This document shows, one piece after another, positions 1-31,744 of a stretch of 31,744 bases of DNA. The stretch is from a virus. Location of the stretch: the IMG/VR virus record IMGVR_UViG_3300037349_000203, positions 1 to 31,744 of that record; one strand, given 5' to 3'. Position numbers and translations under genes: made by a program. How positions within the stretch are numbered: position 1 is the stretch's first letter; each line of letters starts with the position of its first letter. A model generated the notes under the pieces. It had not been told where the DNA came from, made no database searches, and saw only the letters and a list, made by a program, of their open reading frames with translations.

Positions 1-124
1 CAGCCGCCCACAGCAGGTCAGCCCGCTCCGGGTCGCCGTACCGCAGCGTCCACTCGACGTCGAGCGGGTCGGCCGGGTCCGGCAGGGCGGTGTCCTCGGT
101 GGGCTTGATCCAGCCGTTGCTCAT
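1..124 (-). CDS. Hypothetical protein, 5' part only
   Basis: The first 41 codons of a leftward gene that runs off the window. The ATG overlaps the stop of the upstream gene as ATGA, so it is the next gene of the operon. The visible part starts MSNGWIKPTEDTALPDPADP and is acidic and proline-rich. I recognise no family. Third codon positions are GC-rich, as in its neighbours, which supports real coding. Confidence 0.6.
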   Translation of the reverse strand, partial: MSNGWIKPTEDTALPDPADPLDVEWTLRYGDPERADLLWAA

Positions 125-324
125 GCTGCCTCCACTCGCTCGATCGGCCATTCCGCAGCCTCCGCGTCCCACCAGCAAGTCCACGAACGACCACACGGGC
201 ACTCGTACTCAGCCCGCAGGGAACCGTTCTCATCCACGGGGGGACGATGCGGGAGAACGGCCGGGAGATCCCCGGGGTGATGAATGTCCGCCTGGCAGGC
301 GTCGGCCAGCGTTGAGGTGGTCAT
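121..324 (-). CDS. Small cysteine-containing protein
   Basis: A 67-residue protein starting MTTSTLADACQADIHHPGD. I chose this start because its ATG overlaps the upstream stop as ATGA; a longer in-frame extension would run through the SSB and zinc-finger genes. The centre has a C-x-C-x5-C cluster (YECPCGRSWTCWW) that could bind zinc, and the protein ends in an acidic, tryptophan-containing tail. It lies directly after SSB and the 60-residue zinc protein in the same operon. Small cysteine-rich proteins of this kind are common in actinophage early operons; no function can be assigned. Confidence 0.6.
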   Translation of the reverse strand: MTTSTLADACQADIHHPGDLPAVLPHRPPVDENGSLRAEYECPCGRSWTCWWDAEAAEWPIERVEAA

Positions 325-503
325 GCCGCCTCCCGCGGATCCTGGCCGAGAATGTCCGAGGTGAACGGCCGCGCCTTGTGGTCGTCGCAGCGCCAGCCAC
401 CCGGGTACAGGCGGGTGGGCTTCAGGCAGCCGGGAGCAGTGCAGGGCCCGTGTGGCTGCGGGACCTGCTCCTGAGATTTCGGGACGAGGGTGAGGGTGGC
501 CAT
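321..503 (-). CDS. Small zinc-finger-like protein
   Basis: A 60-residue protein in which two cysteines (CTAPGC) are followed by a GWRCDDH segment, giving a C-x4-C-x12-C-x2-H pattern that could hold one zinc ion. Its ATG overlaps the stop of ssb by one base (TGATG), so it is probably translated by coupling with ssb. Its own stop overlaps the next start as ATGA. The role is unknown; position next to SSB and the primase-helicase suggests DNA metabolism, by inference only. Confidence 0.65.
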   Translation of the reverse strand: MATLTLVPKSQEQVPQPHGPCTAPGCLKPTRLYPGGWRCDDHKARPFTSDILGQDPREAA

Positions 504-931
504 CAGAACGGCGCCTCATTCGCCCACGGGTCAGCGTCGGCCGCCGCAGTGCTCGAGGTTTTAGGGCCGGTCCGGGACGCCCGCGCGATCTTCGCCGACG
601 CGAACCGCAGCGACGGGGCCACATCCTCGGCCGTGACCTTCATGGACTTGCGCTTAGTGCCATCCTTCGCTTCCCACTCTTCCTGGGAGGCATTGCCGGT
701 GACGACAACCGCGGTGCCTTTCTCGATTGAGTCGGCGACATTCTGTGCGAGCTCACCGAACGCAACACAGTCCCAGAACGTGGTGTCGGCGTCGGACCAT
801 TCGCTGGTCTGCTGGTCCTTGACCCGCCGGGACGTGACGACAGCGAACTTTGTGACCGGCTTGCCGCTGGCCGAGAATCGCAACTCGGGGTCTCTGGTCA
901 GCCGGCCCCGAAGGGTGACGGGTGTGCTCAT
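503..931 (-). CDS. ssb: Single-stranded DNA-binding protein
   Basis: A 142-residue SSB that coats single-stranded DNA at the replication fork. The N-terminal OB-fold is recognisable (VTLRGRLTRDPELRF, then FWDCVAFGELAQNVADSI and KGTAVVVTGNASQEEW). The linker is short and alanine-rich and ends in DPWANEAPF, like the acidic, phenylalanine-ending tip through which bacterial SSB recruits partners. The start at 931 follows a GGAG site; the reading frame is open further upstream but that part overlaps the primase gene. It follows the primase-helicase and initiator genes, as in a phage replication module. Confidence 0.93.
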   Translation of the reverse strand: MSTPVTLRGRLTRDPELRFSASGKPVTKFAVVTSRRVKDQQTSEWSDADTTFWDCVAFGELAQNVADSIEKGTAVVVTGNASQEEWEAKDGTKRKSMKVTAEDVAPSLRFASAKIARASRTGPKTSSTAAADADPWANEAPF

Positions 932-948
932 TTGATCGTTCTCCTGCT

Positions 949-2562
949 TCAATCGGGGACGGCCCGGAGGCCCTGGCCAGCGAGATTCAGGCCGTCGGCG
1001 ACTTTCCACGGCCAGTCGTATTCGTGGGTGCCCCACATCAGTTCGCGGGGCCAGTGGCGTTCCTCGCGCGGCCCGCGCCAGGGCAGGACCGCGACGAGCC
1101 GGGCGCGGCCGTTCTCATCCGCCTCACCGAGCGGCTTGATGCCGTAACCAAACTCGGGCCAGCGCATCAGCAGGCTTGAACCGGTCGGCCGGATACTGCG
1201 GTTCGTACTGTCGCCGTGCCCGGCGTGCGCTTCGGTGATGAGCGCACATTCGACCTTGAGCCGCGCCTCATCCAGTGCGGAGACGACCGTGCGGGCAGCG
1301 GCCTCGTCGTTGGTGTCCGTGGCATGGAGCCGGTAGAACGGGCCGCACACGAGCAGGTCCGGCCGGTGCGCGGTGACCCGCTCAAGCAGCCATGCACGGT
1401 CCTCCTCGCGGGTCAGGTCGATACCCGCTGGCTTCTGAAGGATTCGCAGCGTCCCCTCCGGGACCGGTGTTCCCCGGCCGCGGGCGATCCGCTCAAGGTT
1501 GCGGAAGTGACGGCGGGATTTTCGGTCGGGGTTCTCGCAGTCGATGAACAGGACACGCTGCGGCTCCATCGGCTCCCCCGTGAACGGATGCGATCCGGCG
1601 GCGGCGCACACGGCCAGCTGGCGGATGACGACGCTTTTGCCGAGACCCTCGAAGCCGGTCCAGATGAGCCGGTCCCCGCGTTCGAGCAGTTCCGGTATCA
1701 CCCAGGCGTTCGGCGGGTCAACGACGGCCAGGAACTCGTACAGGTCCGGCGCGAGGTCGGTGGCGGGTTCCTCGCCGCGCCAGGTGATCTCCATCTCGGC
1801 GAGCGTGTGCCCGGCGGCGAGGTGCTCCGAGACATCCTTCAATTCGCCGGCGGCTTCGTGGATCTCGACCGCGGCGGCGATGTCCTCAAGGCTGGCCGCT
1901 ACCTGCCGGGCGTGAGCCTGGCCGGGTGAGTCCTTGTCGGCGATGATGATGACGGTTGCGTCAACGAGGTACTCGGAGTATTCGTGGCGCCACTTCCCGG
2001 CCCCGCCGGAGTTGCAGGTGGCTACGACACCTGCGGCCTCAAGCGCATGGACGTCTTTCTCGCCCTCGCAGATGTAGATGAACTCGCCGTCCTGCACCGC
2101 TTCGATGACCTTCGGAAGCCGGTACAGGACACGGCGGGTGTCACCGAGGCTCCAGCGCCAGCCGGTCTTGCGTGACCGGTCCGGGACGCGCTGCGGGAAC
2201 GCCTTGTCCGCGGTACGCAGCACCTGGAACAGCAGCTCACCGGACTCATCCACGTAGTCGTAGACCGCGACCGCCTCACCGTGCGGGGTCCATTCGCCGC
2301 CGGGCTTCTGCTGCTCGTCACGCGGCGCGCACAGGTCAGCCCACGTGAGCCCAAGTTTGGCGAGGATGTCCGTTGGCTCGCAGCCCGCCTTGCAGTCCAG
2401 CACCACCGGCTGGGTGGTCCCGACGGCGACGCTCAGCGAGGGTTTGCTGTCCTCGTGGGCGGGGCAGCACACATCGAATCCGTTGGCGGTCTTGCGGATC
2501 TGGCCTAGCTCGCTGAATTTCGGCAGCAGCACTTCACGGAGCACGTCAGCCTGGGCGCTCAT
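949..2562 (-). CDS. Primase-helicase (zinc finger, Toprim, RecA fold)
   Basis: A 537-residue replication protein. Numbered from the start used here, it has an N-terminal CHC2-like zinc site (CCPAH near 32-36, cysteines near 57 and 61), a Toprim domain (CEGEKD near 166-170, ADKD near 208-211), and a RecA-like ATPase with Walker A GFEGLGKS near 303-310, followed by FIDCEN and LLVCGPF strands. This is the layout of DnaG/RepA-type phage primase-helicases, which prime and unwind DNA at the fork. An alternative ATG lies 4 codons upstream; I prefer 2562 because it overlaps the upstream stop as TGATG and has GGGA in front. It lies between the initiator and ssb. Confidence 0.9.
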   Translation of the reverse strand: MSAQADVLREVLLPKFSELGQIRKTANGFDVCCPAHEDSKPSLSVAVGTTQPVVLDCKAGCEPTDILAKLGLTWADLCAPRDEQQKPGGEWTPHGEAVAVYDYVDESGELLFQVLRTADKAFPQRVPDRSRKTGWRWSLGDTRRVLYRLPKVIEAVQDGEFIYICEGEKDVHALEAAGVVATCNSGGAGKWRHEYSEYLVDATVIIIADKDSPGQAHARQVAASLEDIAAAVEIHEAAGELKDVSEHLAAGHTLAEMEITWRGEEPATDLAPDLYEFLAVVDPPNAWVIPELLERGDRLIWTGFEGLGKSVVIRQLAVCAAAGSHPFTGEPMEPQRVLFIDCENPDRKSRRHFRNLERIARGRGTPVPEGTLRILQKPAGIDLTREEDRAWLLERVTAHRPDLLVCGPFYRLHATDTNDEAAARTVVSALDEARLKVECALITEAHAGHGDSTNRSIRPTGSSLLMRWPEFGYGIKPLGEADENGRARLVAVLPWRGPREERHWPRELMWGTHEYDWPWKVADGLNLAGQGLRAVPD

Positions 2563-3479
2563 CAGTTGTCCCATGGGGAGTTTGAGTAACCGGGACCGGG
2601 TGTGTCGCTGGAGTCGTCCTCGTGCTGCTCAAGCCAGCACTCGCCGTTCAGCCACGTGCCGGGATGCTTGGTGTATTCGATGTCCCGCGACTTGCGGCGC
2701 CGGTCATCGCGGTAGCGCTCGGCTCCGAGAATGATCTCTTTCGGGTCGACGCCGCGCTTGACGACGGCGGTCTTGTACGCCTTGCGGGCTTGGCCCTTGG
2801 CGACCTTGCGCGGGTAGACATCCCAGAACGCGCAGAAGTCCGGGTCGCTGTCTGAACCAGGTTCGATCCGCTTCCCGGCCGGCTCCTGCCGACCAAGAGG
2901 GTTTATTACCTCTGACTCTGTCTCTGACTCTGACTCTGTCTCTGTGGACTCAGACCGTTTCAGTACAGAGAGACGGTCTGAGTCCGGAGGTGGATCAGAA
3001 TTTCGATCAGTATTCTGATCTCTACTTCGATCAGTAGTCTGATCAGTAGTCTGATCCTCTTTGCGGCACCATTCGCATGCCGGGTCGGGGATCTCAGTCT
3101 CAACATGCCAGCGGCGATGGTTGGCCAGCCGGGCGCCGCGGGACTTGGCGCGCGACTTCCGCTCAATGGCCTCACGGCTCGGGTTGCGCTTGAGCCAGCC
3201 GGTCACCAAGTACCCGTCTGCGACCTGCTTGCACAGGCCAACGGCTACCAGGTATCCGGCCTGCCGCTTGCCGATGGCTTCTGGGTCCGGATAACACAGC
3301 AGCCCGATCTGCTCGGCGGGCACGGAACCATCTGACTTGTTTTCCTTGCAGTAGAGAAGCATCTGGGCATAGAGGTCACGCGCCGGGCGGGCCTCACGCC
3401 CGTAGCGGATGAGGGCGCGGACCTTCCGGTTGTCGGGAAAGTTCACCGACAACTGGATGTGGAGTTCCCCCGCAGGCAC
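2562..3479 (-). CDS. Phage replication initiator / helicase-loader-like protein
   Basis: A 305-residue protein with the layout of phage O/DnaD-type replication proteins: an N-terminal winged-helix-like part (LIRYGREARPARDLYAQMLL, VGLCKQVADGYLVTGWLKRN), a low-complexity hydrophilic middle, and a C-terminal FWDVYPRKVAKGQARKAY ... KHPGTWLNGECWLE module typical of phage initiators. The middle (about residues 140-195) is encoded by iteron-like and TCTGAC repeats (see the repeat entry), as in initiators that carry their own origin. GTG start, directly after the TAG of the upstream gene, with only a weak ribosome site. Assignment rests on layout and motifs. Confidence 0.75.
   Translation of the reverse strand: MPAGELHIQLSVNFPDNRKVRALIRYGREARPARDLYAQMLLYCKENKSDGSVPAEQIGLLCYPDPEAIGKRQAGYLVAVGLCKQVADGYLVTGWLKRNPSREAIERKSRAKSRGARLANHRRWHVETEIPDPACEWCRKEDQTTDQTTDRSRDQNTDRNSDPPPDSDRLSVLKRSESTETESESETESEVINPLGRQEPAGKRIEPGSDSDPDFCAFWDVYPRKVAKGQARKAYKTAVVKRGVDPKEIILGAERYRDDRRRKSRDIEYTKHPGTWLNGECWLEQHEDDSSDTPGPGYSNSPWDN
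2911..3056. repeat. Candidate replication origin: iterons and hairpin in the initiator gene
   Basis: An unusually AT-rich stretch. Three elements are visible: TCTGAC/TCTGTC short tandem repeats (2911-2945); a perfect 13-bp inverted repeat GGACTCAGACCGT / ACGGTCTGAGTCC (2946-2958 and 2973-2985, 14-nt loop); and repeated GATCAG/CTGATC units with TAGT or TATT spacers (about 2993-3056). Lambda-type phages place their origin as iterons inside the initiator gene. Repeats, local AT-richness and position fit that model, but origin activity is an inference. Confidence 0.6.
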
Positions 3480-4055
3480 CTACGCCGCCGATCCGGTCGG
3501 ACCGTTGTCGCGCTTGACGAATCGGGCTGAGAGCGCGGCCTCGCACGCCTCTCGGATCCGGTCCTCGCCCTGGCCGCCGAAGTAGTCTGGGCACTCATCC
3601 TCAGCGAATCTGGCGCCGAAGCGGCCGGGGAACGCGAGGTCGAAGTGGTGGCCGCTCGGGCATGGCCGCCATTCCTGCGTGTCGTCTTCCCAGCCGCCCT
3701 TGAGCGGGTTGTCCTGGGTGTCGTCCCCGCCGTAGATGTGGGGCCTGCTGTGAATAGAAGGCACCCCTGTGATCAGGAGGGCGCGCGAGGGCTGCGGGCG
3801 TTGCGTTACGAACCGCTGAAACTTGGCTACACCCTCAGGGTCTTCCCACCAGTTGGGTTTGACCTCGGCCCAGATGTTGCCGAGTGGGGCGAAGATCAGG
3901 AAGTCGGGCAGATACCACTCGCCGTCGGTGTTGAAGCCCTGCGCCTCGTACTCCCACTTCAGTCCGAGATGGTCGAAGAAGATCGCCCATCTAGCTTCAG
4001 CGCGGGACCTGAAGATCAGCCCACCGTGAGGAGTGGGGATGGAGTTGCGTGTCAC
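3480..4055 (-). CDS. PD-(D/E)XK-like nuclease family protein
   Basis: A 191-residue protein with a recognisable PD-(D/E)XK signature: FRSRAEARWAIFFDHLGL near the N-terminus, then YLPDFLI and, about 13 residues later, WAEVKPNW, supplying the D and the E-x-K residues. Proteins of this type occur in actinophage early regions and may nick, cut or process DNA; the substrate is unknown. The C-terminal half has an RPCPSGHHFD segment and acidic stretches. GTG start at 4055 with a weak ribosome site. It is the first gene of the leftward run 4055-1 and abuts the initiator gene. Confidence 0.7.
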   Translation of the reverse strand: MTRNSIPTPHGGLIFRSRAEARWAIFFDHLGLKWEYEAQGFNTDGEWYLPDFLIFAPLGNIWAEVKPNWWEDPEGVAKFQRFVTQRPQPSRALLITGVPSIHSRPHIYGGDDTQDNPLKGGWEDDTQEWRPCPSGHHFDLAFPGRFGARFAEDECPDYFGGQGEDRIREACEAALSARFVKRDNGPTGSAA

Positions 4056-4204
4056 GGCCGATACCGACTTTCCGGCTCAGGATTCCGATGGGTTGGCGGG
4101 CTTGCATGGTGGTGCGATGACGACTCTAGTTGCAATCCCGATCGTTACGCAACCTGCAACCAGAATCGCTATCCTGAATCGCGACGTGTTAAGCTATCCG
4201 GGTC
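4056..4204. promoter_or_regulatory. Divergent intergenic region
   Basis: A gap between the leftward nuclease gene and a rightward small gene, less GC-rich than its surroundings. It contains recurring GCAACC/GCAATC words (4132-4158, 4219-4224) and GATCG/AATCGC motifs that could be operator sites. No convincing -35/-10 pair could be fixed on either strand. Regulatory role inferred from position. Confidence 0.35.
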
Positions 4205-4504
4205 GTGACCTTGCATCGCAACCGCGATACCCATCACAATGAAGGCGTGGATGACGACGTGCAGAAAGAACTGGACGAGCTGGCGGAGATCGCCAAGCGC
4301 ATAGTCCGGCGTGACGCCGCCAACGAGCGGGACCGCGCCGAGATCCGTGAGCGGCTTCCCGGGCTGCGCGAGAAGGATGTTGGCCCGGCCGACCTTGAGC
4401 GCGCCATCCAGCACGTTTTCGTTGCGGGCACGATCTCCCGGTGGACAAAGGACTATGCCCCCGGTGGCAAGAAGCACGGCTCGGCGACCCGGCGCACCAC
4501 GTAG
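4205..4504 (+). CDS. Small HTH-like DNA-binding protein
   Basis: A 99-residue reading frame on the strand opposite its neighbours. GTG starts are possible at 4205, 4247 and 4259; the core from about codon 15 is the convincing part. It is highly charged and helical (VQKELDELAEIAKRIVRRDA), followed by a segment ending GTISRWTKDY that reads like the recognition helix of a helix-turn-helix domain. Its position in a divergent gap fits a local regulator, but family and targets are unknown. Confidence 0.5.
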   Translation: MTLHRNRDTHHNEGVDDDVQKELDELAEIAKRIVRRDAANERDRAEIRERLPGLREKDVGPADLERAIQHVFVAGTISRWTKDYAPGGKKHGSATRRTT

Positions 4505-4506
4505 CC

Positions 4507-4782
4507 TTAGCACGCCTCCTCCTCGCTGCGTTCGCACTCCAGTTCGGTGTCTTCCGGCGTTTCCGCGCACTCGTCAGTGACAGTGAGCCGCCGGGCCCCG
4601 CGAGCACCCCAATAGATCATTTCGGCGCACCCGTCATCGCTGATTACCGTGACCGTCATGCTGTGGATGGTGTCTTCGCCGGCGAGTTCGCGGTACACGC
4701 CGCAGATGGCGTCCATGAGGGTGTTGAAGCGGCTGTCACGGCTGCCGGGCAGGATGGACCGCGGCCATTCCCGGGCGCTCAC
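4507..4782 (-). CDS. Hypothetical protein
   Basis: A 91-residue protein starting MSAREWPRSILPGSRD. The GTG at 4782 overlaps the upstream stop as GTGA and is preceded by GGAGAAGG, so I prefer it to the longer frame. The middle looks globular (FNTLMDAICGVYRELAG, SMTVTVISDDGCAEMIYWGARGA) and the C-terminus is very acidic (ETPEDTELECERSEEEAC). No known family. It is the last gene of the run before the rightward gene at 4205 and ends almost tail to tail with it. Confidence 0.6.
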   Translation of the reverse strand: MSAREWPRSILPGSRDSRFNTLMDAICGVYRELAGEDTIHSMTVTVISDDGCAEMIYWGARGARRLTVTDECAETPEDTELECERSEEEAC

Positions 4783-5072
4783 GCGGCCTTCTCCCGTCCG
4801 CACGCCGAGCAGATGAACCCGGCCGGGGGTTTCCCGTCACATTGGATGCATTCCGGTTCGGCGCATGCGTCAGCCAGGGACAGCCCGAGCGCGGCGGTGA
4901 CTGTGAGGGCACTGCTCAGTGCCGTATCGCGGCCTTTCTCGATGCGTATGACGGTGGATGTGGCGACGTTGCTTTTGCCGCTTAGTTCCCGGAGGCTCCA
5001 GCCGCGGCGTTCCCGTTCCCGTTTGATCCGCTGGCCGAACGCGGCCGGGACGCTATTTGATCGCAATGTCAT
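4779..5072 (-). CDS. XRE-family HTH protein with C-terminal cysteine motif
   Basis: A 97-residue protein. Residues about 10-70 form a Cro/C1-type helix-turn-helix (FGQRIKRERERRGWSLREL, then VATSTVIRIEKGRDT and ALTVTAALGLSLADA). The tail has ECIQCDG and FICSACG, a possible four-cysteine zinc site. It probably binds DNA. The start at 5072 overlaps the methyltransferase stop as ATGA. Its place after a methyltransferase recalls control proteins of restriction-modification systems, but no restriction enzyme is visible nearby, so that is speculation. Confidence 0.75.
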   Translation of the reverse strand: MTLRSNSVPAAFGQRIKRERERRGWSLRELSGKSNVATSTVIRIEKGRDTALSSALTVTAALGLSLADACAEPECIQCDGKPPAGFICSACGREKAA

Positions 5073-5241
5073 GCGGCCTCCTGTGCTTCTGTGCGGGCCA
5101 GCAGGAGATGCAGGGCCATCGCCGCCTGGGCCGGGACGACTCCATTCCCCAATGCCTTCAGCTGGGCGTTGCGGGACAGGCCGGGGACACCGGTCACCCA
5201 GCCTTCGGGTAGACCCATGAGCCACTCCACGAAAGCCGGAC

Positions 5242-6486
5242 TCAGGCGCTGTCCTGTTCGTCCAGGCTCAGTTGGCGGTGGGGCTGACCTTCCGAGGACG
5301 GCTTCCCAACGGCGGATGGCGGGGGCGTAGTTCCCCCACTCCAGAACACGTCCGAAAGTGTCGTCCCCGAGTGATGACCCGTTGAGCCGGGCGTCCGTCC
5401 TGCTGTCGCGTTCCTCGTGTTCCGTGAGTCCGCGACCGTCGGTGTCGGCAGGAGCCATGGTGCCTTGGTCTCCACTGCCGCTATGCAGTCGTCGAGGTTG
5501 CTCCGGCGCCCGTTCAGCGACTGCGGTCCCTTGTAGCGGGCCGGGTCCGCGCCGCGGCTCGTGCCGTCCCCCAGCCGCGCTGTCGGTGTCGGCAGGAGTG
5601 CCGCCACGGACGCTAGGTCCGGGCTCGCCCCGCCGTTCCTGCCCATCGCCCGCCCCGGCCGGTGCCGTTCCGCCGCCTCCTCGGGCGTCCGATCCTGCGT
5701 ACTGGCCGTCGGGGTCGGCAGGAGCATCTCCACCACCTCGTTCAGTGGCCGGGCGTTCCGGTCCATGATGTTCGACTGCCCGGACCACCAGTCCCTCGCT
5801 GCAGGTGTCGGCAGGAGATCCATCACCGCTGACGGCAGCATCAGATCCCCGGATGAGCCGCGCTGGTTCGGGCCGCCCTTCGTCCCGTCCGTCGCCCGTG
5901 GTGTCGGCAGGAGTTGGTGTTCCACCTGGTCGGCCAGTGTCGGCCCGTGGCCGCCCGCCTTCCGTTTCTCCGGGTCCTGTGAACCACCGTTGGTCGCCAG
6001 TTGCGCGGTCGGGGTCTTCAGCAGATGCGTGACTGCTGTGGCCACCGTCACCGACCGCTTGCTCCCCGAGGGTCGCCGGCCCCCCAGGTCCGCTGATACC
6101 CGGCCGCCCGTCGCGTCGCTCGCCTCCGGGGTCGGCAGCAACTGCTGGGCTGCTATCGCCAGCGGTGTCCCTTGCCCGTTCCCGTTGATCCCCTTCGCCA
6201 GGTTCGCCTGCCTGCGCGCTTCCCAGGACTCGAGCGTTTCTCCGTCGTTGAAGTTCCCCGCCGCGGGTGTTGGTAGCAAGGATGAAGACCCGCTCCCGGC
6301 GGTGGGGTGCGCCCGCGTCGGCTGCGGGTACGCAACACCATTGCGTGTCATACCCGAGACCGGCCAGGTCCCCGAGAACGGTTCCGATTGCCCGAACAAG
6401 TCGCCGTTCATGCCATTGGCATCGAGCCACGATCCGCTTCCGGTATCCCATGAGGCGATGGGCCCGGGCCTGTATTGCGATGACAC
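5242..6486 (-). CDS. LLPTP-repeat protein overlapping the methyltransferase in another frame
   Basis: A 414-residue frame lying wholly inside the methyltransferase gene on the same strand. It has SEPFSGTWPVSGMTRNGVAY near residue 35, then about eight LLPTP (or LLKTP) segments spaced 30-50 residues apart, often followed by A-x-D. From memory, such TWP-SGMTRNG and LPTP proteins recur with phage methyltransferases, so this looks like genuine dual coding. GTG start at 6486. In the other frame the same DNA encodes the methyltransferase around motif VIII and its variable linker. Function unknown; each repeat comes from a CTCCTGCCGACACC-like unit. Confidence 0.6.
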   Translation of the reverse strand: MSSQYRPGPIASWDTGSGSWLDANGMNGDLFGQSEPFSGTWPVSGMTRNGVAYPQPTRAHPTAGSGSSSLLPTPAAGNFNDGETLESWEARRQANLAKGINGNGQGTPLAIAAQQLLPTPEASDATGGRVSADLGGRRPSGSKRSVTVATAVTHLLKTPTAQLATNGGSQDPEKRKAGGHGPTLADQVEHQLLPTPRATDGTKGGPNQRGSSGDLMLPSAVMDLLPTPAARDWWSGQSNIMDRNARPLNEVVEMLLPTPTASTQDRTPEEAAERHRPGRAMGRNGGASPDLASVAALLPTPTARLGDGTSRGADPARYKGPQSLNGRRSNLDDCIAAVETKAPWLLPTPTVADSRNTRNATAGRTPGSTGHHSGTTLSDVFWSGGTTPPPSAVGKPSSEGQPHRQLSLDEQDSA

Positions 6487-6928
6487 GGCGGGTGTCTCCT
6501 TTCGCTATCGCGACGGTCAGGGTGCGTGATTGCCACTCCAGCAGCCGGAAGGCAATGTCGCGGGCGGCCTCGTCGGCGAGGTGTTCCGGTGTCGGCTCGT
6601 CACCGCGGGCGGTCAGGAGCCCGCGGACGTTCTCGATCACGACAAGGCGGGGCCGCAGTGCGCCGATGGCGCGGGCACAGTGGGCCCAGACGCCGCTGCG
6701 GGTGCCCGCATGGAGCCCGGCGCGCGCCCCGGCCGCCGACACATCCTGGCAAGGGAAGCCCCCCGTGAGGATGTCCACGGGGTCCACGGCAGCCCAGTCG
6801 ACCGCCGTGATATCACCCAGGTTGGGTACGTCCGGGTAGTGGTGGGTGAGGATCAGCGCCGCACCCGGGTCGTTGTCCGCGACCCAGGCGAGCTCGCCAC
6901 CGAGCACCGATTGCACGGCCATTCCTAG

Positions 6929-6938
6929 GCCCTCGTAA
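6929..6938 (-). repeat. 10-bp direct repeat, left copy
   Basis: TTACGAGGGC on the minus strand. Identical to the copy at 7804-7813, and the match stops at both ends. Here it follows the recoded GGC-TAC and precedes CTAGGAATGG of the methyltransferase body. Because the repeat begins with TTAC, it adds four bases after a TAC codon and offsets the frame. Confidence 0.85.
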
Positions 6939-6969
6939 GTAGCCTGAGCAAAGGGAACCAATGCGAAGC

Positions 6970-7551
6970 TCAGACATCTCCACCACCCCCAATCCGCTGC
7001 ATCGTCCCGCGCCCAAGCTGGGCACGGCGACGTGCGTCAAGGCGGCGATGGCAGCGAGGGCACAGCCGCGCGTAGTCGTTGATGTCCTCGTAGTGGCCCG
7101 TCAGGTTGGCCCAGTGGTACTGAATGCGAGGGTCGGTGGTGTCGCAGCACGCGCAGTGCTGCGGTCGCCCGCGAGCCGTAATCACGCGAAGGTGCATCGC
7201 GCTATATCCGGCGTCGTCCCCTAGCCAGCAGTCGTTGTTCGCGCCGCGCTGCTCACGCTTGCCAAGGCCGCGCCGCTCGATACCGTGGCGCGGCATGAGT
7301 CGCTGAAGCACTTTGATGGTGGTGCCGCAGGCTTCCGCTACTTCGCGCATCGTGTGCCCGGCTTCGTAGAGCACGCGCACACGGTCGACTAGTTCCGGTG
7401 GATCTTCAACCTGCGGTGCTCCAGGTGATGGCGTCCTGCGCTCGCGGAGGTAAGCGCGACAGGAGTAGCTGCAGGTCTGAGCGGTGAGCGAGCGCGTCTT
7501 AAATGGCGTCTCGCAGATCACGCATTCGGCTTCCCGGACGGGGCTAGGCAT
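6970..7551 (-). CDS. HNH endonuclease, probable homing-type
   Basis: A 193-residue protein. Residues 8-35 have ECVICETPF ... CSYSCRAYLRER, a four-cysteine zinc-finger-like start. A middle helix-turn-helix-like part (VRVLYEAGHTMREVAEACG ... VLQRLMPRHGI) probably reads DNA. The C-terminal half is an HNH nuclease (HCACCDTTDPRIQYHWANL, NDYARLCPRCHRRLDARR). DNA-reading modules joined to an HNH core are typical of phage homing enzymes. Start at 7551; a TTGACT-18-AAGACT promoter ends 6 nt before the ATG. Its TGA overlaps the recoded methyltransferase start by 8 nt. Confidence 0.85.
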   Translation of the reverse strand: MPSPVREAECVICETPFKTRSLTAQTCSYSCRAYLRERRTPSPGAPQVEDPPELVDRVRVLYEAGHTMREVAEACGTTIKVLQRLMPRHGIERRGLGKREQRGANNDCWLGDDAGYSAMHLRVITARGRPQHCACCDTTDPRIQYHWANLTGHYEDINDYARLCPRCHRRLDARRRAQLGRGTMQRIGGGGDV

Positions 7552-7609
7552 GTGACTAGTCTTCCAGCAGGCTTGCCGCCTAGTCAAGCGACAAGTAGCG
7601 TTGTGACTA
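7551..7609. promoter_or_regulatory. Divergent promoters and TGTGACTA operators of the cassette
   Basis: TGTGACTA occurs twice, at 7551-7558 and 7602-7609, each touching one of the two start codons. An inverted core TAGTCA lies between them (7581-7586), and GACTAGTC at 7554-7561 is a perfect palindrome. Rightward promoter: TTGCCG (7573-7578), 17 bp, TAGCGT (7596-7601), ATG 7 nt later. Leftward promoter: TTGACT (7582-7587), 18 bp, AAGACT (7558-7563). Both transcripts would be leaderless. The layout suggests autoregulation by the HTH protein. Confidence 0.6.
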
Positions 7610-7800
7610 TGGTTGCCGTCATGCATCACCTGATGGGCGCGGCCGAGATTGCAGCACGCTTGGGTGTCAGCCGCCAGCGGGTGCAGCAACTCGTGTCGCG
7701 AAGGGACTTTCCGAAGCCGGACGCCGTGCTCGGCATGGGCAAGGTCTGGCGCACCGAGGACGTTGAGCGATGGATTCAGGAGCATCGCCCCGGCACTTGA
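7609..7800 (+). CDS. AlpA/excisionase-like HTH regulator of the cassette
   Basis: A 63-residue protein with one MerR/AlpA-type helix-turn-helix (MGAAEIAARLGVSRQRVQQL) and a wing-like FPKPDAVLGMGKVWRTEDVERWI typical of small phage regulators and excisionases. The ATG at 7609 sits 7 nt after a good -10 box, fitting a leaderless transcript; ATG 7621 is the alternative. It points away from the HNH gene and shares its control region, so it may limit nuclease expression. It ends four bases before the right 10-bp repeat copy, and so lies wholly inside the insertion. Confidence 0.8.
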   Translation: MVAVMHHLMGAAEIAARLGVSRQRVQQLVSRRDFPKPDAVLGMGKVWRTEDVERWIQEHRPGT

Positions 7801-7803
7801 CTC

Positions 7804-7845
7804 GCCCTCGTAACCAGAGCACAGCGAGCCGATGCGCCTCTTCAC
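7804..7845 (-). pseudogene. Severed original 5' end of the methyltransferase
   Basis: The original start is GTG at 7845, overlapping the stop of the RusA gene as GTGA, the same coupling used elsewhere in this operon. Fourteen codons give MKRRIGSLCSGYEG, the start of motif I, and end at the right copy of the 10-bp repeat. Beyond that the frame runs into insert DNA and encodes nothing recognisable before it joins the HNH frame. Codons match the operon's style (ATC, GGC, TCG, CTG), unlike the recoded copy at 6939-6977. Confidence 0.8.
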
Positions 7846-8291
7846 GCAACACCTGCCGTGGTCTCATCGGTGACCTCGGTGACGCGAAGCACCAGCTGCC
7901 CGCGCGGAACCGGTTCGCCTATTTCGCAGCTGACACGGGCGACGTACCGCTTGTCGTCACCTTTAAGCACACCCGCCGCGACTATCCCATCGATTGCGTA
8001 CTTGACCCCTGCGGAAATATTGTCCGCGTCGCGGTACCGCCGGTCCGGTGGCCGGTACTCCGCGGTGATGGTCACTCGTTCGAGGTGCGGCACTTTCGCT
8101 TTGCGGGTCATGATGATCGCGGCGTCCCTGATGACCTGCCCGTGGCGGTTGCGTGCCGCCCAGTGGGCGCGGTCGTTCAGGGAGAGGATCTGTATCCCGG
8201 CGGGGAGTTTGATCGTGAACGTGCGGGTTCTTCCACTGGCAGGACGCGCTTCCCGCACGCCTGCCGCCGGGCTGCCCGCCGTGCCGGTCAC
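7842..8291 (-). CDS. rusA: RusA-family Holliday junction resolvase
   Basis: A 149-residue protein. The RusA signature is clear: RRYRDADNISAGVKYAIDGIVAAGVLKGDD, with aspartates that bind the catalytic metal, after an N-terminal LSLNDRAHWAARNR segment typical of the family. RusA-type enzymes cut Holliday junctions formed during phage recombination. The first 20 residues are alanine/proline-rich. GTG start at 8291 overlaps the upstream stop as GTGA. It sits with exonuclease and Cas4-like genes, consistent with a phage recombination module. Confidence 0.9.
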   Translation of the reverse strand: MTGTAGSPAAGVREARPASGRTRTFTIKLPAGIQILSLNDRAHWAARNRHGQVIRDAAIIMTRKAKVPHLERVTITAEYRPPDRRYRDADNISAGVKYAIDGIVAAGVLKGDDKRYVARVSCEIGEPVPRGQLVLRVTEVTDETTAGVA

Positions 8292-8452
8292 GACGCCTGC
8301 CTCGCCAGCTTGCAGGTCGCCTCAATCTCAGCGTCCAGCCATTCCATCGCCGTCTGCGGGCGTGGAGCGGACACGGCTGAACTGGAGGAAACAGTGGGGG
8401 TCAGTATGTAGCTGTACGCACTGCTGCTGGAGGTGATGTAAGGCACGGTCAT
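8288..8452 (-). CDS. Small hypothetical protein
   Basis: A 54-residue protein between the coiled-coil gene and rusA. The ATG at 8452 overlaps the upstream stop as TGATG and its own stop overlaps the rusA GTG as GTGA, which is the main evidence that it is real. The N-terminal half is serine-rich (ITSSSSAYSYILTPTVSSSS); the C-terminal half is a short helix (AMEWLDAEIEATCKLARQAS). No family recognised. Confidence 0.65.
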   Translation of the reverse strand: MTVPYITSSSSAYSYILTPTVSSSSAVSAPRPQTAMEWLDAEIEATCKLARQAS

Positions 8453-8925
8453 CAGGCCGCATCCTTCCTGGATGCCGGCCGGGGTGTCGCACCGCCGGTC
8501 AGTGCAACGTCGATCACGGGAAGGCGCTCCAGGATGGCCTTGAGGATCTCGTCCTGCCTATCCGCGCGCTGGTCGAAGTGGTCACGCTGGAACTTCATCT
8601 CGGCCTCGAAGCGTCCCCGGTCGGCCACCAGGTTCTCCTCGCGGACCTCCAGGACGGCCATGCGCCGGGCGTGCTCCACGTCGTGTTCCTGCTTGGTCTT
8701 GAGCAAGCCGGTCTTGTGCTCGGTTTCCCGGATCTTCCGGTTGCTGTCCTCGGTCAGCCGGGCTTTCTCCAGCTCAAGCTTCTCCACGTCTCCGCGGAGT
8801 TTCTTGACGCGGCCGGTCTCGTCCCGTTCGGTGCGGAGCGCCTCGATCACAACGCGCAGCTCCGCTATCTCTGCGGCGAGCTTGTCCCGCTCAGCGTCGT
8901 GCGGCTGGGTGCAGATGACTTTCAC
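8452..8925 (-). CDS. Coiled-coil protein
   Basis: A 157-residue, highly charged protein that is almost wholly heptad-patterned from about residue 10 to 125 (DKLAAEIAELRVVIEALRTE, VKKLRGDVEKLELEKARLTE), followed by a hydrophobic LKAILERLPVIDVALTGG tail. A long parallel coiled coil is the only structural call. GTG start at 8925 overlaps the upstream TAG by one base and has AAGGA in front. It could be a scaffold or partner of the recombination proteins, but no function can be assigned. Confidence 0.7.
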   Translation of the reverse strand: MKVICTQPHDAERDKLAAEIAELRVVIEALRTERDETGRVKKLRGDVEKLELEKARLTEDSNRKIRETEHKTGLLKTKQEHDVEHARRMAVLEVREENLVADRGRFEAEMKFQRDHFDQRADRQDEILKAILERLPVIDVALTGGATPRPASRKDAA

Positions 8926-9416
8926 TAACGGTCCTTTCCGGGGCCCGGTTCGCTTGCGGCGGCAGGCCCTGGTGTTTTATGGCCGCAGGTCGGGCAGAAG
9001 CCGAGGAGCATCAGGGCACCGTCTCGCAGTGCGTCGCTGACGGTCACGGAGTTCTTATCGGCGTGTTCGCGGAGCGCCGCCAGTAGTTCAGCAGGCAGCC
9101 GTACGGATACGGGGGTGCCGTCGCTGGCGCGTGGTGGCTTCCCACTGGCAGGACGCGGCAGCGTGACCTTCCCGTCCACCGCTGCCGCGTTTTCCCCTGC
9201 CACTGGGACCTGTCCCGCACCCGTAACGGTGGAGGTTTCCGTTACGGGTGCGGGAGATGAGGTGCCCGGCCTGCCTGCCTTGGGGGGGCCAGAGACAGGC
9301 AGGCCGGGCGGTGCCACGTCACCGTGCCAACCTGGAATGGCTGGTGACGTGGCGGCCACGGCCGGGGCAACGGGGGCTCCCCCGGCCGGGCGGTCTGGTG
9401 AGGTGCGGGCGGTCAT
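8925..9416 (-). CDS. RHH-like DNA-binding protein with disordered N-terminus
   Basis: A 163-residue protein. Residues 1-110 are proline/alanine/glycine-rich and look disordered. The C-terminal part has a ribbon-helix-helix-like domain (TPVSVRLPAELLAALREHAD, then VTVSDALRDGALMLL) followed by FCPTCGHK, a possible half zinc site. The ATG at 9416 overlaps the upstream stop as ATGA. RHH proteins usually regulate transcription or DNA segregation; the operator is unknown. Confidence 0.65.
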   Translation of the reverse strand: MTARTSPDRPAGGAPVAPAVAATSPAIPGWHGDVAPPGLPVSGPPKAGRPGTSSPAPVTETSTVTGAGQVPVAGENAAAVDGKVTLPRPASGKPPRASDGTPVSVRLPAELLAALREHADKNSVTVSDALRDGALMLLGFCPTCGHKTPGPAAASEPGPGKDR

Positions 9417-9925
9417 GCGGCTATGCCCCCGGTAATAGCTGCCCATTGCTGCCATAGGTCCGGCCACACCTGCAGGAGCCGGGCGCCGGGCATCGTCCAG
9501 TCACAGAGGTCCGCGACCAGTTCCAGGTCGTGGGCGGCGTCTTCCGCGCAGGTGTAGCCGGTGCCGATGGGCTGCCCGGATGGGCGGTGGGTGATGTTCC
9601 AGATGCCCGGGTCGTCTGGGTCCTCGTTGACCATCAGCCCGGCGTACGACTGCGGGGGGATGCCCTGGGTGATGATCAGTTCATGGCCCCGCCAGTAGAT
9701 GACGGGTTCGGTGATGATCGGCGGCGGTGCGGGGGTTTCTTCCGCCCCGGCGGCTTCCTGTTCCCGGATCCGGGCGGCGACAGCCCTGGCGAACGCTGGC
9801 CTCGTGTGATCGTCCGGGTCATGGAAGGCCAGCCGGACATTCGTGCAATGGTCCCTGAGGTTCACGGTGACCGCGGCCACAGCGAACGCGGCGAGACCCA
9901 GCAAAGCCCAGTCAGCGGTGTTCAC
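9413..9925 (-). CDS. Membrane-anchored hypothetical protein
   Basis: A 170-residue protein with one N-terminal hydrophobic segment (ADWALLGLAAFAVAAVTVNL), then a soluble domain with VIYWRGHELIITQGIPP and a tryptophan-rich end (LCDWTMPGARLLQVWPDLWQ). GTG start at 9925 has GGGAG in front and overlaps the upstream stop as GTGA. It is probably an inner-membrane protein with a cytoplasmic domain. The next two upstream genes also encode membrane-anchored proteins, so the three may act together. Confidence 0.65.
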   Translation of the reverse strand: MNTADWALLGLAAFAVAAVTVNLRDHCTNVRLAFHDPDDHTRPAFARAVAARIREQEAAGAEETPAPPPIITEPVIYWRGHELIITQGIPPQSYAGLMVNEDPDDPGIWNITHRPSGQPIGTGYTCAEDAAHDLELVADLCDWTMPGARLLQVWPDLWQQWAAITGGIAA

Positions 9926-10089
9926 GGATGTTCTCCCTCGTTCTCATGCCCGGCTTCCCGTGCGCGCTGCCCGGCCGCTTCCATCTCGGTCAGCCGGATC
10001 ACTTCCCGGTCATGCCGCCAGTTGAGGATGATGGCCGCGACGAGGAGGACCACGGTGATTCCCAGGCACACCAAAAAGACCTTGATCAT
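9922..10089 (-). CDS. Small single-pass membrane protein
   Basis: A 55-residue protein with one hydrophobic segment near the N-terminus (VFLVCLGITVVLLVAAIIL) followed by a charged helix (RHDREVIRLTEMEAAGQRAR) and an acidic tail. The ATG at 10089 overlaps the upstream stop as ATGA and its own stop overlaps the next GTG. This layout recalls Rz-like or small regulatory membrane proteins, but placement in a replication operon argues against a lysis role. Function unknown. Confidence 0.65.
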   Translation of the reverse strand: MIKVFLVCLGITVVLLVAAIILNWRHDREVIRLTEMEAAGQRAREAGHENEGEHP

Positions 10090-10307
10090 GACCGCTCCCT
10101 GTGCGGCTCGGCGGCGGGCATGATTTCCCAGAGGTAGAACTGGTAGGTGAGTTCAGCGGCCAGCTGCGGGTCGTCTTCGGCCCTGTCCATCTGGCCGCAC
10201 ACCCAGCAGTGCTGCTTGCGGGTGCGGTGCCATGCCACAAGGAACCAGCCGCCCACCCCGGCGATGGCGGCCACGAGGAGACCGGTGAGGACGTTGTTGA
10301 CGGTCAT
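10086..10307 (-). CDS. Small membrane protein with CxxC
   Basis: A 73-residue protein with one N-terminal membrane segment (NNVLTGLLVAAIAGVGGWFL), then HCWVCGQMDRAEDD, a C-x2-C that may bind metal or form a disulfide, and a short helical end. The ATG at 10307 was chosen because it overlaps the upstream stop as ATGA. Second of three consecutive small membrane proteins. Confidence 0.65.
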   Translation of the reverse strand: MTVNNVLTGLLVAAIAGVGGWFLVAWHRTRKQHCWVCGQMDRAEDDPQLAAELTYQFYLWEIMPAAEPHRERS

Positions 10308-10738
10308 GCGGCGTCGTCGCCCCCGCCCCATGAGTGCTTCAGCAGTCCGGCCTTGTATGCCCAGCCGAGTTCGCTTTCGGGCTTCTGCGCGAGGTCATGG
10401 TTGTGCTGCCTGCACAACGGCACGGTGTTCTCCGGGTCGGTGATTGACCCGCCCCGAGCCCGGGTCAGCACCTCATGCAGGTCATCCGCTGGCCCGCAGC
10501 CGGGTACGGCGCACATGGCGGTGCCTTCACGGCGGTCCGGCCAGCGCTGGTCGGCCATCGCGGCGCGTTCCCGGTTCTGCCGGGCCCGCTTGGCGCTGAC
10601 CTTCCTGATCGGTGTCCGCGCCGGGGCCTGCGACGGTTCGGCTGCCCCACCCCGGCGGCGCTGCAGGGGCTGGCCGGGACGCAACTCGATGACGCGGGCC
10701 AGTTCCGTTGTGCGCGGCGGCAATGATGAACGGTTCAT
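10304..10738 (-). CDS. HNH endonuclease-like protein
   Basis: A 144-residue protein. The N-terminal 60 residues are basic (PLQRRRGGAA, IRKVSAKRARQNRER). The HNH core follows: CAVPGCGPADDLHEVLTRAR, GGS, DPENTVPLCRQHNHDL, with cysteine pairs and histidines typical of the zinc-containing HNH fold. Such stand-alone phage HNH proteins act in packaging, homing or recombination; position among recombination genes favours DNA processing. Starts at ATG 10738, overlapping the upstream stop. Confidence 0.8.
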   Translation of the reverse strand: MNRSSLPPRTTELARVIELRPGQPLQRRRGGAAEPSQAPARTPIRKVSAKRARQNRERAAMADQRWPDRREGTAMCAVPGCGPADDLHEVLTRARGGSITDPENTVPLCRQHNHDLAQKPESELGWAYKAGLLKHSWGGGDDAA

Positions 10739-11154
10739 GTGCCGTACCCTTCAATCGCGTTTTTTTCCGCGCGCATGTTGCTGTTAATTGAGCGGCAGGT
10801 GTCCCAGTCGTCCTTGAGGAGCTTCAGGTACTCCCGGCACGCTTCCATCTCGGCCTTGAGTGCTTCGGCCTGGAATACGGCCTGAGCGGCGGCGAGGCGG
10901 GATGCCTGGTCCCGTTGCTGCTGCGGGCCTTCGCAGCGCAGAAACTCCATGGCCCGGATCTCGGTCGCGTTTTTCACCGCATCCGCGGCGCTGATCACAA
11001 GGCTTTTGAGGTCCTCGATCTTGTCGCGGCGCATCCCCTGGATGGCGACCATGACGCGGGCGATCTCGCGGGGCCCGAGGTCTTCGACTTGCCTGCCTGA
11101 ATGCTGGCCGGGGGCGAGTATCCGGTCGATGGAGACAGCTTCAAGGGCGGTCAT
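10735..11154 (-). CDS. Hypothetical helical protein
   Basis: A 139-residue, mostly helical and charged protein. It begins MTALEAVSIDRILAPGQHSG, has a REIARVMVAIQGMRRDKIED helix, and continues with coiled-coil-like stretches (SRLAAAQAVFQAEALKAEME). The ATG at 11154 overlaps the exonuclease stop as ATGA. No known domain is seen. It could assemble with the exonuclease or HNH protein on either side, but this is inference from operon position. Confidence 0.6.
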   Translation of the reverse strand: MTALEAVSIDRILAPGQHSGRQVEDLGPREIARVMVAIQGMRRDKIEDLKSLVISAADAVKNATEIRAMEFLRCEGPQQQRDQASRLAAAQAVFQAEALKAEMEACREYLKLLKDDWDTCRSINSNMRAEKNAIEGYGT

Positions 11155-11870
11155 GCTGTCGCCGCCGTCCATGTTTTGATGGGCCAGGACCCGTCGATGA
11201 CCTCGGTTTTGCCCTGCTTGCACAGGTAGTCCTGGAAGCTGGCAGCCTGATCAGCCTTGGCTTTCACCTGCAGGTCGTGGAGTGCTGTCGTGGAGAGCGC
11301 GGCGAGGGTGGTGCTGGCCGCGCCGATCTTCCACGCGCACCGCATCGCGGCGATGGCGTCGGCCGCCGCATCGTGCGCGCCGTCGAGTTTGACGCCGTAG
11401 TGCTCGCAGGCAGCCGTCAGGGTTCGCTTGCCCCTGCGGTAGGGGTCCAGGTACTTGTCCAGCACAAACGGGTCAATGACACGCCCGGTGCAGCCTTCGA
11501 ACACTCCGCCGAACGGTTCCACGCCATACCGGCGTGTCTCCCGGTCAAGCACAGTCAGGTCGTAGGGGGCGTTATAGATCACCAGTGGAGCACCCTGCAG
11601 CAGGACGGAGACAAGCTCGGCGCTCACCTCGTAGGCGACCTTCGCCCGGTCGGCCCCCCTCTCAATAGCGTCTTCGGTGGTGATCCCGTGGATGGCTGCC
11701 GCTTCGGCCGGGATTTCGATGCCGGGGTTGGCGAGCCACGTCATCTGCTTGGTGATCCCGGCACCGTTCCAGACGACGAGCGCGGCGGTGACGATCCGCG
11801 CCGTTTCCGGGTCCGGTGAGGTCGTCTCCAAGTCGAAACCGGCCATCGGGCCGGGAAACCAGCCGGTCAC
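11151..11870 (-). CDS. DnaQ-like 3'-5' exonuclease
   Basis: A 239-residue DEDDh exonuclease. ExoI is MAGFDLETTSPDPETARIV near residues 9-27, with the D-x-E metal ligands; ExoII is YNAPYDLTVLD near 98-108; ExoIII is HDAAADAIAAM, with the DEDDh histidine. It would remove 3' nucleotides, for proofreading or end processing. GTG start at 11870 overlaps the stop of the directionality-factor gene as GTGA. The C-terminal about 50 residues are extra helices of unknown role. Confidence 0.88.
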   Translation of the reverse strand: MTGWFPGPMAGFDLETTSPDPETARIVTAALVVWNGAGITKQMTWLANPGIEIPAEAAAIHGITTEDAIERGADRAKVAYEVSAELVSVLLQGAPLVIYNAPYDLTVLDRETRRYGVEPFGGVFEGCTGRVIDPFVLDKYLDPYRRGKRTLTAACEHYGVKLDGAHDAAADAIAAMRCAWKIGAASTTLAALSTTALHDLQVKAKADQAASFQDYLCKQGKTEVIDGSWPIKTWTAATA

Positions 11871-13045
11871 TGCCCACCACCGGGTGGTGTGACGGGTGGC
11901 CAGTCATCGGCGGGCGGGTCCTCAACCGGCAGTGCGTCCTGCGGGGGCACGGCTGCCGGCTGACGGCGCGCCTTGGCGGCGCGGGAGAGCGCGTCCCAGC
12001 GGGCCTGCCAGGCCGAGTGCACTTCCTCCCACACCTCGTGGTCGCCGTCGCCGGTGCACACCTGGTCATCCCAGACACCAAGGTCCAGCGCCCGCTTCTT
12101 GATCGCGTTCATCTGGGCGGGCGTGATGGTCAGGTCGCTCATGAGGCCGACGATCCGCTGCCCGGCGGTGGCGATGTCCATCTCGGTGATCGCGGCGAGC
12201 TCGGCGTCGAACCCTTGCGGTGCGGCGGCGGGAGCCGGCGTGGATGCGGCCGGAGCGCCGGTCGTAAGCGCGCGGCGCTGCTCACCGGGGGCGGGTGGCA
12301 GCTGGGCGGCGACACCGGCCCGCTCAAGCGCACCCGAGGTCAGCTCCCGGAACGTCGGGATCACCTCAAGGACCGGCACCGGGAAGTTCTTTGTCATCCC
12401 GCCGGCGACCCGCTTCCGCTGCTCGATCCGCAGCATCGCCGGGAGCATCACCTTGTGGTCGCGGGCGTACTGCATCAGCGCGGCACTGTCCCCGATCTCC
12501 ACGCCGGCGTAGTACGAGCCGGTGTCGAGGCGGAACACACCGAGGCCGGGCAGGTCAGGGATCATGACAGAGATCCGGGTGACCAACTTGCAGGCTTGCG
12601 GCGGGTTCGTCTTGGACAACTCGGCGCGCTTGAGTGCGGCCTCGGCCACCTCGTCAGCGTTCGAGGGGTTCTTCGCGTGCGGGCACAGGCATGGGCTGTT
12701 ACTGATCTGGTCCCGCTGGCTATCGCATCTGCGGACCGCCCCGCCCTTGTTCCACATCTCATACCACTGGGAGATCACCTCGTCCCGCGGCGGGACGATG
12801 ACAGGGATCTCGGTGGCGTCGGTGGCGACCTCAAACTCGCGCTCCCAATGGCGGACCTCGCCGCCGAACCGGGCGGCGATGGCCTCGGCCTCAAAACGGG
12901 AAGCGGTGGTGAGGCGCCAGGTGTCCCGGCGGGAGGGGCGCATCTTCTCGTTCCCGTCCTTGTCGAACTTGCCGGTGCCGACCTTCTCGCCCATGCGCAG
13001 GCGGCCGATCTGCTGGCTGCGGCGCTGCAAGTCGAGCACGCCCAT
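11867..13045 (-). CDS. Gp3-like recombination directionality factor
   Basis: A 392-residue protein resembling the Gp3-like family, named after the phiC31 protein that switches a serine integrase from integration to excision. Supporting stretches: SQQIGRLRMGEKVG, RPSRRDTWRLTTASRFEAEA, ATEIPVIVPPRDEVISQWYE, DLPGLGVFRLDTGSYYAGVE and PVLEVIPTFRELTSGAL. The middle has PCLCPHA and ACK cysteines; the C-terminal 130 residues are alanine/proline-rich, then helical. ATG 13045 lies 1 nt past the nuclease stop. The call is from memory of the family. It implies a serine integrase elsewhere in the element. Confidence 0.65.
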   Translation of the reverse strand: MGVLDLQRRSQQIGRLRMGEKVGTGKFDKDGNEKMRPSRRDTWRLTTASRFEAEAIAARFGGEVRHWEREFEVATDATEIPVIVPPRDEVISQWYEMWNKGGAVRRCDSQRDQISNSPCLCPHAKNPSNADEVAEAALKRAELSKTNPPQACKLVTRISVMIPDLPGLGVFRLDTGSYYAGVEIGDSAALMQYARDHKVMLPAMLRIEQRKRVAGGMTKNFPVPVLEVIPTFRELTSGALERAGVAAQLPPAPGEQRRALTTGAPAASTPAPAAAPQGFDAELAAITEMDIATAGQRIVGLMSDLTITPAQMNAIKKRALDLGVWDDQVCTGDGDHEVWEEVHSAWQARWDALSRAAKARRQPAAVPPQDALPVEDPPADDWPPVTPPGGGQ

Positions 13046-13046
13046 G

Positions 13047-14186
13047 TCAGGCCGCCTTTCCGACAGAAACGCCCTCGCCGAGCAGGTGCAGGCCGTGGTC
13101 GGCGAGTATCACGCGGACGGTCTCTACCGTCTTGCCGCCGACAAACTTGATCGCGAGCAGCTGGCCGGCGTTCATCGCGGCGAGCTGTTCCAGGTCATCG
13201 ATCCCGGCCTTGATGAGCGGGGACAGTGCCCGGCCGTAGCCTTCACCGTCGAGGTCGGCGAGGCGGGGCTGCTGAATGGTGCCGTCGGCGCGGAGCGGGT
13301 AGCAGACCTTCCCCGGCTTCGCCTTCGTCTCCGCCCGCCCGCGGAAGATCTCCACGGCCCGCCGGAAACGATTCCACGCCGCCGCGTCCTTCTCGCCGGC
13401 GATGAGCATGAGCCGGTACCCGCGCTCGTACTCGTGCTTTGGCCGCAGGTGCAGCACCGCGCCGCATTCGGTCGGCGGCATCGGCACGATCTGGCCCATC
13501 GGCAGGAGTGCCTGCTTCATGCGGCGGTAGGAGGAAATCTGCTCAGGAACGGTGGCATCCAGGTGCTTGCCGGTCTTCACGTCGACACACGAGGTCACGC
13601 CAGCACCCGGAACGAACCGCCCGGCACGCCCGACCGCCAGGCCCGGCAGGGTGGCGATGATGTCGAGTGTCCCGGCGACCTTCAAGTCCGGGTTGAACGT
13701 GGTCATCTCCGACGCCTGGAAGATGGGCTTGTAGTCGGCGACGAAGTTGAGGAAACCCTCGATCATCCAGTCGGTGACACCCTCGACCGGCAGATCCTCC
13801 TCATAGTCAGCCCCGGCGAGGCGCTCGGGCAGGACCGGAAGGATGATCTCCGCACCGGACCGGCCCGCACCCCACAGGATCAGGGCTTCCACCACGTCAT
13901 GCACGTAGCTGCCGGCGTCGGCCTTGAGCTCGCGGGCCTCTCTCGCGGCTTCCTTCACGTAGTCCACGGCCGCCTGCCGGTCCTTGATGACCTTCAGGCG
14001 GGCGACGTGCTCAATGTTGTCCACGGCCCGCTCGGCGGCGAGTTTGGCGGACCAGTCGATCAGGTAGCGTTTCCCGTCGGTGCCGCTGAGGATCGTGGTG
14101 ACGGAGGGGAACTTCTCACCGGTCGGCGGGTAAATGTAGGTGCGGGAGCCGTCAGTCTTGGTGTCGGCTGCCTTGGGGCCGCTCAT
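13047..14186 (-). CDS. Cas4/RecB-like PD-(D/E)XK exonuclease
   Basis: A 379-residue nuclease. The RecB-type active site is visible: KVAGTLDIIATL (motif II aspartate near residue 173), CVDVKTGK (D-x-K near 202-204) and QISSYRRMKQALL (motif QxxxY). The N-terminus is YIYPPTGEKFPSVTTILSGTD. Actinophage operons often pair such a nuclease with a recombination partner for end resection. ATG 14186 overlaps the upstream stop. The last about 60 residues (IDDLEQLAAMNAGQLLAIKF) look like a helical DNA-binding module. Confidence 0.85.
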   Translation of the reverse strand: MSGPKAADTKTDGSRTYIYPPTGEKFPSVTTILSGTDGKRYLIDWSAKLAAERAVDNIEHVARLKVIKDRQAAVDYVKEAAREARELKADAGSYVHDVVEALILWGAGRSGAEIILPVLPERLAGADYEEDLPVEGVTDWMIEGFLNFVADYKPIFQASEMTTFNPDLKVAGTLDIIATLPGLAVGRAGRFVPGAGVTSCVDVKTGKHLDATVPEQISSYRRMKQALLPMGQIVPMPPTECGAVLHLRPKHEYERGYRLMLIAGEKDAAAWNRFRRAVEIFRGRAETKAKPGKVCYPLRADGTIQQPRLADLDGEGYGRALSPLIKAGIDDLEQLAAMNAGQLLAIKFVGGKTVETVRVILADHGLHLLGEGVSVGKAA

Positions 14187-14368
14187 GCCGCGTCCCGGGA
14201 AGTCTTGGGTGCCGCTGTCTCGACGTGACCGTCCCGGAGTTCGAGCGCCGCGAGATGGCCGAGCTTGTGCTTACGCCTGCGCTCCTGGCGAGGCGTCCAC
14301 CAGCCGCCGGTGTTCTTGAAATAGCTCAGGGCGCGCTGGTTCGGGTCCATCGGCTTCGCGGCGCTCAT
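14183..14368 (-). CDS. Small basic hypothetical protein
   Basis: A 61-residue basic protein starting MSAAKPMDPNQRALSYFKNT, followed by GWWTPRQERRRKHKLGHLAA. The ATG at 14368 overlaps the upstream stop as ATGA and its stop overlaps the next ATG. The high positive charge could mean nucleic-acid contact. No family recognised. Confidence 0.6.
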   Translation of the reverse strand: MSAAKPMDPNQRALSYFKNTGGWWTPRQERRRKHKLGHLAALELRDGHVETAAPKTSRDAA

Positions 14369-14871
14369 GCCGCCTCCCCGGAAATCTTGGGTGCGGTCAG
14401 TGCGTGCCGCGGCCACGCCTTCGGGTCGCCGTAGTCGCTGGTCGTGCCGGTCAGCGTGTCGCATAGGCGCATCAGCCGGGCGTACTGCTCGGCGGTGCCG
14501 TCATAACCGGGGTACAGGCGCGCTGGGACGGTCACGGGCCCTTTGGGTGCCGCTTTGCGGGGCGGGCTGACGTAACGGCGGCGCGGGGGTGTGACCGGTT
14601 CCGGGGTGTAGGGACGCGGATCCCTGATTGCCGCCGGGCCGGTCGCAGGCTGCGGCGGGGGTGTGTGCGGGGCGTGGACTTCCACGTACGGCGCGGTGGG
14701 CACCTTGCGCCAGACACGGCGCGGGGGTGCTGCCGGGCCGACGTGCGGGTCTTCGTCAGTGGCGAACAAGGTGACGTTTCCCAGTGGGCTGGGATGGTCT
14801 TCGGGGACCGGGCCGGGCTCGGCGGGTGCGATCTCGTGACGGCCAGCCTTGCGGGTACGAGAGAAGATCAT
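14365..14871 (-). CDS. Proline-rich hypothetical protein
   Basis: A 168-residue protein. The first 115 residues are proline-rich and basic (APHTPPPQPATGPAA, YTPEPVTPPRRRYVSPPRKA) and probably disordered. The C-terminal part (YPGYDGTAEQYARLMRLCDT) is helical and better ordered. ATG 14871 overlaps the upstream stop as ATGA. No family recognised. Confidence 0.6.
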   Translation of the reverse strand: MIFSRTRKAGRHEIAPAEPGPVPEDHPSPLGNVTLFATDEDPHVGPAAPPRRVWRKVPTAPYVEVHAPHTPPPQPATGPAAIRDPRPYTPEPVTPPRRRYVSPPRKAAPKGPVTVPARLYPGYDGTAEQYARLMRLCDTLTGTTSDYGDPKAWPRHALTAPKISGEAA

Positions 14872-15035
14872 GCCGGCACCTCAAGCTGCATCTCGGCGTC
14901 CCCGTTCAGCCAGGCGGTGCGCTTTGCGGCGTCCTCACTGCTGCCGTGGTCGCTTTCCGGTATCCACATGCCGTCTGGGGCGTAGAAGCCGACCGTCCAC
15001 AGCTGGGGTTCGGAGCGGAGGTACACGTAGCTCAT
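14868..15035 (-). CDS. Small conserved actinophage-type protein
   Basis: A 55-residue protein reading MSYVYLRSEPQLWTVGFYAP, then DGMWIPESDHGSSEDAAKRT and AWLNGD. The LWTVGFY-PDG-W-PESDH-S-EAA...WLNG pattern is one I recognise from small proteins of actinobacterial phages and plasmids; their function is not known. It looks like a compact beta-sheet plus one helix. ATG 15035 overlaps the upstream stop, and its own stop overlaps the next ATG. Confidence 0.75.
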   Translation of the reverse strand: MSYVYLRSEPQLWTVGFYAPDGMWIPESDHGSSEDAAKRTAWLNGDAEMQLEVPA

Positions 15036-15280
15036 GCCGCACCTCCCGTACTGGCGGGGCGCTTGCTCTCCGACGCGGCACTAAGCCATGCGTCCCAGTC
15101 CTTGGCGCCCATACCGCCGTCGGCGTCGTTCATGGCGGTCGCGGCGGTGAGGGCGAGCGTGGCGTGCACCTGGGCCTGCCGCTGATGCCAGGCGCTGGCC
15201 TCCAGGTCGCCCTCGTCCAGCACGTCGGCGCTGGCGAGGTGATCCTCGGCCTTGAGGTAGTGCTCCGGGCCCGATGCCAT
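15032..15280 (-). CDS. Hypothetical helical protein
   Basis: An 82-residue protein starting MASGPEHYLKAEDHLASADV. It appears to be two helices (a tetratricopeptide-like EHYLKAEDHLASA and WHQRQAQVHATLALTAATAM) with a short C-terminal WDAWLSAASE. Start at 15280 overlaps the HNH stop as TGATG. Related short proteins occur in actinophage early operons; the role is unknown. Confidence 0.65.
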   Translation of the reverse strand: MASGPEHYLKAEDHLASADVLDEGDLEASAWHQRQAQVHATLALTAATAMNDADGGMGAKDWDAWLSAASESKRPASTGGAA

Positions 15281-15750
15281 CACGACACCGCCTTTCCGCT
15301 GGTACGTGCGTGACGACGACGCTGGGCGGCGTTCTCGCATGCCCGGCACTCGCGCTTACCGCGGCGCCTGATCGTGTTCGCCTCGGTCATCTCGTGCTCA
15401 CCTGACATGCACATGCCGGTGCGCACGCTTACCGCTGTGCGGTGCTCGCCGCGCAGGAAGTTCTCCCGGCGCGTGACCGCCTCAAGGTGCCCGTAGTTGA
15501 CGCAGGCATGGACGCGGCACAGGTGATCCGGCTCGGTGCCCTGCGGTAGCGGGCCGACGCCAAGTTCGTAGGAGACCTGGTGTGCCTTCCGTGTGCGGCC
15601 GTTCAGGCTGAACTGGCCGTAGCCTCCCCGCCTGACGTTGATAGATCCGGCCCATATCCAGCACGGGCCCAGCTCGGGACGGTGCGCGGGGACGGGGCCC
15701 TCCTTGTTGACCAGGGCCCAGAAGCGATCGGCCCACTCCGGCCCGGTCAT
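15280..15750 (-). CDS. HNH endonuclease (phage HNH_3-like)
   Basis: A 156-residue protein of the phage HNH type: RFWALVNKEGP, CWIWAGSINVRRGGYGQF, RKAHQVSYELGVGPLP, then the core EPDHLCRVHACVNYGHLEAV and TRRENFLRG. The H, N and H residues are present. A C-terminal zinc-finger-like part has C-x5-H ... CRAC. Enzymes like this are often homing or free-standing mobile nucleases in phages. ATG 15750 overlaps the upstream stop. It is one of three HNH genes in the left arm. Confidence 0.88.
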   Translation of the reverse strand: MTGPEWADRFWALVNKEGPVPAHRPELGPCWIWAGSINVRRGGYGQFSLNGRTRKAHQVSYELGVGPLPQGTEPDHLCRVHACVNYGHLEAVTRRENFLRGEHRTAVSVRTGMCMSGEHEMTEANTIRRRGKRECRACENAAQRRRHARTSGKAVS

Positions 15751-15989
15751 GCCGCACCTTCGGCCCGGGACTCCAGCCCGTCCGCGAGTTCGGAGGCGAC
15801 CTCAGCGAGCTTGCGCAGCGCACGGGCGTCCTTGGCCCGGTCAGCGCCGTCTTTGCCGGCCCAGATCATGATCGACTGGCCGATGGCACGGTCCGTGCCC
15901 AGTTGCAGGTAGGCCTCACCGTTGCTGTAGACGTGGGACGTGATGCTGTCCGGCGTCAGGTCGACCGACTGGGCCGCATGGATGTTCAT
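15747..15989 (-). CDS. Hypothetical protein
   Basis: An 80-residue protein starting MNIHAAQSVDLTPDSITSHV. It has a beta-rich N-terminal half (SNGEAYLQLGTDRAIGQS) and a C-terminal helix (ALRKLAEVASELADGLES). ATG 15989 overlaps the upstream stop as ATGA. No family recognised. Confidence 0.65.
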   Translation of the reverse strand: MNIHAAQSVDLTPDSITSHVYSNGEAYLQLGTDRAIGQSIMIWAGKDGADRAKDARALRKLAEVASELADGLESRAEGAA

Positions 15990-16354
15990 GCCGCCAGCCC
16001 CCCGCTCCCCAGGTCCTCTAGCAGTTGCCGGACGCGTTGTTTCTTCACGGCCTGGGGGGTGAAGTGGGCGCCGAGGGCAAGCCCGCCGAAGTCCCGGTAA
16101 GCCGAGAACGTGCCGTTGTGGTCAACGACCTGCTCCCTGAGCCATTCGGCGACCTCACCGAGCCGGTAAGCGCGCTGCTGATCGGTGGCACCGGCGGGCA
16201 TTGCGAAGCTGAACCGGATGGATGGGGAGTCCAGCGGTGGCATGCCTTCGTGGGTGATGAGGAAGTTCGTGAGAGCAGTGGACGCGGTGATGAGGCGGGC
16301 TTGCCCGGCGCCGTGCCCGGCGAGGTCTAGTTCATGATCGGTGAGATCATGCAT
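15986..16354 (-). CDS. Hypothetical protein, first gene after the operon leader
   Basis: A 122-residue protein starting MHDLTDHELDLAGHGAGQAR. It contains IRFSFAMPAGATDQQRAYRL, a helical VAEWLREQVVDHNG and a basic end (QAVKKQRVRQLLEDL). The ATG at 16354 was chosen for its AAAGGAG site about 10 nt upstream. It is the first gene of the coupled run that continues to rusA, so its leader may carry the main early promoter. No family recognised. Confidence 0.65.
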   Translation of the reverse strand: MHDLTDHELDLAGHGAGQARLITASTALTNFLITHEGMPPLDSPSIRFSFAMPAGATDQQRAYRLGEVAEWLREQVVDHNGTFSAYRDFGGLALGAHFTPQAVKKQRVRQLLEDLGSGGLAA

Positions 16355-16449
16355 GGTGTGTATTTCTCCTTTTGTCTTGTTAAGATGGGTTCGTGTATTT
16401 CTCCCGCTAGGGCCGTCCGGTGGCACGGGCGGCTCTTTGCGTTGGGGGG
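16355..16449 (-). promoter_or_regulatory. Leader region of the left operon
   Basis: A 95-nt gap in an otherwise overlapping gene chain. GTGTATTTCTCC (plus strand) occurs twice, at 16358-16369 and 16393-16404, so the ribosome-site sequence GGAGAAATACAC is duplicated. A 7-bp stem with 8-nt loop lies at 16412-16433 (GCCGTCC / GGGCGGC, one G-T pair). This could be an attenuator or operator region. No clean -35/-10 pair was found. Confidence 0.4.
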
Positions 16450-16587
16450 TTAGGCGGCGTCGCTGCTGGCATCCGGTGGTTCCTCCCAGATGCGGCCCAT
16501 GAGTGCCTGCTGGGCGGGGTCCATGTCAGGCCAGGTCTCTAGCTCGGCCTCGTTCTGCGGTGAGAGGCCCTCAGGGGTCTCGCTCAT
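16450..16587 (-). CDS. Small acidic protein
   Basis: A 45-residue acidic protein: MSETPEGLSPQNEAELETWP, then DMDPAQQALMGRIWEEPPDA. The ATG overlaps the stop of the XRE regulator gene as ATGA, so the two are co-transcribed, and it ends in TAA. Small acidic proteins next to phage regulators sometimes act as anti-repressors or DNA mimics; there is no direct evidence here. Confidence 0.6.
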   Translation of the reverse strand: MSETPEGLSPQNEAELETWPDMDPAQQALMGRIWEEPPDASSDAA

Positions 16588-16847
16588 GCGGCGTCAGCGT
16601 GCGGTTCGTGGCAGCAGCACTCGTCTGGCATGGCCACGTCGGTGGGGTTGAGCTTGAGTGCCTTCGCCCATGCGTTGAGCAGCCGCAGGCTGGGCCGCTT
16701 GTTGCCGGTCTCGACGTTCCTGATGGTGGCGGTGTCCTTGACGGTTACGCCGTGTTCCTCGATCCGTGTCACGAGGTCGGGGATGGTGAGGCCGTAGGCT
16801 TCCCGGACGGCCCGGATGCCGACTCGCGGCGGTGCCTTCGCTGTCAT
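16584..16847 (-). CDS. XRE-family regulator of the switch, leftward
   Basis: An 87-residue helix-turn-helix protein. The XRE domain runs about residues 9-68 (VGIRAVREAYGLTIPDLVTR, then TATIRNVETGNKRPSLRLL and LNAWAKALKLNPTDV). The tail DECCCHEPHADAA has a cysteine/histidine cluster. The ATG at 16847 sits 7 nt after a TAGAGT -10 box, so the transcript is probably leaderless. The start codon lies inside a 24-bp inverted repeat, indicating autoregulation. It heads the leftward early operon, in a Cro- or repressor-like position. Confidence 0.85.
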   Translation of the reverse strand: MTAKAPPRVGIRAVREAYGLTIPDLVTRIEEHGVTVKDTATIRNVETGNKRPSLRLLNAWAKALKLNPTDVAMPDECCCHEPHADAA

Positions 16848-16883
16848 AGCGATGACTCTATGACACAGGCCGACACATCGCAA
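16842..16883 (-). promoter_or_regulatory. Leftward promoter with overlapping operator
   Basis: On the minus strand TTGCGA (16878-16883), exactly 17 bp, then TAGAGT (16855-16860), with the ATG 7 nt downstream. TGTCATAG (16842-16849) and CTATGACA (16858-16865) form a perfect 8-bp inverted repeat around 8 bp. It covers the start codon and the -10 box, so a bound dimer would block transcription. Confidence 0.75.
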
Positions 16884-16885
16884 GC

Positions 16886-16955
16886 AAACCGCCGGCTTAC
16901 CGCCAGATTACTTCCGGGCTCGGCTCTTGGCGGTATGACGGCGGCGGTTTAGTAT
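16886..16955 (+). promoter_or_regulatory. Rightward promoter and nested inverted repeats of the switch
   Basis: Promoter: TTGGCG (16927-16932), exactly 17 bp, TAGTAT (16950-16955). Two inverted-repeat pairs share nearly one centre: AAACCGCC (16886-16893) with GGCGGTTT (16943-16950), and TACCGCCA (16898-16905) with TGGCGGTA (16928-16935). The right arms overlap the -35 and -10 boxes. A repressor bridging or looping these sites could silence the rightward promoter. Confidence 0.65.
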
Positions 16956-17034
16956 GCGCGCGGAGGGGATCTCGTTTTGTAACACTCCGAGTAAGCGATG
17001 GACGTGTCTACCCGTGTCAGGAATACTTGCGCAG

Positions 17035-17607
17035 ATGAGTCCCCCCGACTGGCCGAGGCTCGGTCACTACGTGCGCGAACGCCGCACCGAGCTAGGTCTC
17101 ACGCAAGAGGAAATCGCGACACGCGGAGGTCCCTCGACGGCTACTCTCCGTCTCATCGAGGGTGGCAAGGGGCCTTTCCGGGCGAAATCACTGCGACAGC
17201 TAGCGGACGCGCTCCACTGGACCGCTGAATCGCCTCACGCAATCCTGGCGGGCCGCGAACCCGCGGAAGCAGCGGGCCACCACTCCGGCACCCGCAGCGC
17301 CGAACCTGAACCGGCTACCGGAATCGAGCCGCCCGAGCCTGTCTCCCCCGCTGTCGCGAGCGCGATCAGTGGCCTCGTCGCGAGCCTCACCCCGGCTGTC
17401 GAGGTGGACATCCGCCGTGCCCGGCTGCGGATGCAGAGACAAGACGTCACCGGGTGGGAAGTCTTCGCCGACGAGTACGAGGCGAAGATCTGGGATTTGC
17501 AGCTGCCTGAGTCCCGGCGGGTCGCGATCATTGCGTTCCTGCGGGCCAAGCGTGCCCAGGACCAGGCTGAGGCCGATGGCGGCAGGTTTCCCAACAGGTC
17601 CAGCTAG
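17035..17607 (+). CDS. XRE-family regulator of the switch, rightward
   Basis: A 190-residue regulator. The HTH domain lies at about residues 5-68 (WPRLGHYVRERRTELGLTQE, EIATRGGPSTATLRLIEGGK, RAKSLRQLADALHWTAES). A proline-rich linker follows, then a helical C-terminal domain (VEVDIRRARLRMQRQDVTGW, then LPESRRVAIIAFLRAKRAQD). This N-terminal type is common in Streptomyces. ATG 17035 has only a distant AGGA site; the in-frame extension upstream is poor coding. It faces the other XRE gene, so it is the likely maintenance repressor, by inference. Confidence 0.8.
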   Translation: MSPPDWPRLGHYVRERRTELGLTQEEIATRGGPSTATLRLIEGGKGPFRAKSLRQLADALHWTAESPHAILAGREPAEAAGHHSGTRSAEPEPATGIEPPEPVSPAVASAISGLVASLTPAVEVDIRRARLRMQRQDVTGWEVFADEYEAKIWDLQLPESRRVAIIAFLRAKRAQDQAEADGGRFPNRSS

Positions 17608-17772
17608 CCTCTTCTGCCCCGGCTAGGCTGGGCTTGCCCCATCCGGAACGTTACGGACCCGTCAGCAACCGTAGCTTTCTCCACTTTTTGTAGCCATCTG
17701 TAATTAAACTGGATACGAAATGACACATGCGCCTGGCCGACGCACACGCCCCCTTGAACCAGGGGCGCACAG

Positions 17773-18234
17773 ATGGGGGGGCCGGTGGTTTCGTCTCGCA
17801 CCGATGAGCTGAGAACGATGAATGCGCAACTTGAGGCCAGCAACAGCAAACTCTGGGAAGTTCTCGGCTACCTGGCCGGTCACCTGTCCCACGCCGGCAA
17901 ACGATGCAAGGATCTGGAGCGGCAGCTCGAGCAGGAACGATCCGCCTTGCCGATCGTGGCGGACGCGGTTGAGGAATCCACCCTCCGGCGGCTCGGCTTG
18001 TCCCCCGCACCACGGCAGAAGACCACCCCGCGGCACCGGCGCGGCCACCTGCACGGCGTGAACGTGGTCCTGTTCGCAGTGGTGGTGAGCCTGTCGGTGT
18101 TCCGGCCGTTCATCTCCGCTGGGCCGCCAGTGCACCGCCCCATCGCGGCGGGCGCGGCCCGCAGGCGCCCCGCCCCACTGTCAGCTTCCGTGTACGGGTA
18201 CCCGCTGAGGGTTGCGCTTCCAAACCTCGGGTAA
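17773..18234 (+). CDS. Coiled-coil membrane protein
   Basis: A 153-residue protein with an N-terminal coiled coil (TDELRTMNAQLEASNSKLWE, AGKRCKDLERQLEQERSALP), a basic stretch (PRQKTTPRHRRGHLHG), one membrane segment (VNVVLFAVVVSLSVFRPFIS) and a short, basic outer tail. ATG 17773 follows an AGGGG site. The 165-bp gap upstream (17608-17772) is AT-rich near 17685-17725 and probably holds its promoter, but no clear pair was found. Function unknown. Confidence 0.65.
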   Translation: MGGPVVSSRTDELRTMNAQLEASNSKLWEVLGYLAGHLSHAGKRCKDLERQLEQERSALPIVADAVEESTLRRLGLSPAPRQKTTPRHRRGHLHGVNVVLFAVVVSLSVFRPFISAGPPVHRPIAAGAARRRPAPLSASVYGYPLRVALPNLG

Positions 18235-18341
18235 ACGCTGGTCCATGGGGGGCGGACGGGAGCCCACGCGCCTGGCCGGGTGCCGGACTTCCCGCCCGCC
18301 CGCTCCGGACCCTGGCCGTCTTTGGCGCACGGTCAGGGAGC

Positions 18342-18360
18342 CTGCCTTACGGTAAGGCAG
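18342..18360. repeat. 19-bp perfect palindrome
   Basis: CTGCCTTAC-G-GTAAGGCAG: two 9-base arms around one base. It overlaps the stop codon of the leftward gene 18347-18550. There is no T-tract, so it is a weak candidate for a simple terminator; a protein-binding or recombination site is possible. Confidence 0.7.
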
Positions 18361-18550
18361 CGCGCCGCAGCTCGTCGGCCACTTCAGCAGGGTCGGTGCT
18401 GATCACCGTGTACAGGCCACTGTCGCCGGGCCCGCTTTTGCGGACAGCCTCGAAGCGTTCTTTGCCCCAGCCCCGGATGAGCCGGAAGCTGAATGCGGGG
18501 AAACCCGCTTCGAGTCTTGCGAGTTGCCGTCCCGTGCTGTCCCGCGCCAT
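18347..18550 (-). CDS. Hypothetical protein
   Basis: A 67-residue protein starting MARDSTGRQLARLEAGFPAF. It has a compact alpha/beta look (FSFRLIRGWGKERFEAVRKS, GLYTVISTDPAEVADEL). ATG 18550 follows GAGGGTGGGA. It lies alone between two palindromes with the same TACGGTA core (18342-18360 and 18594-18606) and downstream of a terminator, so it probably has its own promoter. No family recognised. Confidence 0.65.
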   Translation of the reverse strand: MARDSTGRQLARLEAGFPAFSFRLIRGWGKERFEAVRKSGPGDSGLYTVISTDPAEVADELRRAALP

Positions 18551-18593
18551 GGTTCCCACCCTCTGTGATCATGCGATACACAATGACCGATTC

Positions 18594-18606
18594 ACGTACG
18601 GTACGT
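18594..18606. repeat. 13-bp perfect palindrome
   Basis: ACGTAC-G-GTACGT, about 44 bp upstream of the start of gene 18347-18550. It shares the seven-base core TACGGTA with the palindrome over that gene's stop codon. A possible operator. Confidence 0.55.
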
Positions 18607-18667
18607 CCGCACTTGCGTCGCTGTCCAGTGCATCGCGCGCAAGTGCATGAACGGCGATCCCAGGGAC

Positions 18668-18727
18668 AGGCCGGCACAAAAGGAAACCCGCGCCGTCAGC
18701 AAGGGGGGGTTTGCTGACGACGCGGGT
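18668..18727 (-). terminator. Rho-independent terminator of the leftward small-gene block
   Basis: A 17-bp stem with one mismatch (arms 18686-18702 and 18711-18727) around a short loop containing a run of seven G on the plus strand. On the minus strand the stem is followed by TTTCCTTTTGTG, a T-rich tail. It stands just after gene 18769-18927 and would end that operon. Confidence 0.85.
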
Positions 18728-18768
18728 CGCCGGGTGCATACGTGACGCTACCCGGTGACAGCAGGGTG

Positions 18769-18927
18769 TCAAGCCTTCGGGGCAACCGGGGTCTGGTGGA
18801 GCGGGCACGCCTCCATGTAGTTCGGGCATGAGGTGTTCGAGCAGTGACCCCAGAACGCCGGGTTCTTACTCTCCCAGTGGGCGCATCCCTGACGGCTGCA
18901 CTCGCTCGCCGCGACGGCCTCGCTCAC
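18769..18927 (-). CDS. Cysteine-rich small protein
   Basis: A 52-residue protein with five cysteines and several histidines (ECSRQGCAHWES, HCSNTSCPNYMEACPLH), probably folding around one or two metal ions. GTG start at 18927 has a strong GAAGGAGG site, 4 nt after the upstream stop. It is the last gene before the terminator. The cysteine spacing suggests a zinc ribbon; the function is unknown. Confidence 0.7.
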   Translation of the reverse strand: MSEAVAASECSRQGCAHWESKNPAFWGHCSNTSCPNYMEACPLHQTPVAPKA

Positions 18928-18931
18928 GGGG

Positions 18932-19315
18932 TCACGCCTCCTTCACAGTGACGGGCCCGGGGGCCTCCATTGCGGCCTTGATTCGTTTGGCGTGCAGCTT
19001 GTGCGCGGAGCCGCCAGCAAAGTCCTTGCACCACTGGCCGGGCCGGGCGTGACAGTACGGGCATCCAACAGTCAGTGTGTCGTCGTTGGCGGGGACCAGT
19101 TCCTTCTCGGTGACGGGCTTGATCGTGAACGACTTGAGGTCAGCGCCCGCGATCAGGAAGTCCGGGTCATCGGTTCCGGCGTCGACCTTGGCGCACTCGG
19201 CCGGGTCGGTCGCACCGTAGGCGGCCTGCCGTTCGGTCAGGTCAGGGACCAACTCGTACTCGTAGACGGCGGTGATCCGCATGATGACGGGCTTGGTCTC
19301 GGTGGCCTCGCTCAT
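18932..19315 (-). CDS. Zinc-finger protein of actinophage type
   Basis: A 127-residue protein. Residues 12-80 are acidic and beta-rich (IMRITAVYEYELVPDLTERQ, FTIKPVTEKELVPAND). The C-terminal part is a zinc finger: VGCPYCHARPGQWCKDFAGG then SAHKLHAKRIKAA, a C-x2-C-x6-C ... H-x3-H pattern that I recognise from small actinobacterial phage and plasmid proteins. ATG 19315 has GAGGAG in front and overlaps the upstream stop. Its role is unknown. Confidence 0.75.
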   Translation of the reverse strand: MSEATETKPVIMRITAVYEYELVPDLTERQAAYGATDPAECAKVDAGTDDPDFLIAGADLKSFTIKPVTEKELVPANDDTLTVGCPYCHARPGQWCKDFAGGSAHKLHAKRIKAAMEAPGPVTVKEA

Positions 19316-19494
19316 GGGGTCTGCTCCTCGCGGATCTGCCGCCGCAGTTCCCGCACCTCGTAACCCTTCGCGGTCTGCTGGTCATTCAGCTCCTGGTACT
19401 TCCTGTACGCCTCCTTGACTTGCGGTGCGATGACATCCAGTTCCGCCTCGGCCGCCGCGAGGGCATCGCGGAGGCTGGTCGTTTCGGGCTTCAC
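19312..19494 (-). CDS. Small coiled-coil protein
   Basis: A 60-residue, almost fully helical protein (TTSLRDALAAAEAELDVIAP, EAYRKYQELNDQQTAKGYEV, RELRRQIREEQ) with heptad-like spacing, so a short coiled coil or helical hairpin. GTG 19494 overlaps the upstream stop as GTGA and its stop overlaps the next ATG. No family recognised. Confidence 0.65.
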   Translation of the reverse strand: MKPETTSLRDALAAAEAELDVIAPQVKEAYRKYQELNDQQTAKGYEVRELRRQIREEQTP

Positions 19495-19697
19495 TTCTGC
19501 TCCTCGGTGATCGTTTCGCCGCTCGCAGCCTCGTTGCGGCCGTTGAGGATGCGAGCCAGCGCGTCAAGGTCACCCATGCGCAGGTCCGTGATCGACGTGG
19601 ACATGCCGGGCATGGTGCTGAACTGAAGCTTGTACGTGCCGTCCGGGCCCATGGGGTCGAGTTGCAGGCTGATGCTGTGATATCGGGCGTAGCTCAC
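19491..19697 (-). CDS. Hypothetical protein
   Basis: A 68-residue protein starting MSYARYHSISLQLDPMGPDG, with a beta-hairpin-like YKLQFSTMPGMSTSITDL and a helix (MGDLDALARILNGRNEA). GTG 19697 has GGAGG in front. It shares with the next upstream product the end pattern in which a short helix containing A-I-L-N follows the sheet, so the two may be distant paralogues. Confidence 0.65.
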   Translation of the reverse strand: MSYARYHSISLQLDPMGPDGTYKLQFSTMPGMSTSITDLRMGDLDALARILNGRNEAASGETITEEQK

Positions 19698-19701
19698 GGG
19701 G

Positions 19702-19935
19702 TCAGTCCTCCGGTGCGTTGAGAATCATGGCGATGGCCTGCGCTTTAGCGCGGGACATGCCGCGCATGATCACAAAGGTGGCCTCGGTGCCATCCGGGTA
19801 CCGGATGTGCTGCAGCACCTCGTTGTGACCGGTGCCGGAACAGTTCGAGCCGCTGCCGTAGGTGATGGTGGCCCCGATGCTCTCGCCGGGGACGAGATCG
19901 GCGACGACAAAGAGTGTCTTGTCGATGGTGCTCAC
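19702..19935 (-). CDS. Hypothetical protein
   Basis: A 77-residue protein starting MSTIDKTLFVVADLVPGESI. It has a beta-rich core (GATITYGSGSNCSG, EATFVIMRGMSRAKAQAIAM) ending in ILNAPED. GTG 19935 overlaps the upstream stop as GTGA. The end (helix with A-I-x-M-I-L-N) resembles that of the neighbouring 68-residue product. Function unknown. Confidence 0.65.
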   Translation of the reverse strand: MSTIDKTLFVVADLVPGESIGATITYGSGSNCSGTGHNEVLQHIRYPDGTEATFVIMRGMSRAKAQAIAMILNAPED

Positions 19936-20111
19936 TTGGTCCCCTCGTTCTCGATCATGGTCCGGTAGTGCTTGACGGCTGCGATGATGACCTTGCGGAT
20001 CGACTGCCCGGTCTTCTTGGCACGATCACGGACCCAGGCGTCGTCGTCGGGGTCATCCAGGCGTCCGAGGCTTTTCAGCCGGTGCCGGTCGGTGCTGCGA
20101 TCAGTGGGCAT
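19932..20111 (-). CDS. Small RHH-like protein
   Basis: A 59-residue basic protein (RSTDRHRLKSLGRLDDPDDD, AWVRDRAKKTGQSIRKVIIA, AVKHYRTMIENEG). The second half has the ribbon-helix-helix helical pattern in which W-x-x-x-x-x-x-K-x-T-G-x-S is followed by a second helix, so it may bind DNA. Start at 20111 overlaps the upstream stop as TGATG; a longer in-frame extension is poor coding. Confidence 0.65.
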   Translation of the reverse strand: MPTDRSTDRHRLKSLGRLDDPDDDAWVRDRAKKTGQSIRKVIIAAVKHYRTMIENEGTK

Positions 20112-20311
20112 CAGCTGGACTCGCTGAGGGCGTCGATGCGCTCGTACAACTTCCAGCCACCGTTCTCCCAGTGGTAGACGGTTGCCCGGCTGCCGAGGCG
20201 GGTGATGGTGTTCACGGCCTCGTAGGCGGCGCGCTGCGAGCGGTGGTCGGTGCTCATGCCGCGGGCGCCGTAGACGCGCCACTTTTTGGCGGGCGCTTTG
20301 GTCTCGGGCAT
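20111..20311 (-). CDS. Hypothetical protein, first gene after a promoter
   Basis: A 66-residue protein starting MPETKAPAKKWRVYGARGMS. It looks like a small alpha/beta fold (YEAVNTITRLGSRATVYHWE, NGGWKLYERIDAL). ATG 20311 has AAGGAG at good spacing and a clear promoter just upstream (20345-20373). It heads the six-to-seven-gene block that ends at the terminator near 18.7 kb. Confidence 0.75.
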   Translation of the reverse strand: MPETKAPAKKWRVYGARGMSTDHRSQRAAYEAVNTITRLGSRATVYHWENGGWKLYERIDALSESS

Positions 20312-20344
20312 CGGGTGCTCCTTACTGGTGGTGCTGTTTTTCTC

Positions 20345-20373
20345 ACCGTATGGGGTGGACGTCCACCAGTCAA
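20345..20373 (-). promoter_or_regulatory. Promoter with palindromic operator in its spacer
   Basis: On the minus strand TTGACT (20368-20373), exactly 17 bp, then TACGGT (20345-20350). The spacer is almost wholly the 14-bp perfect palindrome GGTGGACGTCCACC (20354-20367), an ideal place for a repressor to block polymerase. It drives the small-gene block starting at 20311. Confidence 0.75.
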
Positions 20374-20402
20374 GCAACCCAGCCATGATCCTTAACGCCC
20401 TG

Positions 20403-20546
20403 CTATCGCCCGAACTCCCCATACACCTCAAGCATCGCGGCAAGTTCGGCCGGCGTGAGCTGCGCGTCCCGCGCGATGGCGATCCGCAGCCGCAGGTCCG
20501 CAAGCTCATCATGGAGCTGATCGAACAGTTCGTGTGCCCGGCTCAC
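20403..20546 (-). CDS. Small helical protein
   Basis: A 47-residue protein (VSRAHELFDQLHDELADLRL, RIAIARDAQLTPAELAAMLE) forming two helices. GTG 20546 overlaps the upstream stop as GTGA. It ends before the promoter at 20345-20373, so it belongs to the short upstream unit with gene 20543-20740. Confidence 0.55.
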   Translation of the reverse strand: MSRAHELFDQLHDELADLRLRIAIARDAQLTPAELAAMLEVYGEFGR

Positions 20547-20740
20547 GCCTGCCGCCCCTCCAGCAGGGCGTTGTGCCCCGCGCACGCCTCAGCGGCCAAC
20601 TCCGGGGTTTCCAGGGTGCCGATATACACGTCCTCGTCGTCGGCGCCCGTGCCGAGCTGCGCGTACATGTGACGGGGCACACGGCGGCCCACCCGCCAGG
20701 GCAGGGACAGGCGGCGGTCAGGGACGGGTTCAATAGCCAT
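20543..20740 (-). CDS. Small conserved actinophage-type protein
   Basis: A 65-residue protein starting MAIEPVPDRRLSLPWRVGRR. The pattern LPWRVGRRV...MYAQLG...DEDVYIGTLETPELAAEA...HN is familiar from short proteins of actinobacterial phages and plasmids: a beta-hairpin followed by one helix. I chose ATG 20740 because of that match and a GGGG just upstream; ATG 20770 is the longer alternative. Function unknown. Confidence 0.7.
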   Translation of the reverse strand: MAIEPVPDRRLSLPWRVGRRVPRHMYAQLGTGADDEDVYIGTLETPELAAEACAGHNALLEGRQA

Positions 20741-20790
20741 GACCCCAATGATGCCTTGTGTCCCCGCCATCGCTCGGCGACGATGAGCGC

Positions 20791-21018
20791 ATGGCCGCTG
20801 CGATCCTCGTGCCCCTGGGCTTAATTTTCATTGCCCGGATCGTCTGGTACCGGGCCAACCCCGGGGCCAGGCTCGCAGCGATCGGTGCCACCTTGTTCGC
20901 CTTGTGGGCGCTTCTGGCTGTGTCCAGTCTCAGTGCGGCGATGGTGGTGTGCGGTGGCGTGGCGGAGGGCATCGTCGGGTTCATCCGCGGGCTCGCGGAG
21001 TTCATCGTCAGGCTGTGA
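20791..21018 (+). CDS. Small membrane protein
   Basis: A 75-residue protein with two to three hydrophobic segments (AAAILVPLGLIFIARIVWY, LAAIGATLFALWALLAVSSL, a glycine-rich VVCGGVAEGIVGF). It is divergent from gene 20740. It overlaps the 3' half of a leftward frame (20821-21198) on the other strand. The hydrophobic pattern is strong evidence that this strand is coding; the ribosome site is weak. Confidence 0.55.
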   Translation: MAAAILVPLGLIFIARIVWYRANPGARLAAIGATLFALWALLAVSSLSAAMVVCGGVAEGIVGFIRGLAEFIVRL

Positions 21019-21198
21019 GCGGGCGATCCGGCGTTTCGCGTGGCCCCGGAGCGCTGCCATGCGACCTTGGATGTAGGCGAGGGTGCGCAGCATCGTTTCC
21101 GGGTCGTCATCGAGCTGCAATTCGCCGGCAGCCGACTTCAGGCCATTGAGCTCGATGCGCGCAAGCTTGGCATCGAGCTCCGGGCTCACTGCGGTCAC
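20821..21198 (-). CDS. Hypothetical protein antisense to a membrane-protein gene
   Basis: A 125-residue frame starting MTAVSPELDAKLARIELNGL. The first 65 residues look like a real helical protein (LQLDDDPETMLRTLAYIQGR, MAALRGHAKRRIARSQ). The rest (HATAHHHRRTETGHSQKRPQ) reads like the reverse of the opposite gene and may be low-value coding. Weak ribosome site at GTG 21198. The 5' half is probably genuine; the true 3' end is uncertain. Confidence 0.45.
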   Translation of the reverse strand: MTAVSPELDAKLARIELNGLKSAAGELQLDDDPETMLRTLAYIQGRMAALRGHAKRRIARSQPDDELREPADEPDDALRHATAHHHRRTETGHSQKRPQGEQGGTDRCEPGPGVGPVPDDPGNEN

Positions 21199-21236
21199 GA
21201 GGTGAGTGTCCCCGAAGGGCAGCAGTGAGGCAAGAG

Positions 21237-21280
21237 CGAGGGGCGCAGCTATGAGCCCGAAGCTCTGGCCGCGCCCCTCG
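21237..21280. terminator. Long stem-loop, possible terminator
   Basis: CGAGGGGCGC (21237-21246) pairs perfectly with GCGCCCCTCG (21271-21280) over 10 bp. The 24-nt loop contains an inner AGCT...AGCT hairpin. It lies just past the stop of the leftward Nudix gene. No strong T-tract on either side, so factor-independent termination is uncertain. Confidence 0.5.
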
Positions 21281-21302
21281 TTAAAGGCCGCCTATCCCAC
21301 CG

Positions 21303-22013
21303 TCAGGACGACCCGAGCACCCGGCCGAGGTGCTGCCGCACAGTCGGGAACATGTCCGGCATGAGCTGGTCAGATTCGGCTAGGTCGATCCACCTTACTT
21401 CAGCGATATCGGCATCGCTGACCGAGGTGTCGGTGCCGTCGACCGTGGCCTCCATGTAGATCATCAGGCGACCGGTCTTCGGGTGGATGCGGCGGCCGAT
21501 GACGTGATCGACGGTAGCGGTAAGCCCGGTCTCCTTCTGAACGGCTCTAGCCGCTGCAGCTGACGGGGACTCGCCCGACTGGATCTCCGTTGCCGGGAAT
21601 GTCCAGGGCGGGATGCGGTCATGGCGGCGGCCGACGAGGACGTGGCCGTCGGCCGCGATGATCGCGAGAGCAATGGAGGCGGGTTCTGGTTCGGTGCCGG
21701 GGTCTGTCACTGGGTCCTCCTTGGATCGTCCGGCTACGACGAGCTGTGCTGCACGGCTCCGGGACATCCCGAGCAGCTTGGCGAGCTGACCCATGGTCAT
21801 GCCGCTGGAGTCAGCCATCTTGGCCGCGAGGTAGGCGCGGAAGTCCGCGGTCTCGCTCTCCAGCTGCTTGGCCAGGTCGCCTAGGGCGCTGGCGTCCCGG
21901 AACGCCTGCTCAGCATCAGGTGACGCCTTGATCGCGGCGACGGCATGGACGAATGCCGCCCGCATGGCGGCGATCTCCTTCGCTACGTCCGTGCCCTTCA
22001 CGTAACCGCGCAT
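21303..22013 (-). CDS. HTH-Nudix fusion protein with degenerate Nudix box
   Basis: A 236-residue protein. N-terminal helices (KEIAAMRAAFVHAVAAIK), then a helix-turn-helix-like GMTMGQLAKLLGMSRSRAAQ near 70-95, a linker, and a Nudix domain (about 110-235). The Nudix box is degenerate: FPATEIQSGE lacks the usual GG, and ARAVQKETGL has R-A and K-E where R-E and E-E are expected, so catalysis may be lost. ATG 22013 lies 7 nt after TACACT (leaderless). A Nudix protein, Pif, gives plasmid immunity in pSAM2; a similar role here is only inference. Divergent from the excisionase-like gene. Confidence 0.7.
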   Translation of the reverse strand: MRGYVKGTDVAKEIAAMRAAFVHAVAAIKASPDAEQAFRDASALGDLAKQLESETADFRAYLAAKMADSSGMTMGQLAKLLGMSRSRAAQLVVAGRSKEDPVTDPGTEPEPASIALAIIAADGHVLVGRRHDRIPPWTFPATEIQSGESPSAAAARAVQKETGLTATVDHVIGRRIHPKTGRLMIYMEATVDGTDTSVSDADIAEVRWIDLAESDQLMPDMFPTVRQHLGRVLGSS

Positions 22014-22061
22014 GTCAGCAAGTGTAGAGGCTCTGAACGCGAAAGCCAGCGACAGGTGCAC

Positions 22062-22090
22062 TAGACAAGATTCCATAGGCTCTGTTAACT
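22062..22090 (+). promoter_or_regulatory. Promoter of the rightward arm
   Basis: TAGACA (22062-22067), exactly 17 bp, TTAACT (22085-22090), with the ATG of gene 22098 7 nt later. The transcript would be leaderless. It lies back to back with the promoter of the HTH-Nudix gene, so the two may be coordinately controlled. Confidence 0.55.
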
Positions 22091-22097
22091 TCGGAAC

Positions 22098-22367
22098 ATG
22101 CAGAGCACTGGCGAACAGGGGAGCCTCCGGGAACTGCCGCTGATCTCCGTCAAAGAGACAGCACAGTTGCTGAAGATCAGCCGGGTCATGGTCTACCGGC
22201 GCTTCCATGCGGGCCAGTTCCCGGGCCGCAAGGTTGGCCGCAAGATCGACCTCTACAAGCCGTTCGTGGATGCCTTGCAGGCAGCGATCTGTGCGGGCGG
22301 TCGCGTGGATGTTGACAAGTTCGCCGCCGCATGGACCGGCAGTCGCGCGTCTGAGGTGGCGGCATGA
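22098..22367 (+). CDS. Excisionase/AlpA-like HTH protein
   Basis: An 89-residue protein with a MerR-type helix-turn-helix of the excisionase kind (LPLISVKETAQLLKISRVMV, YRRFHAGQFPGRKVGRKIDL) and a C-terminal helix. Such proteins act as excisionases or as regulators of mobile-element genes. It is the first rightward gene of the right arm. Because a Gp3-like directionality factor already exists in the left arm, a regulatory role is as likely as excision. Confidence 0.75.
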   Translation: MQSTGEQGSLRELPLISVKETAQLLKISRVMVYRRFHAGQFPGRKVGRKIDLYKPFVDALQAAICAGGRVDVDKFAAAWTGSRASEVAA

Positions 22368-22385
22368 GTCTCTGCGCATACGAAA

Positions 22386-22413
22386 GCGGCCCGGGTCTGT
22401 ACACCCGAGCCGC
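22386..22413 (+). promoter_or_regulatory. Stem-loop after the HTH gene
   Basis: GCGGC-c-CGGGT, six-base loop, ACCCG-a-GCCGC: an 11-position stem with one mismatch. It lies in the 81-bp gap before gene 22449. There is no T-tract, so it may be an attenuator or processing site rather than a terminator. Confidence 0.45.
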
Positions 22414-22448
22414 CGTAAGTCCTGCCCACCCGCACGGAAGGCCGACCA

Positions 22449-22706
22449 ATGGCGAACACGCTAGCACGCGAATATGCCCGGGCCCGTCACATGACGCGCC
22501 GCACGATGGAGGAGTATCTCCGGGACCTCGGCCGGGATGCCGCCGCAATGTTTCCTCCCGGCACGGAGATCACCGAGGACCACAAAGCCCTGGCCGTCTT
22601 CCTGGATGTGGGCATCACCCCGGCCGAACTCGTGGCGGACGCGCGGGGCATCCCGGCACTGTCCCCGCTCGCCGGCCTGGTGCCGGAACTGGTGGCGGTC
22701 CCATGA
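22449..22706 (+). CDS. Hypothetical helical protein
   Basis: An 85-residue protein starting MANTLAREYARARHMTRRTM. It is helical and basic at the N-terminus (EEYLRDLGRDAAAMFPPGTE), with a more ordered second half (DHKALAVFLDVGITPAELVA). ATG 22449 has GGAAGG in front; its stop overlaps the next gene as ATGA. No family recognised. Confidence 0.65.
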   Translation: MANTLAREYARARHMTRRTMEEYLRDLGRDAAAMFPPGTEITEDHKALAVFLDVGITPAELVADARGIPALSPLAGLVPELVAVP

Positions 22707-22987
22707 GCGACGTGACCATGACCCTGCCGGCTATCTCCCTGCCGAGCGGCGCCGTGCTGCTGGACATCACCGGCGACGACGCCCGCGATCTTGCCCTGGT
22801 CTGCTCCCGGCACGCAACGGAGGCGATCAGCGAAGGTGACCGTCCAGCGGCTGAGGCGTTTCTCCTGGACGCTTACACGTTCGCGGCGGACGCCTACCCG
22901 GATGGGACGAGCGCCGCGCTGGCGCTGGCGTTCACGCTCGGGCAGGTCACGGCGGCGTTCAACGCCTACTGGCCGGTGACGTCGTGA
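22703..22987 (+). CDS. Hypothetical protein
   Basis: A 94-residue protein starting MSDVTMTLPAISLPSGAVLL. An ordered N-terminal sheet (LLDITGDDARDLALVCSRHA) is followed by helices (PAAEAFLLDAYTFAADAYPD, ALALAFTLGQVTAAFNAYWP). ATG 22703 overlaps the upstream stop as ATGA; the reading frame continues upstream but that part lacks coding character. No family recognised. Confidence 0.65.
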   Translation: MSDVTMTLPAISLPSGAVLLDITGDDARDLALVCSRHATEAISEGDRPAAEAFLLDAYTFAADAYPDGTSAALALAFTLGQVTAAFNAYWPVTS

Positions 22988-23169
22988 ATCTCAGTTCCCT
23001 GGACCCTTACGTGCACTGGCTGGAGGCTCAGTTCTCCGTGATCGTGCACACGATCACCGCTGTGGCAGCCAATGACCCGCAGCCGGCGCGGACCACGGTG
23101 ATTTACACCCTCGTGCTGATCTTCCTGATCTGGGCTGTGCTGAAGATCGCCAAGAAGGCCTCGAAGTAA
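22984..23169 (+). CDS. Small single-pass membrane protein
   Basis: A 61-residue protein with one C-terminal membrane segment (RTTVIYTLVLIFLIWAVLKI) ending in a basic AKKASK, so its short end faces the cytoplasm. GTG 22984 overlaps the upstream stop as GTGA. It opens a run of small membrane proteins like those in actinobacterial conjugation modules. Confidence 0.7.
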   Translation: MNLSSLDPYVHWLEAQFSVIVHTITAVAANDPQPARTTVIYTLVLIFLIWAVLKIAKKASK

Positions 23170-23230
23170 CCACCTAGACCCCCGGGGCCGACCGGTACCG
23201 GGTCCGTATCACCCGCAGGAGAAACCAGCA

Positions 23231-23476
23231 ATGCAAGAAGCACAGGCCGCGGCCACCCCGTGCACGCAGACCGCAGGTAATAACCCGTCCGAGTGGCTCC
23301 ACAACTGGGCGTGCACCTGGAACACCCCGAACAAGGGCGCGCAGCACGCCGGCCACGTCGTCGGCGGAGCCGTTCACTCATCCGCTGGCGGCGCGACAGG
23401 CATCATCGTCGTCCTCGTGGTGCTCGCGGTGCTCGCCTGGATGGTTTCCACTAAGCGCAAGCCCGCCACTGGCTGA
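23231..23476 (+). CDS. Small single-pass membrane protein
   Basis: An 81-residue protein with a soluble N-terminal domain containing two cysteines (TPCTQTAGNNPSEWLHNWAC, TWNTPNKGAQHAGHVVGG) and one C-terminal membrane segment (ATGIIVVLVVLAVLAWMVST) followed by KRK. The cysteines could form a disulfide if that part lies outside the cell. ATG 23231 follows GGAGAAA. Confidence 0.7.
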   Translation: MQEAQAAATPCTQTAGNNPSEWLHNWACTWNTPNKGAQHAGHVVGGAVHSSAGGATGIIVVLVVLAVLAWMVSTKRKPATG

Positions 23477-23547
23477 CGCGGAGAACCCGGCAAGGCGCCG
23501 AAACCATCGCCGGGCCCCCGCTGATCACATCCCCTGAAGGAGTAACC

Positions 23548-23772
23548 GTGTCCGACTTTAAGCCCGGTGACCGGGTTCATGTGATCTCCGCATGGTTCGT
23601 GACCGTCCCGGACGATCTGACCGGCGCGCTGATCTCCCACGGAGGTGAGCCGTGCGAGTACGAGGTGGTCACCACGTCCGGCGTCAGGACCCTAGTCGAT
23701 TGCCTCACGATCCCCTGCGAGGGCCTCGTTGAGGTTGAGACTTCCCATCTCATCCCAGCTATCACCGAGTAA
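23548..23772 (+). CDS. Hypothetical soluble protein
   Basis: A 74-residue beta-rich protein starting MSDFKPGDRVHVISAWFVTV. The pattern (KPGDRVHV, YEVVTTSGVRTLVDCLTIPC, LVEVETSHLIPA) suggests an SH3-like barrel of the kind found in small phage proteins. GTG 23548 has GAAGGAG in front. It is soluble, unlike its neighbours. Confidence 0.65.
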   Translation: MSDFKPGDRVHVISAWFVTVPDDLTGALISHGGEPCEYEVVTTSGVRTLVDCLTIPCEGLVEVETSHLIPAITE

Positions 23773-23783
23773 GGAGCAAATCC

Positions 23784-24071
23784 GTGTCCGCATCCAACCA
23801 CGGGCCCCGCGCCGCCCTCAAAGCGGCCGGCATCGTCGTGGCCGTGCTGTTCGCCGTGTCCGCTATCGCTGATGGGATCGGTGCGCTGGCGGGCCCCGGG
23901 GCGGGTGTCGTGTTCGTCCTGGCCGTGCTCGTGGCCTGCTGGGTGATCTTCGGTGTGTGGGCGCCCCGGCATCCCGCACCGGCCCGGCGTGTAGCCCCCG
24001 GCCGTGACCCGCAGGCGACCGCCCCGCTCGCCCTCACCGAGAGCAACGAGCCGGCACAACTCGCCGCGTGA
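23784..24071 (+). CDS. Small membrane protein, two segments
   Basis: A 95-residue protein with two hydrophobic segments (ALKAAGIVVAVLFAVSAIAD, AGVVFVLAVLVACWVIFGVW) and a proline-rich tail. GTG 23784 has AAGGAG in front, 11 bp after the upstream stop. Small bitopic or polytopic proteins in this position resemble Spd-type spread proteins by organisation, not by recognised sequence. Confidence 0.65.
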   Translation: MSASNHGPRAALKAAGIVVAVLFAVSAIADGIGALAGPGAGVVFVLAVLVACWVIFGVWAPRHPAPARRVAPGRDPQATAPLALTESNEPAQLAA

Positions 24072-24108
24072 CACGAAATAACACCGTCGATCTTGATAAA
24101 GGACCACG

Positions 24109-24978
24109 ATGCCCGGCATGACTTCTCACCGCACCACTGAACGGCACGCCGCCAAAACAGGCCGCGACCACCTGTGGGTACCAGCCGTCATCGCCGTCGT
24201 CGCCTTCTACGACGTGTGGGGAGGCTGGACAGGACTCGGCGACAAGTCCGGTTTCGCGCATGGTACGGGATGGACGCTCACGGTAATCGTGGAGGCCTAC
24301 TGGGGATACGCCCTTTACGCATGGCTCGCCGCCGCGCCAGGCCCCCGGTCCCGCAAGTTCGCTAAGTGGTCCGCAGCGGTCGTGTTTGTGCTCAGCCTCG
24401 CCGGACAGGGATTCGCGCACCTTTACGTACACAAAATGCCACCGGCTGCCGTGGTGGTATTCGTCAGCGCCCTGCCGGTAATTGTCCTCGCGCTTATCGC
24501 CGTTCTTATTCACAAGCGCCAAATCGATCGGGCCGAGGCGGCGGAGGCGGAAGGAGGAGTGGCCGAGCAAACGGAACTCGCCGCGGTACGGGTCGAGCTG
24601 AGTGAGGCGCGGGAAGCGGCCAGGACTATGCAAGACAGCCTGAACGCCGCTCGCGCCGAGACTGCCGAGGCGGTGGTCAAGGCGGAAGCACTGGCACAGA
24701 AGTTGGCCAGTACCGCGAAGCCGAAGACCCCTCGCCGCAGTACCCGGAAGCAGGACCGGGGGAGCGGTGCTGCGGTACCCGCCGGCAGTACTGAGCGCAC
24801 GTTTGGCGACCTGCTTAAGGAGGCCCGCGCCTACCGTGACGAACTTGCCAAGGCGGGGGAGCGGGTGTCGAAGGACAAACTGCGGCTGCGGTTGACGATC
24901 GGCAGCAGCAAGGCACTCGACGTCCTGCAAGCGCTTGAGAACGAGGGACACACCGAGACTTCAGAGGAAGTGGTTTGA
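24109..24978 (+). CDS. Spd/DUF2637-like membrane protein with HTH end
   Basis: A 289-residue protein. Residues 20-150 carry four hydrophobic segments (WVPAVIAVVAFYDVWGGW, TLTVIVEAYWGYALYAWL, SAAVVFVLSLAGQGFAHLYV, AVVVFVSALPVIVLALIAVL). Then comes a long charged coiled coil (VRVELSEAREAARTMQDSLN, AVVKAEALAQKL) and a C-terminal winged-helix-like domain (VSKDKLRLRLTIGSSKALDV). This matches the plan of DUF2637/Spd membrane proteins of streptomycete plasmids, which act in plasmid spread. Starts at ATG 24109 after AAAGGA. Family call from architecture, moderate confidence. Confidence 0.6.
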   Translation: MPGMTSHRTTERHAAKTGRDHLWVPAVIAVVAFYDVWGGWTGLGDKSGFAHGTGWTLTVIVEAYWGYALYAWLAAAPGPRSRKFAKWSAAVVFVLSLAGQGFAHLYVHKMPPAAVVVFVSALPVIVLALIAVLIHKRQIDRAEAAEAEGGVAEQTELAAVRVELSEAREAARTMQDSLNAARAETAEAVVKAEALAQKLASTAKPKTPRRSTRKQDRGSGAAVPAGSTERTFGDLLKEARAYRDELAKAGERVSKDKLRLRLTIGSSKALDVLQALENEGHTETSEEVV

Positions 24979-24979
24979 G

Positions 24980-25189
24980 ATGCCAGAGACCAACCCAGCC
25001 CGGGAGTCAGACGACCTTCCCACGGTCATGGACCTTCCCATCTTTCTGCGCGATATTCACGGCAACTTCAGCGACGAGCTCACGGTGGTCACCGAGGATG
25101 GCCGGCCGCTGCGCATCACGGACATCCGCTACTTCTATGTCGACCTCTACCAGCATGCCGAGATCACAGTCACAGAAGAGGTGGACTGA
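24980..25189 (+). CDS. Hypothetical acidic protein
   Basis: A 69-residue protein starting MPETNPARESDDLPTVMDLP. A beta-rich centre (FSDELTVVTEDGRPLRITDI, RYFYVDLYQHAEITVTEEVD) suggests a compact sheet. The start lies 1 base past the stop of the membrane-protein gene. No family recognised. Confidence 0.6.
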   Translation: MPETNPARESDDLPTVMDLPIFLRDIHGNFSDELTVVTEDGRPLRITDIRYFYVDLYQHAEITVTEEVD

Positions 25190-25326
25190 TGTCCCGGCGT
25201 ACGCCCCCGACCCCTCCCCCGGCTGGAGCGGCCCCTTTCGGTATGGTTCGGCCTCGCGTGACACCCACACGCGTAGCGTGCGCGCGTGATTTTACTACTT
25301 CTGCCCGGTGGTGCCGTCATGACTGA
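25189..25326 (+). CDS. Possible small basic protein
   Basis: A 45-codon frame starting MSRRTPPTPPPAGAAPFGMV, whose ATG overlaps the upstream stop as TGATG and which has GAGGTGG in front. Its end overlaps the next gene by 8 bp. The protein is basic and proline-rich with no clear fold, so it may be real or only a leader for the next gene. Confidence 0.35.
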   Translation: MSRRTPPTPPPAGAAPFGMVRPRVTPTRVACARDFTTSARWCRHD

Positions 25327-25639
25327 CGTTGTTGAGCGGTCCCTGCCGAGGCGTCACGCCTACCGGGTGGACATCGTGAACGGTGCTGAGACCCCGGAGA
25401 TCGCCTTGCGGCGCATGTTCGAGTGGGTGCGCGCCGAACTGGCGCGCTGCGCCAAGACCAGGCCGCAGGACGCTGACGGGTTCCGGTGGCAGATCATCCA
25501 CCTGCTGACCCCGACTACGGCGGGAATGTACCGCGACCGTCCAGGCGTGGCCTTCCGCGGTGCCCCCCCGAAACTGCCCGGCGGCGGCTGGGCGCCCCGG
25601 CACTGGGCTCCCCGCACCCCCGAAGCCCGGCATCCCTGA
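25319..25639 (+). CDS. Hypothetical protein
   Basis: A 106-residue protein starting MTDVVERSLPRRHAYRVDIV. A helical first part (ALRRMFEWVRAELARCAKTR) is followed by WQIIHLLTPTTAGMYRDRPG and a proline/glycine-rich, tryptophan-containing end. ATG 25319 lies inside the end of the small upstream frame. It is soluble, between the Spd-like gene and the next membrane protein. Confidence 0.6.
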   Translation: MTDVVERSLPRRHAYRVDIVNGAETPEIALRRMFEWVRAELARCAKTRPQDADGFRWQIIHLLTPTTAGMYRDRPGVAFRGAPPKLPGGGWAPRHWAPRTPEARHP

Positions 25640-25662
25640 GACGACTGGAGACGAAGACGGCC

Positions 25663-26190
25663 ATGGCCCACGACCACGCCACCCCGGTACCACCCCGCGC
25701 GCTGTTCGTGCTGCGCGGTGGCGCCGGTACTGGCGATGCGGTACCGGAGGCCAGTCCCGCGACGGTACCGGCCCCGGTAGAGGCCAGTACTGGGGACGGT
25801 ACTGAGGTGCAGCCGGTACCGGCCTCGGTCCCGATGACGCCGGCCGAGCGCACCCGTCTCGCTGTCGCCCACTGGGCCGGCCTCGCCGCGAATGGTGCCG
25901 GGCAGTTGTGGCTGAACCCCGGCCGCCTCGGCCACACCCTCTATCACGGGAAGCCCAGCTCAATGGCTGAGCATGTCGCCTACGTGAAGTCCCGGGCGTG
26001 GGTGCCACCGGAACTGGACGGGAAGCCGGCCGCTTTCATCGCGGTCACCGGGATCGTTCTTTACTCGATCGCGGGGATTCTCCAGGTCCCGCTCCTCATT
26101 CTCAAGGCGGCCCTGGACAGGATGCTCCGCTTTACTGGCCTCGCCGTTCTGCTGATTGTCCTGGCCGTTTTCGTCGTCCCGCATATCTGA
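25663..26190 (+). CDS. Membrane protein with low-complexity N-terminus
   Basis: A 175-residue protein. The first 60 residues are proline/alanine/valine-rich and encoded by GGTAC-type repeats (see next entry). A conserved-looking middle (RLAVAHWAGLAANGAGQLWL, PGRLGHTLYHGKPSSMAEHV) precedes two C-terminal membrane segments (AVTGIVLYSIAGILQVPLLI, LRFTGLAVLLIVLAVFVVPH). ATG 25663 has a GGAG about 12 nt upstream. It may belong to the transfer machinery as a membrane anchor. Confidence 0.65.
   Translation: MAHDHATPVPPRALFVLRGGAGTGDAVPEASPATVPAPVEASTGDGTEVQPVPASVPMTPAERTRLAVAHWAGLAANGAGQLWLNPGRLGHTLYHGKPSSMAEHVAYVKSRAWVPPELDGKPAAFIAVTGIVLYSIAGILQVPLLILKAALDRMLRFTGLAVLLIVLAVFVVPHI
25686..25820. repeat. 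Cluster of GGTAC(C/T) repeats
   Basis: Six copies of GGTACC or GGTACT in 135 bp, at 25686, 25726, 25740, 25764, 25798 and 25815. Several extend to GGTACCGG and are separated by GGCCAGT words. They lie in the N-terminal low-complexity part of gene 25663. Other GGTAC or GTACC sites occur near 23211, 24175 and 24773. They may be a DNA-binding cluster such as a transfer locus, or only coding repeats. Confidence 0.45.
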
Positions 26191-26201
26191 AAGGAGTGAC
26201 C

Positions 26202-26339
26202 ATGCTTCCTCTGCTTGGGCTCTCTGCCGGATTCCTCGCCTGCGCATTTGCGCTGGGCGGCAAAGCGATCAGGCTTGCCCGGCTGATGGCATTTATCGGC
26301 GGCGCCGGTCTCGGTGTTGCTGTCGCCCTCTGCATCTGA
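26202..26339 (+). CDS. Tiny membrane protein
   Basis: A 45-residue protein made of two hydrophobic segments (LPLLGLSAGFLACAFALGGK, LMAFIGGAGLGVAVALCI) joined by a basic KAIRLAR. ATG 26202 has AAGGAG at good spacing, which together with the hydrophobic pattern supports a real gene. It is one of the small membrane proteins leading up to the FtsK gene. Confidence 0.65.
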   Translation: MLPLLGLSAGFLACAFALGGKAIRLARLMAFIGGAGLGVAVALCI

Positions 26340-26350
26340 AAGGAAATCCC

Positions 26351-26836
26351 GTGAACTGGGCTCCGCTCATTCTCGCTGTCGTGTTCGCCACGCCGGCGGT
26401 TGTCATGCTGTTGCACCGGAAAGCACCACGCGCGGTCGCGATCCTTGGTGCTCTCGCCGCGCTGTGCATCATCGCGGGGGTGCCGTCGCTTCTGGCCCTG
26501 ATCGGGCATCCGCTCGCGCCCGGCCCGGAACTGCTCGGTATCGTCGCGGGCGCACTCGCCTCGGGGACGTTCTTCTACCTCATGCTCCGCGGCCATCACA
26601 GGGAGCCGCTGAGGGTGGGCCGCAAGGCCATCGGCGGCGGCGGCGGTGGCCCGGGTGGTCCGGGTGGCCAGGGCGGCGGGGGCGGTAGGAGCAGCGGCCA
26701 CGTCAGGGCGCTGGCTGCGAGCGTCGGCCTGGCCGTGTTCGGCCTGATGATCGCAATGAACTGGAACGCGGTCATGGCCGGCGTCGGTACCGGCTTCTCG
26801 CAGACGGTCACGACGATCTCGCACGCGAAGGGCTGA
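26351..26836 (+). CDS. Membrane protein with polyglycine linker
   Basis: A 161-residue protein with three to four hydrophobic segments before the linker (APLILAVVFATPAVVMLL, RAVAILGALAALCIIAGVPS, LLGIVAGALASGTFFYLML), a polyglycine linker (about residues 97-113, GGGGGGPGGPGGQGGGGG), and one more membrane segment (ALAASVGLAVFGLMIAMNW). GTG 26351 has AAAGGA in front. The gene ends 3 bp before the FtsK start, so the two are probably co-translated and may work in one membrane complex. Confidence 0.65.
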   Translation: MNWAPLILAVVFATPAVVMLLHRKAPRAVAILGALAALCIIAGVPSLLALIGHPLAPGPELLGIVAGALASGTFFYLMLRGHHREPLRVGRKAIGGGGGGPGGPGGQGGGGGRSSGHVRALAASVGLAVFGLMIAMNWNAVMAGVGTGFSQTVTTISHAKG

Positions 26837-26839
26837 CCG

Positions 26840-28897
26840 ATGGGCCGCGTCGAGCGCAGCTGGAGCGGGGACGGTTACGTGCAGGGCACAGTCGTCTCTG
26901 ACTCTGGCGTCCCCGCTGAACCGGCGCGGCCCGAGCCCGAACCCGAGCCCCGTAAGCCGGGCGCGCTGCGGCTGATGGGCCGCCAGCATGGCCCGTTCAT
27001 CAAGCCGTTCTTGTGGATCGGTGTCCTGTGGGTGGCCGGCGCCGTCGCGCACCGCGCCCAGGGCCTCGAGGTCCGCGCGCTGCTCACCGTGATCCCGGTG
27101 ATCGTGTCCGGCCTGCTGATCGTCCGCCGCACCCGCAAGGGCACCCCGGAGCGGCTGCATGCGGTGGCGCCGTGGGCGACTGGTTCACTGTGGCTGCTGG
27201 CCGCGGGCATCGTCACGGGGCCTGCCGGGTGGATGGTCGCGATCCTTGTGATCGGCGGCGCGTTCCTGGCCGGTACGCGTGCCCATGAGGTGGCCGGGAA
27301 GCGCCGGACCACCGTCCCGCCCGCCGCCGAACCGGAACCCGCAGCCCCGCCCGCGGCGCAAGACCGCGACGAGGACCACGGCCCCACCCGTCAGCCGGCC
27401 CTGGATGAGGACGATTACATCCCGCCCGGTCTCGCCGACCTCAAGCCTGCTAATCAGCCTGACCCGGGGAAGCTCATCAACGCGAGCAAGATCATGGTCG
27501 CCGCCCTTGCTGAGGTGCTGGAGCAGTTCAAGGTAGACGCGCAGGTCACCGGATACACCCGCGGCCCGCAGGTCACCCGGTATGAGGTTGAGGTCGGCCC
27601 GGCAGTGAAGGTGGAGAAGGTCACCGGCCTGCAGAAGAACATCGCCTACGCGGTGAAATCCGATGCGGTGCGGATCATCTCCCCGATCCCCGGTAAGTCC
27701 GCGATCGGCGTGGAGATCCCCAACGTGGACCGGGAGATCGTTGCCCTCGCCGATGTGCTGAAGTCCCCGGCCGCGGTCGCTGATCATGATCCGATGCTGG
27801 CCGGGCTCGGTAAGGACGTTGAGGGTGTGGCGGTGCTGGCGAGCCTGCGGAAGATGCCGCACATGCTCGTGGCCGGAAGCACTGGCAGTGGCAAGAGCGT
27901 CTGCATAAACACCCTGATCACCTCGGTGCTGACCCGTGCCACCCCGGACGAGGTGCGGATGATCCTCATCGACCCGAAGCGGGTTGAGCTGAGCATCTAC
28001 GAGGGCATCCCGCATCTGATCACCCCCATCATCACCCAGCCGAAGAAAGCCGCTGAGGCGCTGGAATGGGTGGTGGGGGAGATGGAACGCCGTTATGACG
28101 ACCTGGCCGCCTCCGGGTTCCGGCACGTGGACGACTACAACCGTGCGGTCGACGCCGGGAGGCTCGTCGCCCCGCCCGGCAGCGAGCGGGCGTACCGGCG
28201 TTACCCGTACCTGCTGGTGATCGTGGATGAGCTCGCCGACCTGATGATGGTCGCCCCCCGCGACGTTGAGGATTCCGTGGTCCGGATCACCCAGCTCGCC
28301 CGCGCCGCCGGCATCCACCTCGTGCTGGCGACCCAGCGGCCCAGCGTGGATGTGGTGACCGGGCTGATCAAGGCCAATGTCCCGTCCAGGCTCGCGTTCG
28401 CCACCTCCAGCCTCACCGATTCGCGCGTGATCCTCGACGAGGGTGGCGCGGAGAAACTCATCGGCGAGGGTGACGCCTTGTTCCTGCCGATGGGTGCGAA
28501 TAGGCCGGTCCGGCTGCAGGGCGCGTTCGTGTCGGAGAAGGAGATCCGCGCGGTTGTGGAGCACTGCAAGACCCAAGCCCAGCCCGAGTACCGCCGCGAC
28601 GTGCTGCCCGCTGAGGGGCCCGCGAAGGTAATCGACGGGGACATCGGTGACGACCTTGACCTGCTGTGCCAGGCCGTTGAGCAGGTGATCAGCACCCAGT
28701 TCGGGTCGACGTCCATGCTCCAGCGGAAACTGCGGGTCGGGTTCGCGAAAGCCGGGCGCCTGATGGACCTGATGGAATCCCGCGGCATCGTCGGCCCGTC
28801 CGAGGGGTCTAAGGCCCGCGACGTGCTCGTCAAACCCGACGAGCTCACCGAAACCCTGGCCTCTATCCGGCCGGCCAGCAACCCTGAGGAGAACTAG
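26840..28897 (+). CDS. FtsK/SpoIIIE-type DNA translocase
   Basis: A 685-residue hexameric DNA pump. N-terminal hydrophobic segments (about residues 55-147) anchor it in the membrane. An acidic, proline-rich linker precedes the alpha domain ([40 protein letters not shown]). The motor has Walker A GSTGSGKS (about 346-353), Walker [13 protein letters not shown] (about 458-469) and [20 protein letters not shown]. The last about 70 residues form a gamma winged-helix domain ([20 protein letters not shown]). The set resembles a complete chromosomal FtsK/SpoIIIE more than a short Tra protein. In this context it may move double-stranded DNA for conjugation. Confidence 0.92.
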
Positions 28898-29305
28898 ATG
28901 CACTCGCCTGCCGCGAGCGCCACCCATGGCAGTCTCGCCGCGAACCTTCCCGGTGCTGTGATCGGCGGCGTGATCTTCGCGTTCGTGTCTATCTGGTTCA
29001 TCCGGCGGCTCGCCCGCAGGGGAAGCACACCCGCCCCCGTAGCACCGGCGTCCGGCCGTGGGATCTTCGGGCCTGTTCTCGCGTTCGCGGCGATCGTCGG
29101 CTTGGCGGTTACGGCGAGCAAGGATCATCACGCCCCGGCACCAGCTGTGCCGCCGGTGGGGGCGCCGGTCACCCCGCCGAAGGTGACGATCGTCCACCAG
29201 GCCCCGTTCCATTTCCCGCTGACCGGCACGGAAATCGTGTGGATCGTCGTGGTTCTCGCCGTGGCCTGGGTCGCTATCCGCGTCAACAAGATCATTCACT
29301 CCTGA
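28898..29305 (+). CDS. Membrane protein following FtsK
   Basis: A 135-residue protein with three hydrophobic segments (LPGAVIGGVIFAFVSIWFI, GIFGPVLAFAAIVGLAVTA, LTGTEIVWIVVVLAVAWVAI), the outer two flanked by basic residues (RRLARR, RVNKIIHS), and a proline-rich loop between the second and third. Its ATG immediately follows the FtsK stop, so it is in the same transcript. It may be a partner of the translocase in the membrane. Confidence 0.7.
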   Translation: MHSPAASATHGSLAANLPGAVIGGVIFAFVSIWFIRRLARRGSTPAPVAPASGRGIFGPVLAFAAIVGLAVTASKDHHAPAPAVPPVGAPVTPPKVTIVHQAPFHFPLTGTEIVWIVVVLAVAWVAIRVNKIIHS

Positions 29306-29315
29306 AGGAATTGGC

Positions 29316-29726
29316 ATGACCAGCACGCTTGAGCGCCTGACCGGAACCGACACTGAGGGGACTTTAATGCCGACCCCGGGAAGCCTCCCGGCCGTGCCGG
29401 GCACGTCCGCGATCCCGTGGTGGACGGGTGTCCCCGGCCTTGACCCGGATGTCCGCTACGAAAGCTGGAAGTACAAGGTCTCCTGCGCCGCCATCGCCTG
29501 CGGGGTGCATGTCCTCGGCCTGGACGCCGGCCGCGCGGATTGGCTGCGCGGTCAGATGAAAGCCCCCGTCACCAAGTGGGCCAAATGGCTCGCTGAGGGC
29601 GGTGAGTACGACGCACCGAGGCGGATGATGACGCTCCGTCTCGTTTGTGAGCGGAGCGCGGAGATCCACCCGGACCAGATCCTGAAGATCGCCGAGGAAC
29701 TCTGCGACGCGGGGACTCTGCGGTGA
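29316..29726 (+). CDS. Hypothetical helical protein
   Basis: A 136-residue protein starting MTSTLERLTGTDTEGTLMPT. After a proline-rich start (VPGTSAIPWWTGVPG) it becomes helical (YESWKYKVSCAAIACGVHVL, AGRADWLRGQMKAPVTKWAK), with a C-terminal ILKIAEELCDAGTLR. ATG 29316 has GAAGGA in front. It overlaps the lysozyme-like gene as GTGA. No family recognised. Confidence 0.65.
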   Translation: MTSTLERLTGTDTEGTLMPTPGSLPAVPGTSAIPWWTGVPGLDPDVRYESWKYKVSCAAIACGVHVLGLDAGRADWLRGQMKAPVTKWAKWLAEGGEYDAPRRMMTLRLVCERSAEIHPDQILKIAEELCDAGTLR

Positions 29727-30145
29727 AAAAGGTGGGTGCCCTGGCTGCTGCCGCCGGCGTCTTGCTGTATGCCGGCAGTCACCATGGCATCACTGCGCCG
29801 ATCACCACCGCTGCGGCTGCTCACGGTGGCACGGCAGCCACCAGTGGCGGCACCCTGTCCTGCTCCGGCCTGGAAACCCTATGGGAATCCGCAGGCGGAT
29901 CACCCGGCGCAGCGTTCATGGCCGCTGAGATCGCCACCGCCGAATCATCCGGGCAGCAATACTCAACCGACCATGACAGCAACGGCAGCACTGATGAGGG
30001 GTATTGGCAGATAAACACTGTCAACGGGGACGCCACGTATGACCCGATGGGGAACGCCCGTGCCGCCGTCGCGATCAGTCATGACGGGACGGACTGGTCG
30101 CCGTGGGTCACCTATAACTCGGATGCGTATCAGGGGAAATGCTAA
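29723..30145 (+). CDS. Secreted lysozyme-like transglycosylase
   Basis: A 140-residue protein with a signal-peptide-like N-terminus (MKKVGALAAAAGVLLYAGSH) and a lysozyme-like domain: AAEIATAESSGQQYS, with a glutamate in the catalytic position, then EGYWQINTVNGDATYDPMGN and ARAAVAISHDG, typical of SLT/lysozyme-like folds. It would cut peptidoglycan outside the membrane. In a transfer module it could open the wall for DNA passage; in a phage it would be a tail-associated lysin. GTG 29723 overlaps the upstream stop as GTGA. Confidence 0.8.
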   Translation: MKKVGALAAAAGVLLYAGSHHGITAPITTAAAAHGGTAATSGGTLSCSGLETLWESAGGSPGAAFMAAEIATAESSGQQYSTDHDSNGSTDEGYWQINTVNGDATYDPMGNARAAVAISHDGTDWSPWVTYNSDAYQGKC

Positions 30146-30159
30146 CTAAGGAGGACACA

Positions 30160-30429
30160 GTGACCCTTACCGGGGATGACACCGAGATCACCAGCCCGGA
30201 CACTCCGCACAGCGCCCGCTATGACGGGAACCACTGGCGGGTGTCCTGGGCGCCCGGCCGCGACCTGACCTGCGGGCAGGCGATGACAGCGATGGTTCTC
30301 GCGTGTGCCGTGGCCCGGGATGAACCGGAAAACAGTGACCTGTGGTTGCATGTAGCCGGATGGGCGGATGAGCTCGGGCTGACGGCAGAGGAAGCGATCG
30401 GGGCGTGCAGGCGACGATCCGGAGATTGA
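30160..30429 (+). CDS. Hypothetical protein
   Basis: An 89-residue protein starting MTLTGDDTEITSPDTPHSAR. It has a short sheet (NHWRVSWAPGRDLTCGQAMT) and helices (AMVLACAVARDEPENSDLWL, AGWADELGLTAEEAIGACRR). GTG 30160 has AAGGAGG at good spacing. The gene end overlaps the next frame, in which no normal start codon exists. Confidence 0.65.
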   Translation: MTLTGDDTEITSPDTPHSARYDGNHWRVSWAPGRDLTCGQAMTAMVLACAVARDEPENSDLWLHVAGWADELGLTAEEAIGACRRRSGD

Positions 30430-30541
30430 GGGGATTTACCCGCTGGACAAGTGGATCCCGAATCAGCAGCGGTTCGGCGGGAAGGTTTACCGGCGGCGGA
30501 TCGTCGTGGTTGAGGACTGGACCGAGGTGCCGCCCGTCTAG
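30425..30541 (+). CDS. Short protein without a normal start codon
   Basis: A 38-codon frame reading IEGIYPLDKWIPNQQRFGGK, then VYRRRIVVVEDWTEVPPV. It looks like a genuine conserved phage-type protein (basic sheet plus EDWTEVP). The frame is open from 30383 but has no ATG, GTG or TTG. ATT at 30425 overlaps the previous stop as ATTGA, with GGAG just before. It may start at AUU, or be the end of a frameshift product of gene 30160-30429. Confidence 0.5.
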   Translation: MEGIYPLDKWIPNQQRFGGKVYRRRIVVVEDWTEVPPV

Positions 30542-30578
30542 TTGGCACCGGCCTGCCCGTTCCGCCATCATCACAGCC

Positions 30579-31340
30579 ATGCCCCCCGTCGAGCCATGCC
30601 CAGGATCTTGCAATACCCGCTGGCGGGAAGCCCGCGAAGCCTTCAAGCAGGCCCTCAACACCTACGGGCGGGACGGCATCCTCGACCCCAATCAGACCCG
30701 CCCCGAACCACCATCCATACAGCCGATCCAGGGTGATCCCGTATGGTGCGGCCGGTGCGCAAGCCGCATCCGCGCCAGCCTCGCCGACCTGGACGAGCTC
30801 GCCGCGATGCTCGGCTGGGTCGCTGACGGGCACGCCGCCTCCGCCGGCAGCGACGCCGGCCGCGTGTCCGGCACCGCCGAAGTAATGTCCCCATCCGATG
30901 CGGCCGACGAACTGACCGACCTCATGAACATCCTCACCGAACATGAGAACGCCTACCGGGAACAGGTGCTCGCCATCGGCACCCCACCGCGGCGCGGGTT
31001 CCTCGCCGCCACCTCCACCCAGTGCATCGCGTGGCTCGGCCACCACCTCGATGACATCCTCACCTCCACCATCGCCGAAGGTTTCGGTGCTGACATACTC
31101 GCCTGGCACAAGGTGTGGAAACGTCAAGCCAAGGCCGGCGCCCGGAAACTGACGAAACCGATGCGCTGCCCCTCCTGCCAGCTGCTGATGCTCGTCTGGA
31201 TCGAAGGTGAGGGCCGGGTGGAATGCGCGAACCCTTCTTGCGGGCGGATCCTGTCATACGCCGACTACGAGAATCTTGTGGAAGAAAAAGCCGGCCAAGG
31301 TGCCCGCCAGGACGACACGGAACATAATCCGGCCGCGTGA
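30579..31340 (+). CDS. Zinc-ribbon protein of actinophage type
   Basis: A 253-residue protein. The N-terminus has CPGSC and later WCGRC cysteine pairs, a helical middle (DLDELAAMLGWVADGHAASA, ADELTDLMNILTEHENAYRE, HHLDDILTSTIAEGFGADIL), and a C-terminal zinc ribbon (CPSCQLLMLVWIEGEGRVEC, NPSCGRI). Similar proteins are common in Streptomyces phages and plasmids; they probably bind DNA, but the function is not known. ATG 30579 was chosen; the upstream extension overlaps other genes. It ends before a terminator. Confidence 0.75.
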   Translation: MPPVEPCPGSCNTRWREAREAFKQALNTYGRDGILDPNQTRPEPPSIQPIQGDPVWCGRCASRIRASLADLDELAAMLGWVADGHAASAGSDAGRVSGTAEVMSPSDAADELTDLMNILTEHENAYREQVLAIGTPPRRGFLAATSTQCIAWLGHHLDDILTSTIAEGFGADILAWHKVWKRQAKAGARKLTKPMRCPSCQLLMLVWIEGEGRVECANPSCGRILSYADYENLVEEKAGQGARQDDTEHNPAA

Positions 31341-31400
31341 TCGAGCCTGCTTGACTACCCCCATCACACCTGTTTAACTACTGAACGGATCTTCATACCC

Positions 31401-31434
31401 AAAGCCGCCCTTGACCAACCGGGCGGCTTTTTTT
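31401..31434 (+). terminator. Rho-independent terminator
   Basis: AAAGCCGCCC (31401-31410), 10-nt loop, GGGCGGCTTT (31421-31430), then TTTT. A perfect 10-bp stem with a T-tract, a textbook terminator, closing the rightward arm after the zinc-ribbon gene. Confidence 0.93.
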
Positions 31435-31452
31435 GTGTGCCCGGGAGGCTGT

Positions 31453-31722
31453 GTGGATGAGGCAGTGCTGAACGTTGACGCTCTCCTCACCGCCACCGAA
31501 GCCGCCCTGTACGCGGGTGTTTCCGTCGCCGTGATCTGCAACTGGCGGGCCCGCGGCCACCTGCCCGTCGCCACCGACGAGCACGGCAACGAGATCCGCA
31601 ACGCCAAGGGGCAGCGCCTCTACCGGCTGCTCGACATCGCCAAGGCCGAGCATGCGACCGGGCAGCGCGCCGAGAAGATGGCCCGGGACCTGGAGCGGCG
31701 CACCTTTCCCGCAGCAGCCTGA
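31453..31722 (+). CDS. MerR/excisionase-like HTH protein
   Basis: An 89-residue protein with a MerR-type helix-turn-helix (LLTATEAALYAGVSVAVICN, WRARGHLPVATDEHGNEI, QRLYRLLDIAKAEHA) and a charged C-terminal helix. GTG 31453 has GGGAGG in front; GTG 31465 is an alternative. It lies just past the terminator, so it is transcribed by readthrough or from an unseen promoter. It may regulate, or act with, the next module outside the window. Confidence 0.75.
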   Translation: MDEAVLNVDALLTATEAALYAGVSVAVICNWRARGHLPVATDEHGNEIRNAKGQRLYRLLDIAKAEHATGQRAEKMARDLERRTFPAAA

Positions 31723-31744
31723 CCGATAGGCTTGAGCAGGGCAT

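Follow-up and report, generated by a model that had tools for sequence, protein, structure and literature searches.

A candidate phage homing element that joins an HNH gene to a respelled start of the gene it interrupts

Synthetic homing or Cleave-and-Rescue drives link a nuclease to a cleavage-resistant, recoded copy of its target. The closest published work on natural phage sequences, judged from the available text, is that on the ShiLan insertion, in which an HNH gene lies out of frame within a phage methylase gene; the start of the insertion resembles the far side of its site, and every described copy but two ends in TAAC (PMC11855218, PMC9957025). HNH genes upstream of methylases in Tiff81 and Sashimi are also mentioned in the accessible part of that work (PMC11855218). 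The nearest analogue in logic, as far as the consulted portion of the source goes, is provided by fungal mitochondrial mobile ORFs of the Allomyces atp6 type, which replace the C-termini of genes (PMC3630166), and the locus analysed here would be a phage counterpart. It lies in an IMG/VR virus record with phage-type genes, which we took in its entire length of 31,744 bases (the window) and which may be a fragment of a larger genome. We favour, with a probability of roughly 0.74, the reading that the locus is a homing element whose target is a conserved motif close to the beginning of a phage gene and which supplies a replacement, cleavage-proof gene start.

The interrupted methyltransferase gene and its second start

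The frame of a methyltransferase gene on the minus strand of the window is broken after a short 5' stub (7845-7804), and its body picks up 865-875 nt further on. Counted from the stub, the insert consists of an HTH_17 gene (plus strand), a 57-nt divergent region, an HNH gene (minus strand) and a second methyltransferase start. The features are as follows (L-numbers denote other loci or contigs).

5069-6934, minus: body of the C5-cytosine methyltransferase gene, open, with PCQ and ENV motifs
6855-6934, minus: presumed co-converted flank, strongly differing from the empty homologue L113 by mismatch counts
6929-6938, minus: right copy of a 10-bp repeat, from sequence comparison
6935-6938, minus: 4-nt insertion TTAC exactly at SGY^EG, also present in L013 and L015
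6939-6977, minus: replacement (respelled) methyltransferase 5' end, MSELRIGSLCSGY, with an ATG that overlaps the HNH stop (ATGTCTGA)
6970-7551, minus: HNH endonuclease gene, 193 aa, with homologues in Gordonia phages Gudmit and Lton
7552-7608, no strand: 57-nt divergent region with three TAGTCA motifs in it and at its edge
7553-7558 minus, 7581-7586 plus and 7604-7609 minus: the TAGTCA motifs, all three kept in L006 and L007
7609-7800, plus: HTH_17/AlpA-like regulator, 63 aa from the ATG at 7609, by Pfam, with relatives in L006 and L007
7804-7813, minus: left copy of the 10-bp repeat, codons of SGYEG, from sequence comparison
7804-7845, minus: displaced methyltransferase 5' stub, VKRRIGSLCSGYEG; such stubs occur in 24 of 42 HNH-methyltransferase loci
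7842-8291, minus: RusA-like resolvase, the upstream gene (phrog_34, 9.7e-24)

A preliminary description of this DNA had reported an HNH-HTH cassette flanked by a 10-bp target duplication, and its observations on the letters themselves were reproduced. The repeat (TTACGAGGGC, minus strand, 7813-7804 and 6938-6929) is perfect, and joining 7845-7804 to 6928 and onward gives a single open frame of 633 aa that begins VKRRIGSLCSGYEGLGMAV. The GTG at 7845 and the rusA stop overlap as GTGA, the leftward gene (7551-6970, minus) matches PHROG 8446 'HNH endonuclease' (3e-18), the divergent gene that ends at 7800 (plus) matches HTH_17 (Pfam, 1.2e-7), and neither insert protein matches a transposase family in Pfam or PHROG. 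The interpretation of the repeat as a target-site duplication was not supported, because the repeat consists of YEG codons within two diverged copies of the gene start. It is also not beyond chance, as a second perfect 10-bp repeat and longer imperfect repeats lie within the same 1.4 kb.

The second of these gene-start copies had been overlooked. It lies at 6977-6939, inside what was taken as the insert, reads ATGTCTGAGCTTCGCATTGGTTCCCTTTGCTCAGGCTAC and differs from the stub in its synonymous spelling, so that the nuclease insert carries a divergent second copy of the gene end. Next come TTAC (6938-6935) and GAG GGC of the body, and with these 4 extra nt the replacement start and the native remainder are in different frames. 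The duplicate start is in frame with the remainder in seamless relatives such as L065, L070 and L049. The body in the window is open to 5069 and has PCQ, ENV and GN motifs. Upstream of the junction, the sole common start codon in the body frame is the TTG at 6961, and a start there would yield a non-canonical motif I.

Two further open frames were seen in the window. The stub frame stays open antisense through the HTH gene and into the HNH frame (291 aa, 7845-6970, minus), as it likewise does in L013 and L022, and translation from the start of the target gene may give the HNH protein as a fusion. The variable part of the methyltransferase body is overlain, in a different reading frame, by an open frame of 414 aa (5242-6486, minus) in which LLPTP motifs recur; a stretch resembling it, GTKGGPNQRGSSGDLMLPSAV, is in frame within the Lton methylase, and a nested or frame-switched gene is possible.

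The HNH assignment comes from phrog_8446, which was matched by 22/22 members of the HNH set A3. A Pfam search of the HNH proteins gave no HNH domain match, and a PDB sequence search matched only the HTH-like part. The fold model (pLDDT 88.6, pTM 0.48) had no Foldseek match at E<=0.001, VIA-align matched mainly residues 48-95 (the HTH region), and with the fold searches matching mainly this central HTH, an HNH fold of the model is neither shown nor excluded by them. The nearest HNH genes in named phages are those of Gudmit and Lton, the only two records at 1e-5, which directly precede and overlap a methyltransferase gene. One further homologue search returned Gudmit and Lton only, and another returned these two together with a weaker match or matches in Mycobacterium phages and one other match.

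The regulator gene has relatives of 84% identity in L006 and 79% in L007. Its open frame runs from the GTG at 7552 to a stop separated from the stub by 3 nt. Across the whole window TAGTCA shows no over-representation (5 found, 3.3 expected), but 3/5 copies fall within or at the edge of the 57-base divergent region. The three TAGTCA/TGACTA motifs have one and the same spacing in the window, in L013 (on the L007 contig) and in L022 (on the L006 contig), the three loci of the survey described below that have this HTH gene (3/68). Similar arrays, read by eye, precede relatives of the HTH gene in L008, L009 and L010, loci that gave no match to this HNH. The arrays and the HTH are probably a phage regulatory module common to several systems, and a phage regulator seems to have been acquired by the element along with its operators. 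The divergent region would serve as promoter and operator, and the HTH protein may regulate its own gene. In the window family the HTH gene, which faces that of the nuclease and has conserved motifs, probably controls it.

Recurrence of the HNH gene and the replacement start

Scans with an HNH alignment yielded 18 loci plus two from genomes, and then the best 80 of 137 relatives were taken. After contig repeats and identical ends were counted once, 68 distinct loci remained (67 and the window). Motif patterns placed a C5-methyltransferase start after the HNH gene in 42/68 loci of this best-80-derived set and a YqaJ-exonuclease start in 6/68 (three of the six being near-copies), with no recognised target motif downstream in 20/68. 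A single HNH family precedes several methyltransferase types as well as YqaJ. The methyltransferase motif lies within 40 nt of the HNH stop in 40/42 loci, and begins 107 and 88 nt past it in L101 and L109. A loosely Shine-Dalgarno-like core was found near the second start in 30/42.

The 24 stubs, which carry the same motif and stand before the HNH gene, were assigned by pattern and judgement. The 18 loci without a stub by pattern include some that end at a contig edge and some with stub-like letters that were not counted (L094), and an apparent stub in L080 was judged spurious. Peptide scores between stub and second start exceeded the maximum (62) of 300 random pairings in L089, L097, L044, L065 and L095, and several further loci were near the 99% level (57). 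The stub leads straight into TTGACA in L065, L073, L095 and L097, possibly a -35 box for the HNH gene. The full layout of stub, HTH, HNH and second start was found in two contigs, L006 and L007, with the stub in L006 belonging to another methyltransferase type than the gene that follows. These two contigs also show the same HNH-HTH pair in other methyltransferase genes, as the preliminary description had envisaged. Its view of a homing-type HNH element with a regulator beside it is supported; its definition of the element as a minimal pair of nuclease and regulator is not supported as it was put. The HNH gene with a replacement 5' end of the invaded gene is the recurrent core and the HTH gene is an extra. 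The window holds a 'junction-insertion' member of this recurrent class with an added HTH module.

Two neighbouring cases were also observed. L019 is seamless at motif I, but after 4438 its frame enters a second HNH-like stretch (KCSCEKCGSSG...), then returns to GGFP and stops, and CQDVSSAGKRAG continues in another frame. The pattern suggests another HNH insertion, this one at the PCQ motif and near the probable site of the ShiLan insertion. In L005 (Gordonia phage Ailee, 2832-3230) a related methyltransferase gene, annotated as joined from two pieces, is broken at a later site by a gene annotated as a LAGLIDADG endonuclease.

The 42 methyltransferase loci differ in their junctions at SG[X]^GG. 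Seventeen are seamless, and 19, the window included, have 4-6 extra nt exactly there. In a third kind of frame change, three have a single extra nt shortly after the GG codons (L025, L062, L067), and another three (L074, L089, L109), in which the frame changes further on, were left out of both the seamless and the inserted counts. Thirteen types of insertion were found: TTAC, TAAC, TGAAC, TAGGTC, TTACTC, AGTA, TGACT, TAGTC, TAGTT, CAAACC, TGACC, TGTT and TAACT. On an HNH tree of 46 rows, the distribution of the inserted state takes 8 changes, and starred branches force at least 4 of these. One starred clade unites Gudmit, Lton, L016 and L032, which all have TGAAC, and its insertion seems to be shared by descent; another starred set, of five, holds the window together with L013, L014, L015 and L017, the last of which is seamless, and the YqaJ elements form one clade.

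As controls, 80 methyltransferase loci were picked by their body only, all of the window's type to the exclusion of others. The motif was in frame in 80/80 by a broad pattern, and there was no convincing HNH neighbour (L177 and L220 had one weak HNH-like match each, at 26-28% identity). This set replaced an earlier one that had been picked across the motif and was therefore biased, in which 75/80 were intact by pattern and the other 5 were read as intact; the two sets share contigs and are both of the window's methyltransferase type. Changes of 4-6 nt or +1 at the motif thus occur in 22/42 HNH loci versus 0/80 controls (P=5e-13, a generous value that treats loci as independent), which ties the extra nucleotides to the HNH gene.

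Spelling follows the same division. Fifteen stub-bearing loci have no 4-6-nt insertion (11 seamless, the three with +1, and L089 with its later change); there, stub and second start share 1/39 codons at S, G and X, versus 25% when starts were swapped among loci (P=0.0006, 5000 shuffles). The nine stub-bearing inserted loci share 6/24 codons versus 27% by chance (P=0.40) and are not respelled. Respelling without insertion, and insertion without respelling, is what self-protection predicts.

Empty alleles, the proposed mechanism and its rivals

An empty-site homologue, which the preliminary description had anticipated, was found in L113, where the methyltransferase gene is uninterrupted (MNGPRIASLCSGYGGLDRAV...). 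It is identical to the window over 1725 nt (100%) and 96.4% identical over 1153 nt. Counted from the insertion point, mismatches per 60 columns are 19, 6, 0, 0, 1 and 0, so that differences cease about 90 nt from the site, save for patches further down. On the other side, the 364 upstream nt of L113 gave no match to the window, and the upstream DNA of the window matched none of the loci collected by that stage except itself. A one-sided step to identity together with unrelated upstream DNA is as expected of homing in which a short tract was co-converted on one flank while the other flank underwent an unrelated exchange.

The YqaJ gene of Pseudomonas phage vB_PaeS-D14P is also empty and reads ...DRTKYLGG and then SDVAGILG on the two sides of the site. 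Compared with it, the occupied locus L049 has a clean net insert of 472 bp after the GGC GGC of YqaJ, with flanks of 98.5% identity over about 2 kb on the right and 91.8% over about 0.8 kb on the left. At its end the L049 insert brings a respelled DRSKLLGG, which puts YqaJ back in frame. The L049 stub continues in frame into the HNH gene, a direct fusion also seen in the YqaJ element L100. The phage vB_Pae_BR153a looks empty too, as both matching pieces are contiguous; E. coli genomes gave no match to L100.

In the homing reading, the predicted cut by the HNH nuclease falls within the codons for the SAM-binding motif (SG[Y/I/V]^GG) of methyltransferase genes that lack the element. Repair off an invaded phage would bring in the nuclease gene, a new start codon and respelled codons upstream of the cut, and the old 5' end would remain as a dead stub. 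The element's own junction would be shielded from the nuclease by synonymous respelling, which keeps the gene in frame, or alternatively by a 4-6-nt insertion at the cut codons, the state of the window. The sequences themselves show the architecture, the empty sites, the step in identity at the site, the respelling and the tie of the insertions to the HNH gene; cutting, homing, immunity, regulation and the choice of active gene products are predicted from them. Since the predicted cut site spans a few codons, the reading is directly testable.

A decidedly unlikely alternative is a free-standing HNH homing gene beside its target, with the second start as an unselected by-product of recombination between diverged methyltransferase genes. 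The available text of one report places phage homing nuclease genes at recombination boundaries (PMC10448857), and the unrelated upstream DNA of the window and L113 and the many out-of-frame junctions would fit such an origin. A by-product is harder to reconcile with shared codons that are nearly absent only in loci without a 4-6-nt insertion, with the clean insertion into a conserved gene whose frame is restored in L049, and with replacement starts that are conserved as protein (see below).

An unrecognised self-splicing intron, in which RNA joins stub and body and the second start belongs to the intron, would account for the open frame left by removal of the insert and for insert ends that resemble the exons beside them, a feature described for the ShiLan insertion in the accessible text of PMC11855218. 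We consider it highly improbable and rejected it, as Rfam gave 0 matches in window positions 6000-8600 (E<=1) and in 16 related loci (gathering score), both searches covering described families only. In addition, the second start alone reads into the body in seamless loci, the Shine-Dalgarno-like cores lie near second starts, and stub and body differ in methyltransferase type in L006.

Even less credible is a restriction-modification-like operon of HTH controller, HNH nuclease and methyltransferase. The HNH gene does adjoin the methyltransferase start in 42/68 loci, but the YqaJ targets led us to reject this reading, under which stubs, respelling and empty alleles are also unexpected; the HTH gene, moreover, is present in only 3/68 loci. 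Least probable is a transposon-like insertion with a 10-bp target duplication, rejected despite the perfect repeat of the window because that repeat is at chance level and variable (9 bp in L007, imperfect in L006), the insert genes match HNH and HTH families rather than a transposase, and the right insert end holds a copy of the gene start.

Frame-broken loci and comparison with known systems

Returning to the homing reading, rescue of the invaded gene is not visible in most inserted loci because the replacement start is out of frame with the body: of the 19, 16 shift frame, L020 has an in-frame stop, and only L022 and L069 are open. Each of the 19 bodies is an open frame, 186-705 codons long, with PCQ-like and ENV motifs (that of L014 ends after 186 codons without motif X, and L022 and L024 lack motif X by pattern), and most inserted loci are not visibly decaying. 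The replacement starts are conserved as protein in three comparisons, with 5 nt and 0 aa changes between the window and L013 (P=0.0009), 14 nt and 3 aa changes between L004 and L016 (P=0.0001), and 14 nt and 3 aa changes between L024 and L087 (P=0.0001). L003 versus L032 was not significant (P=0.39), and comparisons in other reading frames showed no conservation. Part of this constraint could predate the insertions, but in the TGAAC clade the insertion seems to be inherited from a common ancestor.

Conserved start peptides ahead of frame-breaking insertions raise a question of translation. More insertion types than expected, 8/13, make an immediate stop (8/11 given a first T, P=1.5e-4). A hop between repeated codons fits TAC-T-TAC and GTC-TAG-GTC and fails for TAT-TG-AAC and ATT-TG-ACT, and restarting translation at an overlapping TTG suits none but the TG types. 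Neither L013 nor L015 has an ATG, GTG or TTG in the body frame from the last stop up to the junction. Read from the junction tables, no one translational mechanism fits all 13 types. Either start and body are joined by recoding, or they are two working pieces, or some products are dead and the constraint comes from elsewhere. It is conceivable, though unlikely, that these are widespread natural recoded-rescue homing drives of phages whose frame-broken members make the enzyme by programmed recoding or as a split enzyme; this idea comes from start and body both being protein-constrained though the DNA between them is out of frame. In the annotation of Gudmit and Lton the methylase begins at a GTG or ATG in the body frame, and the homing reading could explain this annotation from a start in another frame.

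If the homing reading is true, introns and inteins are joined by a third natural means by which a homing nuclease can reside inside a conserved gene, namely by swapping the gene start for a cleavage-proof respelling, the logic of engineered recoded-rescue gene drives, and natural empty and occupied alleles of such an element are available. Among the literature matches listed, no phage element with a replacement, respelled gene start was found; with most subscription papers outside this coverage, that absence speaks weakly for novelty.

Free-standing phage homing endonucleases and collaborative homing, as presented in the available part of PMC10448857, resemble this locus in having a nuclease gene beside a presumed target at a recombination boundary; here the gene lies inside the target gene and carries the target's replacement start. 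The ShiLan insertion shares an HNH insertion at a conserved site of a phage DNA methylase, a homing-like distribution, a start that mimics the far side and the TAAC end, which is carried here by L014. It differs, as far as the accessible text of those reports extends, in having no reported replacement start, respelling, HTH, alternative junction insertions or YqaJ target, and in reading in frame through the methylase, whereas in the window the stub frame enters the HNH gene itself and stops at 6970. Fungal mobile ORFs of the Allomyces atp6 type, in the portion of the literature consulted, likewise place an endonuclease ORF in a gene with a diverged duplicate gene end that supplants the native one, but they belong to eukaryotic organelles, encode LAGLIDADG or GIY-YIG enzymes and replace the C-terminus; here phages, an HNH gene and the N-terminus are involved, and codons are respelled at the insertion point. 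The likeness to Cleave-and-Rescue drives lies in a nuclease linked to a recoded copy, which in the present case is natural and partial and would replace the native start.

Follow-up and report, generated by a model that had tools for sequence, protein, structure and literature searches.

The locus described here raises the question of why a viral genome should encode the beginning of a C5-cytosine methyltransferase (MTase) gene twice, on either side of an HNH endonuclease gene, and whether the MTase gene is still usable in this arrangement. The window, i.e. the whole 31,744-nt stretch of IMG/VR record IMGVR_UViG_3300037349_000203 that was analysed, carries on its minus strand, in this order, a broken MTase start, an insertion segment, the HNH gene, a second 5' end, the tetranucleotide TTAC and the MTase body. 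The left 5' end of the invaded gene (VKRRIGSLCSGYEG; 7804-7845, minus strand) starts with GTG and is truncated at motif I. The HNH gene (6970-7551, minus strand) encodes a protein of 193 amino acids with N-terminal CxxC pairs, a helix-turn-helix (HTH) and the HNH. The cassette-borne 5' end MSELRIGSLCSGY (6939-6977, minus strand), which the preliminary description called a recoded copy, has homologues at related loci. It is followed, directly after the SGY codons of motif I, by the frame-breaking insert TTAC (6935-6938, minus strand), which is conserved in the loci L004 and L091, and then by the MTase body, which starts within motif I, at EGL, and is read in the +1 frame (5069-6934, minus strand). 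The MTase of the window matches PF00145 (E 2e-26), but its motif I is divided over two frames.

Both copies of the segment RIGSLCSGY terminate in a 10-bp direct repeat (GCCCTCGTAA, reading TTACGAGGGC on the minus strand), the left copy of which lies at 7804-7813 and the right copy at 6929-6938. When the flanks were fused across this repeat, a single open MTase frame was obtained (VKRRIGSLCSGYEGLGMAVQ...). The stop codon of an HTH gene (HTH_17, PF12728, E 1e-7; 7609-7800, plus strand), which lies within the insertion and is divergent from the HNH gene, is 3 nt from the left repeat. An origin of the 10-bp repeat as a transposon target-site duplication is formally possible, but the repeat is absent from the other loci with left copies, and a truncation at a cut site fits better. 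Homologues of the HTH gene with 80-85% identity occupy the same position in L003 and L004, and its product is probably a regulator of the cassette.

As the preliminary description had noticed, RIGSLCSGY is encoded twice on the minus strand, with six of the nine codons differing and every difference synonymous. The first copy reads GTG AAG AGG CGC ATC GGC TCG CTG TGC TCT GGT TAC GAG GGC (7845-7804), and the second reads ATG TCT GAG CTT CGC ATT GGT TCC CTT TGC TCA GGC TAC (6977-6939). The second copy does have its own ATG overlapping the stop codon of the HNH gene (ATGTCTGA); the first had been placed at 7819-7845, nine bases off, the RIGSLCSGY codons being at 7836-7810. The duplication was thus confirmed, and what had been overlooked is the insert: TTAC (6938-6935) lies between TAC and GAG, and the second copy is out of frame with the MTase body. 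Frame 0 across the joint reads MSELRIGSLCSGY-LRGPRNG, and the MTase body reads YEGLGMAVQ in the +1 frame.

Related loci were searched for by IMG/VR scans with the HTH, the HNH, an HNH alignment and DNA patterns, by tblastn against phages, and by two genome scans. The first HNH alignment (A1) found no relative in the genomes, and the second (A2), in which the row for L103 is a read-through of a frameshifted HNH gene and which was used for searching only, found L114. HNH relatives without an adjoining MTase gene (L110-L113) were set aside, and plasmid and further phage searches for more loci yielded Gordonia phages and weak relatives only. In total, 13 further pairs of HNH and C5-MTase genes were found in phages and one bacterial metagenome-assembled genome, giving 14 loci with the window. 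In all 14, the related HNH gene ends at or just ahead of the C5-MTase start.

Motif I was frame-broken in 11 of the 14 loci, at the same few codons. The insert is TTAC (+4) in the window, L004 and L091; TGAAC (+5), with an in-frame TGA, in the Gordonia phages Gudmit and Lton; and TTTC in place of TTC (+1) in L102, L103, L105, L109, L116 and L117. In-frame inserts were found in L003 (TTACTC, +6) and L114 (ATA, +3), and L100 is the only locus with a clean joint and no insert. A single common insert was ruled out, the insert lengths varying by clade. The window and six relatives (L003, L004, L100, L102, L103 and L117) retain a truncated left copy, which ends after YEG, I, IG or IGGG. The left truncations and the inserts on the right lie within ca. 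9 bp of each other, and we therefore took this position as the putative cut site of the nuclease. There is no left copy in L091, Gudmit, Lton, L105, L116 and L114, although the HNH gene and the adjacent 5' end are present.

Is the insert tied to the nuclease? Motif I was in frame in all of 80 related MTase loci without this HNH gene, which had been fetched with the MTase body of the window, versus out of frame in 11 of the 14 loci with it; the association had a Fisher P value of 5e-12 when counted over loci and of 2e-4 when the loci were collapsed to six insert classes. The +1 form was also sought in the DNA of all IMG/VR by a blind scan that made no use of the HNH gene; it hit six contigs, every one with the HNH gene. 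Six stretches matched the TTAC form in a further scan; two of them are MTase genes, both with the HNH gene. In a tree of the HNH proteins, a single branch separated each of the +1, +4 and +5 groups from the rest (none of 200 shuffles was as low). Since the insert groups follow the branches of the HNH tree, inheritance of the insert goes with that of the nuclease gene.

The extent of the moving unit was estimated from two pairs of loci. Compared with the uninterrupted MTase gene L007, an empty allele, the window showed 63-83% identity over the first ca. 95 nt and then ca. 99-100% over long stretches. Identity was 96% across the first 1.15 kb, in which the divergent start is included, and 100% across the final 386 bp. 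The point of exchange lies near 6854, ca. 80 nt past the insert, and on this alignment the sharp jump in identity beside the insertion is a recombination breakpoint. A similar boundary was seen between L116 and L117, which are 82-95% identical through most of the HNH gene, the 5' end and 60 nt beyond TTTC; past that tract, the identity drops to roughly 45-55% for most of the remainder because L117 carries another MTase type. Breakpoints 60-80 nt past the joint are as a homing cassette would leave them, and their presence in both pairs argues that the moving unit consists of the HNH gene, the 5' end, the insert and a short tract. At least in these two cases, the window and L116/L117, the MTase bodies are thus recent captures, differing where the cassette is shared, and their intactness is for that reason not evidence of function.

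These results bear on the interpretation given in the preliminary description, according to which the element brings a replacement 5' end that keeps the host gene usable and resists re-cutting by virtue of its altered codons. The replacement 5' end and the logic of homing were supported, by the broken left copies at six related loci and by the breakpoints past the joint. The in-frame, usable gene did not stand, as the joint is frame-broken at the DNA level in 11 of the 14 loci. The word copy applies to the window, which does contain two versions; six loci have no left copy, so the second 5' end need not be a copy. The synonymous differences between the two versions look like ordinary divergence of a cassette-borne 5' end, and the motif I insert would be the best candidate for protection from re-cutting, synonymous recoding being less so.

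The assignment of the nuclease was examined with profiles and a structure model. The HNH protein of the window matched the HNH endonuclease family phrog_8446 in PHROGs (E 3e-18), and it was not recognised by Pfam. The model, built from an alignment without the two Gordonia rows, has an HTH at residues 52-88 and a beta-beta-alpha HNH core at residues 146-186, with a modest mean pLDDT of 67. A Foldseek search with the model gave no match at E<=0.001. The HNH part aligned with 4h9d (Z 5.6) and 5h0m (Z 5.4), an HNH nickase and a phage HNH endonuclease, respectively, and alignments with Z of ca. 5.5 back the HNH identity without proving it. In L103, the HNH gene is itself frameshifted at ca. 1060 (KTEGNR*), by decay or assembly error. 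In L119 (the same as L109), at ca. 2980-3340, an HNH domain is fused to the N-terminus of an apparent D12-type adenine MTase (MSVGAPFPWFGGKSSVAS...), its own HTH having been lost.

Whether a protein is made across the broken joint was addressed by the pattern of codon differences. Upstream of the insert, in pairs that are related and short, frame 0 showed four synonymous differences to no replacement for the window and L004 (P 0.003), nine to none for L105 and L109 (P 5e-5), and five to one for L103 and L109 (P 3e-4), and in the other frames the same differences were nearly all replacements. Just downstream of the insert, it was in the shifted frame that most differences were synonymous. Between the window and L004, the joint has 90% identity and the HNH genes have 60%. 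Since the frame of synonymous change switches exactly at the insert, and does so over an old divergence, these patterns suggest that one protein is made across it. Synonymous evolution on either side of the joint, each side in its own frame, makes ribosome hopping or +1 shifting the probable means by which the frame is restored, a step less certain than the homing of the cassette.

The joint of the window contains the codons TAC, TTA and TAC (TAC-TTA-CGA), i.e. matched take-off and landing codons around a slow codon, TTA being the rarest sense codon (1 of 5081 codons). Hops between matched codons at a slow codon in the A site have been described, and UUU is a natural +1 shift site in a mobile element (PMC5009743). 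In the window, the peptidyl-tRNA-Tyr would leave UAC at UUA, re-pair with the UAC 4 nt further along and resume at GAG, so that the product would read exactly SGYEGLGM. The +1 clade has UUU-C, which belongs to a known type of +1 shift site and would slip to UUC to give FSGIGGFSLG. In all insert classes, the triplet ahead of the resume codon is similar to the take-off codon (P 2e-4, post hoc), and matched landing triplets would also be expected had the insert arisen from a small duplication. The +5 joint of the Gordonia phages, with UGA in the A site and AAC as the landing codon (two of three bases matching), is a poorer fit to a hop. RNA folding downstream of the joint of the window was about as strong as in shuffled sequence, with no unusual structure. 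The insert of the window is 4 nt long and has no stimulatory hairpin, and it is thus not a gap of ca. 50 nt of the gene 60 type.

Taken together, our main reading, to which we assign a probability of about 0.6, is that the locus carries a mobile HNH homing cassette directed at MTase motif I, with a replacement 5' end and a protective insert, the frame probably being restored by recoding. The target would be motif I (FSG[Y/I]GG, the SAM-binding loop) of phage C5-cytosine MTase genes. The comparisons above showed that the HNH gene travels with a substitute MTase 5' end and ca. 60-80 nt beyond it and has been recombined onto different MTase bodies, and likewise that the joint usually holds a short insert (0, 1, 3, 4, 5 or 6 nt) within ca. 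9 bp of the left truncations. The nuclease would cut uninterrupted alleles at motif I and repair would copy the cassette in. The insert, aided by synonymous divergence, would render the cassette's own allele uncuttable. With less certainty, ribosomes would skip the insert, so that the MTase is still made. As a counterpoint, the insert lengths of 1, 3, 4, 5 and 6 nt, together with the absence of an insert from L100, indicate no single recoding mechanism.

The main rival accepts the same homing cassette and holds that the insert kills the MTase, whose bodies look intact through constant re-capture from functional genes. The near identity (ca. 99-100%) of the body in the window to the intact gene L007, the exchanged body of L117, and the fact that most inserts are not multiples of three and share no common recoding signal are all in keeping with it. 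A dead MTase, however, would leave the cassette's 5' end nothing to gain from coding, and this 5' end diverges only synonymously. Moreover, the broken joint is shared over a long divergence of the HNH genes, all four complete +1 bodies run to normal C-termini, and the MTase start remains coupled to the HNH stop. We therefore regard this rival as unlikely.

Other readings dispense with homing. That the two genes form a translationally coupled pair resembling a restriction-modification system, the frame break limiting the MTase level, would account for their overlap in a fixed order and for the six loci without any left copy. Such a pair is very improbable, since MTase body types have been swapped behind one HNH gene and 5' end and the HNH protein would hardly be able to track one methylation specificity; the truncated left copies and the clustering at motif I would also go unexplained. 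A self-splicing intron that joins the left copy to the body in the mRNA agrees with the single reading frame restored by deletion between the direct repeats. No Rfam family matched within 4900-8500 at E<=1, however, and neither the second, separately started MTase 5' end nor the loci without a left copy would be explained, which leaves an intron with only a slim chance. The MTase start might also simply have been duplicated in part, the HNH gene being a passenger and the 4-nt insert an error of sequencing or assembly, as the short repeat and the single contig of the window would suggest. An error of this kind was ruled out by the same joint in the independent contigs L004 and L091 and an equivalent joint in two sequenced Gordonia phage isolates; given also the strict association with the HNH gene, a plain duplication is scarcely credible.

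We found no description of the HNH-MTase arrangement in the open-licence literature. Bonocora et al. reportedly described in 2011 a cassette of phage T4 consisting of mobA (HNH) and the 50-nt translational bypass of gene 60. To our knowledge, this combination is treated as unique and the origin of its bypass as speculative. According to two articles, mobA is a homing gene that split the topoisomerase gene 39, and the 50-nt insert of gene 60, bypassed by ribosomes, may protect against the nuclease (PMC5009743, PMC3014915). As in T4, an HNH homing gene splits a conserved phage gene and lies directly upstream of the interrupted part of its target (in 14 loci here), and a short frame-breaking insert follows just downstream of the nuclease gene and is missing from relatives without the nuclease. 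The protein of gene 60 is made by a bypass between matched codons; the window also has matched codons, and the bypass here is inferred. Unlike T4, where the target is a topoisomerase and the insert has 50 nt with a hairpin, the target here is a C5-MTase and the insert has 1-6 nt (or 7 nt at a second site), the entire 5' end is supplied anew by the cassette, and several lineages use different inserts. Because the target, insert size, hairpin and 5' end differ, and because the functional steps were deduced, we did not class the cassette as a member of the mobA/gene 60 system. By analogy, it may represent a second, more widespread version of the T4 'ribosome-hopping' nuclease cassette.

In fungal mitochondrial elements (e.g. 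at Allomyces atp6), a group that the preliminary description had used for comparison, an endonuclease gene likewise brings a substitute piece of its target gene. The joint of those elements is in frame, unlike that of the window and most of its relatives. In Cluster O mycobacteriophages (Corndog and Firecracker), an HNH gene lies ahead of the tape measure gene, and mass spectrometry indicated that the tape measure protein is translated non-canonically, from an ACG start or by bypass (PMC4351075). As at our loci, an HNH gene has entered a phage gene right at its start; the protein of that gene is still made by non-canonical translation, as the MTase probably is here. In these mycobacteriophages, the HNH gene separates the start codon from the gene, and both HNH and target differ from those of the window. 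In Mycobacterium phage Firecracker (L128, 1112-1740), the HNH gene lies between the start codon and the remainder of the tape measure gene and occupies the target's ATG position. A suspected bypass at UUA in the terminase of Streptomyces phage Hau3 is cited in the review PMC5009743; like the joint of the window, it involves a rare UUA in an actinobacterial phage, and, unlike the window, it is not tied to a homing nuclease in that review. No duplicated 5' end was seen in the Firecracker HNH-tape measure genes or the Gordonia LAGLIDADG-MTase genes when these were examined. In Gordonia phage Sedona (L121, 2476-4296), a LAGLIDADG-annotated ORF overlaps a long uninterrupted MTase frame in another frame, and the annotated gene split may be wrong. 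In Mycobacterium phage Schatzie (L123, 1195-2718), the MTase gene is interrupted by a different HNH gene and annotated 'unable to determine intron boundaries'.

That these loci form a previously unrecognised homing family, in which programmed ribosomal recoding allows MTase motif I to tolerate a 1- to 6-nt insert at the cut site, is a tentative proposal to which we give somewhat less than an even chance. If it is true, gene 60 would be one case of a recurrent route by which homing nucleases become both immune and harmless. The several lineages with inserts of 1, 3, 4, 5 and 6 nt at one site, the clean joint of L100 and the empty alleles make the origin of bypass testable, as they do the questions of whether such small inserts at the cut site protect the gene that hosts the nuclease and whether translation adjusts to them. 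The family supplies natural candidates for very short hops and +1 shifts across several host groups, and it suggests that motif I of MTase genes serves as a target of homing.

L100 contains, within the same MTase gene, a second HNH gene (ca. 3090-3600) unrelated to the first. The heptanucleotide TAATGCG follows it and separates precisely the P codon from the C codon of the catalytic motif GGFPCQDVS; this second site is an independent case of a nuclease and an insert at a conserved motif. In the window, a frame of 414 amino acids with ca. 10 LLPTPxA repeats (5242-6486, minus strand) overlaps the MTase body in another frame. LPTP stretches of a similar kind were seen in the MTase genes of L004, L091 and Gordonia phages, in some cases in the MTase frame itself, and dual coding or frame exchange is possible. 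The window further encodes a recombination directionality factor resembling Gp3 (11867-13045, minus strand), a tRNA-Arg(gcg) (17239-17325, minus strand) and a complete FtsK-like protein that has both alpha and gamma domains (26840-28897, plus strand).
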